From the NCBI RefSeq assembly GCF_002929505.1, contig NZ_PJJL01000072.1:124001-188000 (forward strand): a stretch of 64,000 bases of DNA, read 5' to 3'. Within the stretch, counting starts at the first letter, position 1, and every line of letters starts with the position of its first letter. The position numbers were made by a program, and so were the translations under genes. Below the pieces are notes generated by a model, which saw only the letters and a program-made list of their open reading frames with translations, searched no databases and was not told the DNA's origin. Positions 1-64,000 of the stretch are shown here, one piece after another. This DNA comes from Cryobacterium sp. Y57 (lineage in GTDB: Bacteria > Actinomycetota > Actinomycetes > Actinomycetales > Microbacteriaceae).

Positions 1-1
1 G

Positions 2-559
2 GTGAATTTCGGTGAGCTCGAAGATGCGCAACTCTGCATCACGCCACACCTTCGCGTCGAAGAACCACATCGAGCGGTAGTGGTCGGCGAAATAGGCACG
101 CTCATCCGGTCCGCCCGGCACCGGAGCCAGCTGGTACGGGTCACCGAACAGCACGATCTGCACTCCGCCGAATACATCGAACGGGCGTTGCCTGGCCTGG
201 CGCAGACTGCGGTCGATCGCGTCCATGAGGTCGGCATTGACCATCGAGACCTCGTCGATGACGAGGGTATCGATGGTGTTGAGAAGCTTGCGCACCTGAT
301 CGTTCTGATCGATCGGGCTGTCGGCAATCACACCGATCGGCAGCCGAAAAAGCGAGTGGATGGTCTGACCGCCAACGTTCAATGCGGCGACACCGGTGGG
401 TGCGGCGATCACGATCTGCTTGCTCGTGTTCCACGACAGGTGGTTCAACAGGGTGGACTTACCGGTTCCGGCCCGGCCGGTGACGAACACGTTCTGCTTA
501 GTGCCTTCGATCGCCGCGAAGACCAGCGCCTGTTCACGACTGAGCGGAATCTCGGACAC
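2..559 (-). CDS. PIF1/RecD-like AAA ATPase helicase, N-terminal part (cut by window edge)
   Basis: The first 186 residues of an ATP-dependent DNA helicase are visible; the rest lies beyond the left edge. Walker A GRAGTGKST is at residues 28-36, a Walker B-type IDEVSMV at about residue 102, and a motif III-like FGDPYQLAPV follows, as expected of the superfamily 1B PIF1/RecD group that unwinds DNA 5' to 3'. The start is taken as GTG at 559: no ATG lies between it and the upstream in-frame stop at 602-604. Only a weak AGAAAG precedes it. The gene is divergent from the next one across about 140 bp. The family is clear; the subfamily cannot be set without the C-terminus. Confidence 0.85.
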   Translation of the reverse strand, partial: MSEIPLSREQALVFAAIEGTKQNVFVTGRAGTGKSTLLNHLSWNTSKQIVIAAPTGVAALNVGGQTIHSLFRLPIGVIADSPIDQNDQVRKLLNTIDTLVIDEVSMVNADLMDAIDRSLRQARQRPFDVFGGVQIVLFGDPYQLAPVPGGPDERAYFADHYRSMWFFDAKVWRDAELRIFELTEIH

Positions 560-685
560 GGCACACTTTCTCTGGCAGGCGAACGCTGCACGGGGTAATC
601 GTTACAGGCAACATTCCACTGTAGTCTCCAGCAGCGCACAGGGCACGAAGCGGGGCTTTGGACGCGATGCCGGCTCACCTCCCCA

Positions 686-691
686 TACAAT
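686..691 (+). promoter_or_regulatory. Putative -10 element TACAAT of a leaderless transcript
   Basis: TACAAT ends 6 nt before the GTG at 698, so transcription would begin at or next to the start codon. No Shine-Dalgarno sequence lies at the usual distance. The -35 match is poor. The same spacing recurs at other genes in the window. Confidence 0.5.
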
Positions 692-697
692 ATTGGA

Positions 698-1780
698 GTG
701 ACCATTCCGGCCGAACAGCATCGGGCGAGCGGGCGCCGCGGCAGTTTGCTCCGGGCCGTTCTCGTCATCGTGGTGGTCGCCGGACTGCTCGCGGTCGGCC
801 TCGCTGGCACCATCAATGCTCTCAATCGCACGGTCTACAGCGCCGGCGGCTTTGCCCGGCAATACCTCGACGCCTTAGCCCGGGGCGACACCGTCGGCGC
901 CCTCGCTCTCGGCGGCGTCATGCCCAGCACAACCGACCTGGCTGCCTGGGGACTCACCGACGAGGTCGCGAAAGATCTGCCCGAGACCCTGCTGCGGGCA
1001 TCTGTTCTGAGCGGCCTCGACAATATCGAACTCGCGGGCACGACCGCTACGCCCGCCACCGACGATGAAACCGCCCAGACCGTGGTGTTCGATTTCGATC
1101 TGAACGGTATCGCGTCGAGCATGGCGTTCACTGTCGAGCGGGCGGGCTCATTTGCCGGCGTTTTCAACGCCTGGACGTTCAGCACCAGCCCCCTTTCTGT
1201 ACTGCAGGTCTCGGTGCTGCACGAACAATCATTCACGGTTAACGGCCTCACCCTGGACACGCGCGCCCACAGTGCAGCGGATGCCCCCGCAACGTTCTCC
1301 ACGTCCGCCGCGTATCTCGCATTCGCCCCGAACCGCTACACGTTCGAACACGAGTCGGCCATGCTGACCGCTTCGAAGAACACCGTGCGTGTGATCAAAG
1401 ACGGTCCCACCGCAGTCGAGGTCAACGCCTTACCGAACCAGGCCATGGTGAACCAGGTACAGTCGGAGCTGAACAAGTTCCTCGACGCGTGCGCCACCCA
1501 AACGGTGCTCCAACCGACCAGCTGCCCATGGGGAATCCAGATCGACGACCGCATCGAGAGCATTCCGGCGTGGTCGATCACCGCATACCCCATTGTCGCA
1601 CTCACCGCGGGCGAACGGGCCTTTGAGATGGTCGCTACCCCCGGGCAGGCCCATATCGTGGTGAAGGTGCAGTCACTGTTCGATGGCGACATCAGTACCC
1701 GTGACGAAAACGTCCCGTTCACGATGGGGCTCAGCGCAGTCGTGCAGCCAAGCGGTGCCCTCGCCATCCAACTGCACTAG
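698..1780 (+). CDS. Membrane-anchored extracytoplasmic protein of unknown function
   Basis: This 360-residue protein is not recognised. A short basic N-terminus is followed by one hydrophobic segment at about residues 18-41 with no lipobox or clear cleavage site, so it is probably a single-pass protein with roughly 315 residues outside the cell. The exposed part is rich in Ala, Thr and Val and has two cysteines about 10 residues apart near residue 270 (CATQTVLQPTSC), which could form a disulfide. GTG is taken as the start because a TACAAT hexamer lies 6 nt upstream, implying a leaderless mRNA. It runs convergently into the CopD-CtaG gene with a 6-bp gap. No function is assigned. Confidence 0.75.
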   Translation: MTIPAEQHRASGRRGSLLRAVLVIVVVAGLLAVGLAGTINALNRTVYSAGGFARQYLDALARGDTVGALALGGVMPSTTDLAAWGLTDEVAKDLPETLLRASVLSGLDNIELAGTTATPATDDETAQTVVFDFDLNGIASSMAFTVERAGSFAGVFNAWTFSTSPLSVLQVSVLHEQSFTVNGLTLDTRAHSAADAPATFSTSAAYLAFAPNRYTFEHESAMLTASKNTVRVIKDGPTAVEVNALPNQAMVNQVQSELNKFLDACATQTVLQPTSCPWGIQIDDRIESIPAWSITAYPIVALTAGERAFEMVATPGQAHIVVKVQSLFDGDISTRDENVPFTMGLSAVVQPSGALAIQLH

Positions 1781-1786
1781 GCACGG

Positions 1787-3775
1787 CTAGCTGGGGGTTT
1801 TAGCGTCACGCACGGCGATGCGAGCCAGGTTCGCGTTGTACTCGATGAGCTCGGCGTCTTCGGTGCGGTCCGCCGTGCGATCCAGCCGTTTCGTGACTTT
1901 CGTGTCATCACGGCTCCACATAACCGCGACGACAACGGCCAGCACAAAGGTCGGCAGTTCGCCGATTCCCCAAGCGACGCCGCCACCCAGCTGCTGGTCG
2001 GCGAGGGCTGACACTCCCCAGGTGCGGCCCATTGCTCCGTACCAGTCGGCCAGGAGCAGCCCCGTACCGCTCATCAGGGCGAGGCCGAAAAACGCGTGGA
2101 AGGCCATCGTCACCAACAGCAACAGCAGTCGGAAGGCGTGCGGCAGACGGTACGGTACCGGGTCGATGCCAATCAGGGACTGCACGAACAGGTAGCCGGT
2201 AATGAGAAAGTGCACGATCATCCATAGGTGGCCGATGTGGTCGGTGGTGGCCCAACTGAAGATCGAGGTGTAGTAGAACACCCACAGTGAAACACCGAAC
2301 AGCACGGCTGCGACAATCGGGTTGGCGACGATGCCGGCAAAGCGCGAGTGCACCGCGGTGAGGATCCACTCGCGCGCACCCCGACTGCCGTCTTGCCGCT
2401 TGGCGACCGCGCGCGCGGCGAGGGTTACCGGGGCTCCCGGCACCAGCAACAAAGGCACCAGCATGGTCAGCACCATGTGCACGAGCATGTGGGTGGAGAA
2501 CAGGTACTTCTCGTACACATTCACTCCACCGTTGGTGATATAGAACAGGGTGAGCATACCCAGAATCCAGAGCACGCTGCGGTAGATCGGCCACGCGTCG
2601 CCGCGGCGGTGCAACCGCCAGACGCCGGCGAGGTAGAAAAAGATGCCAAATGCGCAGAACAGAATCCAGGCGAGGTCGAGGTTCCACTCGGTGAAATAGC
2701 GTGAGAAAGTAAGCTCCGGCGGCAAGAGTTCACCGGTGAGAATCTGCGCCGGCGTTGACTGGGGAACCTCGGTTGCGACCACCTGGGCGACGGGCGTCGC
2801 CGTGCGGGCGAGCGCGGCGGCCACACCGGATGCGAGGCCCATGAAGCCGAGCTCGGTCACGACAAGCCACCAGAACCAGCGACCGTTCGCCGGCCCGCTC
2901 CGCTGCATCCGTTTGATAAAGAACCGGCGTTGCACAATGCCGAACCCGCCGAGTGCGACGAGAGCGGCGACCTTCACGAGCACGAGCAGGCCGTAGGGAC
3001 TGAGCAGGTTATCCCAGCTTCCGATGCGTAGTTCAGCGCTGGCATAGCCGGATGCGGCCACCACGATGAACGAGACCAGCGCGAGCGAGGAATACCGCCC
3101 GATCACCTGGCGGATGCGTTCGCCGCCCAGCTGGGTATGCAGCACGACAATGGTGAGCAGGCCACCCAGCCAGATCGCTGCGAAGACGAGGTGCAGCCCG
3201 AGGGCGGTGATCGCGGCGTTGTGTCCCGACGCGCCCGCCGAGTGGCCTTGCTGAGCCATGGGCAGCAGCGCGGTCAGGGCCAGTACGGTCACAAAGACCA
3301 GTGCGGTCTGATTGCGCACGGCGAAGCACAGTACGGTGACGCCAGCGGCGATCAAGGTCGTCGCGAGCCAGGCCTGCCCCAGTTCGATCTGGCTGAAGAA
3401 TTGGCCGACCGTGGCGCTGAACTGATCGCTGATGCCGAACGGCACATTGGTGACCTGCAGAAAGGTCAGAAAGCCCGTGACAGCGGATGCGACGGCGAAC
3501 AGTGCCGACGACGCTGCGGCGAAGTCCAGGGCGGTGTTATATTCACGTTCCCTGGGGCTCAGCGCGAACAGCGTGAGCACCAGCGCACCGATAGTGGCCG
3601 CTGCCGTGATGTTGACCGCGAGCTTGGCCAGGGGAAGGCCCCAGCGCACTACCGGTCCCGGGTCGGCGAGGAGCTGGGCTGAAGCGCCACCACCGTAGGC
3701 CAACGCGACAAGGGTAGACAATACAGCGACCAGCAGCAGGGCTGCCGGTCCGAGAATGCGGACTATACGGGGCAC
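1787..3775 (-). CDS. Copper-transport CopD / cytochrome oxidase assembly CtaG fusion protein
   Basis: This 662-residue polytopic membrane protein has two parts. The N-terminal half (to about residue 330) resembles CopD/YcnJ copper-uptake proteins, with regularly spaced hydrophobic segments and an HSAGASGHN-containing loop. The C-terminal half (about 360-620) resembles CtaG of caa3 oxidase assembly, including STHMLVHMVLTMLVP and histidine-bearing helices. Such fusions are common in Actinobacteria and are thought to move copper toward cytochrome oxidase. The start is GTG at 3775; the ribosome site is weak. No cox genes are in the window, so the link to oxidase assembly rests on family knowledge. 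Confidence 0.85.
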   Translation of the reverse strand: MPRIVRILGPAALLLVAVLSTLVALAYGGGASAQLLADPGPVVRWGLPLAKLAVNITAAATIGALVLTLFALSPREREYNTALDFAAASSALFAVASAVTGFLTFLQVTNVPFGISDQFSATVGQFFSQIELGQAWLATTLIAAGVTVLCFAVRNQTALVFVTVLALTALLPMAQQGHSAGASGHNAAITALGLHLVFAAIWLGGLLTIVVLHTQLGGERIRQVIGRYSSLALVSFIVVAASGYASAELRIGSWDNLLSPYGLLVLVKVAALVALGGFGIVQRRFFIKRMQRSGPANGRWFWWLVVTELGFMGLASGVAAALARTATPVAQVVATEVPQSTPAQILTGELLPPELTFSRYFTEWNLDLAWILFCAFGIFFYLAGVWRLHRRGDAWPIYRSVLWILGMLTLFYITNGGVNVYEKYLFSTHMLVHMVLTMLVPLLLVPGAPVTLAARAVAKRQDGSRGAREWILTAVHSRFAGIVANPIVAAVLFGVSLWVFYYTSIFSWATTDHIGHLWMIVHFLITGYLFVQSLIGIDPVPYRLPHAFRLLLLLVTMAFHAFFGLALMSGTGLLLADWYGAMGRTWGVSALADQQLGGGVAWGIGELPTFVLAVVVAVMWSRDDTKVTKRLDRTADRTEDAELIEYNANLARIAVRDAKTPS

Positions 3776-3834
3776 CTGCCCAGCTTATTCGCCCAGCCCT
3801 GAACATTCGTCGCGTAAAGTGCCCGAGAAACCAG

Positions 3835-3866
3835 AAAGGGGCACCGACTCGCGTCGACGCCCCTTT
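3835..3866 (-). terminator. Rho-independent terminator after hup
   Basis: AAAGGGGC (3835-3842) pairs perfectly with GCCCCTTT (3859-3866) around a loop that itself contains GCGTCGACGC. Both flanks are A/T-rich, so it may act in both directions. Confidence 0.7.
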
Positions 3867-3878
3867 TCTCACTAAAAG

Positions 3879-4166
3879 CTACTTGGCGGCAGCCTTGAGC
3901 TTGCTTCCGGCGGTCAGCTTGACGCGGTGGCCGGCTGCGATGGCGATTTCTTCGCCGGTCTGCGGGTTGCGGCCGGTGCGGGCGGCCGTGGCGGTGCGCT
4001 CGACTCCCAGCCATCCCGGAATGGTGACCTTGCCATCAGCGGCAACGGTCTCGGCCAGGGTTGCGAAGAATGCGTTCAGGACGCCGTCAACGGCGGCCTG
4101 GCTCTGTCCTGAGTCAGCGGCAACCTTGGCAACGAGCTCGGTCTTGTTCAGCGACTTGTCAGCCAT
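3879..4166 (-). CDS. hup: HU family nucleoid protein
   Basis: This 95-residue histone-like DNA-bending protein matches standard bacterial HU in length. The N-terminus MADKSLNKTELVAKVA begins the dimerisation helices, and the flexible DNA-binding arm is seen as TGRNPQTGEEI, followed by an AAGHRVKLTAGSKLK ending. It lacks the long Lys/Ala-rich tail of mycobacterial HupB. ATG at 4166 is chosen because GAGGAG lies 8 nt upstream; a longer frame would add about 50 unlike residues. HU compacts DNA and assists DnaA at the origin. It has its own terminator and probably its own promoter. Confidence 0.95.
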   Translation of the reverse strand: MADKSLNKTELVAKVAADSGQSQAAVDGVLNAFFATLAETVAADGKVTIPGWLGVERTATAARTGRNPQTGEEIAIAAGHRVKLTAGSKLKAAAK

Positions 4167-4392
4167 TGAGTGTCCTCCTCGGACCTTCGTCTGTATACAC
4201 AGCGATATTCGTAATACGGATGCTCCTCGAAGAGAAGCCCCGCTGGTCGGATCGACCGAGTTGAAATCTAGCATTGATCCGCCAAAAACCCCGGATTTAC
4301 GGCGATTTTCGATCATTTCAGTGCACTTTCACCCTTTCGAGTGCTCGATTTTCGCTCTGCGCGAAACACGGCGCCGGCGAGAGGATTAAACG
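4167..4392 (-). promoter_or_regulatory. hup upstream region with strong RBS and possible -10
   Basis: This gene-free stretch leads into hup on the minus strand. GAGGAG just upstream of the ATG is a strong ribosome site. TATACA on the minus strand (plus 4192-4197) is a possible -10, but no good -35 is seen. Nothing else is recognised. Confidence 0.35.
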
Positions 4393-4427
4393 AAACGGGA
4401 TGCCGACCCAGAGTCGACATCCCGTTT
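4393..4427 (-). terminator. Terminator after rpmB-rpmG-rpsN
   Basis: AAACGGGATG (4393-4402) pairs perfectly with CATCCCGTTT (4418-4427). A second stem, CGAC/GTCG, lies in the loop. On the minus strand the stem is followed by CGTTTAATCC, a short T-rich tail. Confidence 0.8.
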
Positions 4428-4476
4428 GGATGATCCAGAAGCCGATGAAGACGAGCTTCAGCGGTGCCAGAAGAAG

Positions 4477-4782
4477 TTACCAGCTGGACTTGGTGATGCC
4501 GGGCAGCTCGCCGCGGTGCGCCATATCGCGAAAACGAACACGCGAAATGCCGAACTTGGAGAGGTGGCCGCGGGGACGACCGTCAACGGCGTCACGGTTG
4601 CGCAGGCGCACCGGGCTCGCGTTGCGCGGCAGCTTCTGCAGGCCCTTGCGAGCGGCTTCACGCGACTCGTCGGTGCCGGCAGGGTCAACCAGGGCCTTCT
4701 TGAGCTCCAGGCGCTTGACGGCGTACCGCTCGACGATGACCTTGCGCTGGTTGTTCTTGGCAATCATGCTCTTCTTCGCCAT
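4477..4782 (-). CDS. rpsN: 30S ribosomal protein S14, zinc-free form
   Basis: This 101-residue S14 sits in the small-subunit head near the peptidyl site. The N-terminus [20 protein letters not shown] and the C-terminal [18 protein letters not shown] are typical of the long S14 type. It has no cysteines, so the CXXC zinc ribbon of the short 61-residue form is absent. Family knowledge: such C-minus versions replace the zinc forms under zinc limitation, often under Zur control. It is last in rpmB-rpmG-rpsN, 2 bp after rpmG, and is followed by a strong terminator. Whether a zinc-binding paralogue exists elsewhere cannot be seen here. Confidence 0.97.
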
Positions 4783-4784
4783 GT

Positions 4785-4952
4785 TTAGCGCTCCTCACGG
4801 AAATCAACGTGCTTGCGGATAACCGGGTCGTACTTCTTGAGCACGAGACGGTCGGGGTCGTTACGGCGGTTCTTTTTGGTTACATAGGTGTAACCGGTTC
4901 CGGCCGTGGAACGAAGTTTGATGATCGGACGTACGTCATGAGCCTTAGCCAT
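4785..4952 (-). CDS. rpmG: 50S ribosomal protein L33, zinc-free form
   Basis: This 55-residue L33 has the usual core [18 protein letters not shown] and [18 protein letters not shown]. The two CXXC pairs of zinc-binding L33 are missing and there is no cysteine at all. Its ATG shares one base with the rpmB stop (TAATG), so translation is probably coupled. It lies between rpmB and rpsN as in other actinobacterial alternative-ribosomal-protein operons. Confidence 0.97.
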
Positions 4953-5188
4953 TAGATCTTCACCCCACGAGCGAGAACGTCCTTGACGACGCTCTCGATA
5001 CCACGAGCATCAATAACCTTGATGCCCTTTGCGGACAAGGTCAGTGTGACCTTGCGACGAAGCGACGGCACGTAGTACGTCTTCTTCTGAACGTTCGGGT
5101 CGAAACGACGCTTGGTGCGTCGGTGCGAGTGCGAAATGTTGTGTCCGAAGCCGGGAACAGCTCCAGTCACCTGGCAAACAGATGCCAT
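4952..5188 (-). CDS. rpmB: 50S ribosomal protein L28, zinc-free form
   Basis: This 78-residue L28 has the family signature [20 protein letters not shown] followed by [14 protein letters not shown]. There is a single cysteine (residue 5), so the four-cysteine zinc site is absent. ATG at 5188 is chosen because GGAGGAAACC precedes it; an ATG four codons upstream overlaps that site. It is the first gene of the rpmB-rpmG-rpsN operon and lies 222 bp downstream of zur on the same strand. No Zur-box-like sequence is visible in that gap. Confidence 0.96.
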
Positions 5189-5204
5189 GGTTTCCTCCAT
5201 TACC

Positions 5205-5222
5205 GAAGGGCGAATGCCCTTC
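5205..5222 (-). promoter_or_regulatory. Leader hairpin just upstream of rpmB
   Basis: GAAGGGC (5205-5211) and GCCCTTC (5216-5222) form a perfect 7-bp stem with a 4-nt loop, about 17 nt before the rpmB ATG. There is no T-run. It could be a leader structure affecting initiation or mRNA stability, or chance. Confidence 0.4.
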
Positions 5223-5410
5223 CCAAGATCCCTTGTCGGCGGGCTGCTCATAAATGGACAACCCGCAATGCGCGCACAGAGGCGCAGCAGCCCTCTACGA
5301 TACGGGTTCCCCAGGCGCAGCGCAAATTCGTCCGCGAATCTCCGTTGAAATTGCGGGACCACCCCGCTTCCACCGGCCAGCATTTCGGCGTGCCGCCGTG
5401 TCCATTCGCG

Positions 5411-5815
5411 TCACTTGGCGGATGCTGCGGCTGTCGCCGTACAAGCGGCGCACAGACCAAAGACGTCGACGACGTGGGCGGCAGCGGTGAAACCGTTCTT
5501 CGCGGCGACGTCCTTGGCCCAGGTTTCGACGGCATCCGCTTCGATCTCGACCGTGAGACCGCAGTTACGGCAGATCAGGTGGTGGTGGTGGTCGTTGGTG
5601 CTGCACGCGCGATAGAGACTTTCACCCTCTGGCGACTGGAGCGAGTCGGCGTCACCCGTATCGGCCAAATCGGCCAGGGCGCGATAGACCGTCGCCAGTC
5701 CGATCGGGGATCCGGTCGAGTGCAAAGCGGAATGCAGCGCCTGGGCGCTGACGAAGCCGTCGTTCGCGTCGAGGGCGCCCCGAACGGCCTCGCGCTGCCA
5801 GGTGTTTCGCTTCAT
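5411..5815 (-). CDS. zur: Fur-family zinc uptake regulator Zur
   Basis: This 134-residue Fur-family repressor begins with a winged helix (MKRNTWQREAVRGALDAN to GLATVYRALADLADTG). The dimerisation domain carries DHHHHLICRNCGLTVEIEAD and a terminal pair, FGLCAACTA. The two CXXC pairs form the structural zinc site and the histidine run is part of metal sensing. Assignment to Zur rather than Fur rests on its place directly after a zinc importer. Its ATG overlaps the permease stop by 4 nt (ATGA), so it is coupled to and coexpressed with the importer, making an autoregulatory loop. Confidence 0.93.
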   Translation of the reverse strand: MKRNTWQREAVRGALDANDGFVSAQALHSALHSTGSPIGLATVYRALADLADTGDADSLQSPEGESLYRACSTNDHHHHLICRNCGLTVEIEADAVETWAKDVAAKNGFTAAAHVVDVFGLCAACTATAAASAK

Positions 5816-6660
5816 GACATCAACCGTAGCGATGTTCGCTGTGGTCGGCGCGCATGGGCTTCACAGGGTCGCCGTGAAGCAACCAACCGCCGCACTAGCA
5901 GGGCGAGCAGGAATAGGGCCACCGCAGAGAGGGCAATTGCCGGGCCGGCCGCCACGTCGAGTGAACGAGAAAGCAGCACGCCGGCCAGTCCGGCCAGGGC
6001 GCCGAGCAGCGGGGCAATGATAAACATCTGACTGGTCGTTCGCGAGACGAGCCGGGCGGCTGCTGCGGGGGCAGCGATCAGGGCGATGGCGAGGATGGCC
6101 CCCACTGCGGGCATCGCGGTGACGACGGTGGCCGTGACGAGGATCAGAGTCAGCACTTCGATCGGCCATTCTCGATAGCCGGCCGCGCGAAAACCGTTCA
6201 CGTCGAAGGTCGAGAACATGATCTGCCTGCCCAGAAAGACAATGGTCAGCACGGCACACGCCAGCACGATGGCCACGAGTGCGACATCAGTGCTGCTCAC
6301 CGTGAGAATCGAACCCACCAGGTAGGAGTCAACCTTGACCGGCAGGGACGGATTGAGCCCCTGCAGCAGAACGCCGAGTGCAAATCCGGCGGTGAGCAGA
6401 ATGCCAGATGCCACCTGTTTTCCCTGACGTTCGACCCGCCCGATCATCGTCATGACGCCCACGATGACTACGCTCGCCACGGCGGCGCCGAGTGGAATGC
6501 TCACTCCGAGAATCGCCGCGCCGACCGCTCCCGGAAAAGTCGCGTGGGTGAGTGCCTGAGCGAAGAAGGTGCGCTGGCGCAGCACCACCAGGGTGCCGAC
6601 GAGGCCACTGAGCGTCCCGATCAGCACTGCCGCCAGGAGGGCCTGTTCGAAGTAGCCCAT
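5812..6660 (-). CDS. znuB: Zinc/manganese ABC transporter permease (second)
   Basis: This 282-residue polytopic protein of the ABC-3 permease family has about eight hydrophobic segments and the typical core LRQRTFFAQALTHATFPGAV. ATG at 6660 is chosen: it shares its A with the stop of the preceding permease (TGATG), and the longer frame adds 75 arginine-rich residues unlike the family. Its 3' end overlaps zur by 4 nt. The basic C-terminal tail (RRPCEAHARRPQRTS) is not typical. It probably pairs with the first permease as a heterodimer in the membrane. Confidence 0.92.
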   Translation of the reverse strand: MGYFEQALLAAVLIGTLSGLVGTLVVLRQRTFFAQALTHATFPGAVGAAILGVSIPLGAAVASVVIVGVMTMIGRVERQGKQVASGILLTAGFALGVLLQGLNPSLPVKVDSYLVGSILTVSSTDVALVAIVLACAVLTIVFLGRQIMFSTFDVNGFRAAGYREWPIEVLTLILVTATVVTAMPAVGAILAIALIAAPAAAARLVSRTTSQMFIIAPLLGALAGLAGVLLSRSLDVAAGPAIALSAVALFLLALLVRRLVASRRPCEAHARRPQRTSLRLMS

Positions 6661-7550
6661 CAGTGCTCCACCGGTATGGTGCTGCGATGTCGACGCGGGC
6701 CGCGGATTCGCTCCAGTGCGAGCCGCACGACCAGTGCCAGCACGTAACCCGCGACGAGCACGAGCACAACAGTGGCTCCGCTCGGCAGGTCGACGCCGCC
6801 GTTGACCGATGCTTCGTAGCCGAGCGTCAGCCCTACCCAGGCGGCCAGGGTCGCAAAGCCGGCCGCGACCGGAAAGAGCAGCCACAGTCGATTGGTCAGC
6901 AGGCGGGCGACTGCGCCCGGCACGATCAGCACGGCGAGGACGAGCAGGTTGCCCACAGCGCTGCTTGCGGCCACCACAACGAGGGCAATAGCGACATTGA
7001 GTACAATGTCAAGCAGGAGCGGCCGGTAGCCGGCTGCCGCCGTGCCTTCACGGTCGAACGCTAAAAAGACCTGCTCTTTCAAGGTGAACCCCACCATGAC
7101 CAGGGCGATCAGGCAGACCACAACGGTTTGGTTGACCTCGGCCGGGCCGACGGTCAGCAGGCGTCCGAACAGCAGGGCATCCAACTGACCGACATAATTT
7201 GTTTCCCGTGAAACTACTATGATCCCCACGCTGAACATGGCCGTGAAGACGATAGCGATCGCGGCGTCCGACGTGACCGCGCGCTTGACGATCACGGTAA
7301 GCACGACGGCCGCGATGAGCGCCGCCACCATGGCTCCCACGAATAGCCCGTCGCGGCCACCCCAGACGAATCCGATGGCCACCCCGGGAAAGACCGCGTG
7401 GGTGAGGCCGTCACTGATGAACTCCAGCCCACGCAGGTTGACCAGCACACCGACGAGTCCGGCCACGAGGCTCAGAACGACAAGCACGAGTAACGCCCTG
7501 GCCATGAACGGCAGGTCGAAGGCGGTGATCAGCGGCGTCAAGACACCCAC
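6660..7550 (-). CDS. znuB: Zinc/manganese ABC transporter permease (first)
   Basis: This 296-residue ABC-3 family permease has about eight membrane segments and the conserved [20 protein letters not shown]. It starts with GTG at 7550, directly abutting the stop of the ATPase gene (0-nt gap), so it depends on translational coupling. It is clearly different in sequence from the second permease, so the pair is not a recent tandem duplication. An internal sequence at 7200-7215 resembles parS with one mismatch. Confidence 0.93.
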
Positions 7551-8348
7551 TCAGTGACCTCCATGACCGGGAACCACGATCGTGTGCTCGTCCATTTCCA
7601 CACCGGCGGAGCCGAATGCCTGTTGCACGTTGGCGAGGGTCAGCACCGCATCGCGCGGCCCGAACGCCACCTGAGCGCCGTTGAGCAGCAGCACACACTC
7701 ACAGACGGCCCGAGCGAGGTCAAGGTCGTGGGTCGACACGAGCACCGCGACGCCCTGCCTCTTGAGCCGCTTCACGGTTTCGATGAGTGCATCCCGGTTG
7801 ACCTGATCGAGTCCATTGAACGGCTCATCGAGCAGAAGCAAGCGCGGGGCGGATGCGACGGCGCGCGCAAGCAGACCTCGCTGCTGCTGCCCGCCTGAGA
7901 GCTCACCGAAGCGTGTCTTCGCACGATCGCCCAGGCTGACGGTCTCCAGTGCCTCGGACACGGCTCGGCGATCGGCCTTGGTCGGCATGCGCCACCAGCC
8001 CAGAGAGCGGTAGCGGCCCATCATGACGACCTGCTCGAGTGAGACCGGAAAGTGCGGGTCGAGCTGGTCGGTCTGGGGCACGTAGCCGATGTAGCCGGCC
8101 GGCGCCGGCCACTGTCCCAGCACCTCGACGGTACCGGACGTGCGGGTGATGAGCCCGAGGACACCTTTGAGCAGGGTGGACTTGCCCGACCCGTTCGGGC
8201 CGATCAGGGCGACAGCCTGGCCGGGCAGCACCGTGAAGTCGATGCCGGTCAGCGTGGGGTCCGCGCCGTACGCAAACGACGCCGTCGCCACCCGAAGAGC
8301 GGCGGCAACGTTCGCTGTGGGTGTTACTTGAGAAGTGTTCTCGATCAC
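7551..8348 (-). CDS. znuC: Zinc/manganese ABC transporter ATP-binding protein
   Basis: This 265-residue ABC ATPase powers the importer. Walker A is GPNGSGKSTLLKG (about residues 51-63), the signature is LSGGQQQR, Walker B is LLLLDEPFNGLD, and the H-loop is STHDLD. The C-terminus ends with MDEHTIVVPGHGGH, a small histidine cluster of unknown relevance. It starts with GTG at 8348, 7 nt after the binding-protein stop. Confidence 0.95.
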   Translation of the reverse strand: MIENTSQVTPTANVAAALRVATASFAYGADPTLTGIDFTVLPGQAVALIGPNGSGKSTLLKGVLGLITRTSGTVEVLGQWPAPAGYIGYVPQTDQLDPHFPVSLEQVVMMGRYRSLGWWRMPTKADRRAVSEALETVSLGDRAKTRFGELSGGQQQRGLLARAVASAPRLLLLDEPFNGLDQVNRDALIETVKRLKRQGVAVLVSTHDLDLARAVCECVLLLNGAQVAFGPRDAVLTLANVQQAFGSAGVEMDEHTIVVPGHGGH

Positions 8349-8355
8349 GTGTTAA

Positions 8356-9399
8356 CTATTGCAGGTCAGCGGGCAGTGCAGAGGGCGTGACTCCCCACGA
8401 GTCGAGCATGAGCGTGGCATTGTGCAGCTGCGCCTTGATGTAGGTATCGCCAGCACTTCCATTCGGGCCGAGCGAGTCAACGTAGAGGGCATCATCGCCG
8501 GAGTAGACGGTCACACCAGCTTCGGTCGCAATCGTCTCGGCGGTTTTGGGGCTGAGGGATGCCTCGGAGAAGACGGACGTGACGCCGGTCGCCGCGATGG
8601 CCGCGACGAGGGAGTCGATCTCGGCGGCGCTCGGCTCGGCGTTGTCGTCGAAGCTTGGAATCACCGAACCGACATAATCGATGTGGTACGCCGCGGTGAA
8701 GTAGCCGAGGGAGTCGTGGTTGCTCACCAGCAGTCGCTCGCTCTCCGGCACCGTGTCGACGTTGGTGCGGATCCATTCGTCGAGGTCATTGAGTCGCGCC
8801 GTGTACGCCGTCGCGTTGGATTCGAAAGTCACCGCGTTGCCTGCATCGGCGGAGGCGAGGCCGGCGGCGATCGTCGCGACGATCGTCTCCACGTTCTGCA
8901 CGTTCGTCCAGATGTGGGGATCGCCGCCCTCGTGGGCATGCTCATCCTCGGCCACGTCGGTGTGGACATCCGCTTCTTCGTCGGTGTGCTGGTCGTTCAT
9001 CTGACCCTCGCCCGCCCCGACCTGGGAGATCGCGATGCCCTCATCCGTATCGATCGTGACGCCGTCGAAGCCGGATGCGGCTATGGCGTCATCGAGCCAT
9101 TTTTCGAGTCCGACGCCGTTGATCACGAGCACGTCGGCGGCGCCGAGCGCGGTCAGGTCGGCCGCGGACGGGTCATAGCTGTGCGCGCTCTGGTTCGGCT
9201 GGATGAGCTGGGTGAGGTCGACGCCCCTGGCATCGCCGACCACGTTGCGGGTGAAATCGGCGACCTGGGTGGTTGTGGCGACGATCTTGAGGTCGCTGGC
9301 TGCGCCGTCGGCGCTCGCGGTCGTCTCTGCCGAGCATCCCGAGAGGGCGAGTGCGGCTGACGCGAGGAGTGCGGGAACGGCGAAATATCTCGTGTGCAT
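8356..9399 (-). CDS. znuA: Zinc-binding lipoprotein of the ABC importer
   Basis: This 347-residue TroA/ZnuA-type solute-binding protein has a signal peptide ending in the lipobox LSGC (Cys about 22). Likely metal ligands are His in SAHSYDPS, His in DPHIWTN, His in SNHDSLGYF and an Asp in SGDDALY. A His/Asp/Glu-rich loop (EDEHAHEGGDPH) typical of zinc rather than manganese proteins precedes the second ligand. ATG at 9399 abuts GAGGA, too close for normal initiation, while a TAGTGT -10 sits 6 nt upstream, so the mRNA is probably leaderless. It heads znuA-znuC-znuB-znuB-zur. Confidence 0.95.
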   Translation of the reverse strand: MHTRYFAVPALLASAALALSGCSAETTASADGAASDLKIVATTTQVADFTRNVVGDARGVDLTQLIQPNQSAHSYDPSAADLTALGAADVLVINGVGLEKWLDDAIAASGFDGVTIDTDEGIAISQVGAGEGQMNDQHTDEEADVHTDVAEDEHAHEGGDPHIWTNVQNVETIVATIAAGLASADAGNAVTFESNATAYTARLNDLDEWIRTNVDTVPESERLLVSNHDSLGYFTAAYHIDYVGSVIPSFDDNAEPSAAEIDSLVAAIAATGVTSVFSEASLSPKTAETIATEAGVTVYSGDDALYVDSLGPNGSAGDTYIKAQLHNATLMLDSWGVTPSALPADLQ

Positions 9400-9405
9400 T
9401 CCTCG

Positions 9406-9434
9406 ACACTAACCTTGCTGATAATGATTGTCAA
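9406..9434 (-). promoter_or_regulatory. znuA promoter with overlapping Zur-box-like palindrome
   Basis: On the minus strand TTGACA (plus 9429-9434) and TAGTGT (plus 9406-9411) are separated by 17 bp, an excellent sigma-70-type promoter. TGATAATGATTGTCA (9419-9433) fits the actinobacterial Zur operator pattern (TGAxAATxATTxTCA) and covers the spacer and most of the -35, so bound zinc-Zur would block polymerase. Transcription would start at the ATG. Confidence 0.8.
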
Positions 9435-9455
9435 AACCATTAGCGGGTGAGCTCC

Positions 9456-10817
9456 CTATTCGAGCAGCAGCGCCGGCTCCTCGATGATGCTCGCGACGTC
9501 GGCCAGAAAACGACTCGCAACGTCACCGTCGACGACACGATGGTCGAAGCTCGCGCCGATCGTCGTGACATACCGAACTCGCACCTCACCGTCGACGACC
9601 CACGGCTTCTGCTTGATCGTGCCGAGGGCCACGATTCCGGCCTCCGGCGAATTGAGGATGGGAGTACCGGTGTCCATGCCGAACACGCCGATATTGGTGA
9701 TCGTGATCGTGCCATTGCTCATCTCGGCCGGGCTGGTCTTACCGTCACGCGCGGTCATGGTGAGTTTCTCGAGGGACGCCGCGAGCTCGAGCAGGCTCAT
9801 GTCCTGCGCTTCTTTGATGTTCGGCACGATCAACCCGCGCGGCGTCGCTGCTGCGATGCCGAGATTCACGTAGTGCCGCACGATGATTTCCTCATCGGTG
9901 AACGTCGAATTCACCGTGGGGTTACGCCGCACGGCCCAGATCATGGCCTTGGCCATGATCAACAGGGGCGACACGCGAATGCCGGCAAAGTCCGTGGACG
10001 CCTTGAGTCGCTTGACGAATTCCATGGTGCGGGTGGCATCGACGTCAACAAACAGGCTCACATGCGGGGCGGTGAAAGCGCTCTTCACCATTGCCTGCGC
10101 GATGGCTTTACGCACACCCTTCACGGGAATGTGTTCGTCGCGATCGACGGGCCATTCCGGCGTCTGAATGTTGCGGAACACGCTGGCCTGGGTCGCCCCG
10201 CGCAGCACATCCTCGCGAGTCACATCGCCGACCGGCCCGGTCGCTTCGACGAGAGAGAGGTCGACACCGAGGTCCTTGGCGAGTTTACGAATGGGCGGCT
10301 TGGCCATGACCGGTCCAACGGATGCCGCGCGCCGGGTCGGTTCCAGCGCCTCGACGCGCTCACGCGCCGGGGCTTTCGGCGCGAGTGTCTCGTGGGCCAC
10401 GCTCGCGGCGGTATGCCGACGCCGACGGGTCGGCATAGCAGCGGCGGCGCCGCGGCCGACGAGCACCGGTTGCGGGGCTTCGTCGATGATGCTGGCACCC
10501 GCGTCCACGGTCATCCGGCCGGCGGAATCAGTGCCGGTGGCATCAGTACTGGCGGCATACGCTGCCGCTGAACTGGCATCGGGATTGATCGTGATGATGA
10601 GGGTACCCACGTCGACGGTCGTGCCCGCCGCGACTAGAATCTCCGCCACCACGCCAGCGAACGGCGACGGCAGCTCGACCAGGGACTTAGCCGTTTCGAT
10701 CTCGACCAGAACCTGGTTGATCGTCACGGCGTCGCCGGGCGCGACCTTCCACTGAACGATTTCAGCCTCGGTCAGGCCTTCGCCGACATCGGGGAGAGTG
10801 AACTTCGACACACTCAT
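9456..10817 (-). CDS. 2-oxoacid dehydrogenase E2 acyltransferase
   Basis: This 453-residue dihydrolipoamide acyltransferase has one N-terminal lipoyl domain with the lipoylated Lys44 in [12 protein letters not shown], a Pro/Ala/Ser-rich linker, a peripheral-subunit-binding domain ([20 protein letters not shown]), and a catalytic domain ending in the DHRVVDGD active-site motif near residue 426. It passes the acyl group from E1 to CoA. ATG at 10817 has AGGAAAGG upstream. It is third in E1alpha-E1beta-E2, most like branched-chain 2-oxoacid complexes, though pyruvate cannot be excluded. No E3 gene is present. Confidence 0.93.
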
Positions 10818-10854
10818 ACTGTGCCTTTCCTGCTGCGGGTAAAAGTGAGCATGA

Positions 10855-11859
10855 TCAGTAGGCGAGAACGCGGTCGACGGCTTCCAGCACCCGATCGGGA
10901 CTGGGCAGAAAGTGCGTCTCGACGGCGGCCGGCGGAAACGGTGTGTCAAAACCAGAGACCCGCAGCACGGGCGCTTCGAGCGTGTAGAACGATCGCTCGG
11001 CGACCGTGGCGGCAATCTCACTGCCGACACTCACGAAGCCGGGCGCTTCCTGGGTGACCACGAGGCGGCCAGTCTTCTGCACGGAACCCAGAATCGGTCG
11101 ATAGTCGATCGGCGAGATCGAACGCAGGTCGATGACCTCGAGGCTGATGCCCTCCGCGGTGGCGAGTTCGGCCGCCTGGAGCAGCACGCTGACCATTGCA
11201 CCGTGACCGACGACGGTGACGTCGGTGCCGGCCCGAACGACGCGACTGGCGTGCAACGGTGTTCCGCTTTCATCAAAACGCACGTCACCCTTGGGCCAGT
11301 AGCGGCTCTTGGGCTCGAAGAAGATCACCGGGTCGTCACTGGCGATGGCCTCCTGCATCATCCAGTACGCATCGTGCGGATTGGAGGGGCTGACCACACG
11401 CAAGCCGGGAGTGTGCGCGAAGTAGGCTTCCGGGCTCTCCTGGTGGTGCTCAATCGAGCCGATGTGTCCGCCGTAGGGAATACGGATGACCACCGGCATG
11501 ATGAGCCCGCCCTCGTGGCGGTTGCGCATGCGTGCGAGCTGGCTGGTGATCTGGTCGAAGCCGGGAAAAACGAATCCGTCGAACTGAATCTCGCAGACCG
11601 GGCGAAACCCGCGCATGGCCAGGCCGATTGCCGTACCGATGATGCCGGATTCGGCGAGCGGCGTATCGAGCACCCGCTTGTCACCAAATTCGGCGATGAG
11701 GCCCTCGGTGACCCGGAATACTCCGCCAAGGGGGCCGATGTCCTCGCCCATCAGCAGAACTTTGGGGTCGTCGAGCATCGCGCGACGCAGCGCGGCGTTC
11801 AGAGCCTTGGTCATCGGTAGCGAGGCGGATGCCACGCTCGTGTCTAGTGCAGGGGTCAT
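10855..11859 (-). CDS. 2-oxoacid dehydrogenase E1 beta subunit
   Basis: This 334-residue transketolase-like subunit completes the thiamine diphosphate E1 enzyme. [18 protein letters not shown] and [19 protein letters not shown] are characteristic of the pyrimidine-binding domain, and the C-terminal domain ends with VDRVLAY. ATG at 11859 shares one base with the E1alpha stop (TGATG), so the two subunits are translated in step. The sequence type is that of branched-chain or pyruvate E1 beta of Gram-positive bacteria. Confidence 0.95.
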
Positions 11860-13040
11860 CAGTTCTCGCCCTCGTCGAAGGATGCTTCGTATCGTTCCAG
11901 CCAGGCTTTTTGCTCAGCCACGAGCGGATGCGGTTCGGCGTAGACGTTGTCGAAGATCACCGATTGCTCCGGACCGGTGATCTCGAGCGCACGACGACGG
12001 GCGTCGGCGGCGAAATCGGCCGCTTCGTCATCGACGTCGTCGAGGAATCGCTGCTCGACACCCAAGCCCTTCAGGTAGCGGCGAAAGCGCACGATCGGGT
12101 CGCGGGCCACCCAGTAGGCGAGTTCCTCCGGGTCGCGGTACTTGGTCGGATCATCGGCGGTCGTGTGGGCACCGACCCGGTAGGTGAGTGCCTCGATCAG
12201 CGACGGGCCGTGGCCGGCGCGAGCGTCGTCCATCGACTTTGCCGTGACGGCGAAGCTCGCAAGCACATCATTGCCGTCGATCTGGGTGCCCGGCATACCA
12301 AAGCCAGCGGCACGCAGGTACAGCGGCGTACGGGACTGCCGGGCGACGGGCACCGAGATCGCCCAGTGGTTGTTCTGCAGAAAGAACACCTGTGGCGTCT
12401 GGTAGCTCGCCGCGAAAACGAGCGCCTCGTTGGCGTCGCCCTGCGATGATGCTCCGTCGCCGTAATAGACGATGACGGCCTGATCGATCTCTGCGTTGCC
12501 GGTCGCGGTCGAACCGTCGAGCTGCATGCCCATGGCGTAGCCGGTGGAATGCAGGGTCTGCGAGGCGAGCACGAGAGTATAAAGATGAAAGTTTCCGTGC
12601 TCTTCCGGAACCCAACCGCCGAGGGTGACACCGCGCAGCATCCGCAGAATATCCACGACGTCAAGGCCACGGATCATGCCGACTACGTGCTCCCGGTAAG
12701 AGGGAAACACATGGTCCTGCGGCCGGGTGGCGTAGGCGGAACCCACCTGCGCGGCTTCCTGGCCGTGGCTTGGAACCCAGAGAGCGAGCTGGCCCTGACG
12801 CTGCAGATTGGCTGCCTCGGTGTCGAACTTTCGCACCACGACCATGTCCCGATAGAAACGTCGGTAGTCAGCTTCGGTGAGGCGTTCGAGGTAGGGCAAA
12901 AACTCTTCGGCGGCGGCGCTCGGTTCGAACACCCCGGTCGAGGAAATCATGCGCACGCACGTCTCGGTCCCATCGAGACCAAAAGGTGTTGGCGCTGCAG
13001 CAGTGCGTGATGCAATCGCTTCGTTTCGAGTGGCTGACAC
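11859..13040 (-). CDS. 2-oxoacid dehydrogenase E1 alpha subunit
   Basis: This 393-residue subunit binds thiamine diphosphate through GDGASSQGDANEAL and a downstream QNNHWAISVP (the GDG...NN motif, about residues 195-230). It decarboxylates the 2-oxoacid and transfers the acyl group to lipoyl-E2. GTG at 13040 lies 4 nt after the aminotransferase stop. No good ribosome site is present, and TAGGTT sits 6 nt upstream of the GTG, overlapping the end of the aminotransferase gene, which suggests an extra leaderless transcript. It has a long N-terminal extension of about 45 residues before the conserved domain. Confidence 0.94.
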   Translation of the reverse strand: MSATRNEAIASRTAAAPTPFGLDGTETCVRMISSTGVFEPSAAAEEFLPYLERLTEADYRRFYRDMVVVRKFDTEAANLQRQGQLALWVPSHGQEAAQVGSAYATRPQDHVFPSYREHVVGMIRGLDVVDILRMLRGVTLGGWVPEEHGNFHLYTLVLASQTLHSTGYAMGMQLDGSTATGNAEIDQAVIVYYGDGASSQGDANEALVFAASYQTPQVFFLQNNHWAISVPVARQSRTPLYLRAAGFGMPGTQIDGNDVLASFAVTAKSMDDARAGHGPSLIEALTYRVGAHTTADDPTKYRDPEELAYWVARDPIVRFRRYLKGLGVEQRFLDDVDDEAADFAADARRRALEITGPEQSVIFDNVYAEPHPLVAEQKAWLERYEASFDEGEN

Positions 13041-13044
13041 CGTA

Positions 13045-14151
13045 CTAACCTATCTTCCGAGCTGGGTGGCCGACGGGAAGCGCGTCGACAAGATCCGCGC
13101 TCATTACTAAGAGTGTCGCTACAGCCTGCTCTTCACCGATCGAGATCCGAATACCTTCGAGCGCGAAGGGACGCACCACCAGGCCAGCTTCGCTGAGGGC
13201 CTCGGCGATACTGGTTGTTTCGGCGCCGGTGGGCAGCCAGAGAAAGTTGCCTTGGGGTACCGGGATGTTCCAGCCCTGGTCGATCAGCGCCTGCCAAGTC
13301 GCATCGCGACGCGCGGCGATGATTCGAACCCGATCAAGCAACTCTTTCTCGGCCACGAGGGAGGCGATAGCGGCAGCGGCGGCCTGCGCGGTGACCGAGA
13401 GGGGGATCGCCGTCGAACGAGCGGCGTTCAGAATGTCCACTGGACCGAGTGCGTAACCGACCCGCAGCCCGGCGAGGCCGTAGGCCTTGGAAAAGGTGCG
13501 AAGAACGACAAGGTTGGGGTAGCGGGCCAGCAGTGCCGGGCCGCTGACGGCATCCACTTGGGTGACGAACTCGATATATGCCTCATCGAGAATGACCAGC
13601 AGGTCGGTCGGGACGACGGCCATGAAAGCCTCGAATTCGTCCTGGGTCACGATCGTGCCGGTGGGGTTGTTCGGGGAACACACGATTACGACCCGGGTGT
13701 TGTCGCTGATCGCGGCGGCCATTTCGGGCAGGTCATGGGCGTGATCGGGACGGTTGGGCACGCGCACACTGACAGCACCGGCGACGGTCACGAGTGAGGG
13801 GTAGGCCTCAAACGACCGCCAGGAGTAAAGCACCTCATCATCCGGTCCAGCAGCAGCGAGAATGAGCTGGGCGAGCAAGGCCACCGAACCGGAACCGATG
13901 TGCACCTGATCGACGCCGATGCTGTACTTGGCGGCGAGGTGCTCGCGCAGAACCAGCGCCGAGGAATCCGGGTACCGGTTGTAGGCCGTTTCGGCCGTAA
14001 CCGCAGCGATAACCCCCGGCAGCGGATCGAACGGGTTCTCGTTGCTGGAGAGCTTATAGGCACTGGCATCGGCCGGTTTGCCTTGCTTGTAGACCGGGAG
14101 GGCGACAATCTCCGGGCGCAGGCGGACGGAGGGTCGGTCTGAGAGGCTCAC
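13045..14151 (-). CDS. hisC: Histidinol-phosphate/aromatic aminotransferase family protein
   Basis: This 368-residue PLP-dependent class I/II aminotransferase has [15 protein letters not shown] near the N-terminus, NNPTGT before the PLP-contacting DEAYIEF, and [14 protein letters not shown] with the PLP-binding lysine. Length and motifs fit HisC, but the closely related actinobacterial aromatic aminotransferase Pat cannot be separated from it by eye, and no his genes are near. It lies 4 nt upstream of E1alpha, so it may supply 2-oxoacids to that complex. GTG at 14151 has TAGACT 6 nt upstream (probable leaderless start) and lies within a small hairpin. Confidence 0.8.
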
Positions 14152-14157
14152 TCGGTG

Positions 14158-14163
14158 AGTCTA
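14158..14163 (-). promoter_or_regulatory. Putative -10 TAGACT for leaderless aminotransferase mRNA
   Basis: On the minus strand TAGACT ends 6 nt before the GTG at 14151. No Shine-Dalgarno is visible between them and the -35 is weak. Confidence 0.5.
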
Positions 14164-14239
14164 CGCCCGGATATATTCGCGATGACGAATGAATGTTTGT
14201 CGGACTTTCGCCCGCCGTGAGCCGGTGAGATAGTGGAGC

Positions 14240-14632
14240 ATGGCCAGATTTTTGATCCAACTGATCGTCAACGCGGTAGCCCTGTGGTTCACCGCACTGC
14301 TCGTGACCGGCGTGCACGTCACGCCTTACGCGCCGAATGCCGGTGCCAGCGTGCTCACCTATCTGCTCCTTGCGCTGATCTTCGGATTCGTGAACACGGT
14401 GGTCGGCGGTGTGCTGCGTGTCGTGGCTTTTCCGCTGTACGTTTTGACGCTGGGTCTGTTCTCACTCATCGTCAACGGACTGCTCCTGTTGCTGGTGGCG
14501 TGGCTCTCCGGGTTTCTGGGCTTTGGCCTTATCGTCGACGGCTTCTGGTGGGGCGTGCTTGGCGCACTGGTTCTCGGCATTGTTTCCTGGCTGCTCGGTC
14601 TCGTTCTGCGCCCGGTCACAGCGCGTAACTGA
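14240..14632 (+). CDS. Phage holin family 4 / YvlD-like membrane protein
   Basis: This 130-residue protein has four closely spaced hydrophobic segments and almost no soluble part. It begins MARFLIQLIVNAVALWFTA and carries FGFVNTVVGGVLRVVAFPLYVLTLG across its second and third segments, the pattern of the YvlD family (Pfam phage_holin_4_2). Despite the name these are chromosomal membrane proteins with no proven holin role. GTGGAG lies close before ATG at 14240. It is divergent from the aminotransferase and convergent with the hydrolase gene. Confidence 0.85.
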   Translation: MARFLIQLIVNAVALWFTALLVTGVHVTPYAPNAGASVLTYLLLALIFGFVNTVVGGVLRVVAFPLYVLTLGLFSLIVNGLLLLLVAWLSGFLGFGLIVDGFWWGVLGALVLGIVSWLLGLVLRPVTARN

Positions 14633-14654
14633 TCGGGCCGCACCCGAACGCGTC

Positions 14655-16121
14655 CTACTGTTGCGCAGGTCCACCCGGCAAGCGGATACCGCGCCACAAC
14701 GTAGCCTCACCCGGTGCGCTCCCGATGATTCCGGTCACAGTGGACCGAAAGCCGCTGAGGTTGTCTTCCGGCGAGGCGTCAATGATGTGCGCCGTCTCCT
14801 GATAGGTATCGAGATCGTGAGCAGGCAGCACAGTCCCGGGTAACGGCTCCTGCACGGCAAACGCTTCGCGCCGAACGAGGAGTCGATCGTCGGAATCGAT
14901 CAAGCTGGCGCCGCCTAGAGCGGTCACAACGTCATCGGTGTGCTCTATGGTCATCGTGCCCACGCCAGGTGGCACCGGAACTCTCGATTCGGGTGCCCCA
15001 AAGGTTGCGACCGCCTGCACATTGAACCAGGTGTACGCCGCAACCTGGGTGGCGACCAGCCCGCCCTGAGAATGGCCGGCAAGAACAACCGGATCGGACG
15101 GTGCAATTCCAGCCGCTTTCATAGCGTCGATGACAGCCGAGAAGGAGCCCGCATTCTGGCGGGCAACCGCAGCAATGTTGGCCGTGAGGTCCCACGGTTC
15201 AGTCGACGCGACAGGGTCCCAATCCACTGTTCCGCCGATGTAGACCGCCCAGGAAGGGTTGTCGAGCGTGCCGTATTTCTCGATGCGCACCTGCGGCGTG
15301 CCCGGGACGGATCTCGGTATGCGCGCCGCCAGGTCACCGACCCCTGTTGGTGGTGTCGCTCGCGTTGGCGCTCCCACCGCCGCAGCCGTCACCGGACCTT
15401 CCTGAAGCAGACCCAGCGCGCGCGCCGCAGCCACGACGCCGAGGGCGGTCTGGGAAACGCCGATCAGTCCTAATCCCTCGTCGCCGAATGTATGACCAAC
15501 AATTCGCGGCATCCCTCCGAGACCAGCGGCGGCATCGTCGATTGATGAGGCCGCTATCCGAACGAGCATCACCACAGCCGGGTTGGTGAGCAAGCGAGGG
15601 CTGATCTGCACTCCACCGGCTGAGCCGTTCTGCACCGCGGACGGAGATTGCGTGGTTCCGTGAAGGCGCAGCAGTTCGAGGGTGAGAATCATGGTCAGGG
15701 TGACACCGAGCGGCGTGTTGTACAGAGCCAACAAACAGGCACGAACAAGACTGCCAAGACCGTGAGCCATGTCTGCGGCACTCAGCAGCGCGAGTTTTAG
15801 CGCCAGTTGCTCCGCAAAGCCATAATTTCGGGCTGCTGCCCGGAGATAACTGGCGACGTCCGAACAGAGCGTCGCGAGTTGCTGGAGCCTGCCGGCCGCC
15901 TGCAGAAGATCCGGCCAGGGATCCTGTCCAAGCCAGTTCGCCGGCCACATCGGATCCAAATTTCGAATGCGATAGGCGCGGTTAGCCCAGTCGGCGGCAT
16001 CGTCGTGGAGTGCATCCACGAATTGGGACTGAGCCAGAATGGCATCCGTTGCCACGATGGCGGTGCCACCCACCGAGACAACCAGGTCACCGTCTTCCAA
16101 GCCATCACTTACGCTCGACAA
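14655..16121 (-). CDS. Alpha/beta hydrolase with unusual helical N-terminal half
   Basis: This 488-residue protein has a C-terminal alpha/beta-hydrolase fold with the nucleophile elbow VVLAGHSQGG at about residues 343-353, a likely acid in EHTDDVV and a likely His in PAHDLDTY. The first 270 residues are mostly helical and Ala/Leu-rich, with a Trp-rich stretch (MWPANWLGQDPWPDLL) around residues 58-73 and a glycine-rich linker. There is no signal peptide. It starts with TTG at 16121 behind GAGGAG and overlaps the small upstream gene by 13 nt. Cutinase-like or PE/PPE-type lipases are the nearest analogy. Substrate unknown. Confidence 0.75.
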   Translation of the reverse strand: MSSVSDGLEDGDLVVSVGGTAIVATDAILAQSQFVDALHDDAADWANRAYRIRNLDPMWPANWLGQDPWPDLLQAAGRLQQLATLCSDVASYLRAAARNYGFAEQLALKLALLSAADMAHGLGSLVRACLLALYNTPLGVTLTMILTLELLRLHGTTQSPSAVQNGSAGGVQISPRLLTNPAVVMLVRIAASSIDDAAAGLGGMPRIVGHTFGDEGLGLIGVSQTALGVVAAARALGLLQEGPVTAAAVGAPTRATPPTGVGDLAARIPRSVPGTPQVRIEKYGTLDNPSWAVYIGGTVDWDPVASTEPWDLTANIAAVARQNAGSFSAVIDAMKAAGIAPSDPVVLAGHSQGGLVATQVAAYTWFNVQAVATFGAPESRVPVPPGVGTMTIEHTDDVVTALGGASLIDSDDRLLVRREAFAVQEPLPGTVLPAHDLDTYQETAHIIDASPEDNLSGFRSTVTGIIGSAPGEATLWRGIRLPGGPAQQ

Positions 16122-16399
16122 ATCTGCTCCTCCTCGTGGATGTGACTTCGAACACTGGCGAGCGCCTCATCGAGATAGTGCACAACCACATCGACGTCCC
16201 CGAGCATTTCGGCTACACGGCACGAGTATTCGCGCTGGGAGCGCGCACTCCAGGCAGCACTGGGGTCAAGCATGCTCAGGTGTCGACGACCCGCTGTTAT
16301 ATCTGCGTGCAGCGTACAGAGAAGATCGCGCTGGGTGCGCAACATGGCCAGACGTTCAGAACGACTCTGACCGTGCAACAGCATCTCGACACCGTCCAT
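16109..16399 (-). CDS. Small all-helical protein coupled to the hydrolase
   Basis: This 96-residue protein has no family I can name. It is predicted to be two long helices separated by a turn containing DPSAAWSARSQREY. The central Trp and length recall WXG100-type partners of type VII secretion, but the exact W-x-G is absent. Three cysteines are present, one three residues from the C-terminus (ICRA). GAGGAGGTGTC before ATG at 16399 is a strong ribosome site. Its last 13 nt overlap the hydrolase start, so the two are surely coexpressed and may interact. Confidence 0.6.
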   Translation of the reverse strand: MDGVEMLLHGQSRSERLAMLRTQRDLLCTLHADITAGRRHLSMLDPSAAWSARSQREYSCRVAEMLGDVDVVVHYLDEALASVRSHIHEEEQICRA

Positions 16400-16526
16400 G
16401 ACACCTCCTCGTCAGGGATGATCGTCGCAGAATGGACGATTTTGTCGGCTGGCCCACGCGTAATCTGTGCACAGACACCAAAAACTGGGCGTGTGGAGAA
16501 GACGAAACTGCTCCACAATGGAGGGC

Positions 16527-17054
16527 ATGTCCTTCGCGTCTCTCACCCCCGATGAGTCGACGCCGTTTCGAATCATTTTCGTCTGCACGGGTAACATCTG
16601 CCGATCGCCCATGGCCGAGGTCGTGCTTCGCGACCTCGTCACGAAGCTTGGTCTTGGTCGTCTCATCGCGAGCAGTTCAGCTGAGACCGGAGACTGGCAC
16701 GTGGGTGAGCAAGCCGACGGTCGCACGATCACGGCCCTGGCCAAGCGCGGCTACGACGGCAGTCACCATCGGGCCCGTCAGTTTGACCCGCTGTGGTTCG
16801 CTGAGCACGACCTTGTCGTCGTCCTCGACCGCAGCCAGGAACGCATCCTGCGTAACTGGGCAGTGGAGGATCGCGATCGCGCCAAGGTGCGCCTGCTGCT
16901 GAGCTTTGACGCCGCGCAGGCCGCCCTGTTCGACGTGCCAGACCCGTACTATTCCGACGATGCGTTGTTTGACGCCGTATTGGGCATGATTGAGAGGGCA
17001 AGTCACGCACTTGTGAAACAACTTGCACCCGCAATTCGACAGGGAGTCCAATGA
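16527..17054 (+). CDS. Low-molecular-weight protein tyrosine phosphatase
   Basis: This 175-residue LMW phosphatase has the P-loop VCTGNICRSPM with catalytic Cys20 and Arg26, and the general-acid loop VPDPYY near residue 137. It would dephosphorylate phosphotyrosine or arsenate-like substrates in the cytoplasm. ATG at 16527 lies right after GGAGGG; an ATG three codons upstream is the alternative. The 3' end overlaps purB by 4 nt (ATGA), so it is translated with a purine gene, an odd pairing kept by tight coupling. Confidence 0.93.
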   Translation: MSFASLTPDESTPFRIIFVCTGNICRSPMAEVVLRDLVTKLGLGRLIASSSAETGDWHVGEQADGRTITALAKRGYDGSHHRARQFDPLWFAEHDLVVVLDRSQERILRNWAVEDRDRAKVRLLLSFDAAQAALFDVPDPYYSDDALFDAVLGMIERASHALVKQLAPAIRQGVQ

Positions 17055-18433
17055 GTCACCTACCCGTACAGGTTCTGAGCCCACTAGATGGCCGCTATCG
17101 AGCCGCCGTTTCCGATCTGGGCGAGTTCCTGTCCGAGGCTGGTCTCAACCGTGCCCGTGTGCGCGTCGAGGTGGAGTGGCTGATCACACTCACCGACCGT
17201 AGTCTGTTTGGTTCCGCGCCCCTCAGTACCCCGCAGAAGCTCGCCCTGCGCTCCCTCGCGACCGACTTCGGTCAGGCCGAGATTGACGAACTGGCCACGC
17301 TCGAGGCCACCACCCGTCACGACGTCAAGGCCGTCGAATACCTCGTTCGTCGACGTCTGGAAACGCTAGGCCTCGGGCACATCAGCGAACTCACCCATTT
17401 TGCCGCCACCAGCGAAGACATCAATAACCTCTCATACGCCCTGACCGTTCGTGATGCCGTCCAGACCGTCTGGCTACCTACGCTGAACTTGGTCATTGAT
17501 GCGCTGCGCAGAAACGCGTTGGAATTTCGAGCGGATGCAATGCTAGCGCGTACCCACGGACAGCCCGCGACGCCGACAACCATGGGAAAAGAACTTGCTG
17601 TGTTTGTTTACCGGCTCGAGCGCATCGTGCGTCAGATCAATGCCGGTGAGTATTTGGGCAAGTTCAGCGGTGCTACCGGAACCTTCGCCGCGCACGTAAC
17701 TGCGGAGCCTTCTGTCGACTGGCCTGCGCTGTCGCGCGAGTTCGTCGAGGGTCTTGGTCTGGGGTGGAACCCACTCACGACTCAGATCGAATCGCACGAC
17801 TGGCAGGCCGAGCTGTATTCGCGCACGTCCCACGCGAATCGCATTCTGCACAACCTGGCCACCGACATCTGGACCTATATTTCCATTGGCTACTTCCGCC
17901 AGATCCCTCAGGTTGGCGCCACCGGTTCTTCCACGATGCCGCACAAGATCAATCCGATTCGATTCGAGAACGCGGAGGCCAACCTCGAACTGTCCTGCGC
18001 CATCCTGGACTCGCTCGCGGCGACTCTCGTGACCAGCCGTCTGCAACGTGACCTTACCGACTCGACCACCCAGCGTAATATCGGTGTCGGCTTTGGGCAT
18101 TCATTGCTCGCACTCGATAATATTCTGCGGGGCCTCGGCGAGATTGATATTGACCGTGCGCTTCTCGCGAGCGACCTCGACTCCAACTGGGAAATTCTGG
18201 GAGAGGCGATTCAGACCGTGATTCGTGCCGAGGTCTCGGCGGGGCGCTCATCGATTGAAGACCCATACGCGCTGCTCAAGGAGCTGACCCGCGGTAAGCG
18301 CATCACGAGCGCCGACCTCGCCGAGTTCGTGTCAGCCCTCGACATCGGCGCCGAGGCCAAGGCCCGGCTCCTGGCCCTAACTCCGGCCAGCTACGTCGGT
18401 CTCTCCGACGCCCTGGTCGATTATTTGCCCTGA
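17051..18433 (+). CDS. purB: Adenylosuccinate lyase
   Basis: This 460-residue enzyme of the fumarase/aspartase superfamily splits fumarate from SAICAR and adenylosuccinate in purine synthesis. The signature GSSTMPHKINP is at about residues 292-302, TSEDINNL supplies the catalytic region near 120, and ARTHGQPATPTT near 170 is typical of PurB. Length is standard for the group. It is coupled to the phosphatase upstream and followed by a strong bidirectional hairpin. Confidence 0.97.
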   Translation: MSHLPVQVLSPLDGRYRAAVSDLGEFLSEAGLNRARVRVEVEWLITLTDRSLFGSAPLSTPQKLALRSLATDFGQAEIDELATLEATTRHDVKAVEYLVRRRLETLGLGHISELTHFAATSEDINNLSYALTVRDAVQTVWLPTLNLVIDALRRNALEFRADAMLARTHGQPATPTTMGKELAVFVYRLERIVRQINAGEYLGKFSGATGTFAAHVTAEPSVDWPALSREFVEGLGLGWNPLTTQIESHDWQAELYSRTSHANRILHNLATDIWTYISIGYFRQIPQVGATGSSTMPHKINPIRFENAEANLELSCAILDSLAATLVTSRLQRDLTDSTTQRNIGVGFGHSLLALDNILRGLGEIDIDRALLASDLDSNWEILGEAIQTVIRAEVSAGRSSIEDPYALLKELTRGKRITSADLAEFVSALDIGAEAKARLLALTPASYVGLSDALVDYLP

Positions 18434-18445
18434 TCAGCCGCCGGT

Positions 18446-18490
18446 CACACGAGAGCACCGTTATCGAAATCGATGACGGTGTCTCGTGTG
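18446..18490. terminator. Bidirectional terminator between convergent genes
   Basis: A stem of about 21 bp (left arm from 18446, right arm ending 18490) with one bulged G, one wobble and a 2-nt loop lies between purB and the convergent membrane gene. No long T-run follows. Confidence 0.7.
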
Positions 18491-18504
18491 TAGCCGGACG
18501 TTGG

Positions 18505-18774
18505 CTAGTGGCCGTTTTGCTCATCAAGGTCACTCTGCTCCGACGCGTTCGGTTTCATACCGAGCACGAGCATCGCGATCACCACGAGCGCCACGATAAA
18601 CGTCACACCAAGACCGATGACGGAGAGTATGAGTTCGCGTGTGGTCCCGAGAATGGTCAACCCGACGAACAGGGCCATCCCAGCAGAGATTGCGAGCAAT
18701 TCGGCCGGCTTCAAGCGATCAGAACGGCTCGGCTGGTGCGCCGGGTCGGGGGTACCAGGAGTCTTTTTGGTCAC
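18505..18774 (-). CDS. Small two-segment membrane protein, unknown function
   Basis: This 89-residue protein has a polar, Pro-rich N-terminus (MTKKTPGTPDPAHQPSRSDR) and two hydrophobic segments at about residues 25-43 and 49-71, then an acidic tail. Similar short proteins are widespread in Microbacteriaceae without known role. GTG at 18774 overlaps the stop of the upstream membrane gene by 4 nt (GTGA), so the two are coupled. Confidence 0.7.
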   Translation of the reverse strand: MTKKTPGTPDPAHQPSRSDRLKPAELLAISAGMALFVGLTILGTTRELILSVIGLGVTFIVALVVIAMLVLGMKPNASEQSDLDEQNGH

Positions 18775-19397
18775 AGGGAGTCCAAATCATCGGTTGCGGT
18801 GTTTGCGGGGGCGGCGTCCGCTGATGCCGTGGCACCAGCACGCTGTCGCGGAGAATCCCCTTTGAGGGACAGCCCGGCAATCGGCAGGAATACAACGAGA
18901 AAGACCAGGTAGGCGCCGAACAACCCGACCGAAACAACCGGGTTGGGCGGAAGCAGCAGAAGGAGCAGGGCGAGTACCGCTGCGCCGATGCCGGTGAAAA
19001 GCCAGTCCTTGGCGGGCAGGGGACGTGAGCGCACCCGGATGCCGGCATAGATTTCGAGCAGACCCGTGACGGCTCCCCAGACGCTCACGACGAAGAGAAA
19101 GAGCCCGTGTCCACCCGTATGGAAAGCAAGGGCCAGCGCCCCAGCGACCATGCTCACGACGCCATGAATGAGAAACAGGCTGCGATCGGTGGTAACGGTC
19201 AGGGAGCGGGGCCCGACCAGTACGAGAAAGAGGCCGCTCGCCAGGGCGAATGCACCGAAAACGACGAGACCCAGCTGCGCAGAGTGATCCCGGTTGAATG
19301 TGATAATGATGGCTGGGATGACTGCGATCATGGCACGCCCAACGGGCACGGCCCAATAGCGGGGACCGACGCTTGATGGTACCTGCGCGTTTGCCAC
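18771..19397 (-). CDS. HdeD/DUF308-like multipass membrane protein
   Basis: This 208-residue protein has six hydrophobic segments in three pairs, the layout of HdeD/DUF308 membrane proteins, and a hydrophilic Ala/Thr-rich C-terminal tail of about 30 residues. It begins with GTG at 19397 behind AAAGAGG. It is the first gene of a two-gene unit with the small membrane protein. The function is unknown. Confidence 0.65.
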   Translation of the reverse strand: MANAQVPSSVGPRYWAVPVGRAMIAVIPAIIITFNRDHSAQLGLVVFGAFALASGLFLVLVGPRSLTVTTDRSLFLIHGVVSMVAGALALAFHTGGHGLFLFVVSVWGAVTGLLEIYAGIRVRSRPLPAKDWLFTGIGAAVLALLLLLLPPNPVVSVGLFGAYLVFLVVFLPIAGLSLKGDSPRQRAGATASADAAPANTATDDLDSL

Positions 19398-19502
19398 GCA
19401 CGACCTCTTTCGTTACAAGGTTGGACAGGCCTAGTCTACGCGGCGACACCGGCCGGATCTGCGAGCGGGCTGCACGCGCTGATGCCCAGAGCGCGGTGCG
19501 AA

Positions 19503-20930
19503 CTACCCGCCCGCCACCATATCGGCGAAGCGCGAGTAGTGGCCGTGGAAGGCAACCGTGACGGTGCGCGTCGGGCCGTTACGGTGCTTGGCCACGATGA
19601 GGTCGGCCTCGCCGGCGCGCGGGTTGTCTTTCTCGTAGGCGCTTTCGCGGTGAAGCAGGATAACCATGTCGGCGTCCTGCTCGAGTGAACCCGACTCACG
19701 AAGGTCGGAAATGGCCGGCATCTTGTCAGCGCGCTGCTCTGGCCCACGGTTGAGCTGGGATAACGCGATCACCGGAACCTGCAGCTCTTTGGCGAGCAGC
19801 TTGAGAGCGCGCGAGAACTCGCTGACCTCTTGCTGGCGTGACTCGACTTTCTTGCCACTGGTCATCAGCTGCAGGTAGTCGATGATGACCATCTTGAGGC
19901 CGACCCGCTGCTTGAGTCTGCGGCATTTGGCGCGGATCTCAACCAGGGTCATGTTCGGGCTGTCGTCGATGTAGAGCGGTGCGTCGTTGATGCGGCCGCG
20001 TGTAGCGGCAATGGTCGTCCAATCGCGCGCCTCAACGGTTCCTTTGCGCATGCTTTGGAGAGGAACGGAAGCCTCCGCTGCGAGCAGGCGCATCGCAATT
20101 TCGCTGCGCCCCATTTCAAGCGAGAAGAAGATGCTTGGCATGTTGTGGTGGATGGACGCCGAGCGTGCGAAGTCGAGGGCAAGAGTTGACTTACCCAACG
20201 CCGGACGAGCCGCCACGATGATGAGCTGGCCACCGTGAAATCCGTTGGTCAGTTCATCGAGGTCCGCAAATCCTGTGGGGACGCCGCTCATTTGGCCGTC
20301 TTTGAGCTTGGCAGCCTCGATTTCCTCGATCGCCGCCGTCACCGCATCGGTGAGCGGAACGTAGTCCTCCGTCTGGGTCCCCCCGGTGACGGCATAGATT
20401 TCGGCCTGCGCGGTGTTGACGAGGTCGAGAACCTCCCCTTCTGCGGCGTAGCCCATCTGGGCGATACGGGTGCCAGCCTCGACCAGACGGCGCAGCAGCG
20501 CGCGTTCGGCCACGATGGTCGAGTAGAACCCCGCGTTGGCAGCTGTGGGCACCAGGCTCGTCAGCGTGTGCAGGTAGTCCGCGCCGCCGGCCCGCGAGAG
20601 TTCACCGACCTTGGTGAGCTCATCGGTGACGGTGATCACGTCGGTCGGTTCGCCCTGGGCATAGAGCGAGAGAATGGCGTCGAAGATGATCTCGTGCTTG
20701 GGGATGTAGAAGTCGCCGCCCCGCACGGTCTCGACAACGTCGGCAACAGCGTCTTTGCTGAGCATCATGCCACCGAGGGCGCTCTGTTCTGCGAGGAGAT
20801 CGTGGGGCAGTGCTCGCTCCGACTTCCAGGCGTCAGCGGGCCGCTCGTTGCGACCGGCTCCACCACTCGCTGACAAACCGTACTCAGTTGACGCTGGCTG
20901 ATTTGCCAGGCCCAGGTGAGCGATTGACAC
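19503..20930 (-). CDS. dnaB: Replicative DNA helicase
   Basis: This 475-residue hexameric helicase opens the fork and loads primase. The N-terminal DnaB domain begins at PHDLLAEQSALGGMML; a RecA-like ATPase follows with Walker A ARPALGKSTLALD near residue 245, Walker B MVIIDYLQLM, and the arginine-bearing SDLRESGSLEQDAD. There is no intein, unlike some mycobacterial versions. A 40-residue polar N-terminal extension is present. GTG at 20930 has AAAGAGG 7 nt upstream. DnaA boxes lie in its upstream region. Confidence 0.97.
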   Translation of the reverse strand: MSIAHLGLANQPASTEYGLSASGGAGRNERPADAWKSERALPHDLLAEQSALGGMMLSKDAVADVVETVRGGDFYIPKHEIIFDAILSLYAQGEPTDVITVTDELTKVGELSRAGGADYLHTLTSLVPTAANAGFYSTIVAERALLRRLVEAGTRIAQMGYAAEGEVLDLVNTAQAEIYAVTGGTQTEDYVPLTDAVTAAIEEIEAAKLKDGQMSGVPTGFADLDELTNGFHGGQLIIVAARPALGKSTLALDFARSASIHHNMPSIFFSLEMGRSEIAMRLLAAEASVPLQSMRKGTVEARDWTTIAATRGRINDAPLYIDDSPNMTLVEIRAKCRRLKQRVGLKMVIIDYLQLMTSGKKVESRQQEVSEFSRALKLLAKELQVPVIALSQLNRGPEQRADKMPAISDLRESGSLEQDADMVILLHRESAYEKDNPRAGEADLIVAKHRNGPTRTVTVAFHGHYSRFADMVAGG

Positions 20931-21388
20931 TCGGCACCTCTTTCTCTGTCGATCTCATAGGTGTATCAGGGCCCACCGACACGACACGGGACACACCAGC
21001 CTGAGCGAGATGCCGACACTGGATCACCCTAAGGAGCCAGTAGCACCTGCCACAAACCCCCCTGTGGATAACCCTGTGGATAATCTGCGCGAAACGCCGT
21101 GGAGATTGTGCAGAACCTGTGCACTCACCTGTGGACAAATATTAAAATTTGACGAATAAAACCGTTTTGATCAGGCTTTTTAATTATCAACATGGCTGTG
21201 AGTAAAGTACCTTCAATAAACCCTTGAACCTTGCCGATACGAATGCTCACCTGTGCACAAAAGCAGCGGGTCAATCCCCCAAAACGATTGTTAACCTCCC
21301 GTAGCGGGGGATTCCCTAGGGAATCCCCCGCTACGGGAGTAGGTGAAAGCTGCCGGCCGTACAGCACCGGGCCCACCGAGGTGCGGTG
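20931..21388. promoter_or_regulatory. dnaB upstream region with DnaA-box cluster and AT-rich tract
   Basis: This gene-free region holds two perfect DnaA boxes TGTGGATAA at 21063-21071 and 21075-21083 (12 bp apart), a near match TGTGGACAA at 21130-21138 and a weaker one at 21252-21260. An AT-rich stretch lies at about 21137-21195. The layout resembles a small origin-like or DnaA-titrating module and could let DnaA control dnaB. Confidence 0.65.
21296..21339. terminator. 44-bp perfect palindrome, probable terminator after rplI
   Basis: The sequence is perfectly self-complementary from 21296 to 21339 with the centre CCTAGG between 21317 and 21318. It lies 50 nt past the rplI stop. On the minus strand it is followed by GGTTAACAATCGTTTT, which is T-rich but not a classic T-run. 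Confidence 0.7.
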
Positions 21389-21838
21389 TTACTTGGCGGC
21401 GACGACCACGAGGGTGATCGTGGCGCTGAGCTCGTCACGAAGACGAACCGTTGCCGTGTGCTCACCGGTCAGCTTGATCGCGGTGAGTTCGATCTTGCGC
21501 TTGTCGACCGTACCGAGGCCAGCGGCTGCGACGGCGTTAGCCACATCCGTGGTCTTGACCGAACCGAACAGGCGCCCGCCGGCGCCGGCCTTGACGACCA
21601 GGGTGACCTTGGTGTTCTCAAGCTTGACCTTGAGTGCCTCAGCCTCTTCGAAGGTGGCGTGCTCGCGCGCTGCGCGGGCGGCCTTGATCTGCTCGATCTG
21701 CTTCTCGCCACCACGGGTCCACGCAACAGCGAAACCCTTGGGAACGAGATAGTTACGAGCAAACCCGTTCTTGACGTCTACGACGTCGCCGGGTGCACCG
21801 AGGCCGGAGACCTCATGCGTCAGAATCAATTTCGACAT
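21389..21838 (-). CDS. rplI: 50S ribosomal protein L9
   Basis: This 149-residue L9 has the N-terminal signature [20 protein letters not shown], a long central helix (about residues 45-75) and a C-terminal rRNA-binding domain with [16 protein letters not shown]. It is last in rpsF-ssb-rpsR-rplI, 9 nt after rpsR. Confidence 0.98.
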
Positions 21839-21847
21839 TTGGTTTCC

Positions 21848-22111
21848 TTACCGGCCTGAGCCTGCGTAAGGCAGCAAAGCCATTTCGCGGGCGTTCTTGA
21901 CGGCACGGGCGATGAGGCGTTGTTCCTGAACGGAGACGCCTGTGATGCGGCGGGCGCGGATCTTTCCACGCTCGGAGATGAACTTGCGCAGGGTGGGGAC
22001 ATCTTTGTAATCGATGACACCAACCCGAATCGACTTCGCGGGAGCGGCGTTCTTGCCACCCTTAGCTCCGCGAAGCGGCTTGCGGCGGTCGCCGCTCGAC
22101 TTTCCAGCCAT
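21848..22111 (-). CDS. rpsR: 30S ribosomal protein S18, zinc-free form
   Basis: This 87-residue S18 binds the small-subunit platform with S6. The core [20 protein letters not shown] and [22 protein letters not shown] is standard. It has no cysteines, so it is the zinc-free type, although it sits in the housekeeping rpsF-ssb-rpsR-rplI operon rather than in a zinc-regulated one. The N-terminal 30 residues are basic and Gly/Lys-rich. Confidence 0.97.
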
Positions 22112-22160
22112 GATTTCCTTACTTTCTCAAAAAAGATGTTAGCTACGCGCCAGGCGTGGC

Positions 22161-22679
22161 TTAGAAGGGGGTCTCGTCGCTGAAGTTGCCTGGACTGTTC
22201 CAGACGTCTCCGCCGGACGCTGCGGGCGCAGCCGTCTTGGCGGGGACGCTGGGTGCCCACGGCTCATCATTGCCCTGACCACCAACAGCGGGAGCGCCGC
22301 TGCGGGGGCCGGACGACTGCGCGCGAGTGAGGGAAGCGGTGGCGTAGCGCAGCGAAGGACCAATTTCGTCGATCTCGAGCTCCATGCTCGTGCGCTTTTC
22401 ACCTTCCTTCGTCTCGTACGAACGCTGCTTGAGACGCCCGGAAGCGATGACACGCGACCCCTTGGTCAGTGAACCCGCCACGTGCTCGGCGAATTCACGC
22501 CAAACGCTCGCACGCAAAAACAGCGCATCGCCATCTTTCCACTCGTTAGCCGCACGATCGAATGTGCGCGGAGTGGAAGCGATGGTGAAGTTGGCAACCG
22601 CCAGCCCGTTCTGCGTATAACGCAGTTCCGGGTCGCTGGTGAGGTTTCCCACCACGGTGATTACGGTCTCGCCAGCCAT
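22161..22679 (-). CDS. ssb: Single-stranded DNA-binding protein
   Basis: This 172-residue SSB has an OB fold in its first 110 residues ([35 protein letters not shown]), a disordered Gly/Ala/Pro linker, and the acidic C-terminal tip SDETPF that docks partner proteins. It lies 3 nt after rpsF. Confidence 0.97.
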
Positions 22680-22682
22680 GGG

Positions 22683-23303
22683 CTACTTGTCGCTTGCCTT
22701 GTCGGCAACAGCGGCCGGAGTGGCCTTGGCAGCAGCAGGCTTGGCGGCAGCAACCTTTGCGGAGGGGACCGCGGTGGAGGCGGCAGCAACCGGAGTGGAC
22801 ACGTCGACCTTGGCGGCAACCGGAGCAGCAGCGGCCGGAGTCTCGACTGCATCGGCAACGACAGGCTTCGCAGCAGCAGCAGCAGCGACCTTGGCCGCAG
22901 GAGCGGCAGCAGCTGCGGCAGCAGCTTCAGCCTTGGCCGCGATAACCTTGGGGTTGGCAGCCTTGCGGGCAGCCTTCTCTGCGGCCAGCTTGCTAGCGAC
23001 GACGACCTGGGCAATGCCCTCTTCGGCGCGGAGCACCTTGGTGCGCATGACTGCCTCGGACAGGCTCAGCTGGCGGTCGAGCTCGACCGTGGCTGAGGCG
23101 TTCGCGGTGAAGTCGACGACGGCATAAATGCCTTCGGTCTTCTTGTTGATCTCGTATGCGAGACGACGACGACCCCAGACATCAACCTTGTCAATGGTTC
23201 CACCATCGTTGCGAACAACGTTGAGGAACTTGTCAAGGCTGGGAGCTACGGTGCGCTCATCGATCTCGGGATCGAGGATAACCATTAGTTCGTACTGATG
23301 CAT
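22683..23303 (-). CDS. rpsF: 30S ribosomal protein S6 with long Ala-rich extension
   Basis: The first 100 residues are an ordinary S6 ([46 protein letters not shown]), which contacts S18 on the platform. Residues from about 105 to 206 are an Ala/Lys/Val/Pro-rich low-complexity tail, doubling the usual 95-135 residues. It resembles the Lys/Ala tails of histone-like proteins, so it may bind RNA or be disordered. AAGGAGG precedes ATG at 23303. It is the first gene of the operon. Confidence 0.95.
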
Positions 23304-23455
23304 GACTAACCCACCTCCTTCGGACTAAAACGGCTACAGACTTTCTGTAACAGGAGGGTTGTGCATGTGCTGAACGCGGAGGCCAGGAATCCGGCACGCA
23401 GGCAACCTGCCCAGACTACCGGATACCGACTCGTTGCGCCAGTTGATCCGCCGGT

Positions 23456-24796
23456 CTACTCGGTCAGAGTCGCGTTTGCCGCGTTCTGGGCGGCGAGCAC
23501 GCCCTGGTGCACCGGGATGCGACCGAGGAAGACCTCGTCAAGCAGTGGCCGCATGGCGTTCTCGGCGGCCGGCCAGCCAGCCCCGCGCGGCGCTGGCGCC
23601 GTTCCGGCAGCCAAAACATCGTAGAACGGGCTGATGTCGACCTTCTCGGCGGCCCAGTAAGCAGCGTATGCAGGCTGCGCGGCCAGCACGGCCGGAGACG
23701 CTGCACCAGACGCACCGATGTACTCGGAGCCGGCCGCGCTCCCGAGCCATTCCAACACGCGCTGAGTTTCCGCCGGGTGCTCCGATGAAGCATTTCCGGC
23801 AGCAGCAATGCCATCGACCCCGCTGATCGAGCCGGCAGGACCGCTGGGAAGTCGCACGATGCCCCAGTCGAAGTTCGCCCCTGCACTCACATTGGCGAGG
23901 TTGTACACTCCGCTCTGGAACAGGGCCATCTTGCCCTGCAGAAACTGCTCGCGGCTGAAATCGCCGTTGGTGTTCGTATCGGCGGCCGACGGAGCGACGT
24001 GCCATTTGTTCATGAGATCGACGAGGTACTGGAATGATGTGAGGCCCGGGTCAGACGCAAAGGCATACTGATTCGATTCATCCTGGAACTGGGCACCACC
24101 GGAAGCCAGATAATTCAGCACCATCGCCTGCAGGTCGTAGCCAGCGTTGTAGCCGTATTGGCTGAGGTCGGAACCGTCGAACTCTGCACTGTCGGCCGTA
24201 TTCCCGTTGTAGTCCTTGGTGAGTTTCTGCAGCACGCTGATGAGGGTGTCGTTGTTCCCGGTGGGATCCCAAGTGAGCGCAGATACGTCTTCGGCGGTCA
24301 GGCCGGCATCACCCAGCAGGTCGGCGTTGTAATAGACCGCGATGCCGGGGTCGGCCAGCTGCGGTACTCCCCACAGCGTGGCATCCCGGGTGTACTGGGC
24401 CACGACGGCGGGAACCCAGCCGGCCTGGGCATCCGCTGGAATGGCAGTCGTAATGTCGATCAGGGCGCCCGCGTCGGCATAGGCAGGATAGCTGCCGCCA
24501 TCGACCCAGAACACATCGGGGGCACTGTCACCGGCAACGTCGGTGCGCAGCTTCTCGAAGTAATCGTTCCACGGCACGATCTCGACGTCGACATGGATGT
24601 CGGGGTTGTCTTGTTCGAAGGCGGTGAAAGACTCTTCGTAAGCGGCAGCGACCTGTTCGTCCCACAGGCGCACGGTCACCGTGGTCGCCGTGCTTCCCTT
24701 GTCAGAGTCGAAGAAATTCAGTGCGGCGACAGCCCCGGTGATGACGAGCAGCACGGCGAGCCCGCCGGCAGCAATGATGGTGGAACGCTTGGCCAT
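23456..24796 (-). CDS. Sugar ABC transporter substrate-binding protein
   Basis: This 446-residue family 1 extracellular solute-binding protein has an N-terminal hydrophobic segment (about residues 8-28) but no cysteine in a lipobox, so it is either membrane-tethered or released rather than lipid-anchored. VTVRLWDEQVAAAYEESF and the APDVFWVDGGSYPAYA region are typical of sugar-binding proteins. AAAGGACATC precedes ATG at 24796. It is the last gene of the transporter unit and lies 42 nt after the second permease. The sugar cannot be named. Confidence 0.88.
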   Translation of the reverse strand: MAKRSTIIAAGGLAVLLVITGAVAALNFFDSDKGSTATTVTVRLWDEQVAAAYEESFTAFEQDNPDIHVDVEIVPWNDYFEKLRTDVAGDSAPDVFWVDGGSYPAYADAGALIDITTAIPADAQAGWVPAVVAQYTRDATLWGVPQLADPGIAVYYNADLLGDAGLTAEDVSALTWDPTGNNDTLISVLQKLTKDYNGNTADSAEFDGSDLSQYGYNAGYDLQAMVLNYLASGGAQFQDESNQYAFASDPGLTSFQYLVDLMNKWHVAPSAADTNTNGDFSREQFLQGKMALFQSGVYNLANVSAGANFDWGIVRLPSGPAGSISGVDGIAAAGNASSEHPAETQRVLEWLGSAAGSEYIGASGAASPAVLAAQPAYAAYWAAEKVDISPFYDVLAAGTAPAPRGAGWPAAENAMRPLLDEVFLGRIPVHQGVLAAQNAANATLTE

Positions 24797-24838
24797 GATG
24801 TCCTTTGTTGACGGATCGAACCTCCCCAGTGGACTAGC

Positions 24839-25669
24839 CTACGCAGATCCCGTGATAGTGATCGACCGCACGAAGCTGCGCTGGAACATCAAAAACAGTG
24901 CAAGGAGCGGAACGAGCGCGAGCGTGGTGGCCGCCATCACGAGTGTCCAGTTGCCGTTGAACTGGCTTTGCAGGCTCGCTGTGGCCACGGTCACAACCCG
25001 CCACTCGGTGCCGGTCGTGACCACGAGCGGCCACATGAAACTGTTCCAGTGGCTCACGATTGTGATGAGGGTCAGGGTGGCGATGATCGGGTGGGACAGC
25101 GGCACGACGATCTCGACCAACACGTCGAGGGTGTTCGCCCCATCGAGCCGGGCCGCATCGATGAGTTCCTGGGGAATTCCGCGAAAATATTCGCGCAGCA
25201 AAAAAATCGCGTAGGGGGAAGCGAACGCGAATGGCAGCACGAGACTCCAAAACGAGTTGCGCAGCCCGGCCTCGGTCATCATCAGGTACAGCGGAACGAC
25301 AAGCACGACCGGCGGGATCATCAGGGTCGACAGATACACCCAGAACAGCACCCGGCGACCCGGAAAGTCGACCCGGGCGAAGGCATAGGCGGCGAGGATC
25401 GAGCAGATTAACTGTCCGACCAGAATCAGCACGGCCGCAAGGACCGTGATCAGGATGGCGCGCCCGAATTGGGCCGGACCGTTCAGCAGCAGCGCAAAAT
25501 TCTCCAGGGTGAACGGGTCTGGCCAGCTCAGCGCCGACTGCTGCGCGAATTGCTCACGCGTCTTGAACGCGGTCAGGATACTCAGCAGGAACGGACCAAG
25601 GGTGAATACGGCGCCCAGGACCAGCACCGAATAGACAGCGGCCGTGGTGGAGAATCTAGCCCATCTCAT
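24839..25669 (-). CDS. Sugar ABC transporter permease (MalG type)
   Basis: This 276-residue inner-membrane permease has six hydrophobic segments and the EAA loop EYFRGIPQELIDAARLDGAN that contacts the ATPase. ATG at 25669 has GGAGGGTCACCT upstream and overlaps the end of the first permease gene by 14 nt; a longer frame adds 76 residues unlike the family. It pairs with the MalF-type permease to form the channel. Confidence 0.92.
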   Translation of the reverse strand: MRWARFSTTAAVYSVLVLGAVFTLGPFLLSILTAFKTREQFAQQSALSWPDPFTLENFALLLNGPAQFGRAILITVLAAVLILVGQLICSILAAYAFARVDFPGRRVLFWVYLSTLMIPPVVLVVPLYLMMTEAGLRNSFWSLVLPFAFASPYAIFLLREYFRGIPQELIDAARLDGANTLDVLVEIVVPLSHPIIATLTLITIVSHWNSFMWPLVVTTGTEWRVVTVATASLQSQFNGNWTLVMAATTLALVPLLALFLMFQRSFVRSITITGSA

Positions 25670-26537
25670 AGGTGACCCTCCGGCGAAAATAAAGCTGCTG
25701 GGCGAGGGTGATGACAACCAGGATGACCAGCAGAACGACGGCCATGACGGCCGCGCGGCCGAGATCGAAGGCGTCGAAAGCTTCGTAGTAGATGCGCGCG
25801 GCCACAACATCCGTCGATCGTGCCGGGCCGCCCTGGGTGAGCGCGTACACCTGGTCGAAGACCTGAAAGGCGGAAATAACGGTGGTGACCAACACAAAGA
25901 ACATCGTTGGGCGCAACAGGGGAAGCTTGATGTGCCAGAACATCTTGACCGCGCCGGCCCCGTCGATGCGGGCCGCCTCGAGAATCTGCCCGGGAATGTT
26001 GAGCATCCCGGCCATGAAGAACAGCGTGACGTAGCCGACGTTGGTCCAGATCACCACGGCAGCCACGGCCGGTAGCGCCAGAGCGGGGTCACTGAGCCAC
26101 TCGACGCGCTGCCCGAGCAGGGTGTTGAGTGCCCCGTCGGTGGGCGCGAGGATCCATTTCCACACCACTCCGAGAGCGAGTGGTGCGCAAATCCACGGCA
26201 GTACATAGACGGTGCGAAACCAGGCCGACCCCGGCAGGCCGCGCGTGAGCACAGTGGCCGCAGCGAGTCCGATCAGGGTTTGAATCGGGACCACGAGTGC
26301 GACAAAGATGAGCGTCACCAGCAGTGAATTGCCAAAGACACCGTCACTGAGAACGGATCGGTAGTTGTCGAGACCGACGAAGGTGATCGGGCCGATCAGG
26401 TCCCAGCTCTGAAAGCTGAGCCAGAGCACGACGAGCACCGGCAGCAGGAGAAAGCAGACCACGCCGAACAGACTGGGCGCGAGCAGGGCATAGCCGGTGA
26501 TCGCACTGCGTCGACGCAGACTGCCTTTACTGGACAC
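25656..26537 (-). CDS. Sugar ABC transporter permease (MalF type)
   Basis: This 293-residue permease has six membrane segments and the EAA-loop sequence GMLNIPGQILEAARIDGAGA. It begins with GTG at 26537, which lies inside the last codons of the tRNA nucleotidyltransferase gene (11-nt overlap), so it is coupled to cca. No ATPase gene is near; in Actinobacteria a shared MsiK-like ATPase elsewhere often serves such transporters. Confidence 0.92.
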   Translation of the reverse strand: MSSKGSLRRRSAITGYALLAPSLFGVVCFLLLPVLVVLWLSFQSWDLIGPITFVGLDNYRSVLSDGVFGNSLLVTLIFVALVVPIQTLIGLAAATVLTRGLPGSAWFRTVYVLPWICAPLALGVVWKWILAPTDGALNTLLGQRVEWLSDPALALPAVAAVVIWTNVGYVTLFFMAGMLNIPGQILEAARIDGAGAVKMFWHIKLPLLRPTMFFVLVTTVISAFQVFDQVYALTQGGPARSTDVVAARIYYEAFDAFDLGRAAVMAVVLLVILVVITLAQQLYFRRRVTYEMG

Positions 26538-27957
26538 GCTCCGCCCACCAGTGAGTCAAACGGCGGGTGGCTTCTTCCTCGCCCAGCGGGCCGTCATCAA
26601 GTCGTTGCTCAAGCAGGTAACGATAGGCCTCGCCTACCTCGCGCCCCGGTTTCACGCCAAGCACGACCATGATCTGTTCACCGTCGAGGTCGGGGCGCAC
26701 AGCGCCGAGCTCTTCCTGCTCGTTCAGCGCGGCAATACGCTGTTCCAGGTCGTCGTAGGCGAAACCGAGCCGGTCTGCCTTGCGCCGGTTGCGGGTCGTG
26801 ACGTCGGCACGGGTGAGAATGTGCAGCCGTTCCAGCTGATCCCCAGCGTCGCGCACATACCGGCGTACGGCAGAGTCGGTCCAGGCCCCCTCGGTGTAGC
26901 CGAAGAAGCGCAGGTGCAACTCGATCAGGCGAGCGACAGCGTTGATGGTGTCATTGTCGAAGCGCAATGCGCGCAGTCGCTTCTTCGCCAGCTTCGCCCC
27001 GACCACGTCGTGGTGATAAAAGCTCACCACTCCGCCCGGTTCAAGTTTGCGGGTGGCCGGCTTGCCAATGTCGTGCAGCAGGGCGGCAAGGCGCACAATC
27101 AGGTCGGGAGCCTCCAGGTTGCCGCGTGATTTCTCATAGCCCATGGCCTGCTCCAGCACGGTCAGGCTGTGCTGGTACACGTCCTTGTGATGGTGGTGCT
27201 CGTCGATCTCCAATTGCAGGCCGGGAATCTCGGGAAGCACGATCTCGGCCAGGCCCGACTCCATGAGCACTTCGATACCGGCGCGTGGGTCCTTCGAGAC
27301 CATCAGTTTCGACAGTTCGTCACCGATGCGTTCGGCCGACACGATACGAATACTGTCCCGCATCTTCTCCATAGCCAGTGCGGTGTCAAGGTCCAGCGTG
27401 AAACCCAGCTGCCCGGTGAACCGAGCCGCGCGCAGCATCCGCAGCGGATCGTCTCCGAAAGAAACCTCCGGAGTGCTCGGGGTGCGCAGTCGTTTGGCTA
27501 GCAGGTCGTCGATGCCGCCAGCTGGATCGACGAGCGTCAACTGCGGCAGGCGCAATGCCATCGCGTTGACGGTGAAGTCGCGGCGCAGCAAGTCCGCTTC
27601 GAGGTGGCGTCCGAACACGACGTCGGGCTTGCGGGTGGTGCCGTCGTAGCTGTCGGCTCGATAGGTGGTGATTTCCACGGTCTCACCGGCCAGGCTGGCA
27701 CCGATCGTGCCGTACTCGCGGCCGATGTCCCACTGCGCTTCCGACAGTGGCTTGACGAGCGCGAGGATCTGGTCGGGAGTCGCATCCGTGGTGAAATCCA
27801 GGTCGTGCAGTGGACGATCAAGGAACGCATCGCGCACCGGGCCACCGACCAGAGCGAGTTCATGGCCGGCTACCGCAAATGCGTTCGCCAGACGGGATAC
27901 CGTGGGAGTGGCAGCCAGGTCGCCCAGTCGTGCGAGGGCTGCCGCGACGCTCTGCAT
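26527..27957 (-). CDS. pcnA: CCA tRNA nucleotidyltransferase with HD domain
   Basis: This 476-residue polymerase-beta-like enzyme adds or repairs CCA at tRNA 3' ends. The nucleotidyl-transferase motif LVGGPVRDAFLDRPLHDLDF gives the catalytic DxD, RRDFTVNAMAL follows, and an HD domain has AALLHDIGKPATR. Three starts are possible; ATG at 27957 is chosen because TAATAT lies 7 nt upstream and it begins just before the conserved domain. ATGs at 27966 and 27978 are alternatives. It is divergent from the DUF6049 gene, the usual actinobacterial arrangement near oriC. Confidence 0.93.
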   Translation of the reverse strand: MQSVAAALARLGDLAATPTVSRLANAFAVAGHELALVGGPVRDAFLDRPLHDLDFTTDATPDQILALVKPLSEAQWDIGREYGTIGASLAGETVEITTYRADSYDGTTRKPDVVFGRHLEADLLRRDFTVNAMALRLPQLTLVDPAGGIDDLLAKRLRTPSTPEVSFGDDPLRMLRAARFTGQLGFTLDLDTALAMEKMRDSIRIVSAERIGDELSKLMVSKDPRAGIEVLMESGLAEIVLPEIPGLQLEIDEHHHHKDVYQHSLTVLEQAMGYEKSRGNLEAPDLIVRLAALLHDIGKPATRKLEPGGVVSFYHHDVVGAKLAKKRLRALRFDNDTINAVARLIELHLRFFGYTEGAWTDSAVRRYVRDAGDQLERLHILTRADVTTRNRRKADRLGFAYDDLEQRIAALNEQEELGAVRPDLDGEQIMVVLGVKPGREVGEAYRYLLEQRLDDGPLGEEEATRRLTHWWAERVQ

Positions 27958-28025
27958 AAGCCCCATATTAGTTGGCATCCTGAGGCGCGCAGTCGCGGTG
28001 CAGACCGCTCTAGGCTGGCACGCCG

Positions 28026-28031
28026 TAGAAT
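28026..28031 (+). promoter_or_regulatory. Putative -10 TAGAAT for leaderless DUF6049-murJ mRNA
   Basis: TAGAAT ends 6 nt before the ATG at 28038. There is no Shine-Dalgarno sequence between them. The -35 is not clear. Confidence 0.55.
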
Positions 28032-28037
28032 CCACTT

Positions 28038-30356
28038 ATGGTGGCCGAGTCAGATTCCGCGCATCGGCCCGCGCTCCCGGTTGCCGCGTGCGCTGCCGTG
28101 CGCCCGGCCGGACGCGGGTTAGGTCATCGGGGATCGCGTGCGATCGCGGCGTTTCTGGTGGGATTGCTCACCCTGGCTTCACTGATTTTTACGCCGATAT
28201 TCGCTTCTCCACTGGCCCAAGCCAACGCGGAGAACAGCACGGTCACGAGCGCAGCAACGCCCGAAAACACCATCAGCGTCACCGTATCTCCGACCACTTC
28301 GCCGCAATTGTCGCCTGGCCAGGATCTGATCCTGACGGTGACCGTGCACAACAACACGGACGCTGACATTCCGACCGGCCGCGTCGACGTGTACCTCGCG
28401 CAACTCGCGCTCACCACACGAGCTGCGCTCGAGAGCTGGTTGCGGCCCGGTGAGGACACAAACTCCGGCGACCGGTTGGTGGGCGTGCCAACGACAGAAG
28501 TTATTCCGGCTCGTGCCAGCACGAACCTCAGCATCACGGTTCCGGCCGATGCCGTTGGATTGACCGACCGAAACGCATGGGGATCTCGGGGGCTCGCCGC
28601 GACCCTGAGTGTGGGTGACGTGATTCAGGCGCAGGGCCGCGGCACATTTGTCTGGTCGCAGGGCAGCGCCATCACCCCGGTCGAGTTGGCTTCCATCGTT
28701 CCCATCACGACCCCGGAAAGCGGGACCGGGCTGATCACCTCGAAGGCGCTCGAGGCGTACACCAGCTCGGTCGGTCTGCTCTCTCGCCAACTGGATGCCG
28801 CCATAGATACCCCCACGGCAACGATCGCCCTTGATCCGCAGATCATCGCCTCGATTCGCGTGCTCGGCACCGCCGCTCCGGCGTCGGCCGTGGCCTGGCT
28901 CGACCGCCTGGCCGGGGCGGGCAATGATATCTTTCCCCTCGGCTACGCGGATGCTGACATCGCGTTGCAAGCGCAGGCCGGGGCCACGACGCTACTCGCG
29001 CCAACCTCTTTCCTGTCGGCGATCGATGCCAGCCTGTTTGTCGTGCCCTCGGCCGCACCAATCCTTGAACCCACGACCAGACCAACCGATATGCCCAGCA
29101 TCACGTCCCGTACCAGGGCCACAACTACCCCCTCCCCAATGCCCACCCCAACGCCCACGTTGGAACCCGGTGCAACGGTCATTCCCTCGACCAGTGACCT
29201 GTTGGCGTGGGATTACACGAGCACCACGATCGGGTGGCCGGTCGCCGGGCACGTTGCGCGCACCGACCTTGGCGTGTTTGCCGCGAGCGGCCAAACCACG
29301 ACCATCCTCTCCAGCGGCAACGTTGAACAATCCGATCTCTTCACCCCTAATGCAGCGTTCACTCTTCCGGGCGGGCTGGCCCTCGTCAGTGACACCGTGC
29401 TCTCGACCGCCGTCCGCGCCGCCGCCGAGGCAACGACCGAGGACGAGTGGCGGGTTGACATCTCCGAGGCTGCTTCGCTCTTGGCGATCGTGTCTGCGGA
29501 GAACCCCAACGCGGCACGCACGATGTTGGTCACTTTCGATCGCAGCAGCCCGGCGAGTGCCACCCGGATCGCTCAGACCGTCGCGGCGCTCGATTCTACG
29601 GCCTGGTCGAACGCGGCTCCGCTGCAGTCAGCCGTGAACTCCGCCCCGGCCACCACCGTGACGTTTCACGACCAGGCCATTGACAGCAACCGGGTCACGC
29701 TCGCCCGGTCCCTGTTGCAGCGCGAGGGGGCGATCGCTGAATTCGCCACCATTGTGGCTGACCCTGGTGCGTTCACCGCGCCGGCACGACTAAATTTGCT
29801 GGCCCTTTTGGACACGACCTGGGCTTCGCAGCCCGCGGCCTGGGATATGCAGGTCCAGGCGAGCCTAGCTGCGTCCTTCGACCTGATTCACGCTGTGACC
29901 GTCACCACCCGTGGACCGATTATTGTGGTGGGCAGCAAGGTCGACCTCCGCATCACGCTCAATAACGCTTTAGACCAAGCCGTCACGGTGCGCGCCGAGA
30001 TTGTGCCCTCCAACGGTCGACTCGTTGTCGGTGACACCCTCGAAACCATTATTCAACCCAACTCCGCGCAGGCGGTTTCCGTGCCGGTCAGCGCTGCCGT
30101 CGGCAATGGCGACGTCGTCTTGCGAGTCACTTTATTCACCCTGAACGGCATTCCGCTGGGCCAGCCGGCCCCTATCGACGTCAGCGTGCGCGCCGACTGG
30201 GAAGGAGTCGGCGCCAGCATCTTCGCGATCCTCGTGGTCGGCTTCTTTGGTTTCGGCATCTGGCGTAATATCGTGCGCCGGCGCCGGGAACGCGCCGGTG
30301 AGGCATCCGCTACTGCAGGCGACACGGTGTTGCCGGAGGCAAAATCCGATGACTGA
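28038..30356 (+). CDS. DUF6049 family membrane-anchored surface protein
   Basis: This 772-residue protein has an N-terminal signal or anchor (about residues 36-58), a long extracytoplasmic region rich in Ala, Thr and Val, a Pro/Thr linker (TPSPMPTPTPTLEPG) near residue 375, a late beta-rich domain, and a C-terminal membrane segment with a basic cytoplasmic tail (WRNIVRRRRERAGE). This is the DUF6049 layout, always found before murJ in Actinobacteria. It overlaps murJ by 8 nt. A role in wall precursor export or envelope assembly is inferred from that linkage only. Confidence 0.85.
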   Translation: MVAESDSAHRPALPVAACAAVRPAGRGLGHRGSRAIAAFLVGLLTLASLIFTPIFASPLAQANAENSTVTSAATPENTISVTVSPTTSPQLSPGQDLILTVTVHNNTDADIPTGRVDVYLAQLALTTRAALESWLRPGEDTNSGDRLVGVPTTEVIPARASTNLSITVPADAVGLTDRNAWGSRGLAATLSVGDVIQAQGRGTFVWSQGSAITPVELASIVPITTPESGTGLITSKALEAYTSSVGLLSRQLDAAIDTPTATIALDPQIIASIRVLGTAAPASAVAWLDRLAGAGNDIFPLGYADADIALQAQAGATTLLAPTSFLSAIDASLFVVPSAAPILEPTTRPTDMPSITSRTRATTTPSPMPTPTPTLEPGATVIPSTSDLLAWDYTSTTIGWPVAGHVARTDLGVFAASGQTTTILSSGNVEQSDLFTPNAAFTLPGGLALVSDTVLSTAVRAAAEATTEDEWRVDISEAASLLAIVSAENPNAARTMLVTFDRSSPASATRIAQTVAALDSTAWSNAAPLQSAVNSAPATTVTFHDQAIDSNRVTLARSLLQREGAIAEFATIVADPGAFTAPARLNLLALLDTTWASQPAAWDMQVQASLAASFDLIHAVTVTTRGPIIVVGSKVDLRITLNNALDQAVTVRAEIVPSNGRLVVGDTLETIIQPNSAQAVSVPVSAAVGNGDVVLRVTLFTLNGIPLGQPAPIDVSVRADWEGVGASIFAILVVGFFGFGIWRNIVRRRRERAGEASATAGDTVLPEAKSDD

Positions 30357-31974
30357 CACCGTGACCGGAACCGGCGGAATCGGTCGAGCGAGTGCGTTCC
30401 TGGCCTCGGGCACGATCGTGTCGCGCATTCTCGGCTTCGTCAAGGTCATTGTGCTCGCCGCCATAATCGGCCAGTTCGGCGCCGCTGCCGACACTTTCGC
30501 GATCGCCAATCAGCTGCCGAATACGATCTATGTGATCGTGGCCGGCGGAATCCTGACGGCCGTCCTGGTTCCGCAAATCGTTCGAGCCAGCCTGCACACC
30601 GACGGCGGTACGGCGTATATCAACAAACTGCTCACGCTGGCTTTGGTCGTGCTGTGTGCGACGACCCTCGCGGCTACCCTGTTGGCCCCGATCATCACCG
30701 GGTTCATCGGCTTGAACCTGCCCCAGAACGAGAAGGCGCTGGCCGTGGCATTCGCCTACTGGTGCCTTCCGCAAATGTTCTTCTATGGCCTTTACACGCT
30801 GCTGGGCGAAGTCCTCAACGCCCGCAAATTCTTCGGTCCATTCACGTGGGTGCCAGTGCTCAACAACCTCGTCGCCATCGCGGGCCTGGTCGTTTTCGCG
30901 ACGCTGTTTCGCCCCGACCCTTTCGGTGATCGTTCGGCTGCCGAGATCACATCGGCCATGGTCGCTGTGCTGGGAGGCAGTGCCACGCTCGGGGTGATCA
31001 CCCAGGCCGTCGTGTTGTTCTATTTCTGGCATCGCATCGGTTTGCGCTATCGCCCGGACTTCCACTTTCGCGGCGTCGGTCTCGGGGCCGCAGGAAAAAT
31101 GGCGAGCTGGACCTTCGGCATGCTGCTGCTGACTACTTTCGCGGGCATCGTCGAAACGCAAGTCGTGACGCTGGCACACGGTGAGGCATCCGTTGCCGTT
31201 CTTGCCACCGCCTGGCTGATCTTCATGCTGCCGCACTCAGTCATCACGGTGTCGGTCGCGACGGCGTACTTCACCCGCATGAGCGAACATGCCACACGCG
31301 GTAATTGGACTCTGGTGAAAACGGATGCCTCGAGCGCGATTCGGGGAACGTCGCTGGTGATCGTGCTCGCTGCGGCCGTCATTGCGGTCTGCGCCTACCC
31401 TTTCGCTGCCGTCTTCGTGGCACCATTCGACCAGGTTCAATCCATCGGCAACGTCATCATTGCCTTTATTCTGGGGCTCGTGCCGTTTTGCGTGTTGTTC
31501 GTTGTGCAACGAACTTTTTACGCTCTCGGCGACACGCGCACGCCGTTTTTCTTCACCCTGTTCCAAGTCGTTCTGCTCGTCTGCGCCGTGGTGGCCTGCG
31601 CGTGGCTGCCGACAGACTGGATTGCAGTGGGCATCGCCGGTTCGATCACGGTGACCGGCACATTGCAGGCCATTCTGGCCGCGCTGCTCCTGCGCCGACG
31701 AATGCGCGGCATCGACGGGCAGCGCATCCTGCGCAGCCTGGTGAAATACTTGGTCGCCGTCATCATTCCCCTGGCTGCGGGTCTGACCCTCCTGATGATC
31801 CTGGGGGGAAATGTCGAGAATGGCTTCGCGGTGTCCTCGAGGCTCACGGCCATGGTCTCCATGGTTCTGATTGGTATGGTCATGGCCGTGAGCTACTTCG
31901 GCCTACTGCTGCTCATGCGCAGCGACGAGCTCACAGCGTTCCTGACGCCCTTGCGTGCGCGATTGCGCCGCTGA
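30349..31974 (+). CDS. murJ: Lipid II flippase MurJ
   Basis: This 541-residue MATE-like (MviN) transporter moves lipid II across the membrane for peptidoglycan synthesis. About 14 hydrophobic segments are seen; FLASGTIVSRILGFVKVIVLA and FAIANQLPNTIYVIVAGG are typical N-terminal motifs, with conserved arginines in the first two helices. GGAGG lies 9 nt before ATG at 30349, inside the end of the DUF6049 gene. It lacks the C-terminal pseudokinase and extracellular domains of mycobacterial MviN. A weak inverted repeat, GCTGCACC/GGTGCAGC at 32015-32062, follows. Confidence 0.94.
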   Translation: MTDTVTGTGGIGRASAFLASGTIVSRILGFVKVIVLAAIIGQFGAAADTFAIANQLPNTIYVIVAGGILTAVLVPQIVRASLHTDGGTAYINKLLTLALVVLCATTLAATLLAPIITGFIGLNLPQNEKALAVAFAYWCLPQMFFYGLYTLLGEVLNARKFFGPFTWVPVLNNLVAIAGLVVFATLFRPDPFGDRSAAEITSAMVAVLGGSATLGVITQAVVLFYFWHRIGLRYRPDFHFRGVGLGAAGKMASWTFGMLLLTTFAGIVETQVVTLAHGEASVAVLATAWLIFMLPHSVITVSVATAYFTRMSEHATRGNWTLVKTDASSAIRGTSLVIVLAAAVIAVCAYPFAAVFVAPFDQVQSIGNVIIAFILGLVPFCVLFVVQRTFYALGDTRTPFFFTLFQVVLLVCAVVACAWLPTDWIAVGIAGSITVTGTLQAILAALLLRRRMRGIDGQRILRSLVKYLVAVIIPLAAGLTLLMILGGNVENGFAVSSRLTAMVSMVLIGMVMAVSYFGLLLLMRSDELTAFLTPLRARLRR

Positions 31975-32170
31975 GTACCACGATGGGCGCAGTCGCCCCA
32001 GCGCCGCGGTGAAGGCTGCACCAGGTTTTCCCTCACCCTGCCGGTGCCGGTGCCGGTGCAGCACACATCCAAGCTGAGAGGCTATGGAATAGCAGCGGAT
32101 TAGGATGTGTTGTATCGAAACGTGAGGCGGGATATTGCCCGTCTCGCCCATTACTGCAAGGAGCGTGCGC

Positions 32171-33142
32171 GTGCGTCAGATCATCATCATCGGTTCCGGA
32201 CCGGCCGGCTACACGGCCGCGATTTACGCCGCCAGAGCCAACCTCAAACCGCTTCTGATTGCCAGTTCGGTGGAGGCCGGCGGTGAATTGATGAACACGA
32301 CCGATGTAGAGAACTTTCCCGGTTTCCCGGAAGGCGTCCAGGGACCCGACCTGATGACCAAAATGCAGGAGCAGTCGGAACGCTTCGGCACCGAGGTTGT
32401 CTACGACGACGTCGAATCTGTTGATTTGTCGGGACCCATCAAGACGGTCACCCTCGGCAACGGTGACGTTGAGCAGGCGCTCACGGTCATTTTTGCTACC
32501 GGGTCCGCATATCGCAAGCTGGGCCTCAGTGATGAAGAACGTCTCTCCGGCCGCGGCGTCTCCTGGTGTGCCACCTGCGACGGTTTCTTCTTCCAGGGCA
32601 AAGAAATCGCCGTGATCGGCGGTGGCGACTCCGCTATGGAAGAAGCTACGTTCCTCACCCGATTCGCCTCGAAGGTGCACGTCATCCACCGTAAGGGTGA
32701 ATTACGCGCGTCGAAGATTATGCAGGAACGTGCCTTCGCAAACGACAAGATCGAATTCATCTGGAACTCCGAGGTCATCGGCATCACCGGTACCGACGCT
32801 GTCGATGGTCTCACCCTGCGCGACACGGTTTCTGGAACCGAGACCAGCCTGCCTATTGGTGGCGTGTTCGTGGCGATCGGCAACGATCCACGCACGCACC
32901 TCGTACACAAGCAGCTCGATCTCACGCCCGAAGGTACCATCGCCGTCGCGGGCCGATCCTCGCTCACCAGCCAGGCCGGCGTGTTTGCGGCCGGCGACGT
33001 GATCGACTCCAGCTACCGTCAGGCGATCACTGCGGCTGGCTCCGGCTGCGCGGCCGCTCTCGACGCAGAGCACTACCTCAGCACCCTTCCCCCTGCCTTG
33101 CTGGCCCAAGCCGGCGACACCGAACTCGCATCAGTCAACTAA
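32171..33142 (+). CDS. trxB: Thioredoxin reductase
   Basis: This 323-residue flavoenzyme passes electrons from NADPH to thioredoxin. The FAD motif is GSGPAGYTAA at the N-terminus, the redox pair is WCATCDG (Cys133/Cys136), the NADPH motif is VIGGGDSAMEEA, and the FAD-binding end is GVFAAGDV. GTG at 32171 is chosen with AAGGAG 7 nt upstream; a GTG two codons earlier is too close to it. It lies 10 nt before trxA. Confidence 0.96.
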   Translation: MRQIIIIGSGPAGYTAAIYAARANLKPLLIASSVEAGGELMNTTDVENFPGFPEGVQGPDLMTKMQEQSERFGTEVVYDDVESVDLSGPIKTVTLGNGDVEQALTVIFATGSAYRKLGLSDEERLSGRGVSWCATCDGFFFQGKEIAVIGGGDSAMEEATFLTRFASKVHVIHRKGELRASKIMQERAFANDKIEFIWNSEVIGITGTDAVDGLTLRDTVSGTETSLPIGGVFVAIGNDPRTHLVHKQLDLTPEGTIAVAGRSSLTSQAGVFAAGDVIDSSYRQAITAAGSGCAAALDAEHYLSTLPPALLAQAGDTELASVN

Positions 33143-33152
33143 GGAGCATTAC

Positions 33153-33476
33153 ATGACCGCACGATCCGTTACCGAAGCCAACTTCGAGCAAGAAGTCATC
33201 AACAACGAGAAGACCGTTCTCGTAGATTTCTGGGCCGAGTGGTGTGGCCCTTGCCGCGCCGTCAGCCCGATCCTCGACCAGATTGCAACCGAGAACGCCG
33301 ACAAGCTCGACATCGTCAAGCTCAATGTCGACGAGCACCCCGCCTTGGCCGCGAAGTACCAGATCACCTCCATCCCCGCGATGAAGGTCTTCCAGAAGGG
33401 TGAGGTCGTCAAGACCGTCATCGGCGCCAAGCCGAAACCGCAGCTCGAGAAGGACCTGGCCGACTTCCTCGTCTAA
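33153..33476 (+). CDS. trxA: Thioredoxin
   Basis: This 107-residue thioredoxin has the active site WCGPCR (Cys31 and Cys34) and the cis-proline in TSIPAMKVF. AAGGAGC precedes the ATG. It forms an operon with trxB and is followed directly by a terminator. Confidence 0.98.
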   Translation: MTARSVTEANFEQEVINNEKTVLVDFWAEWCGPCRAVSPILDQIATENADKLDIVKLNVDEHPALAAKYQITSIPAMKVFQKGEVVKTVIGAKPKPQLEKDLADFLV

Positions 33477-33494
33477 ACCAGTTTCCCCACGATC

Positions 33495-33527
33495 AAACCC
33501 GTCCGGCATCGACTGGGCGGGTTTTTT
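33495..33527 (+). terminator. Rho-independent terminator after trxA
   Basis: AAACCCGTCC (33495-33504) pairs with GGGCGGGTTT with one wobble, and the stem runs straight into six T residues (33522-33527). Confidence 0.93.
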
Positions 33528-33578
33528 CCTGCCCGGCGCCACCCCATACGATAAAGACCACAGTAGAACGGATGTGAC

Positions 33579-34943
33579 GTGACAAATCAGGGTTCCCCTC
33601 AGGCCGGCGCTGTGCAGACAATTACTGCACAGGGCGGCAACAACCTCGACCCGTGGTACCACCACTACGCCGACCGAGCCGCCGGGCTCAAGGCATCCGA
33701 AGTGCGCGCACTCTTTGCCGTGGCTTCCCGCCCCGAGGTGGTCTCACTCGCCGGCGGCATGCCGTACGTCGCTGCCCTGCCACAGGACCTCGTCATCGAC
33801 GCCATGGACCGTGTCATGCGGGAAACGGGTACCACCGCCCTGCAATATGGCTCTGGTCAGGGAGTTCCCTTGCTACGAGAGCAGATTCTCGACGTCATGG
33901 CACTCGAAGGCATCAAGGCCAATGCCGACGACGTGGTCGTCACGACCGGCTCCCAGCATGCCCTGGAACTAGTGAGCAAATTGTTCCTGAACCCCGGCGA
34001 CGTCGTCATCTCCGAAGGTCCCAGCTACGTCACCGCCATGGTGATCTTCAAGTCGTATCAAGCCGAGATCGACCATGTGCCGATGGACGAGAACGGCCTG
34101 ATCCCCGCCGCACTGATCGAGCACATTGCGGCCCTCAAGGCAGCCGGACGCACCATCAAGTTTCTGTACACCATTCCCAGCTTTCACAATCCGGCGGGCG
34201 TAACCCTCAGTTGGGCCCGACGCCTGGAAATTTTACAGATCTGCCGCTCGAACAACATCTTGGTGCTCGAGGACAACCCATACGGGCTGCTCTATTTCGA
34301 CAAGCCTGCACCAGATGCCATCCGCTCCCTCGAGCGCGACGGCGTCGTCTACCTGGGCACCTTTTCCAAGACGCTCGCCCCCGGCTTCCGGGTGGGTTGG
34401 GCACTCGCCCCACACGCGATCCGCGAGAAACTCGTGCTCGCCAACGAGGCGGCCGTGCTCTCTCCCAGCTCCTTCACCCAGATGGTCATCTCGGAATACC
34501 TCTCTACGGCCGACTGGAAAGCGCAAATCAACGCGTTTCGTGGTGTGTACCATGAACGCAAGAACGCCATGCTGGATGCCCTGGATGAGTATCTCCCCGA
34601 CCTGAGCTGGACCAACCCAACCGGTGGTTTCTACGTCTGGGTGACCCTGCCCAAACAACTCGATTCCAAAGCGATGCTTCCTCGTGCGGTCAAGGAACTT
34701 GTCGCATACACGCCCGGAACCGCGTTCTACGCTGACGGTGATGGACGGCAGAACTTACGTCTCGCCTTCTGCTATCCCACCCCCGACAGCATCCGACTGG
34801 GCATACGCCGACTGGCTACTGTGATTCGCGGCGAACTCGACCTATTCGATACGTTCGCGGGCACAGGATCACTGGGCGCTGCCCCAGATCGGCCTGGAGT
34901 CCAGAATCCGCGTTTCGGCGGTCCGCCAGCAAATATCTCCTAA
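33579..34943 (+). CDS. PLP-dependent aminotransferase (2-aminoadipate/MocR-like family)
   Basis: This 454-residue class I/II aminotransferase has SLAGGMPYVAALPQ and LQYGSGQGVPLLREQI near the start, the substrate loop PSFHNPAGVTLS, DNPYGLLYF and the PLP-lysine motif YLGTFSKTLAPGFRVGW. It lacks the N-terminal winged helix of MocR regulators, so it is an enzyme. The substrate is unknown; valine, 2-aminoadipate or aromatic acids are candidates. A Gly/Pro-rich 35-residue C-terminal tail is unusual. GTG at 33579 is a weakly supported start. It precedes the ligase and parS cluster, a linkage seen in other Actinobacteria. Confidence 0.88.
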   Translation: MTNQGSPQAGAVQTITAQGGNNLDPWYHHYADRAAGLKASEVRALFAVASRPEVVSLAGGMPYVAALPQDLVIDAMDRVMRETGTTALQYGSGQGVPLLREQILDVMALEGIKANADDVVVTTGSQHALELVSKLFLNPGDVVISEGPSYVTAMVIFKSYQAEIDHVPMDENGLIPAALIEHIAALKAAGRTIKFLYTIPSFHNPAGVTLSWARRLEILQICRSNNILVLEDNPYGLLYFDKPAPDAIRSLERDGVVYLGTFSKTLAPGFRVGWALAPHAIREKLVLANEAAVLSPSSFTQMVISEYLSTADWKAQINAFRGVYHERKNAMLDALDEYLPDLSWTNPTGGFYVWVTLPKQLDSKAMLPRAVKELVAYTPGTAFYADGDGRQNLRLAFCYPTPDSIRLGIRRLATVIRGELDLFDTFAGTGSLGAAPDRPGVQNPRFGGPPANIS

Positions 34944-34985
34944 ATTCGCCTCACCACCCAGACCCAGCTAGGAAAAAACCTGATC

Positions 34986-35942
34986 ATGAGTGAATTCTCC
35001 GCACTGAAAATTATTGTGTTGGCTGGTGGCATCTCTCACGAGCGTGACGTGTCGCTGCGTTCTGGCCGGCGCATCGCGGATGCCCTCACCGATGAAGGCC
35101 ACTTCGTCACCGTGCTCGACCCTGGCGCCAACTTGCTGGGCACGCTGGCAGAGCAGGTCCCCGACCTCATCTGGCCCACCCTGCACGGCGCCACCGGAGA
35201 GGATGGCGCGCTCCTGTCCCTGCTGGAAACCACCGGAATTCCTTTTCTCGGCTCGCGCGGCCCCGCCGCCGCGCTCGCCTGGAACAAAGCCATCGCCAAA
35301 GAGCTCGTCCTGCGGGCTGGTTTCGCTACTCCCCCAGCCATTGCCCTATCGACCGAAACCTTTCGCGACCTCGGTGCCGCGAGCGTACTCGAGCACCTGG
35401 TGAGCGCTATCGGCCTACCGCTCGTCGTCAAGCCAGCCCAGGGCGGTTCATCCCAGGGCGTCACGATAGTTCGCACTCCCGCGGACCTCCCACGCGCCAT
35501 GGTCGACGCGTACACCTACGCCGACACCGCCCTGGTCGAGGCCTACATTGACGGGACCGAAGTTACGGTCGCCGTACTTGACACCGGAGACGGGCCAACG
35601 GCTCTGCCAATCGTGGAAATCGTCCCCCTCAACGGCGTGTACAGCTTCGAAGCCCGTTATAACGCGGGTGAGACGGACTTCTACGCACCCGCACGCCTGT
35701 CTGACAGTATCTCCGTCACCGTCGCCACGGCCTCTGTCGCCATTCACACCCTTCTGGGGCTGCGCCACCTCAGCCGAATCGACCTTATTGTCGACGCCGC
35801 CGGCACCCCTTGGTTTCTGGAGGCCAACGTACTGCCCGGTCTGACCGAAACATCCCTGGTTCCGCAGGCCATCGAAGCCGACCGCCGTACTCTCGGCGCT
35901 ACCTACTCGGCCCTGGCAGTAAACGCTCTAGCCACTCAGTAG
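34986..35942 (+). CDS. D-alanine--D-alanine ligase family protein
   Basis: This 318-residue ATP-grasp enzyme has the substrate-binding start VLAGGISHERDVSLRSGRRI, WPTLHGATGEDGALLSLLE, LVVKPAQGGSSQGV and the metal-binding end WFLEANVLPGLTETSLVPQA. All core Ddl motifs are kept, so it should ligate D-alanine or similar D-amino acids in the cytoplasm. The main ddl is usually near murF or elsewhere, so this may be a paralogue. It sits 42 nt after the aminotransferase, which could supply or recycle a D-amino acid; that is inference. Confidence 0.88.
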   Translation: MSEFSALKIIVLAGGISHERDVSLRSGRRIADALTDEGHFVTVLDPGANLLGTLAEQVPDLIWPTLHGATGEDGALLSLLETTGIPFLGSRGPAAALAWNKAIAKELVLRAGFATPPAIALSTETFRDLGAASVLEHLVSAIGLPLVVKPAQGGSSQGVTIVRTPADLPRAMVDAYTYADTALVEAYIDGTEVTVAVLDTGDGPTALPIVEIVPLNGVYSFEARYNAGETDFYAPARLSDSISVTVATASVAIHTLLGLRHLSRIDLIVDAAGTPWFLEANVLPGLTETSLVPQAIEADRRTLGATYSALAVNALATQ

Positions 35943-35947
35943 TACGC

Positions 35948-36256
35948 CGTTTCACGTGAAACGTGTTGCACTTCCCTGGGGTGATCTTCACGTTTCACGT
36001 GAAACTCTGCCGTGTCCCGAATGCACGATCCGCTCGTTTCACGTGAAACCCTGACTCAATATCCGAAACCGTGTCATATATTCCATGTTTCACGTGAAAC
36101 ATGCCGATACCGGTAGATACGCGCGATCACGACCAACTGATGAGCCACCGTACCGAAACGAACCCGAGCAGAAGGCACGTTTGGGACGGCCACCGACGCC
36201 GGGATTTCCCGTAACAGGACACGCCATCACCGCAGTACACCGTTTCACGTGAAACG
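35948..36256. promoter_or_regulatory. Cluster of five parS sites
   Basis: Five copies of the core GTTTCACGTGAAAC occur in the gap between the ligase and parB, in 16-mers at 35948-35963, 35991-36006, 36035-36050, 36086-36101 and 36241-36256. The fourth is a perfect TGTTTCACGTGAAACA. ParB loads at parS to segregate origins. The gap (35943-36289) holds no gene I can support. Confidence 0.95.
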
Positions 36257-36279
36257 TGACGCGGAACATGACGCGGAAC
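36257..36279. repeat. Short tandem repeat beside parS
   Basis: TGACGCGGAAC occurs at 36257-36267 and again at 36269-36279, right next to the last parS of the cluster. No known role. Confidence 0.6.
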
Positions 36280-36289
36280 GCGTCTCCGA

Positions 36290-37252
36290 TTAGCTGGCGC
36301 TAAAACCCGGTTCACCGAGAACCGTCAGGATGCGATTCAAATCACCTATGGTCGCGAAATCGACTGTGATCTGGCCTTTTCTTACCCCCAGATTGATCTT
36401 GACGCGAGTGTCCAGACGATCTCCAAGATGCTCTGCGATCTCGTCAAGATGCCCCTGGCGTCGACCCGGCAGCGGTTTGGCTTTCACAGCCCGCGGAACC
36501 GCAACCGCCGCGGCCTCAGCGGCACGAACGGACAAGTCTGCCTCGACGATTTTATCGGCTAGGCGCAGCATACCGGCCGGGTCACCCACCGACAGAATCG
36601 CTCGCGCGTGACCGGCCGACAAAACACCCGCTGCAACACGCACCTGCACCGATTCCGGCAGTTTCAAGAGACGCAGGGTGTTGGTGATCTGCGGACGCGA
36701 TCGACCGATGCGCTTTGCCAGTTCCTCCTGCGTAATGCCAAAATCTGCCAACAACTGCTGATACGCGGACGCTTCTTCCAACGGATTCAGCTGGGCGCGG
36801 TGCAAGTTCTCCAGCAGCGCGTCCCGCAGCATATCCACGTCGGCGGTTTCGCGTACGACAGCCGGAATGGTGTCGAGGCCGACCTCTTTGGTGGCGCGCA
36901 GTCGACGCTCACCCATGACGAGCTCATACTTGCCCGGTTCATCGGCCAATGGCCTCACAACGATTGGCTGGAGCACCCCAACCTCGCGAATGCTGTGCAC
37001 CAGTTCCGCAAGATCGTCCTCGTCAAAAATGGTCCGTGGCTGGGCCCGGTTGGGAACAATGTCTTGAGGATTCAGCTGCGCCAGCCGGGCGCCTGCAATC
37101 AGTGGGACGTCGGAAAGAACTTCGAGGGAGGCATCCGCTAAAGCGGTTACACCGCGCGGAAAAAACACGTCGACCGGGCGGGGCGCAGACGCGTCGTCCT
37201 GCACTGGAATGAGTGCGCCGATACCGCGACCGAGGCCGGTTCTTTTCGCCAT
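36290..37252 (-). CDS. parB: Chromosome partitioning protein ParB
   Basis: This 320-residue CTP-dependent clamp binds parS. The N-terminal GLGRGIGALI is the ParA-stimulating type, the CTP motif GERRLRA is at residues 114-120, and the helix-turn-helix follows in LADFGITQEELAKRIGRSRPQI. The C-terminal dimer domain ends at the stop. Its ATG shares one base with the parA stop (TAATG). Confidence 0.97.
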   Translation of the reverse strand: MAKRTGLGRGIGALIPVQDDASAPRPVDVFFPRGVTALADASLEVLSDVPLIAGARLAQLNPQDIVPNRAQPRTIFDEDDLAELVHSIREVGVLQPIVVRPLADEPGKYELVMGERRLRATKEVGLDTIPAVVRETADVDMLRDALLENLHRAQLNPLEEASAYQQLLADFGITQEELAKRIGRSRPQITNTLRLLKLPESVQVRVAAGVLSAGHARAILSVGDPAGMLRLADKIVEADLSVRAAEAAAVAVPRAVKAKPLPGRRQGHLDEIAEHLGDRLDTRVKINLGVRKGQITVDFATIGDLNRILTVLGEPGFSAS

Positions 37253-38205
37253 TAGTGCTTTTCTTTCGTTTGGGGCTTATTTTCTGTTCGCGGTGCCCCA
37301 CGATGGGCCATTTCTGCTGCTGCTTCAAGGTATGAGAGCGATCCTGCCGAGTTGAGATCGTAACTCACAACGCTCTGGCCGTAGCTCGGGGCCTCAGAAA
37401 CGCGCACAGAACGCGGAATAGCGGTATTGAGCACTTGCTCCGGAAAGTGATCGCGCACTTCCTTGGCAACCTGGGTGGCCAAATTGGTGCGGCTGTCGTA
37501 CATGGTAAGCAGAATGGTCGAAACGACGAGATCGGGGTTGAGGTGCTTTTCAATGAGAGCGATGTTCTTGAGCAGCTGACTCAGCCCCTCGAGTGCGTAA
37601 TACTCGCACTGAATGGGAATGAGAACCTCCCGCGCGGCGACGAAAGCGTTGATAGTCAGCAGACCGAGCGACGGCGGACAGTCAATGAAGACGTAATCGT
37701 ACGGTTCGATCGCCTCGACGAGGTGCAGATCAAGAGCACGGCGGAGTCGCTGCTCGCGGGCGACGAGCGACACGAGCTCAATCTCGGCGCCCGCCAGATG
37801 GATCGTAGCCGGAACACAGAACAAGGCACCGAATTCAGGGCTCTTCTGGACGACCTCATCCATGGGCATGTCATTGATGATGACGTCGTAGACGCTGGGG
37901 GTCTCGGCACGGTGCTCAACACCGAGGGCAGTAGACGCGTTGCCCTGCGGATCCAGGTCGATCACCAGAACGCGCGCGCCCTGGCGAGCGAGGGCGGCGG
38001 CGAGATTGACCGCGGTCGTTGTCTTGCCGACGCCACCTTTTTGATTGGAAATCGTCAACACCCGGGTTTGATCGGGTTTTGGCAACTCACCAGCAGCAAT
38101 GACCTGGCGGCGACGCGTCAGTTCGGCAATTTCGCGGGCCAGCGGTGTTGTCCCGTCGAAGCCTGCCGCCTTGCCGGTGTGCTGATCTTCAGCAGGATGT
38201 TTCAC
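37252..38205 (-). CDS. parA: Chromosome partitioning ATPase ParA
   Basis: This 317-residue deviant Walker ATPase moves origins with ParB. The motif QKGGVGKTT is at residues 55-63 after a 45-residue leader; VLVIDLDPQGNAST and DYVFIDCPPSLGLLT give the switch and Walker B. The start is GTG at 38205, which lies inside a parS site, so ParB binding could repress translation or transcription of its own operon. The parA-parB pair is coupled. Confidence 0.96.
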   Translation of the reverse strand: MKHPAEDQHTGKAAGFDGTTPLAREIAELTRRRQVIAAGELPKPDQTRVLTISNQKGGVGKTTTAVNLAAALARQGARVLVIDLDPQGNASTALGVEHRAETPSVYDVIINDMPMDEVVQKSPEFGALFCVPATIHLAGAEIELVSLVAREQRLRRALDLHLVEAIEPYDYVFIDCPPSLGLLTINAFVAAREVLIPIQCEYYALEGLSQLLKNIALIEKHLNPDLVVSTILLTMYDSRTNLATQVAKEVRDHFPEQVLNTAIPRSVRVSEAPSYGQSVVSYDLNSAGSLSYLEAAAEMAHRGAPRTENKPQTKEKH

Positions 38206-38213
38206 GTGAAACC
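38198..38213. promoter_or_regulatory. parS site spanning the parA start codon
   Basis: TGTTTCACGTGAAACC matches the parS consensus except at the last base. The GTG of its CACGTG core, read on the minus strand, is the parA start. Confidence 0.9.
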
Positions 38214-38281
38214 TTTACGCTCGACGGTTGATGAGCCACCCGAAAGGGACCCCCGAACACCAAATCCAGTGCTAATCGGGA

Positions 38282-38992
38282 CTACTCCACTGTAGCTCTG
38301 ATGACCCGGGTTACCTCAGGCAGCACGCCAGCGCCGAGGGTAATTACCTCAACCTTGCTCAGGTGATATTTACGCATCGGTTTCGCGGCCGCCTCGATCT
38401 CACGCTCGGCCCCCTCACCTTTCATCAGAATGAGCTCACCACCACTGCGCAGCAGGGGAGCAGTCAGCGGAATCAGCTTGCTGAACGCACTCACCGCTCG
38501 AGCAGTCACCTGATCGAGTGGCTGCGCCAGGCGTGTATCTTCGGCACGAGCACGCACCACGGTCACATTCGACAACTGCAGGGCAGTAACCTGGTCATTC
38601 AGCCAGGCAACCCGACGTTCCATCGGTTCGATCAGCACGAAGTTCACGTCGGGCCGGGCGATGGCCAGCACGACACCGGGAAGACCAGCACCGGAACCAA
38701 CGTCCCCCACGCGGCCGGGGCGTAACAGCGGCGCCACAATGGCGCAATTGAGAATGTGACGTGACCACAGGCGCGGAAGTTCTAGTGGACCAATTAGCCC
38801 CAAAATTTCGCCCTGATCAGCTAAATTAGTCGTGAACGCCCGCATAAGATCAATTTGCGGACCGAGAAGGCTGATCGCCGCTAACGGTTCAATCTCCAGT
38901 GTGACCGGATCAGGCGCGCTCCCTGACGCCGGCATGGATCCCGGCGTGTTCGAAGCAGCACGGATCGGCTCCGGTGTTACAGATTGCGACAT
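38282..38992 (-). CDS. rsmG: 16S rRNA (guanine-N7) methyltransferase
   Basis: This 236-residue Rossmann-fold methyltransferase modifies G527 of 16S rRNA. The SAM motif is VGDVGSGAGLPGVVLA, preceded by LWSRHILNC, and RAVSAFSKLIPL contacts substrate. ATG at 38992 is used; a TTG two codons earlier is possible. A 40-residue Pro/Ser-rich N-terminus is longer than usual. It lies 11 nt after jag. Confidence 0.95.
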   Translation of the reverse strand: MSQSVTPEPIRAASNTPGSMPASGSAPDPVTLEIEPLAAISLLGPQIDLMRAFTTNLADQGEILGLIGPLELPRLWSRHILNCAIVAPLLRPGRVGDVGSGAGLPGVVLAIARPDVNFVLIEPMERRVAWLNDQVTALQLSNVTVVRARAEDTRLAQPLDQVTARAVSAFSKLIPLTAPLLRSGGELILMKGEGAEREIEAAAKPMRKYHLSKVEVITLGAGVLPEVTRVIRATVE

Positions 38993-39003
38993 AAGCAACG
39001 AGT

Positions 39004-39606
39004 TTACGCTGCGGTGATGACGGTGTGGCGATCGCGGCCTTCACCGGACGACTCTGACCGGTACCCATTACTGGCTGCCACGATGTCGTGCACGAGTTTG
39101 CGCTCGTAGGAGGACATGGGCGGCAGGTCGGCCGCGGTCGCGCCGCCCTCGATCCGCTCGATAGCGTGGGCTACGAGGGTGGCGAGCTCAGCTTCGCGCA
39201 TCTCGCGAGATCCACCGATATCCAGGATCAGGCGCGAGAACGAGCCTGTCTTATTCTGCACCGCGAGGCGAGTCAGCTCCTGCAGGGCGTTGACCGTATC
39301 TGGTTTGGAAAGCACTCGCAGATTGTCGGCGTCCGACGCTTTGACCGCTAAGTAAGCCCGTCCATTGCGGGCCTCGATGTCGATGTCGCCATCGAGGTCG
39401 CAAATATCGAGAAATTCCTCGATGTAGTCGGCGGCAATGTCGCCCTCACGCTCAAGCTGATCGGTCGTAAGGGGGGCCTCGGTTACGCTCTTCGTTTCGG
39501 AAGCGCCGGATGAGGAATCCGTTGTGTGAGAAGTCACATCAGCAGTGTCAGCAGTGACAGTGCCCACTTCGGTGAGGTCGGTTTTGTCCGTCACGGTGAT
39601 CTCCAC
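39004..39606 (-). CDS. jag: Jag/KhpB-like R3H-domain RNA-binding protein
   Basis: This 200-residue protein has an acidic Thr/Ser-rich N-terminal third with no Jag domain, a KH-like region (FLDICDLDGDIDIEARNGRAYL) and a C-terminal R3H domain with LPPMSSYERKLVHDIV. It likely binds RNA and is linked to YidC by position in all bacteria. GTG at 39606 shares one base with the yidC stop. Confidence 0.92.
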   Translation of the reverse strand: MEITVTDKTDLTEVGTVTADTADVTSHTTDSSSGASETKSVTEAPLTTDQLEREGDIAADYIEEFLDICDLDGDIDIEARNGRAYLAVKASDADNLRVLSKPDTVNALQELTRLAVQNKTGSFSRLILDIGGSREMREAELATLVAHAIERIEGGATAADLPPMSSYERKLVHDIVAASNGYRSESSGEGRDRHTVITAA

Positions 39607-40580
39607 TACTTCTTCGGGCCGGTTTGTTTTTTGGCGCGGGCCCTACCGACCGGCTGCTGGCGCTGAACGGGCTTGGCAGGCTCCTCCACCACAATGATGT
39701 CACCATCGGTCGCGATGAGCTTGCCTTTACGCGCCAAACGCTCTTCGCGCGCCTTGGCGGCTTCGCTGCCAGGAGTCGGCATGTTTCGAATGACCAGGAA
39801 CTGCTGAATCATGGTCCAGATATTGGAAGTGAGCCAGTAGAACATCACGCCGAGCGGGAACGCAACACCGGAGAAGGCGAAGACGAGGGGGAGGAGGTAG
39901 AGCATGATGCGCTGCTGTTTGAACATCGGACTCGCCTTGGTTTCCGGCGACATGTTCTTGGAAACGATCTGCAACTGCGTGATGAACTGCGACGCGGTCA
40001 TCAGCACCACCATGGTGGCCGCAATGATCATGACGGTCCCGTTGAAGGGGTCACCGGCGGTCCACAGTGACCACTGGGAGGCAAAGGTGTCGTGCAGCGG
40101 CGCATTGCCGAACAGTTTGGCGTTACCGAAGCTCTCGGCAAGGCTCTGGTTGAGCGGGCCGACACCGGCGTTGGACTTCTGGGCGTCGTTCAGCACCGAG
40201 AACAGGGCGAAGAAGATCGGCATCTGCAAGAGCAGTGGCAGGCAGGAGCTGAGCGGGTTGGTCCCGGTCTTCTTGTACATGGCCATGGTCTCGCGGGACA
40301 TCGCCTCGCGGGAGAACTGGTCTTTTTTCCCCTTGTACTTGTCTTGGATCTTCTTGAGCTGCGGAGCCACCTCGAGCATCTTGCGCTGGCTCTTGATTTG
40401 CCGGACGAAGACGGGAATCAGGGCGGCACGCACGACCAAGACGAGGCCGACGATGGACAGCACCCAGGTGATGCCGTCGTTGTAGCCCATCCCCAAGCTG
40501 GAAAAAAGCCCGTGGAAGGCGACGAGCAGCAGCTCGACCACCCATTTCAGAGGCCAGAGGATCGTACCTATGAGGTCCAT
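39606..40580 (-). CDS. yidC: Membrane protein insertase YidC
   Basis: This 324-residue Oxa1-type insertase has five hydrophobic segments and no large periplasmic domain, as in Gram-positive bacteria. There is a positively charged loop (IKSQRKMLEVAPQLKKIQDK) containing the conserved cytoplasmic hairpin and a hydrophilic groove arginine after the first helix (FVRQIK). The basic tail (ARAKKQTGPKK) contacts ribosomes. It lies 8 nt after yidD. Confidence 0.96.
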   Translation of the reverse strand: MDLIGTILWPLKWVVELLLVAFHGLFSSLGMGYNDGITWVLSIVGLVLVVRAALIPVFVRQIKSQRKMLEVAPQLKKIQDKYKGKKDQFSREAMSRETMAMYKKTGTNPLSSCLPLLLQMPIFFALFSVLNDAQKSNAGVGPLNQSLAESFGNAKLFGNAPLHDTFASQWSLWTAGDPFNGTVMIIAATMVVLMTASQFITQLQIVSKNMSPETKASPMFKQQRIMLYLLPLVFAFSGVAFPLGVMFYWLTSNIWTMIQQFLVIRNMPTPGSEAAKAREERLARKGKLIATDGDIIVVEEPAKPVQRQQPVGRARAKKQTGPKK

Positions 40581-40588
40581 ACTGTGGG

Positions 40589-40900
40589 TTAGCCCTTTCC
40601 GTGGCTAGGTGCGACAACAAAACCGAACGACGTCAGACGAAAGCGGCGATTGCTTTTGAGTGGTACATCATCAATGCCGCCTGGTGACCACGGATGACAA
40701 TGGCTCAGCCTGCGCGCAGCAAGAGCGCAGCCCCACGCTAGTCCGTGTTCCTGAACGGCCCCTAGTGCGTAGGCCGAACACGACGGGTAAAACCGGCACA
40801 CATCTCCATAGAGTGGAGAGATCACGGCTCGATACACGCGAAGAACCACGACACCAACGTTGCGGGGTATCAAGATAATCGTCGGGAGTATCGAATTCAT
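40589..40900 (-). CDS. yidD: Membrane protein insertion efficiency factor YidD
   Basis: This 103-residue protein has the family core YRAVISPLYGDVCRFYPSCSAYAL with its three conserved cysteines, then RLSHCHPWSPGGIDDVP. ATG at 40900 is chosen because it overlaps the rnpA stop by 4 nt (ATGA). Its role is to help YidC insert proteins. Confidence 0.96.
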   Translation of the reverse strand: MNSILPTIILIPRNVGVVVLRVYRAVISPLYGDVCRFYPSCSAYALGAVQEHGLAWGCALAARRLSHCHPWSPGGIDDVPLKSNRRFRLTSFGFVVAPSHGKG

Positions 40901-41274
40901 CGGCCCACGCTGTTCTTTCGCGCAGATTGCGGGCGGGAGAGGGAACGGTGGACTTCGTCGCGCAGCGCCTGCCACGCGATCTTGCTCGCCCCCGGCAGAG
41001 CACGGATGACAACATCCGTTCCTGCCGGAACCAGTGGGAGCAGTTCGAAGGTGACTGCCTTGAGGCGACGCCGAACGAGATTGCGTTTCACAGCGTCACC
41101 CACATTCTTCGCGACGATAAAGCCGAAACGAACCGGAACACCGGCAACATCGGATTGATCTCCAGCGCTTTTTCGCACATAAAGAACGGTATGCACGCCA
41201 ACAATGCGCACACCTCGCCGAACGACGCCTTGATAGTCACTGCCGCTCGTAATGCGATTTACGTGAGCGAGCAC
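40897..41274 (-). CDS. rnpA: Ribonuclease P protein component
   Basis: This 125-residue basic protein supports the RNase P RNA in tRNA 5' processing. The signature KNVGDAVKRNLVRRRLK is the RNR motif. GTG at 41274 is chosen, 22 nt after rpmH; a longer frame overlaps rpmH and is not homologous. The RNA subunit gene is not in the window. Confidence 0.93.
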   Translation of the reverse strand: MLAHVNRITSGSDYQGVVRRGVRIVGVHTVLYVRKSAGDQSDVAGVPVRFGFIVAKNVGDAVKRNLVRRRLKAVTFELLPLVPAGTDVVIRALPGASKIAWQALRDEVHRSLSRPQSARKNSVGR

Positions 41275-41296
41275 GAGAACCCGGCGACCACGAAAC

Positions 41297-41434
41297 CTAC
41301 GCTGAGAGTTCGGTGCGACCCTTGCGACGGCGAGCACCGAGGATGGCGCGGCCCGCACGGGTGCGCATCCGCAGGCGGAAGCCGTGCACCTTGGCGCGAC
41401 GGCGGTTGTTCGGCTGGAAAGTTCTCTTGCTCAT
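41297..41434 (-). CDS. rpmH: 50S ribosomal protein L34
   Basis: This 45-residue L34 reads [20 protein letters not shown] and ends GRTELSA. GGAG lies 8 nt before ATG at 41434. It is the first gene of the leftward origin operon. Confidence 0.98.
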
Positions 41435-41906
41435 AATTCAATCTCCACGTATTTGAATCACCGCTGGCCAAATTCCCTTCGGCCAAACAACAGCGCGCAC
41501 AGAGTATGGAAGCCCACGGGATGGGGTCAACTGATTAAAACTACGGCCTCGGCCACGCCTGGTCAAACTCAGAGTCCGAATCGGGGGATTCTGCACAATA
41601 ATGACTCCAACGTAAATGCCGAAGAGAGGATGCGTAGCGCCCGATGAATTCGCCTCGCTGCACGGCAGTGACTACCGTAAAGTCAAGTTATCCACAGGTT
41701 GGACACACCAACCTGAGAATTCAGCTGATTTTGTACACAGGCGGTGGATAACTTTAACGATGAGTTCGGACCAAGAAACTCACACGGACGTCCGAAACTC
41801 GCCTCACGCGGGCCGGTAGGGCCGGCGGCCGGTGTGCGGCATGAAGCCACCCGCATCCGCCGGTCGCCCAACAGTGAAAACTCGAAATGCACAGATTGTA
41901 GGAACA
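41435..41906. promoter_or_regulatory. rpmH-dnaA intergenic region with DnaA boxes
   Basis: This divergent region holds a perfect DnaA box TTATCCACA at 41688-41696, an opposite near match GGTGGATAA at 41743-41751 and TTGTACACA at 41731-41739. They lie upstream of dnaA and could mediate its autoregulation. No gene is seen. Confidence 0.75.
41503..41530 (-). promoter_or_regulatory. Putative rpmH promoter
   Basis: On the minus strand TTGACC (plus 41525-41530) and CATACT (plus 41503-41508) are 16 bp apart, about 70 nt upstream of the rpmH ATG. Confidence 0.5.
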
Positions 41907-43325
41907 ATGGCAGACGTAGAAGCGCCGATAGCTGAAACATGGCGGTCTGTTCTGACCACGTTGGAATCCGACGCCACCATCACACCCATGCTGTACGGGT
42001 TTCTCAGCCTGGTCGAGCCGAAGGGCATCGCGGCTGGCACCTTCTATCTGGAGGTCCCCAACGAGTTCACGGCAAGCATGCTCAACCAGCGGATGCGCGT
42101 TCCCCTGCTGACAGCAATGGGCCAGCTCGATGAAGCGACTGCCGTGTCAACTTTCTATGTGGTCGTCAACCCCGAACTCGAGCAGGAATCGTTGCGACCG
42201 GTGCAGCAAACAATGACCCCGCCGGACGTCATCACTCCCGCCCCCGCGCAATCGGTTTTTGAAGGCGCCGTCCCGGCACAGCCCCACGAAACCCGGCTCA
42301 ACCCCAAATACAGTTTTGACAACTTCGTGATCGGACAGTCAAACAGATTTGCCCATGCTGCCGCCGTCGCGGTGGCCGAAGCACCGGCCAAGGCGTACAA
42401 CCCGCTTTTTATCTACGGTTCATCGGGCCTCGGCAAGACACATCTTCTGCACGCGATCGGCCACTACGCCATGAGCCTGTACCCCGGGATCCGCGTGCGC
42501 TATGTCAGTTCGGAGGAGTTCACCAACGACTTCATCAACTCCATCGCCAACAACCGCGGCTCGGCTTTTCAGGCTCGATATCGAAACATCGACATTCTCA
42601 TGATCGATGACATCCAGTTTCTTCAAAACAAAGCGGAAACCCAGGAAGCTTTTTTCCACACTTTCAACACCCTGCACGACCACAACAAGCAGGTAGTGAT
42701 CACAAGCGATCTCCCTCCCAAACACCTCACCGGCTTTGAAGACCGCATGCGCAGCCGCTTTGAGTGGGGCCTGATCACGGATGTCCAGGCTCCGGACCTG
42801 GAAACCCGCATCGCGATCCTGCGAAAAAAGGCGCAGAGCGAAAAACTGCAGGTGCCACACGACATTCTCGAGTTCATGGCGTCGAAGGTCTCGTCCAACA
42901 TTCGTGAACTTGAAGGCACTCTGATTCGGGTCACCGCGTTCGCTAGCCTCAATCGCACGCCGGTGGATATGGATCTCGTGCAGACCGTGCTGAAAGACCT
43001 GATCACCCTGGACGAGGACAACGTCATCGCTCCAGTTGACATCATTACGAACACGGCCAACTACTTCAAATTGTCCGTTGATGACCTCTACGGATCGAGC
43101 CGGTCTCAGGCCATCGCGACAGCCCGCCAAATTGCCATGTACCTGTGCCGTGAACTCACGAATCTGTCCCTGCCCAAAATCGGGCAATTATTCGGTAATC
43201 GCGACCACACGACCGTGATGTACGCGAACAAGAAGATCAGTGAACTGATGAAGGAACGTCGCTCGATTTACAACCAGGTCACCGAGTTGACCAACCGCAT
43301 CAAGCAGGATCACCGGTACAAGTAG
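41907..43325 (+). CDS. dnaA: Chromosomal replication initiator DnaA
   Basis: This 472-residue initiator has domain I (to about residue 90), a short Pro-rich domain II, the AAA domain with Walker [17 protein letters not shown] near residue 170 and Walker [12 protein letters not shown], and domain IV with the DnaA-box signature [15 protein letters not shown] at 41907 is used, with AGGAAC just upstream. Domain II is much shorter than in Streptomyces. It is followed by a strong terminator and the main box cluster. Confidence 0.97.
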
Positions 43326-43381
43326 GGCACACCCATCTATGCGGGCACGTGACAACCGGCGCTGCGACATGTCAGTTTGAG

Positions 43382-43445
43382 CGGTCCCTCCGGACGTTTT
43401 AAGCAGGTTCGACCTGTTTAGACCCGGAGGGGCCGAATTTTTTTT
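43382..43445 (+). terminator. Two-stem rho-independent terminator after dnaA
   Basis: CGGTCCCTCCGG (43382-43393) pairs with CCGGAGGGGCCG (43424-43435) with one wobble; the loop holds a second stem CAGGT/ACCTG. A run of eight T (43438-43445) follows. Confidence 0.93.
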
Positions 43446-43809
43446 CAGTTTTCACACCTGTGGATAACCCTGTGGAATTAACTCACACAACCGGTCATCG
43501 CCTGTAGAAACTCAAGGGCACCCTGTGGAAACGTGTAATTCCTCCGCGCCGCGCTTGCCCAAACGAATGACAAACTTCCACAGCTCGCCCACAACTTACA
43601 AACGTGTAATTCCCAATGCTTGAGCGGTTTTCACAGAGTTATCCACAGTTTCCACAACGGTTAAGAAGATTAACAAGAATTTCTTAACCTTGATCTAGCC
43701 GACAACCTTGACGGCTGGCGCCGATCAACCACGACGGTAACGAACCAGCCCATGAACACAGCTAGCATTGAGGACCACCCATCCGCCCATCGAACGCAAG
43801 GAATGTTTC
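43446..43809. other. oriC: Chromosomal origin oriC (dnaA-dnaN region)
   Basis: Perfect DnaA boxes are TGTGGATAA at 43459-43467 and TTATCCACA at 43639-43647; weaker ones include 43471-43479, 43524-43532, 43628-43636 and 43648-43656. A 13-bp direct repeat AACGTGTAATTCC is at 43530-43542 and 43601-43613. An AT-rich stretch bounded by the inverted repeat GGTTAAGAA (43659-43667) and TTCTTAACC (43681-43689) is the likely unwinding element. dnaN begins at 43810. Confidence 0.9.
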
Positions 43810-44967
43810 GTGAGATTTCAGGCCAATCGGGATGTCTTCAGCGAAGCAGTGTCCTTCGCGGTCAAACTTCTACCCCAGCGCACCACCCTGCCAATCCTTA
43901 GTGGTGTCCTCATCGAAGCCACCGCCACCGGCTTGATTCTCTCGTCGTTCGACTATGAGGTCTCTGCTCAAACAGAGATCCTGGCCGAGGTTGAGGAGAC
44001 CGGCAAGGTTCTCGTGTCGGGCCGCTTACTCGCTGAAATTGCCAGCCGTCTGCCCAACGCACCCGTACGTTTTTCCACGGAAGACTCCCGCATCAAGGTC
44101 AGCTGCGGCTCTGCGAGCTTCACCCTCTTGTCTATGCCGGTTGAGGAATACCCCAGTATCCCTATCGTCACGACTCAATCCGGACTGGTGCCGGCTGAAG
44201 AATTCGCTGCGGCTGTCGCCCAGGTCGCTGTGGCGGCGTCACGAGATGACGTCACCCCTGTTATCACCGGTGTACAGCTTGAGGTCACCGAAAACAGCCT
44301 GAGCCTGGTCGCCACCGACCGGTACCGCGTTGCGGTTCGAGAAATTGACTGGGACCCGGGCAGTAACACCGAAGACGGCGCCCCAGGTACCGTCACGGCC
44401 CTTGTACCGGCTCGTACCCTGCAGGAAGTCGGTAAGACTTTCGGCCACAGCGGAACCATCTCAGTCTCCATCACCAACAGCGACGATCGCGAACTGATCG
44501 CGTTCACCGCGAACAAAAAGACCGTGACCTCGTTGCTCATCAAAGGCAATTTCCCTCCGGTTCGCCGACTGTTCCCCGCCACCGTTGACAACTACGCGGT
44601 GATGAACACGGCTGACCTCATCGAAGCCACACGGCGCGTGCAACTTGTCCTCGAACGTGAAGCCGCACTACGTTTCACCTTTGCCACTGACGGGGTCACC
44701 CTGGAAGCCGTCGGCTCCGAGCAGGCACAGGCCTCAGAAACCATCGATGCCATCCTGTCCGGGACCGAGACCGTCGTTTCACTCAAGCCACAGTTTCTTC
44801 TCGATGGGCTCAGCGCTGTCCGCTCCGAATTTGTGCGGATCTCCTTCACGAAAACAGAGAATCCGAATAAACCCGGGCCGGTGTTGATCACCAGCCAGAC
44901 CTCGCGCGAGCAAGCCGGAGTGGACAGCTATAAGTATCTGCTCCAGCCTAACCTGCTGCTGCGCTAA
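43810..44967 (+). CDS. dnaN: DNA polymerase III beta sliding clamp
   Basis: This 385-residue clamp has three repeated domains and the N-terminal FAVKLLPQRTTLPILSGVLI. It tethers polymerases to DNA. GTG at 43810 is chosen with AAGGA 8 nt upstream; an in-frame ATG 14 codons earlier lacks similarity. It lies 5 nt before recF. Confidence 0.96.
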   Translation: MRFQANRDVFSEAVSFAVKLLPQRTTLPILSGVLIEATATGLILSSFDYEVSAQTEILAEVEETGKVLVSGRLLAEIASRLPNAPVRFSTEDSRIKVSCGSASFTLLSMPVEEYPSIPIVTTQSGLVPAEEFAAAVAQVAVAASRDDVTPVITGVQLEVTENSLSLVATDRYRVAVREIDWDPGSNTEDGAPGTVTALVPARTLQEVGKTFGHSGTISVSITNSDDRELIAFTANKKTVTSLLIKGNFPPVRRLFPATVDNYAVMNTADLIEATRRVQLVLEREAALRFTFATDGVTLEAVGSEQAQASETIDAILSGTETVVSLKPQFLLDGLSAVRSEFVRISFTKTENPNKPGPVLITSQTSREQAGVDSYKYLLQPNLLLR

Positions 44968-44972
44968 CGCCG

Positions 44973-46139
44973 GTGCGGGTTACCCACCTCTCACTAACCG
45001 ACTTTCGAAACTACTCGAACGCCGAGGTTGCTTTTGTTCCGGGTCCGAACCTCATCGTCGGGCGAAATGGACAGGGAAAAACCAACTTGGTCGAGGCCCT
45101 CGGCTTTCTCAGCACGCTAGGGTCGCACCGAGTCTCCACGGATAAGGCCATGATTCGAGCCGGCCAGGACGCCGGCATAATTCGAGCCAGACTCGAATAC
45201 AACGGCCGCGATATCCTGGCCGAGGTACAGCTCAACCGCTCCGGTCAAAACCGGGCGCAGGTCAATCGGTCGGTTATCAAGACTCGTGATCTGCCTCGAT
45301 ATTTTTCAAGTGTGGTCTTTGCACCGGAGGATCTCGCCCTCGTACGGGGCGACCCATCGGGGCGTCGCAAGTTTCTCGACCAGCTTTTGGTGCTGCGCAA
45401 TCCGCGCCTGGCTGCAGTGCTCAGCGATTATGACCGTGTGCTCAAGCAACGCAATACCTTACTCAAATCGGCTCGAGCATCGGGAGTGCGCGGTAACCAG
45501 CTCTCGACCCTCGAAATTTGGGATGAGCGGCTCGTGGAGTTCGGTTCTGAAATCATCGACGAACGCGCCAAACTTGTGCGTCAGCTCGGTGAGCCGTTGC
45601 GCGCGGCGTATCGAGCCGTCGTCAATGAAGACCATGGTCCGGCATTGGTCGCGAGCTTGAGCATCCTTGGTGCTGATGAAGACGCCGATCTCGGCTTGGT
45701 CGCCCCCATCGGCGCCCAACCGGCGGCGTCGGTGGAATCATCCACCACTGAGGTTTTTCGCGCGGCGCTGGTCGGCCTACGAAAGCGCGAGCTGGAGCGA
45801 GGCATCACTCTGGCTGGACCGCACCGCGATGACCTGGTTTTCATGCTCAATGCCTTGCCGGCCAAGGGATATGCCAGCCATGGGGAATCGTGGTCGTTCG
45901 CGCTGTCGTTGAAACTTGCATCCGCTTCGTTGTTGCGGCAGGAGTCAGCCAGCGGCGACCCGGTGTTGATCCTCGATGACGTTTTTGCCGAGCTGGATCT
46001 GGACCGCCGGGCCAGGTTGGCCACCGCGATCGAGTCGTACGAACAGGTTTTGATCACGGCCGCGGTTCTCGAAGACGTTCCCGCAGCGCTTGTGGCACAC
46101 ACCATCCATATTCATGCCGGAGTCGTCACTAATGGTTGA
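44973..46139 (+). CDS. recF: DNA replication and repair protein RecF
   Basis: This 388-residue SMC-like ATPase loads RecA at gaps. Walker A is VGRNGQGKTNLVEAL, the signature region follows near residue 270, and Walker B is PVLILDDVFAELD. The start is GTG at 44973. It overlaps the DUF721 gene by 8 nt. Confidence 0.96.
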   Translation: MRVTHLSLTDFRNYSNAEVAFVPGPNLIVGRNGQGKTNLVEALGFLSTLGSHRVSTDKAMIRAGQDAGIIRARLEYNGRDILAEVQLNRSGQNRAQVNRSVIKTRDLPRYFSSVVFAPEDLALVRGDPSGRRKFLDQLLVLRNPRLAAVLSDYDRVLKQRNTLLKSARASGVRGNQLSTLEIWDERLVEFGSEIIDERAKLVRQLGEPLRAAYRAVVNEDHGPALVASLSILGADEDADLGLVAPIGAQPAASVESSTTEVFRAALVGLRKRELERGITLAGPHRDDLVFMLNALPAKGYASHGESWSFALSLKLASASLLRQESASGDPVLILDDVFAELDLDRRARLATAIESYEQVLITAAVLEDVPAALVAHTIHIHAGVVTNG

Positions 46140-46671
46140 CGAAAATGTTCCACGTGAAACAACCGGAGTCGACGATTCGGTGGAATTTAGTTCCAGTGAA
46201 GCTACCAACGTCTACCTGCGTTTCAAGAGTATTTTCGGCGATCCCAATGCCAGGCGTGTGCGCGGTCGTAAGCGAATTGCGCCGGTTGCCGGCTCGAGTG
46301 TCCCGTTCGGGATCGGACGTGACCCGCGCGGTCTCGGTGACACGATCAATTCGCTGACCCTGCAGTTGGGGTGGAACTCACCGTTGGCCCAGTCTGAACT
46401 GCTCGCGACGTGGGCAGAGCTTGCGGGCGAAGAAACTGCCAACCATTCGACCCCGGCCGGAATCGACGACGGGGTGCTCACGGTGCGCTGTGAATCCACC
46501 GCCTGGGCGACCCAATTGCGACTCATGCGCAATGTGATCATGGAACATATTGCGAATCGCTACCCGCATGCTGGTATTCAGTCAATTCGTTTCCAAGGAC
46601 CCAACGCACCGTCCTGGAAAAAGGGTCCCAGATCAATTCCAGGGCGTGGTCCACGCGATACCTACGGGTAA
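46132..46671 (+). CDS. DUF721 (DciA-like) protein
   Basis: This 179-residue protein has the DUF721/DciA region WAELAGEETANHSTPAGI and LTVRCESTAWATQLRLMRN, related to the helicase loader DciA. It lies between recF and gyrB as is usual in Actinobacteria. A perfect parS site encodes residues 5-10 (NVPRET). ATG at 46132 is inside the end of recF. The C-terminus is basic and Gly/Pro-rich. Confidence 0.9.
   Translation: MVDENVPRETTGVDDSVEFSSSEATNVYLRFKSIFGDPNARRVRGRKRIAPVAGSSVPFGIGRDPRGLGDTINSLTLQLGWNSPLAQSELLATWAELAGEETANHSTPAGIDDGVLTVRCESTAWATQLRLMRNVIMEHIANRYPHAGIQSIRFQGPNAPSWKKGPRSIPGRGPRDTYG
46146..46161. promoter_or_regulatory. parS site inside the DUF721 coding sequence
   Basis: TGTTCCACGTGAAACA is a perfect match to TGTTNCACGTGAAACA. 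It is fixed in frame within the gene. Confidence 0.95.
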
Positions 46672-46792
46672 CCCCACATTTAAGGTCAACCCCTTGAACA
46701 AAACGCCTCAAACGGCGATTATGGCCTGTTCGTCTTCCCCTCTTTGGTAGACTGAAGGGTCGCCCGTGCGATGGTCAGGAGCCTAATTTCAG

Positions 46793-48823
46793 ATGACAGT
46801 TGAACCGACGCCCGAACGCTCGTCCCCAGATATATCCCCAGTCATTTCCCAGCAACAGGGGGAGCGGGAACCGGAGCATGAATACGGTGCCGATGATATC
46901 CAGGTGCTTGAAGGCCTGGAGGCCGTTCGTAAGCGACCCGGAATGTACATCGGGTCCACTGGGCCACGTGGGCTACACCATCTCGTGTATGAGATCGTCG
47001 ACAACTCCGTCGATGAGGCTCTTGCAGGCCACTGTGACACCATCGACATTCGAATCCTGGCCGATGGCGCGATTCGCGTCGAGGACAACGGCCGCGGCAT
47101 ACCAGTCGACATCCATAAGGCAGAGGGACGCTCGACCGTCGAGGTAGTACTCACCGTGCTCCACGCCGGAGGTAAGTTCGGCGGCGGAGGCTATTCCGTC
47201 TCCGGTGGTCTGCACGGCGTGGGAAGTTCCGTCGTCAACGCCCTGTCAAGCCGTCTCGAGGTCGAGGTACGCCGCCAGGGATATATCTGGCGTCAAAGCT
47301 TCGCTAACGGAGTTCCGAACGCTCCCCTCGAACAGGGTGAAGCCAACGATGAAACCGGAACGACCATTACGTTCTGGCCGAGTGCGGAAACTTTCGAGAC
47401 CATCGAGTTCGACTACGAAACCCTGCGCGGGCGTTTTCAGCAGATGGGCTTTCTCAATAAAGGCCTGCGCCTCACCCTCACCGACGAGCGTGAAGACCAC
47501 CAGACGGATGATGGCAAAGCCATCAGCAACACCTTCAAGTATGACCAGGGCCTCGTCGACTACGTCGAATACCTCAATCGCGCCAAGAAGGCCGACCTCG
47601 TCAACGATGAGATCATCTCGTTCGAGTGGGAAGACCAGGAACGCAAGATGGCCCTCGAAGTGGCCATGCAGTGGACCACTGCCTACACCGAGAGCGTGCA
47701 CACCTACGCGAACACGATCAACACGCACGAGGGCGGAACGCACGAAGAAGGTTTCCGCGCCGCACTGACCACGCTGGTGAACAAGTACGCCCGTGAGAAA
47801 GGCATCCTGAAAGAGAAGGATGACAACCTCACCGGCGACGACGTTCGCGAGGGTTTGACAGCGGTCGTATCGATCAAGCTCGCCGAACCACAGTTTGAAG
47901 GCCAGACCAAGACCAAGCTCGGCAATACCGAGGCGAAATCTTTCGTACAGAAGGTCGCCAACGATCAGCTCACCGACTGGTTCAACCGCAATCCGAACCC
48001 GGCCCGCGAAATCATCCGCAAGTCCCTGCAGGCATCAAACGCTCGAATGGCAGCCCGAAAGGCCCGCGAAACCGCGCGCCGCAAAGGATTGCTCGAGGGC
48101 GGAGGTATGCCAGGAAAGCTCAAGGACTGCCAGAGTAAGGACCCGTCACTCTCCGAGATTTTCATCGTGGAGGGAGACTCGGCCGGCGGCTCGGCCGTGC
48201 AGGGGCGTAACCCCGAATTCCAGGCCATCCTGCCCCTTCGCGGCAAGATCCTCAATGTAGAGAAGGCGCGCCTGGACCGTGCCCTCGGTAACAATGAGGT
48301 TCAAGCGATGATCACGGCCTTCGGCGCCGGCATGGGGGAAGAATTCAACCCCGACAAGGTTCGGTATCACAAAATTGTTTTGATGGCCGACGCCGATGTC
48401 GACGGCCAGCACATCACCACCCTGCTTCTCACCCTGCTGTTTCGCTACATGCGCCCGCTGATCGACCTGGGCTACGTGTACCTCGCTCAACCGCCGCTGT
48501 ACCGTCTCAAGTGGAGCAACTCTGCCCACCAGTACGTGTACTCCGACCTAGAGCGCGATGCGCTCCTGGCCGACGGAGCAGCGTCCGGCAAGCGCATCCC
48601 GAAAGACAACGGCATCCAGCGCTACAAGGGCCTCGGTGAGATGGACTACAAGGAACTGTGGGAGACGACCATGGCCCCCGAATCCCGCACCCTGCTGCAG
48701 GTCACCCTGGACGACGCGGCATCTGCCGACGAGATCTTCTCCACCCTGATGGGTGAAGACGTCGAATCACGACGCAACTTCATTCAGAAAAACGCGAAGG
48801 ACGTGCGTTTCCTTGACATCTGA
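46793..48823 (+). CDS. gyrB: DNA gyrase subunit B
   Basis: This 676-residue ATPase subunit introduces negative supercoils with GyrA. The GHKL motifs are [14 protein letters not shown] and [28 protein letters not shown] is the ATP lid, and the Toprim motif [13 protein letters not shown] is near residue 459. An AGGAGCC ribosome site precedes ATG at 46793, and TAGACT at 46748-46753 is a possible -10. It overlaps gyrA. Confidence 0.97.
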
Positions 48824-51464
48824 CGACATTACGGGCAACTCCGACTCGACCAACCCGGACGCGACGGCTGCAACCGCGGCCGCTGCGGCAGCCCACCTCG
48901 TGCAGCACGGCAAGATCGACCAGGTCGACCTTCAGCTGGAAATGCAGCGTTCCTATCTCGACTACGCGATGAGCGTCATCGTCGGGCGCGCGTTGCCCGA
49001 CGTGCGCGATGGTATGAAGCCCGTGCACCGACGTGTGATATACGCCATGTTCGACGGCGGTTACCGGCCGGACAAGGCCTTCTCCAAGTGCGCCCGCGTC
49101 GTCGGAGACGTGATGGGACAATTCCATCCGCACGGTGACTCGTCGATTTATGACGCGCTCGTGCGTCTTGTTCAGCCGTGGAGCCTGCGGTATCCGCTCG
49201 CCCTCGGCCAGGGCAACTTCGGTTCCCCCGGCAACGATGGTGCTGCAGCCCCTCGGTACACCGAGACCAAAATGGCCCCCCTGGCCATGGAAATGGTTCG
49301 GGACATCGACGAGGACACCGTTGATTTTCAGGACAACTACGACGGCCGTACGCTCGAGCCGACCGTGCTGCCGGCCCGTTTTCCGAACCTGTTGGTCAAC
49401 GGCTCGGTCGGAATCGCGGTCGGTATGGCCACCAACATTCCACCGCACAACCTGCGTGAGGTTGCCGCTGGCGCTCAGTGGTATCTGGAGAATCCCGACG
49501 CTACGCGCGATGAGTTGCTTGAGGCGCTGATTTCTCGCATCAAGGGCCCGGACTTTCCCACCGGCGCCCAGATTCTCGGTGTCAAGGGTATTCAGGACGC
49601 CTATCGCACCGGGCGTGGCTCGATCACCATGCGGGCGGTCGTGAGTATCGAAGAGTTGCAGGGCCGCACCTGCCTCGTTATCACCGAACTTCCCTACCAA
49701 GTGAACCCCGACAACCTCGCGATCAAGATCGCTGACCTGGTCAAGGATGCCAAAGTCACCGGCATTGCGGACATCCGCGATGAGACCAGTGGACGCACCG
49801 GCCAGCGCCTTGTCATCGTGCTCAAGCGCGATGCTGTTGCCAAGGTCGTGCTGAACAACCTCTACAAGCACACGCAGTTGCAGGAGAACTTCGGTGCGAA
49901 CATGCTCGCCATCGTCGACGGCGTCCCGCGTACGCTCGCCCTTGATGGTTTCATCTCGACCTGGGTCGCTCATCAGGTCGAGGTAATCGTTCGGCGCACC
50001 CAGTTCCGGCTGAACAAGGCCGAGGCGGATGCGCACATTTTGCGCGGCTACCTCAAGGCGCTCGACGCCCTCGATGAGGTGATCGCGCTCATCCGTCGCT
50101 CGAACACGGTCGACGACGCCCGCGAGGGCCTCATGGCCCTGCTCGACGTCGACAGGTTGCAGGCCGACGCGATCCTCACCATGCAGCTGCGGCGCCTTGC
50201 CGCCCTCGAGCGTCAAAAGATCATCGACCAGGCTGCCGAACTCGAACTGCAGATCGCGGAATTCAAGTCGATTCTGGCCAGCCCTGAGCGTCAGCGAACG
50301 ATCATCAGTGAAGAACTCGCCGAGATCACCGCAAAGTTCGGCGACGATCGTCGTACCGAGATCATGTTCGGTTTCGACGGCGACATGTCGGTGGAAGACC
50401 TCATCCCCGAGGAGGAGATGGTGGTTACCGTCACGCGTGGCGGCTACATCAAGCGCACCCGCAGCGACAACTACCGCAACCAGCACCGCGGCGGTAAGGG
50501 AGTCAAGGGCGCGCAGTTGCGCGCGGACGACGTGGTCGAACACTTTTTCGTTACCACTACGCACCACTGGCTGTTGTTCTTCACCAACACCGGTCGGGTT
50601 TACCGGGCCAAGGCCTATGAAGCCCAGGAATCCGGCCGCGACGCCAAGGGCCAGCACGTGGCCAATCTGCTCGCGCTGCAGCCGGGAGAGGAAATCGCGC
50701 AGATCCTCGATATTCGCGACTACGAAGTGGCCCAGTATCTGACCCTCGCTACCCGAAACGGCTTGATCAAGAAGACGGCGCTCAGTGAGTACGACACCAA
50801 TCGCACCGGCGGCATCATCGCGATCAAGCTGCGTGAAGGCGACGAGCTCGTGTCCGCCCTGCTCGTTGAAGATGACTCCGACCTGCTATTGGTTTCTCGC
50901 AAGGGCATGTCGATTCGTTTCACCGCGACCGACGAGGCGTTGCGCCCGATGGGGCGCAGCACGTCCGGCGTGATTGGAATGCACTTTCGCGGTGAGGACA
51001 ACCTGCTGGATGCATCCGTTATCAACGATGATGGCTATGTCTTCGTGGTGACAGAGGGTGGTTACGCCAAGCGCACCGCCGCTGACCAATACCGCCTGCA
51101 AAATCGCGGAGGCCTTGGGATCAAGGTGGCCAAGCTCAACGAGGATCGTGGCGACCTCGTCGGTTCGTTGATTGTCAACCCCGAGGATGAGGTCCTTGTG
51201 GTTCTTGCCAGTGGCAAGGTGGTACGCTCTGACGTCGCTGAGGTTCCGGCCAAGGGTCGGGACACGATGGGCGTTGTGTTCGCGAAGTTCGCGGATGACG
51301 ACCGAATCATTTCCATCGCGAAAAACATCGAACGTAATCTGGTCGCCACCGACGAAGAAGGTGTTACGGATGCCGATACACCAGCTGGTGCCATCGACAC
51401 CACTGCTGCGGAGGACGCTGTTCCAAACGCGGATTCAGGGAAAGTAGAGACACCGAATGAGTAG
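48813..51464 (+). CDS. gyrA: DNA gyrase subunit A
   Basis: This 883-residue subunit cuts and rejoins DNA with the Tyr at about residue 149 ([10 protein letters not shown]). The quinolone region [10 protein letters not shown] near residue 108 has the susceptible Ser and Asp. Six beta-propeller blades with repeated GYAKRT/GYIKRT and the GyrA box RGGKGVKG follow. TTG at 48813, in an 11-nt overlap with gyrB and behind GAAGGA, is taken as start because no ATG or GTG is suitably placed; ATG at 48753 overlaps gyrB by 71 nt. Confidence 0.95.
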
Positions 51465-51861
51465 CGTTGCCGAAAAACTCGCCAAAAAGTCCACTCGCAA
51501 GACCGCGAGCAAGCAGGTTCGCCTCAAACTGGTCTACGTTGACTTCTGGTCGAGCGTAAAACTGTCATTCCTAGTGGCGGTCTGCCTCGCCATCGTCACG
51601 ATCGTGGCGACGTTCCTCACCTACACCGTTCTGGTGCAGACCGAGGTGTTGACCACGGTTGACGAGCTGTACGCAACCGTGGCGGGAGAATCGGCCGATC
51701 TGGCCGCCATCCTCTCGATCGGCAATGTCATGGGCTTCGCGGTCGTCGTGGCCGTGCTGAACATTGTCGTAATCACCGCTCTCGGTGCCATCTACGCCGT
51801 GCTGTACAACTTGAGTGTCAAAATCACCGGCGGCCTCCTCGTCGGCTTCACCAATAACTAA
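51457..51861 (+). CDS. DUF3566 membrane protein
   Basis: This 134-residue protein has a basic N-terminus and two hydrophobic segments (about residues 38-62 and 88-112), ending [16 protein letters not shown]3566 proteins are always found after gyrA in Actinobacteria; the role is unknown. The ATG overlaps the gyrA stop by 8 nt. Confidence 0.92.
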
Positions 51862-51880
51862 TCATTTTTTTTGCGCGATT

Positions 51881-51910
51881 GAGGGCTGTTTTCACCCTGA
51901 AACAGCCCTC
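51881..51910. terminator. Terminator after the gyrB-gyrA-DUF3566 operon
   Basis: GAGGGCTGTTT (51881-51891) pairs perfectly with AAACAGCCCTC (51900-51910) around an 8-nt loop. A T-run precedes rather than follows it. Confidence 0.75.
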
Positions 51911-52000
51911 GTAAGCCGAATTCACGGTGTTTCTCCCCCGGGAGGATGACTCGATTTCAGGTTCCGGCCAGATTCCGGTAGTCTTCAATCTGCTCAAGAG

Positions 52001-52074
52001 GGGGATATAGCTCAGTTGGTTAGAGCGCTTCACTGATAATGAAGAGGTCCCAGGTTCAAATCCCGGTATCCCCA
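52001..52074 (+). tRNA. tRNA-Ile (GAT)
   Basis: A 74-nt cloverleaf has acceptor arms GGGGATA and TATCCCC, the anticodon stem CTTCA/TGAAG with GAT at 52035-52037, and GGTTCAAATCC in the T arm. CCA is not encoded. It follows the gyrase operon as in most Actinobacteria. Confidence 0.98.
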
Positions 52075-52133
52075 CGCAGTACCAGATTCACTTCGAACCC
52101 AGCGCTTGCGCTGAATGTTCGGCCTGAGAAATC

Positions 52134-52206
52134 GGGGCCATAGCTCAATTGGTAGAGCGCCTGCTTTGCAAGCAGGAGGTCCGGGGTTCGATTCCCCGTG
52201 GCTCCA
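52134..52206 (+). tRNA. tRNA-Ala (TGC)
   Basis: A 73-nt cloverleaf has acceptor arms GGGGCCA and TGGCTCC, the anticodon stem CCTGC/GCAGG with TGC at 52167-52169, and the T arm GGTTCGATTCC. CCA is not encoded. It lies 59 bp after tRNA-Ile and is probably cotranscribed. Confidence 0.98.
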
Positions 52207-52218
52207 CAGTTCAGGCAC

Positions 52219-52244
52219 AAGGCTCGTCTTCGGACGGGCCTTTT
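52219..52244 (+). terminator. Terminator after the tRNA pair
   Basis: AAGGCTCGTC pairs with GACGGGCCTT (one wobble) around a TTCG tetraloop and is followed by TTTTG. Confidence 0.88.
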
Positions 52245-52353
52245 GTGTACCGTGCGGTGTCGCGGTGTTGTTCGCCAACGGTGGGCAGGCATCTGTAGTG
52301 CTGCTCTACAGCCCGCAGCAGGGGCCGTGTTGGCTGATACCGCGCTTAACGCG

Positions 52354-52386
52354 GCAGGACCCACATCCGATGGATGCGGGCCCTGC
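52354..52386 (-). terminator. Probable terminator of the minus-strand membrane gene
   Basis: Two 15-nt arms pair fully on the minus strand with two G-U wobbles, which become A-C mismatches on the plus strand. This favours action on the minus strand, 20 nt past the stop at 52406. Confidence 0.65.
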
Positions 52387-52405
52387 TCGAGCTGGTGGCG
52401 TTCGC

Positions 52406-52930
52406 CTAGTCTTCTTGCGTGCCCGGTTCGACCTCATCATCGGTGACCCAGAGCTCGTCGTCGGCGCGAAAAGTCTGCCAGACGGCGTACGCGACGCCTA
52501 CGGCGGCGACGACGGCCAAGCCGAGGGCGAAGTACGTACCGGCCCCGGGGCCCTTCGGTTCGACCACAACGGGCTTCTGAAAGCGGATGCGGCTCAGCGC
52601 AGCCCGCACGCGGGCGTCGCGTGCAACGTCCCCGACGGACATGACCGTTCCGATCGCGGTCCCGATTCCGGGTAGGACGTCGTTGACCACGCGGCGTCGC
52701 ACACCGTCGGCGACGTCGTGGGTGGCATTCACGCTCGGGCGAACGTAGTGGTCATAGCCCTCGCGAACGCGCGGACCGACCTCTTCGCGCGCGAGAACGC
52801 CGGCGTGGTGACCGGCTTGGCGAGCGAGAACATTGGCCCGCTCCAAAACCTCTTGTTGGTGGCTCCATAATTCGTCTGCGCTTGTGCGCAGCCGAGTGAG
52901 TTCCTTGCGGCGCTTGCGTGACAGGCTCAT
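52406..52930 (-). CDS. Helical protein with C-terminal membrane anchor, unknown function
   Basis: This 174-residue protein begins with a basic helix (MSLSRKRRKELTRLRTSADE), continues with long charged helices and a central VVNDVLPGIGTAIGTVMSVG segment, and ends with one hydrophobic segment (about residues 133-152) and an acidic tail. Proteins of this type occur in Microbacteriaceae without a known role. GGAGGG lies 6 nt before ATG at 52930. Confidence 0.75.
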   Translation of the reverse strand: MSLSRKRRKELTRLRTSADELWSHQQEVLERANVLARQAGHHAGVLAREEVGPRVREGYDHYVRPSVNATHDVADGVRRRVVNDVLPGIGTAIGTVMSVGDVARDARVRAALSRIRFQKPVVVEPKGPGAGTYFALGLAVVAAVGVAYAVWQTFRADDELWVTDDEVEPGTQED

Positions 52931-53083
52931 CTAGACCCTCCATCGATGTCGTGTGGCGAATGTATATCCATCTTGCCACTGAGTGCCCATCATGCTACTC
53001 AATCTTCGCCTTACCAGCGAATGCACTGGGAGCGCACGCTGGGAGTCAGATTCGGTGGAGATTGCTGTGCAAGAATCGGGGGT

Positions 53084-53623
53084 ATGTCTAAGCACACCGC
53101 TGTCGCCACCCTGAATACCACCCTCGGACCCATCAAGGTCAACCTCTTCGGCAATCACGCGCCGAAAACGGTGAAGAATTTTGTCGGTCTTGCGACCGGC
53201 GAAATCGAGTGGAAGCACCCCGCAACGGGCGCCGCCTCCTCTGCACCGCTCTACGACGGAACAATCTTTCACCGCATCATCAAAGACTTCATGATCCAGG
53301 CCGGCGACCCGCTCGGCCAGGGCACCGGTGGCCCGGGCTACCAGTTCGATGACGAAATCAGCCCCGACCTCGACTTCACCCAGCCCTACGTGTTGGCCAT
53401 GGCAAACGCTGGGATCCAGGGTGGCCACGGCACGAACGGCTCGCAGTTCTTCATCACTGTTGTTCCGACCACGTGGCTGCAGGGCAAGCACACCATCTTT
53501 GGTGCTGTCGAAGACGAAGACAGTCGCGCAATCGTCGCCAAGCTCGCCACCGTCGCCACGGATGGCCGCGACCGTCCCCTCGAGGACGTTTCCATTCAGA
53601 GCGTTTCTGTCGAGTCCGTCTAA
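53084..53623 (+). CDS. Cyclophilin-type peptidyl-prolyl isomerase
   Basis: This 179-residue cytoplasmic cyclophilin has the catalytic FHRIIKDFMIQAGDPLGQGT with Arg, QFFITVVPTTWLQGKHTIFG and no signal peptide. It speeds proline isomerisation in folding. ATG at 53084 is used; AAGAAT 7 nt upstream may make it leaderless, since only a G-run is near. It lies 20 nt before the rhomboid gene. Confidence 0.95.
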   Translation: MSKHTAVATLNTTLGPIKVNLFGNHAPKTVKNFVGLATGEIEWKHPATGAASSAPLYDGTIFHRIIKDFMIQAGDPLGQGTGGPGYQFDDEISPDLDFTQPYVLAMANAGIQGGHGTNGSQFFITVVPTTWLQGKHTIFGAVEDEDSRAIVAKLATVATDGRDRPLEDVSIQSVSVESV

Positions 53624-53643
53624 CCAGTATCCCCGTACAGAGA

Positions 53644-54486
53644 ATGAGTGATCTGCCGGTCTCGGCGGCGAATTTTTGTTACCGCCATCCGGGGCGGCAG
53701 AGCTTCATTCTGTGTCAACGTTGCGGTCGCACCATCTGCACCGAATGCCAAACCCAGGCTGCAGTCGGGGTTATCTGCCCTGAGTGCATGAAAATCCAGC
53801 GTAAGAACGCCCCCCGCACCAAACCAGCCGTGCTCACCAGATTGACCGGCAGTGGCCAGCCGACGGTCACCTATGCCCTCATCGCGCTGACCGTATTCAT
53901 GTTCGTGCTGCAATGGATCCCGGGCCTCGGGATCACCCAACGATTCGCTTACATACCCGCGCTCACCATCGTTGAGCCCTGGCGCATGTTGACCAGTGTC
54001 TTTCTGCATTCGCAGGGAGGGCTGCCGTTTCACGTACTGCTGAACATGTACGCGCTGTGGCTATTCGGTCCGATGCTGGAGGGAATGCTCGGACGCGGAC
54101 GTTTTCTGGCCCTGTATCTGATCAGCGGGTTCGCTGGTTCGGTCGGCGTTCTGGTTCTGGCGCCGTTCACCTCCGTTGTCGGGGCATCAGGGGCTCTATT
54201 CGGCCTCATGGGTGCATTCCTGATCATTCAACGCGGTCTGGGGGGAAACTCAAAGCAACTGCTGGTGCTCCTCGGTATCAACGTCGTCGTGAGTTTCATT
54301 CCCGGTATCGCATGGCAAGCCCACCTCGGCGGCATCGTCGGGGGCGCGCTGATCGGGTTCGTGCTCATGCGCACCCGTCGACCCAACCAAAAAGGCCTGC
54401 AGATCGTTTTGATCGCGGCAGTTGCCGTTCTCTTTGTGGCTATTGCCATACTCAGGATTCTGAGTCTGCTCGCACCGGTGGGATAG
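53644..54486 (+). CDS. Rhomboid-family intramembrane serine protease
   Basis: This 280-residue protein has an N-terminal zinc-ribbon/B-box-like module (CYRHPGRQSFILCQRCGRTI, then CTEC and CPEC) and six to seven membrane helices. The catalytic Ser is in GASGALFG at about residue 182 and the His in WQAHLGGIVGG near 227; HVLLNMYALWLFGPMLE is the usual second motif. It cleaves membrane proteins. This form is typical of Actinobacteria. Confidence 0.93.
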   Translation: MSDLPVSAANFCYRHPGRQSFILCQRCGRTICTECQTQAAVGVICPECMKIQRKNAPRTKPAVLTRLTGSGQPTVTYALIALTVFMFVLQWIPGLGITQRFAYIPALTIVEPWRMLTSVFLHSQGGLPFHVLLNMYALWLFGPMLEGMLGRGRFLALYLISGFAGSVGVLVLAPFTSVVGASGALFGLMGAFLIIQRGLGGNSKQLLVLLGINVVVSFIPGIAWQAHLGGIVGGALIGFVLMRTRRPNQKGLQIVLIAAVAVLFVAIAILRILSLLAPVG

Positions 54487-54521
54487 CGGGCGGCGGGTTC
54501 GCTCCCCGTTTCCACTCTGAG

Positions 54522-54551
54522 TTATCCACAGGTTTATCCACATGGGGATAA
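54522..54551. promoter_or_regulatory. DnaA-box cluster outside oriC
   Basis: Two perfect boxes TTATCCACA at 54522-54530 and 54534-54542 are 12 bp apart, and an opposite near match TGGGGATAA follows at 54543-54551. They lie between the rhomboid gene and crgA, 11 kb from oriC. Confidence 0.75.
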
Positions 54552-54648
54552 TTACACCGTTGTCATTACCGCCACTACAAGGCCTCGGTGACCGGGCCGT
54601 GAGCGTTCGATGAACAGTTCGCGAACGGTTGCCGGTCGGACCGGAGAG

Positions 54649-54894
54649 TTAGCGCCAGCGGGTGGTCATGAGAAAGCCGATGAAGGCGATTCCAAACCCG
54701 ACCAGGATATTCATGGCACCGAGCCCCGCGATGGGAAGTTGGCTGCCACTGACGTAGAACACGATGATCCAAGCCAGACCAAGCAGCATGAAACCGAACA
54801 TGACCGGCTTGAACCAGACGGCGTTGGGCGCGTCCTCGTTCGAGCGGGCAACGTCGGTGCGGACGGACCGGGTGCGAGGATTCTTACGTGCCAT
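54649..54894 (-). CDS. crgA: Cell division protein CrgA
   Basis: This 81-residue protein has two membrane segments (about residues 30-51 and 59-77) and the family end GFLMTTRWR. It helps recruit septal proteins near FtsZ in Actinobacteria. ATG at 54894 has TAGGAT 6 nt upstream and no ribosome site, so it is probably leaderless. It is divergent from the sortase gene. Confidence 0.95.
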   Translation of the reverse strand: MARKNPRTRSVRTDVARSNEDAPNAVWFKPVMFGFMLLGLAWIIVFYVSGSQLPIAGLGAMNILVGFGIAFIGFLMTTRWR

Positions 54895-54900
54895 TCTGCG

Positions 54901-54906
54901 ATCCTA
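54901..54906 (-). promoter_or_regulatory. Putative -10 TAGGAT for leaderless crgA
   Basis: On the minus strand TAGGAT is separated from the crgA ATG by exactly 6 nt (CGCAGA). Confidence 0.55.
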
Positions 54907-54961
54907 GCGTCTTCGCCTGTTTGAGTGGATGTGACGCGGGCCTCGATGCCAATCCGGTCGG

Positions 54962-54967
54962 TAGACT
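54962..54967 (+). promoter_or_regulatory. Putative -10 TAGACT for leaderless sortase mRNA
   Basis: TAGACT is separated from the ATG at 54974 by exactly 6 nt (GGTTGC). It is back to back with the crgA promoter. Confidence 0.55.
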
Positions 54968-54973
54968 GGTTGC

Positions 54974-55792
54974 ATGTGTCCTCAGGCAGATGATCCGATC
55001 GAGATCGTCAGCATGCGCCCACGCCGGGCGAAATCGGGCAAGATTACCGTCATCGGCGTGCTGGGCGAACTTCTCGTCACCGCAGGCATCCTCGTGTTGC
55101 TTTTTCTCGGCTGGCAGCTGTGGTGGAATGACATGATCATGGCGAACTCACAGACCTCAGCTGCAAGCGAGATCAGCCAGGACTGGATCGACCAAAACAC
55201 GTCAACACCGATACCAATTCCCATCGTCGATCCAGCCAAGCCGAGTACCGAACCGGTCCCCGTCGACAACGGAGCACCGATCGTGCCCGCCGTTCCAGCT
55301 CACGCCACAGCTTTCGCGGTGCTGTACGTTCCCCGTTTCGGAGCTGATTATCACCGCACCATTGCCGAGGGCACCAGCCACGACGTCTTGAACAGCAATC
55401 GACTGGGCATCGGGCACTATGAGGGCACGCAAATGCCGGGGGAGGTGGGCAACTTCGCCCTTGCCGCCCATCGCAGCGCTTTCGGCGGTGGTATGCATCT
55501 GATCCATGAACTGCAGCTCGGAGATGCCATCTACGTTCAGACGGCCGACGGCTACTACACCTACCGGTATCGCGATACCGAGTACGTGGCGCCCTCGCAG
55601 GTACAGGTGCTGGCATCCGTTCCGAACCATCCCAACGCGAGCGCCGTCGACCGCATCATCACCCTGACCAGCTGCAATCCGCTCTATTCCACCGCGGAAC
55701 GTATCATCGCTTACGGCGTGTTCGAATCGTGGCAGCCGCTCGCGGTCGGCGCTCCCGCCGAACTCGCACCGATCATCGCAGCACAGGGCTAG
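54974..55792 (+). CDS. srtE: Class E sortase
   Basis: This 272-residue membrane-anchored transpeptidase attaches proteins to the cell wall. One membrane segment is at about residues 27-50, a Pro-rich linker follows, and the catalytic domain has His in FALAAHRSAFGG, Cys234 in TLTSCNPLYS and the Arg in ERIIAYG. The TLTSC form is typical of class E in high-GC Gram-positives. It is followed by a small membrane gene and trpG/pabA. Confidence 0.94.
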   Translation: MCPQADDPIEIVSMRPRRAKSGKITVIGVLGELLVTAGILVLLFLGWQLWWNDMIMANSQTSAASEISQDWIDQNTSTPIPIPIVDPAKPSTEPVPVDNGAPIVPAVPAHATAFAVLYVPRFGADYHRTIAEGTSHDVLNSNRLGIGHYEGTQMPGEVGNFALAAHRSAFGGGMHLIHELQLGDAIYVQTADGYYTYRYRDTEYVAPSQVQVLASVPNHPNASAVDRIITLTSCNPLYSTAERIIAYGVFESWQPLAVGAPAELAPIIAAQG

Positions 55793-55801
55793 GAGGCTTC
55801 C

Positions 55802-55963
55802 ATCTACGCAGCACTATGGCGTGTTCTTCCCGGACCAATCTGGGTGCGCATTATTCTTGTTCTGATCCTGCTGATGGCGGTACTCGCCGTACTCGTCACT
55901 TGGACGTACCCGTGGATCGACGGCATTCTCAACAATCAGGAAGCGACAGTGGGCGGCTCATGA
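55802..55963 (+). CDS. Small membrane protein, probably starting with ATC
   Basis: A 53-residue frame runs from an ATC codon to a TGA at 55961-55963. It has a Trp/Pro-rich start (YAALWRVLPGPIWVR), one membrane segment and an end WTYPWIDGILNNQ. A perfect AGGAGG (55791-55796) lies 5 nt before the ATC; no ATG, GTG or TTG follows the sortase stop before it. Similar LWR-LPG small proteins sit at this place in many Actinobacteria. The stop overlaps the next gene by 4 nt. ATC starts are very rare, so a sequence error is possible. Confidence 0.7.
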   Translation: MYAALWRVLPGPIWVRIILVLILLMAVLAVLVTWTYPWIDGILNNQEATVGGS

Positions 55964-56598
55964 CCCGTATTCTCGTGATCGACAATTACGACAGTTTTGT
56001 CTATACGCTCAACGGTTATCTGATGGAACTCGGCGCGGATACCGAAGTCGTGCGCAACGACTCCTTCGAAAAAGCGGATGCCGTCTCCCGCCTCGCCGAC
56101 TTTGACGGTGTTTTGATCTCGCCGGGTCCTGGTAAGCCGTCGGACGCTGGTGTGTCCATTGCCGTCGTCGAAGCAGCACTGAGCACCGACCTGCCCCTGT
56201 TCGGCGTGTGCCTGGGCCATCAGGCCATCGCTGAAGCATTCGGTGCCACGGTGACCAATGCCGAAGAACTCATGCACGGTAAAACATCACTCATCACGCA
56301 CGACGGCAGCGACTTCTACGGCGGTGTACCGCAGCCATTCACGGCCACCCGGTACCACTCGCTCGCCGTCGTCGCGTCGACGGTTCCGAGTGACCTCATC
56401 GTGACGTCACGCACGCAGGGCGGCGTAATTATGGGGCTGCGGCACGCATCCGCTCCCATTCTGGGCGTGCAATTTCACCCGGAGTCGGTGCTCACCGAGG
56501 GCGGCTACCTCATGCTTGGTAACTGGCTGGCCTTGGCCGGCCTGGAGGGTGCGCGGGAGACCGCGAAGTCTCTGCATCCGCTGTTACGCCTCACCTGA
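55960..56598 (+). CDS. pabA: Anthranilate/aminodeoxychorismate synthase glutamine amidotransferase
   Basis: This 212-residue class I amidotransferase has ILVIDNYDSFVYTL, the nucleophile Cys84 in FGVCLGHQAIA and the HPES motif near residue 174 (VQFHPESVLTEGG). It supplies ammonia to a TrpE or PabB partner, which is not in the window; the place beside pknB is typical of actinobacterial trpG/pabA, so the product could be anthranilate or 4-amino-4-deoxychorismate. Its ATG overlaps the small membrane gene (ATGA). Confidence 0.9.
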   Translation: MTRILVIDNYDSFVYTLNGYLMELGADTEVVRNDSFEKADAVSRLADFDGVLISPGPGKPSDAGVSIAVVEAALSTDLPLFGVCLGHQAIAEAFGATVTNAEELMHGKTSLITHDGSDFYGGVPQPFTATRYHSLAVVASTVPSDLIVTSRTQGGVIMGLRHASAPILGVQFHPESVLTEGGYLMLGNWLALAGLEGARETAKSLHPLLRLT

Positions 56599-56612
56599 GT
56601 CCATCCCGCGAG

Positions 56613-56661
56613 TTTTGGCCCTAATCCGGGCAGGCGCGTGTTTTGGCCCTGATCGGGGCAG
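56613..56661. repeat. Imperfect direct repeat, 28-bp period
   Basis: A 21-bp unit starting TTTTGGCCCT occurs at 56613-56633 and 56641-56661 with two differences. It lies just after the pabA stop. Confidence 0.65.
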
Positions 56662-56722
56662 CAAAGACGCTGGAGGCCCCCAAGGTGGCGGCGACGACCA
56701 GGCTGCGGGGCCAACCCTATAG

Positions 56723-56776
56723 CCACGGGCCCAGGTTATAAACTGGGCCCGTGGACGGGGCCCGGGCCCCGTCCAC
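56723..56776. terminator. Nested palindromes between convergent pabA and pknB
   Basis: A perfect 12-bp stem (CCACGGGCCCAG at 56723-56734 with its complement at 56743-56754, 8-nt loop) shares GTGG with a second, 26-bp perfect palindrome at 56751-56776. The two cannot form at once. They probably end both operons, though no T-run is present. Confidence 0.7.
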
Positions 56777-56782
56777 GGGGTG

Positions 56783-58477
56783 CTAGGTGCCGGCGCAGTA
56801 GGTCAGGATGATCTCGGAACGTTGCGGGACGTCGCCGGGCGCCAGGGACTGAGTCTTGATCGGGGAACCGGATTGCTGGGCGCAGGTGTAATCCGGCTGA
56901 GAATCCGGCACGAGGCTTTCATTGTTGACGAGGTCGATCGCGGCCACGAGGGACTGGCCGGTCAGGTCGCCGAGGGTGACGCGCCCGCTTGAGACGGTGT
57001 AGTTCACGATCACGCCGGAAAACTCGGATGCGGCGGCGGCCGGATCGGTGCGGATGACCACGTCGATGGCCACGGTCGGCGAATTCTCAGCGGTGACCGA
57101 TCCGGAGACGAAACCGAGCCCTTCGATCGCGGCCTGGGCATCTGCTATGGGTTGGTTGGTGACGTCGGGAACCACAACGGGTACCGGGCCGGTGGAGACG
57201 AAGACCTTGATCACGTCCGAGGGGTTGACGATGGTGTCGGCCGGAGGGTCGGTGCGAATCACCTGATCGGCGGGCACCGTGGTACTCGACTCCTCAGCAC
57301 GGGTGGCCGCGAGATCCAGGTCGAGAAGCGTGTTTTGGGCCTCATCGTAACTCTGGCCAGTGAGTGAGGGCACCTTTCGTGAGCTATCGGGCAGTTCCAC
57401 CGACGGTTGCAGGTTCGCCACCCAGATCATGACCGCCACGACGATGACGACGACGCAGACGATTCCAGCCCACACCCAGATCACCGGAGGACGCCGCTGC
57501 GTGCGCACCATAGTCGGATCTTCGGAGAGCTGCTTGAGGGCCAGGGCCGAACCGGTCACAGCGGTGGGCGCGGCGCCGAAAAGTCCGGCGCCGACCTCTT
57601 CGCCGGCGTGATGGAGTGGAATCTGGCCGGATCCGGCGGTCTCGACATCGCCTCGAAACTCGACGGCGCTCTGATAACGGGCGAATCGGTCCTTGGCCAG
57701 GGCGTGCAGCACGACCGAGTCGAGGGCCGGCGACACTTTCGGGTTGAGCGCAGACGGTTTGACCGGCATCTCACTGACGTGCTGGTAGGCGACTGCAACG
57801 GGCGTATCACCGCGAAACGGCGGTCGACCGGTGAGCATCTCGAACAGCACCACACCGGTCGAATAGAGATCGGTGCGCGCATCGACGGACTCACCCTTGG
57901 CCTGCTCGGGGGAGAAATAGGCAGCGGTGCCAAGGATTGCCGTGGTCTGGGCGACCGTCGTGGCCGAGTCGGAGATAGCGCGGGCGATGCCGAAGTCCAT
58001 CACCTTCACCCGACCGGACTTGGTGATCATGATGTTGCCTGGTTTGATATCGCGGTGTACGACGCCTGCCCGGTGCGAGTATTCGAGAGCGGTCAGAACC
58101 CCGTCGATGATGCGCACAGCCTCTGCGGGTTCGATCGCACCCTCACGGATGATGTCCTTCAGTAGCCGACCGTCGACGTGTTCCATGACGATAAACGGAA
58201 CCTGCGAGTCGTGGCCCGACTCATCGGTCACGGTTTCCTCACCGGCATCGAACACACGCACAATCGTGGGGTGCGCCATCCGCGCGGCAGCCTGCGCTTC
58301 CTGGCGGAAGCGCGTGCGAAACGCGGGATCGGCCGCGAGGGTCGACTTGAGCAGCTTGATCGCCACCGTGCGACCGAGCCGGGAATCGGTGCCGATGTGC
58401 ACATCGGACATGCCACCACGACCGAGCAGGGCCCCGACACGATAGCGACCGGCGATCAAGCGACCAGAGTCAGCCAC
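56783..58477 (-). CDS. pknB: PASTA-domain serine/threonine kinase PknB
   Basis: This 564-residue kinase senses wall fragments. The Gly loop is LLGRGGMSDVHIG, the catalytic loop [10 protein letters not shown], and the activation segment contains TTAILGTAAYFSPEQA. A membrane helix near residues 335-355 precedes three extracellular PASTA repeats (VPSLTGQSYDEAQ; VVPDVTNQPIADAQ; LGDLTGQSLVAA) and a Cys-bearing end. GTG at 58477 follows GGGGGAG; a TTG six codons earlier is possible. It is last in pstP-rodA-pbpA-pknA-pknB, 78 nt after pknA. Confidence 0.95.
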   Translation of the reverse strand: MADSGRLIAGRYRVGALLGRGGMSDVHIGTDSRLGRTVAIKLLKSTLAADPAFRTRFRQEAQAAARMAHPTIVRVFDAGEETVTDESGHDSQVPFIVMEHVDGRLLKDIIREGAIEPAEAVRIIDGVLTALEYSHRAGVVHRDIKPGNIMITKSGRVKVMDFGIARAISDSATTVAQTTAILGTAAYFSPEQAKGESVDARTDLYSTGVVLFEMLTGRPPFRGDTPVAVAYQHVSEMPVKPSALNPKVSPALDSVVLHALAKDRFARYQSAVEFRGDVETAGSGQIPLHHAGEEVGAGLFGAAPTAVTGSALALKQLSEDPTMVRTQRRPPVIWVWAGIVCVVVIVVAVMIWVANLQPSVELPDSSRKVPSLTGQSYDEAQNTLLDLDLAATRAEESSTTVPADQVIRTDPPADTIVNPSDVIKVFVSTGPVPVVVPDVTNQPIADAQAAIEGLGFVSGSVTAENSPTVAIDVVIRTDPAAAASEFSGVIVNYTVSSGRVTLGDLTGQSLVAAIDLVNNESLVPDSQPDYTCAQQSGSPIKTQSLAPGDVPQRSEIILTYCAGT

Positions 58478-58555
58478 GTACGTACTCCCCCACAATCAGA
58501 CACCGTATTCGGGTTGGACACAGTGACCGCTACTTTACCTCACGGAATTGGGGAG

Positions 58556-60276
<1,721 letters not shown>

Positions 60277-60280
<4 letters not shown>

Positions 60281-61728
60281 TTGTTAAGCACCGCCTCTAG
60301 TACTTTCTTTGCGACAGGTGCGGCAAGTTTGTTGCCGAACCCCGTTTGTCCTTCTCCCCCGCCGTTCTCTACGAGAACGGTGATGGCGTATTGCGGATCG
60401 TTCGCCGGTGCGAAACCGGTGAACCACAGTGTGAACGGATCCGTTGACCCGTTTTGCGCTGTGCCTGTTTTTCCCGCCACGTCAACCCCATCTATTCTTG
60501 CATTGCTTGCCGCACCATCCTGAACGCCGTTGACCATCATCGCGGTGATCGTTGCGGCGGTTTCTTCGCTCATCACCCGCCCAAGTTCGGTCGCTTCAAA
60601 GGTTTGGATGGCGCTGAGGTTGGGGGCGAGGATCTCCTGAACCAGGTTGGGCGCCATCACAACACCGCCATTGGCGATGGCGCCGCTGACCATGGCCATT
60701 TGCAGCGGTGTCGCCGTCACGTTGAACTGGCCAAACGCCGACTGCGCGGTCTGAGGGTCATCGAGCCCGCGCGGGTACGTGCTCTCGGAGACGGTCATGG
60801 GAATGCTGTGGGTGCTGTTGAAACCGAATTTCTCGGCGGTTTCACGAATGGTCGTGTCGCCCATCTCGACACCGAGTTCAGCGAAGGGAATGTTGCAGGA
60901 CAGCCGCAGTGCGGTCGCGAGGGTAACCGTCTCGCCGGCGCCGCAGGTTCCTCCGCTGGAGTTCTCGATCACACTCGTTGTGCCGGGCGCCGTGTAGACG
61001 GATGGGTTCAAAAAAGTGCTTTCCGGGGTGTAGTTGCCCGATTCGAGCGCGGCCGTGGTGACGACGAGTTTGAATATTGAACCGGGAGGGTTGAGCGAAT
61101 TGATCGCCCGGTTGATCAGCGGATTGTTCGGGTCGGCCACCAGGGCGTCGTAGCTCGCAGTGACCTCGGCGTTGTTGTGCACCGTGAGCAGGTTCGGGTT
61201 GAAACTTGGTTTGGAGACCATCGCCAGGATGCGACCGGTGGCGGGCTCGGTGACGACGACGGATCCGGTGTAATCGCCGAGCGCATCCCACGCCGCCTGC
61301 TGGGCCACCGGATCGATGGTCACCTCGACGGCGGCACCCTTCGGGTCCTGGCCGGTGACGAGGGCGCTGATCTTGTCGAAGAATTGGGAGTTTGACGCGC
61401 CGGTGAGCTCGCTATTGAGAGCGAACTCGAGCCCGGTCGGTTCGCCATTGATGGGAATATACCCGGTGATCGGCGCGTAGAGCTCAGGGTTGGTATAGGT
61501 GCGCAGAAATTTGAAATCATCGTCGGCCGGCATCGACTGCGCGATCGGCTTGCCTTTGACCAGGATGGCACCGCGTTCGACCTGGTAGCTGTCGTAGAGC
61601 GTGCGGGTGTTGCGTGGATCGGCCGACAGGTTGTCGGCCTGGAAAGCCTGCACGACCGAGGTGGAGCCGAGAAGGGCGACGAACATCAGCATCACGACGA
61701 TGCTGACGCGCTTGAGTTCGCGGTTCAC
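60277..61728 (-). CDS. pbpA: Penicillin-binding transpeptidase PbpA
   Basis: This 483-residue class B PBP cross-links peptidoglycan. It has an N-terminal anchor (about residues 8-30), a short dimerisation domain, and the active-site motifs SIFK (about residue 216), SCN (about 275) and KTG in [11 protein letters not shown] (about 416). GTG at 61728 abuts the rodA stop with no gap. It partners with RodA as an elongation or septal synthase. Confidence 0.96.
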
Positions 61729-63114
61729 TTAGACCACCAGCCTGGGTTGATTGCGCACGGTGTCGGAGAGTCGCAGCAAGAGGGCCGCGATGATCCAGTT
61801 GGCTACGAGCGATGAGCCGCCGGCGGCCAGGAACGGGGTGGTCAGACCGGTGAGGGGAATGACCCGGGTGACACCGCCAATGACAATAAAGCACTGGAGG
61901 GCCACGACGAAGGCGAGGCCGACAGCGAGCAGCTTGCCGAAGTCATCCTGTCCGGCGAAGCCGATGCGGAATCCGCGGGCGACGAACAAAAGATACAGGG
62001 CGAGGATGGCAAACAGACCGGCGAGCCCAAGCTCCTCGCCGAGACTCGCGATGATGTAGTCACTCTGAGGTACCGGGGTGATCTCCGGGCGTCCCTGGCC
62101 CCAACCGGTGCCGAGCAGGCCGCCCTTGGCGAGGCCGAACAGGCCTTGCACCAGCTGAAAGCTGCCGCCCTTGGCGTTATAGACATCCGGGTTGAGCGCA
62201 TCGAGCCAGTTGGTGAAGCGTCCATTGACGTAGTTCAGGGTCTGGCTGGCAATGACGGCGCCACCCAGGAACAGGCCCAGACCAAGGATGACCCAGCTGA
62301 GGCGGCCGGTGGCGAGGTAGAGCATGACCAGGAACAGACCGAAGTAGAGCAGGGCGGTGCCGAGGTCGCGCTGAAAGATGATGACCGACATCGACAGGGC
62401 CCAGACGACGAGAATCGGGCCGAGGTCACGGAAGCGGGGAAAGCGGGCACCGAAAATCTTCTTGCCCACCATTGAGAGACTGTCGCGATTGCGCACGAGG
62501 TAGCCGGCGAAGAACACAGCGAGGGCGATTTTGGCGATCTCACCGGGCTGGAAGGTAGCGAAACTGCCAAAGTGGATCCACACCCTGGCACCGCTGATCT
62601 CCTGGCCAAGGCCGGGAATGAGCGGGAGAAAAAGAAGGAGCACACCGACGAGGCCGGCGATGTAGGTGTACCGAAACAGCACTCGGTGGTTTCGAATAAC
62701 CAGCAGCACGACGATGGCGCTGAAAATAGCCAGGGCGCTCCACACCGTCTGGCGTACGGCGGCACTCTCCCAGCCGCCCTGCTTGTTGGCAATGTCGATG
62801 CGATAGATCATGGCAATACCGATGCCGTTGAGCACCGTTGCGATCGGCAAAATGAACGGATCGGCATCGCGGGCGACGAACCGCAGCACGACGTGCAGGC
62901 TGATCACCAGAACGGACAGACCAGCGCCGAGCAGCATAAGGGTCGGGTCGAGTTCACCGAGCGCGCCGAGTTGCACAAGCACGACCGCGCTCGCGTTGAT
63001 GAAGCACGCGATCAGGACCAAAAACAGTTCCAAGTTGCGCAGCTTCTGCGGCAGGTGCAGGCGACGAACCGGCCCGGTCGCTGGTTGTGCCGAAAGAGCG
63101 GATGCCTTACTCAA
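61729..63114 (-). CDS. rodA: RodA/FtsW-type peptidoglycan polymerase
   Basis: This 461-residue SEDS glycosyltransferase polymerises lipid II. About ten membrane segments are present, with GARVWIHFGSFATFQPGEIAK and QSDYIIASLGEELGLAG as family motifs. TTG at 63114 overlaps the pstP stop by 8 nt. The operon partner pbpA supplies cross-linking. Confidence 0.94.
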   Translation of the reverse strand: MSKASALSAQPATGPVRRLHLPQKLRNLELFLVLIACFINASAVVLVQLGALGELDPTLMLLGAGLSVLVISLHVVLRFVARDADPFILPIATVLNGIGIAMIYRIDIANKQGGWESAAVRQTVWSALAIFSAIVVLLVIRNHRVLFRYTYIAGLVGVLLLFLPLIPGLGQEISGARVWIHFGSFATFQPGEIAKIALAVFFAGYLVRNRDSLSMVGKKIFGARFPRFRDLGPILVVWALSMSVIIFQRDLGTALLYFGLFLVMLYLATGRLSWVILGLGLFLGGAVIASQTLNYVNGRFTNWLDALNPDVYNAKGGSFQLVQGLFGLAKGGLLGTGWGQGRPEITPVPQSDYIIASLGEELGLAGLFAILALYLLFVARGFRIGFAGQDDFGKLLAVGLAFVVALQCFIVIGGVTRVIPLTGLTTPFLAAGGSSLVANWIIAALLLRLSDTVRNQPRLVV

Positions 63115-64000
63115 CGATTGCGCCCTTCAATCGTTCAATGATGTCCAGGGCGTCTTCCAGAGAGCCGGCGTTGATGGTTTGTTCGACCTGCTGGCGGTCG
63201 TAGACGCGCAGGTCAGAGAGATTGAGGTCGGTCTGTTCGTAGACACCAGACAGTTTGATCGGGCCGATGTCCTGCTGCACGCCCTGATAAATAGCGACGT
63301 TGGAACCGTCAGCGCCCACGAAGTAGCGAGTCTGGGTCCATTGGTAGCCGAGAACGGTGGTCGTGACGATGCTGAGCACCAGCAGAATGACAGCGACCAG
63401 CCAGGTGACCTTGCGGCGGCGGGCGCGGCGGGCATCCTCTTCGATCAGCTCGGACAGGTAGTCCTGAGAATCAGGCTCGAAATGCGTTTCACGCACCGGA
63501 TGGAGGCGGAGGGCCGGGATGCGCAGGGCCCGATTGCGGCTGGGCTCCTCACCGAACGCGAGCGGATTCGCTGCGGAGCCGACAACGACCGGGCTGTCGG
63601 TGCGAGCAACGCCCGCACCGATGTCGACGATGACGACGGTCACATTGTCGGGAGCGCCGCCGTCGAGGCTTTCTTTGACGAGAAGGTCGGCGACATCTAG
63701 CGCATTCGCCCCGCTCGCCAGAGCTGAGGCCATGGCGTTGTGGGAGACGACGCCGGTGAGACCGTCGGAGCACAGCATCCAGCGGTCGCCGGCGATGGTG
63801 GCGAGGATGGACGTGTCGATCTCGGGGCTCGCCTCCACGTCGCCGAGAACGCGCATGAGTACGGAGCGGCGCGGGTGCACCATGGCTTCAGCCTCGGTGA
63901 TGCGTCCGCTGTCGACCAGACGCTGCACGAAGGTGTGATCGACGGTGATCTGGGACAACTCGTTATCGCGCAGCAGATAGATGCGCGAGTCGCCGATGTG
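63107..64000 (-). CDS. pstP: PP2C-type Ser/Thr phosphatase PstP (5' end cut by window)
   Basis: The last 297 residues of a PPM-family phosphatase are present. GDSR lies right at the window edge, followed by MLCSDGLTGVV and GGAPDNVTVVIVDIG, which supply metal ligands. A membrane helix (about 100 residues from the C-terminus, VTWLVAVILLVLSIVTTTV) and a short extracellular domain follow. It reverses PknA and PknB phosphorylation. The start lies beyond 64000. Confidence 0.95.
   Translation of the reverse strand, partial: HIGDSRIYLLRDNELSQITVDHTFVQRLVDSGRITEAEAMVHPRRSVLMRVLGDVEASPEIDTSILATIAGDRWMLCSDGLTGVVSHNAMASALASGANALDVADLLVKESLDGGAPDNVTVVIVDIGAGVARTDSPVVVGSAANPLAFGEEPSRNRALRIPALRLHPVRETHFEPDSQDYLSELIEEDARRARRRKVTWLVAVILLVLSIVTTTVLGYQWTQTRYFVGADGSNVAIYQGVQQDIGPIKLSGVYEQTDLNLSDLRVYDRQQVEQTINAGSLEDALDIIERLKGAIVE

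What the first reader, a model, noticed from the sequence alone, without database searches (positions are those of the whole stretch)
14655..16399. Two-gene unit: small helical protein plus hydrolase with a novel N-terminal half
A 96-residue helical protein overlaps by 13 nt a 488-residue GHSQGG hydrolase whose first 270 residues match no family I recognise. Neither has a signal peptide. Size and helix pattern recall WXG100 partners and their secreted effectors, so this could be a secreted lipase or toxin-like pair, or a new enzyme system. This is the best candidate here for an undescribed module.
Basis: inference. Interest (0 to 1): 0.65.

Follow-up and report, generated by a model that had tools for sequence, protein, structure and literature searches.

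The report
Ancient WXG100-like export pair with hydrolase
Two overlapping genes in a cold-loving bacterium (Cryobacterium) appear to encode a small helper protein and a lipase-like enzyme that share between them the export tag of type VII secretion, and the pair is kept at the same chromosomal place in much of a large bacterial order, which suggests a housekeeping secreted enzyme rather than a weapon.

Summary
In detail: on the minus strand, a 96-aa gene (16109-16399) overlaps by 13 nt a 488-aa hydrolase gene (14655-16121). The WXG100 idea is well supported. The small protein is modelled as a helical hairpin with an invariant turn Trp; its profile finds ESAT-6-like proteins first. The hydrolase begins with a second WXG100-like hairpin (W63-x-G65, Y100-x-x-x-E104) before a serine alpha/beta-hydrolase (S351/D397/H435). 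YxxxD/E is kept in 100 of 102 homologues; the next best site reaches 28%. So the invariant Trp and the YxxxD/E lie on two proteins, as in PE/PPE pairs. The hydrolase is found in 137 of 149 genomes of the order, mostly near hisC/purB. Five near-complete genomes lack hydrolase, WXG100 and EssC-like ATPase together. All six paralogues examined (three in type VII loci) are followed by a lipoprotein gene, as in TslA-TilA; the core copy is not (0 of 79). Best reading: a core-genome type VII substrate, a heterodimer carrying a lipase/esterase, probably acting on the cell's own envelope. Secretion, dimerisation and activity are untested; EccB was not found in the genus, nor YukD in this genome.

The parts
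16109..16399 (-). small WXG100-like partner gene, 96 aa (helix 13-42, turn with W50, helix 52-95)
16244..16252 (-). W50-S51-A52, the WxG-type turn motif of the partner (W in 52 of 52)
   Evidence: codons read
16402..16410 (-). Shine-Dalgarno-like GAGGAGGTG of the partner gene
   Evidence: read
16127..16135 (-). Shine-Dalgarno-like GAGGAGGAG of the hydrolase gene, inside the partner's 3' end
   Evidence: read
14655..16121 (-). hydrolase gene, 488 aa (TTG start)
15786..16064 (-). residues 20-112: WXG100-like helical hairpin of the hydrolase
15927..15935 (-). W63-L64-G65 (WxG) in the turn of the hydrolase hairpin; W in 45 of 110 rows (39 rows gapped there)
   Evidence: codons read
15810..15824 (-). 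Y100-G-F-A-E104: YxxxD/E motif, 100 of 102 homologues
   Evidence: codons read
15063..15077 (-). G349-H-S351-Q-G353 nucleophile elbow
   Evidence: codons read
14931..14933 (-). D397, presumed catalytic acid
14817..14819 (-). H435, presumed catalytic His

Best explanation
The two genes encode a WXG100-like heterodimer, one subunit of which is fused to a serine alpha/beta-hydrolase (lipase/esterase type). The small protein is a helix-turn-helix with the turn Trp (W50). The hydrolase's first ~110 residues form a second such hairpin carrying a turn W63-x-G65 and, in helix 2, Y100-x-x-x-E104. Packed together they would present the bipartite WxG + YxxxD/E signal that EccC/EssC ATPases recognise, so the folded hydrolase would be exported by a type VII-like route (EssC-like ATPases and WXG100 proteins are present in this genome). 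Outside, it would hydrolyse an ester, most likely a lipid of the cell's own envelope, because the core copy is vertically kept, fixed near hisC and purB, and lacks the lipoprotein gene that follows its paralogues. Shown: genes, conservation, motifs, hairpin homology, intact presumed triad, genome context. Inferred: dimerisation, secretion, which ATPase, substrate and housekeeping role.
For: Partner: only W50 is invariant in 52 sequences; AF2 model pLDDT 89.5, hairpin 13-42/52-95; its profile's two best PDB matches are ESAT-6-like (MAB_3112 E 1e-4, 12fa_A 1.1e-4; S. aureus EsxA 9.5e-4), W on W; hhalign to 11 canonical WXG100s Prob 58.7, E 9.5e-5 against Prob 2.2 and 2.8 for reversed controls. 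PF06013 reaches the partner gene of relatives weakly (G016 E 0.011; L053 7.7e-4). Hydrolase hairpin: hhalign Prob 32, E 4.8e-4, 84 columns with W63 on W and YGFAE on YSDAE, reversed controls Prob 0.6 and 0.5; EsxEF (Z 9.3, 2.2 A over 75), EsxA (9.1, 3.3 A over 81), EsxB (8.8, 2.6 A over 80) and chain B of PE5-PPE4-EspG3 (8.8, 3.6 A over 105) among its structural matches. Y100 is one of 10 invariant columns in 30 orthologues collected without a motif filter; YxxxD/E in 100 of 102, next site 28%. S351/D397/H435 kept. Context: 6 of 10 secondary hydrolase matches in the genus lie 7-11 kb from an EssC-like match (coordinates). Five genomes of >=99% completeness lack hydrolase, WXG100 and EssC-like matches together (Fisher p 7e-5 for hydrolase against EssC-like, relatedness ignored). 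Lipoprotein gene: 6 of 6 paralogues, 0 of 79 named loci. PurB, HisC or the PF04020 protein on the stretch in 77 of 80.
Against: No secretion, interaction or activity data exist. The partner's third turn residue is Ala here (WSA), not Gly; the family has S 32, G 13, A 7 of 52. Neither protein reaches a curated T7SS cut-off. Helical hairpins match unrelated coiled coils: designed coiled coils (8qae, 8a3k) score above EsxB for the hydrolase profile and 8qae is third for the partner; an ESCRT-III filament (Z 9.9) and a designed protein (9.7) rank above EsxEF; the partner model's best structural matches are LSD1, CT398 and Rad50, with CFP10-ESAT6 at rank 22 (Z 10.2 against 11.0); Foldseek gave nothing at E<=0.001 for either model. 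No EccB in 37 of 37 genomes of the genus, no YukD in the own genome. 14 of 37 genomes of the genus have the hydrolase but no EccC-like match of >=240 bits, only a shorter EssC-like frame of unknown function. The five co-absent genomes belong to one family, so may be few events; seven others lack the hydrolase but keep an EssC-like ATPase; three (G048, G068, G089) have a hydrolase match without an EssC-like one; six (G089, G098, G126, G167, G175, G178) have a hydrolase match without a PF06013 match at E<=1e-3.
Confidence: 0.72

Rival explanations
1. A cytoplasmic or membrane-bound housekeeping esterase: the helical half and the small protein are an assembly or regulatory module descended from WXG100 proteins, and nothing is secreted.
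For: Housekeeping neighbourhood; no EccB or YukD found; a hydrophobic stretch after the hairpin (KD19 >=1.6 in 68 of 102) could anchor it in the membrane; 14 of 37 genomes of the genus lack a long EccC-like match.
Against: Y100 and E/D104 would have no evident reason to be the best-kept YxxxD/E and Y100 the lowest-entropy position of residues 10-240; co-absence with EssC-like and WXG100 genes; paralogues inside T7SS loci.
Confidence: 0.15
2. An antibacterial lipase toxin of the WXG polymorphic kind, whose immunity protein is encoded elsewhere or is the neighbouring 4-TM holin-family (PF04020) protein.
For: Paralogues have a directly downstream lipoprotein-like gene (6 of 6 examined), as TslA has TilA (PMC10730906, abstract and one results section read); PF04020 gene on 60 of 80 named stretches. 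WXG toxins with GHSxG hydrolases are listed as Tox-ABhydrolase3 (PMC3482391, passages read).
Against: Named core loci: no lipoprotein gene (0 of 79) and a kept chromosomal place; in the window the PF04020 gene is convergent, not in the operon.
Confidence: 0.12
3. An accessory factor of the secretion machine (an envelope-opening or quality-control enzyme) rather than a cargo with its own job.
For: Order-wide presence together with EssC-like and WXG100 genes; a dedicated wall hydrolase, EssH, is reported for T7SSb (PMC13059805, title and start of abstract seen in a listing only).
Against: Seven of 149 genomes keep an EssC-like ATPase without a hydrolase match (one of them, G092, is 62% complete); the nearest folds of residues 242-467 are lipases, esterases and thioesterases.
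Confidence: 0.1

Closest known systems
Mycobacterial PE/PPE and Esx heterodimers, especially PE-hydrolases such as LipY and the PF08237 proteins (PMC7028111, passages read)
   Same: Two helical hairpin proteins working as a pair; WxG on one, YxxxD/E on the other; in PE-hydrolases the enzyme follows the YxxxD/E hairpin.
   Different: No PE or PPE match for the window proteins at E<=1 (weak sub-threshold PPE/EspB matches only in relatives L044 and L053); partner WXG100-sized and often WxS; no EccB in the genus; no PF08237 match in the Pfam scans.
TslA-TlaA1-TlaA2-TilA of Staphylococcus aureus (PMC10730906, abstract and one results section read)
   Same: T7SS lipase with small helical partners; the paralogues here also have a neighbouring lipoprotein gene.
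   Different: Helical domain is N-terminal here, one partner found instead of two, and the core copy has no lipoprotein gene. No sequence comparison with TslA was run.
LXG effectors with Lap1/Lap2 targeting factors (PMC9600955, passages read)
   Same: Small WXG100-shaped partners encoded upstream; an export motif (FxxxD on Lap1) needed for secretion.
   Different: Single partner; the YxxxD/E is on the effector, not the partner; no LXG match.
WXG polymorphic toxins with Tox-ABhydrolase3, GHSxG (PMC3482391, passages read)
   Same: WXG-type T7SS delivery of a GHSxG alpha/beta-hydrolase; actinobacteria among the hosts listed.
   Different: The core copy has no lipoprotein neighbour and is kept at one locus; no sequence comparison with that family was run.
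T7SSd (Garrett et al. 2024, PMC11217815; abstract, one results section and passages read)
   Same: This genome's separate locus L041 holds an EssC-like ATPase with FHA domain, a Ser/Thr kinase and a WXG100-like protein just under its cut-offs; no YukD match in the genome.
   Different: The pair is not in that locus; TsdH/TsdI were not looked for; the words microbact*, micrococc* and arthrobacter do not occur in that paper's held main text.

Membership tests
WXG100 (PF06013), small protein | About 100 aa helix-turn-helix | tested here: met
   96 aa; modelled helices 13-42 and 52-95, pLDDT 89.5
WXG100 (PF06013), small protein | Invariant Trp in the turn | tested here: met
   W50, 52 of 52
WXG100 (PF06013), small protein | Gly two residues after the Trp | tested here: not met
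   WSA in the window; family S 32, G 13, A 7 of 52
WXG100 (PF06013), small protein | Pfam/NCBIfam cut-off | tested here: not met
   no match to PF06013 at E<=1, none in NCBIfam; the relative L053 reaches 20.1 of 27.3 bits
WXG100 (PF06013), small protein | Homology to solved ESAT-6-like proteins | tested here: met
   profile E 1e-4 to MAB_3112; hhalign Prob 58.7, E 9.5e-5 to 11 WXG100s
WXG100-like hairpin of the hydrolase | Turn WxG and YxxxD/E in register with WXG100 proteins | tested here: met
   W63-L-G65 and YGFAE aligned on W and YSDAE; Prob only 32
Type VII secretion substrate | Bipartite WxG + YxxxD/E signal on the two partners | tested here: inconclusive
   W on the partner and YxxxD/E on the hydrolase are kept, but the partner's Gly is missing in the window (WSA) and the pairing of the two proteins was not tested
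Type VII secretion substrate | EccC/EssC-type ATPase in the genome | tested here: met
   two EssC-like proteins in the own genome (503 and 295 bits to TIGR03928, both below its cut-off of 778)
Type VII secretion substrate | ATPase-dependent export | not testable with these tools
   needs a secretion assay
ESX (T7SSa) | EccB | tested here: not met
   PF05108 in 0 of 37 genomes of the genus
ESX (T7SSa) | EccD/YukD domain | tested here: not met
   PF08817 in 0 of 1, own genome
PE/PPE | PE (PF00934) or PPE (PF00823) domain | tested here: not met
   no such match for the window proteins at E<=1
TslA-type lipase | C-terminal helical targeting domain | tested here: not met
   helical domain is N-terminal
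TslA-type lipase | Adjacent immunity lipoprotein | tested here: not met
   0 of 79 named loci by lipobox scan of the downstream side; 6 of 6 paralogues examined
T7SSd | TsdH and TsdI components | not tested
   not searched for
Serine alpha/beta-hydrolase | GxSxG elbow and Ser/Asp/His triad in the fold | tested here: met
   S351 and H435 invariant, D397 >=90% in 30 orthologues; model and lipase/phospholipase matches; triad geometry was not measured
Abhydrolase_8 (PF06259) | Pfam gathering score | tested here: not met
   20.4 against 20.5 bits

The most novel reading that the evidence does not exclude
The order has a dispersed, vertically inherited housekeeping type VII system: a ~1000-aa EssC-like ATPase, an orphan WXG100 protein (beside groEL in this genome) and this WXG100-like/hydrolase pair near hisC and purB, on separate chromosomal stretches, used for the cell's own envelope; the lipoprotein-linked, toxin-like paralogues would derive from it or the reverse.
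Probability: 0.35. Interest if true: 0.78.

Novelty: new variant of a known kind. Interest (0 to 1): 0.62.

Why it matters
In the papers seen here, type VII secretion outside mycobacteria is described mostly as an antibacterial or virulence device. A substrate-like pair kept at one chromosomal place across many families of an actinobacterial order, with the turn Trp and the YxxxD/E conserved and no lipoprotein neighbour, would point to an ordinary physiological use of the system, and would give non-pathogenic strains in which to study how EccC/EssC-type ATPases read the WxG + YxxxD/E signal. The contrast between core copy (0 of 79) and paralogues (6 of 6) for the lipoprotein gene offers a natural test of how a housekeeping enzyme and a toxin interconvert.

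Tried and rejected
Pfam/NCBIfam on the window proteins: sub-threshold hydrolase hits only. PADLOC at E<=0.1: nothing. Single-sequence PDB search: nothing useful. Foldseek on both models: no match at E<=0.001, so I rely on profile comparison and conserved positions, with structure as support only; helical Z-scores are not specific. EccC by TIGR03924: 60 of 60 genomes ring, with FtsK-type proteins among the matches; I read it by score and length, and orthology among the shorter EssC-like frames was not tested. A possible link to Micrococcus luteus competence (Mlut_18770, 'DUF1023', one SNP in EMS mutant R34; PMC8467076, passages read) was dropped: another R34 mutation (Mlut_14110) was re-inserted there and lowered transformability, the passages seen discuss no effect of the DUF1023 change, and I could not check orthology. 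Membrane anchoring as a family feature was not adopted: KD19 >=1.6 in only 68 of 102.

Limits of the counts. The GxSxG letters in the named loci are partly by construction, since one search scanned for a pattern containing SQGG; Y100/E104 were not in it, and alignment A1 comes from searches without it. One search kept the best 80 of 324 relatives. A2 used 48 and A3 51 of the 80 named loci besides the window. Partner ORFs: 69 of 80 by an iterated HMM; of the 11 misses seven lie at contig ends (L090, L114, L121, L130, L140, L141, L143), L080 and L111 gave no aligned hydrolase N-terminus, L105 shows a WEGPAAR turn by eye but was not counted, L119 shows none. The 102 are the rows of 110 (30 of A1 + 80) with a residue at position 100; the two exceptions to YxxxD/E were not followed up. 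Paralogues: of 10 secondary matches in the genus (8 genomes), seven stretches were fetched (L044-L050); L047 gave no ORF at the hydrolase profile, so the lipoprotein count rests on six. The 79 are the named loci with enough downstream sequence; neighbours were sought on the fetched stretch only, so those counts are lower bounds, and adjacency was not measured. In one search the WXG100 row L031 came out empty; one search repeats the comparison with the 11 non-empty rows. Order-wide 137 of 149 uses E<=1e-3; at E<=1e-20 it is 127 by my reading of the table. 'EssC-like absent' means no TIGR03928 match better than 1e-40, a threshold I chose after seeing the table; G148 sits on it (1.0e-40, counted present). 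Fisher values ignore relatedness. The coding filter was a crude GC3 rule. Paper searches: 'wxg100'+'microbacteriaceae' 0 papers; other listings were read as listings only, except the papers named. The library is open-access only, so absence from it is weak.

Full report
What is there. Two minus-strand genes, 16399->16109 (96 aa) and 16121->14655 (488 aa, TTG), overlap by 13 nt and each has a Shine-Dalgarno-like run. Upstream, divergent, is a low-molecular-weight phosphatase gene (16467-17054, PF01451) followed by a gene taken by eye as purB (17051-18433); downstream, convergent, is a PF04020 'holin' gene (14240-14632) and then an aminotransferase taken by eye as hisC (13045-14151). The window lies in a Cryobacterium genome (Microbacteriaceae), judged by the nearest named records.

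Conservation. Hydrolase matches occur in 37 of 37 genomes of the genus and 55 of 60 genomes searched, in 137 of 149 genomes of the order (59 of 64 genera), and at E<1e-20 in 16 genomes of other orders in a class-wide sample of 148 (my count). By my reading the gene is single in 29 of 37 genomes of the genus; eight have one or two further matches. In 69 of 80 named loci an HMM finds the small partner directly upstream; seven of the eleven misses are at contig ends. PurB, HisC or the PF04020 protein lies on the fetched stretch in 77 of 80, PurB plus HisC or PF04020 in 62; PurB or HisC also in 11 of 13 stretches from other families of the order. Both genes are under purifying selection. This is an old, vertically kept pair.

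The small protein. In 52 aligned partners only W50 is invariant. The model is a two-helix hairpin with W50 in the turn. Its profile finds ESAT-6-like proteins first in the PDB, then a designed coiled coil, with W on the W of WxG. hhalign to 11 canonical WXG100 proteins from relatives and this genome gives Prob 58.7, E 9.5e-5; reversed controls give Prob 2.2 and 2.8. Strictly it is WXG100-like: the third residue is Ser, Gly or Ala (32, 13, 7 of 52) and no Pfam cut-off is reached.

The hydrolase. The model (pLDDT 86.4) shows helices 25-54 and 69-133, further helices, and an alpha/beta-hydrolase from about 244. Ten columns are invariant in 30 orthologues gathered without a motif filter: Y100, T298, D311, A337, G349, S351, G353, G375, H435, R480, with E104 and D397 at >=90%. 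Over 102 homologues Y100-xxx-[DE]104 is kept in 100; no other position exceeds 28% for that motif, and Y100 has the lowest entropy of residues 10-240. hhalign puts W63-L-G65 on the WxG and YGFAE on the YxxxE of canonical WXG100s (Prob 32, E 4.8e-4; reversed controls 0.6 and 0.5). Structural matches of residues 20-132 include EsxEF, EsxA, EsxB and chain B of the PE5-PPE4-EspG3 complex (taken as PPE4 from its length); those of 242-467 are lipases, phospholipases and esterases. Caution: an ESCRT-III filament and a designed barrel rank above EsxEF there, and designed coiled coils rank above EsxB for the profile.

From alignment position 70 on, only 1 of 52 partners has its own YxxxD/E. So the invariant Trp sits on the partner and the YxxxD/E on the hydrolase, the division described for PE/PPE pairs (PMC7028111) and called a bipartite signal for EccC/EssC in PMC9600955 (passages read).

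Machinery. The own genome has no PF08817 match and none of the 37 genomes of the genus has an EccB match. It does have a locus (L041) with a Ser/Thr kinase, a 1548-aa EssC-like ATPase with an FHA domain, a WXG100-like protein just under its cut-offs (27.1 of 27.3 bits Pfam, 35.2 of 44.85 NCBIfam) and a 304-aa protein that looks WXG-like by eye only, recalling T7SSd of PMC11217815. It also has a separate 1004-aa EssC-like protein (295 bits to TIGR03928, 46 to FtsK) and an orphan WXG100 protein beside groEL (66.7 bits to TIGR03930, over its cut-off). EccC-like matches of >=240 bits are missing in 14 of 37 genomes of the genus; these still have the hydrolase and a shorter EssC-like frame (778-1113 aa).

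Guilt by association. In the genus, 6 of 10 secondary hydrolase matches lie 7-11 kb from an EssC-like match (coordinates; in G031 that match is only 201 bits); two more lie within 3 kb of a WXG100 gene. L044 and L045 read: EssC-like ATPase, a 104-aa protein, a 444-aa protein (T7SS-signal PF21725 in L044, the one tested), three further ORFs, a WXG100 gene (coordinates), a WXG-like ORF (E 3.7e-8 and 1.7e-7 to the partner profile), a ~350-aa protein, the hydrolase, a lipoprotein. The six paralogues examined, three of them on a stretch with an EssC-like gene, are each followed directly by a lipoprotein-like ORF; 0 of 79 named loci are. That mirrors TslA-TilA for the paralogues and sets the core copy apart.

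Phyletic test. In the 149-genome sample, five genomes of >=99% completeness (G038, G117, G131, G145, G159; three genera, one family) lack hydrolase and WXG100 matches and have only an FtsK-level TIGR03928 match (4e-29 to 3e-34), while the five other genomes of that family keep all three. Fisher p for hydrolase against EssC-like absence is 7e-5 and against WXG100 absence 5e-5, ignoring relatedness. Against the reading: seven genomes lack the hydrolase but keep an EssC-like ATPase; three (G048, G068, G089) show a hydrolase match without an EssC-like one, two being fragmented assemblies (320 and 1060 contigs) and the third a weak match (2.6e-4); six (G089, G098, G126, G167, G175, G178) show a hydrolase match without a PF06013 match.

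Conclusion. A WXG100-like heterodimer with a fused serine hydrolase, most probably a type VII substrate with a housekeeping, envelope-directed role. Export, partner binding and activity are inferences.

Noticed in passing
L041 (own genome C37:8000-27900), 6893-15156 +: T7SS-like locus: Ser/Thr kinase, EssC-like ATPase with FHA domain (1548 aa), WXG100-like protein (88 aa, just under cut-offs) and a 304-aa protein that looks WXG-like by eye; resembles T7SSd.
   Followed up: partly
L042:8227-11241 + (own genome C46): 1004-aa EssC/EccC-like protein distinct from FtsK; by score and length a comparable frame (778-1207 aa, 167-243 bits) is in 37 of 37 genomes of the genus, orthology untested; function unknown.
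   Followed up: partly
L043, about 9290-9585 + (own genome C71): Orphan canonical WXG100 gene (WTG, YAETE) convergent with groEL; PF06013 matches over the cut-off occur in 136 of 149 genomes of the order sampled, their neighbourhood not checked.
   Followed up: partly
L044, L045, L046, L048, L049, L050: Paralogous hydrolases, three of them (L044-L046) with an EssC-like gene on the same stretch, each with a directly downstream lipoprotein-like ORF: candidate lipase toxin-immunity pairs.
   Followed up: partly
G011, G013, G014, G023, G030: Five Cryobacterium genomes have EccCa matches over the NCBIfam cut-off but no EccB match: a further T7SS variant.
   Followed up: no
L013 / L080 (Cryobacterium levicorallinum): The hydrolase reading frame appears broken into two overlapping pieces.
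   Followed up: no
16400-16466: The pair shares a 67-bp intergenic stretch with a divergent low-molecular-weight tyrosine phosphatase gene; a homologue of that gene is on 48 of 80 named stretches.
   Followed up: no
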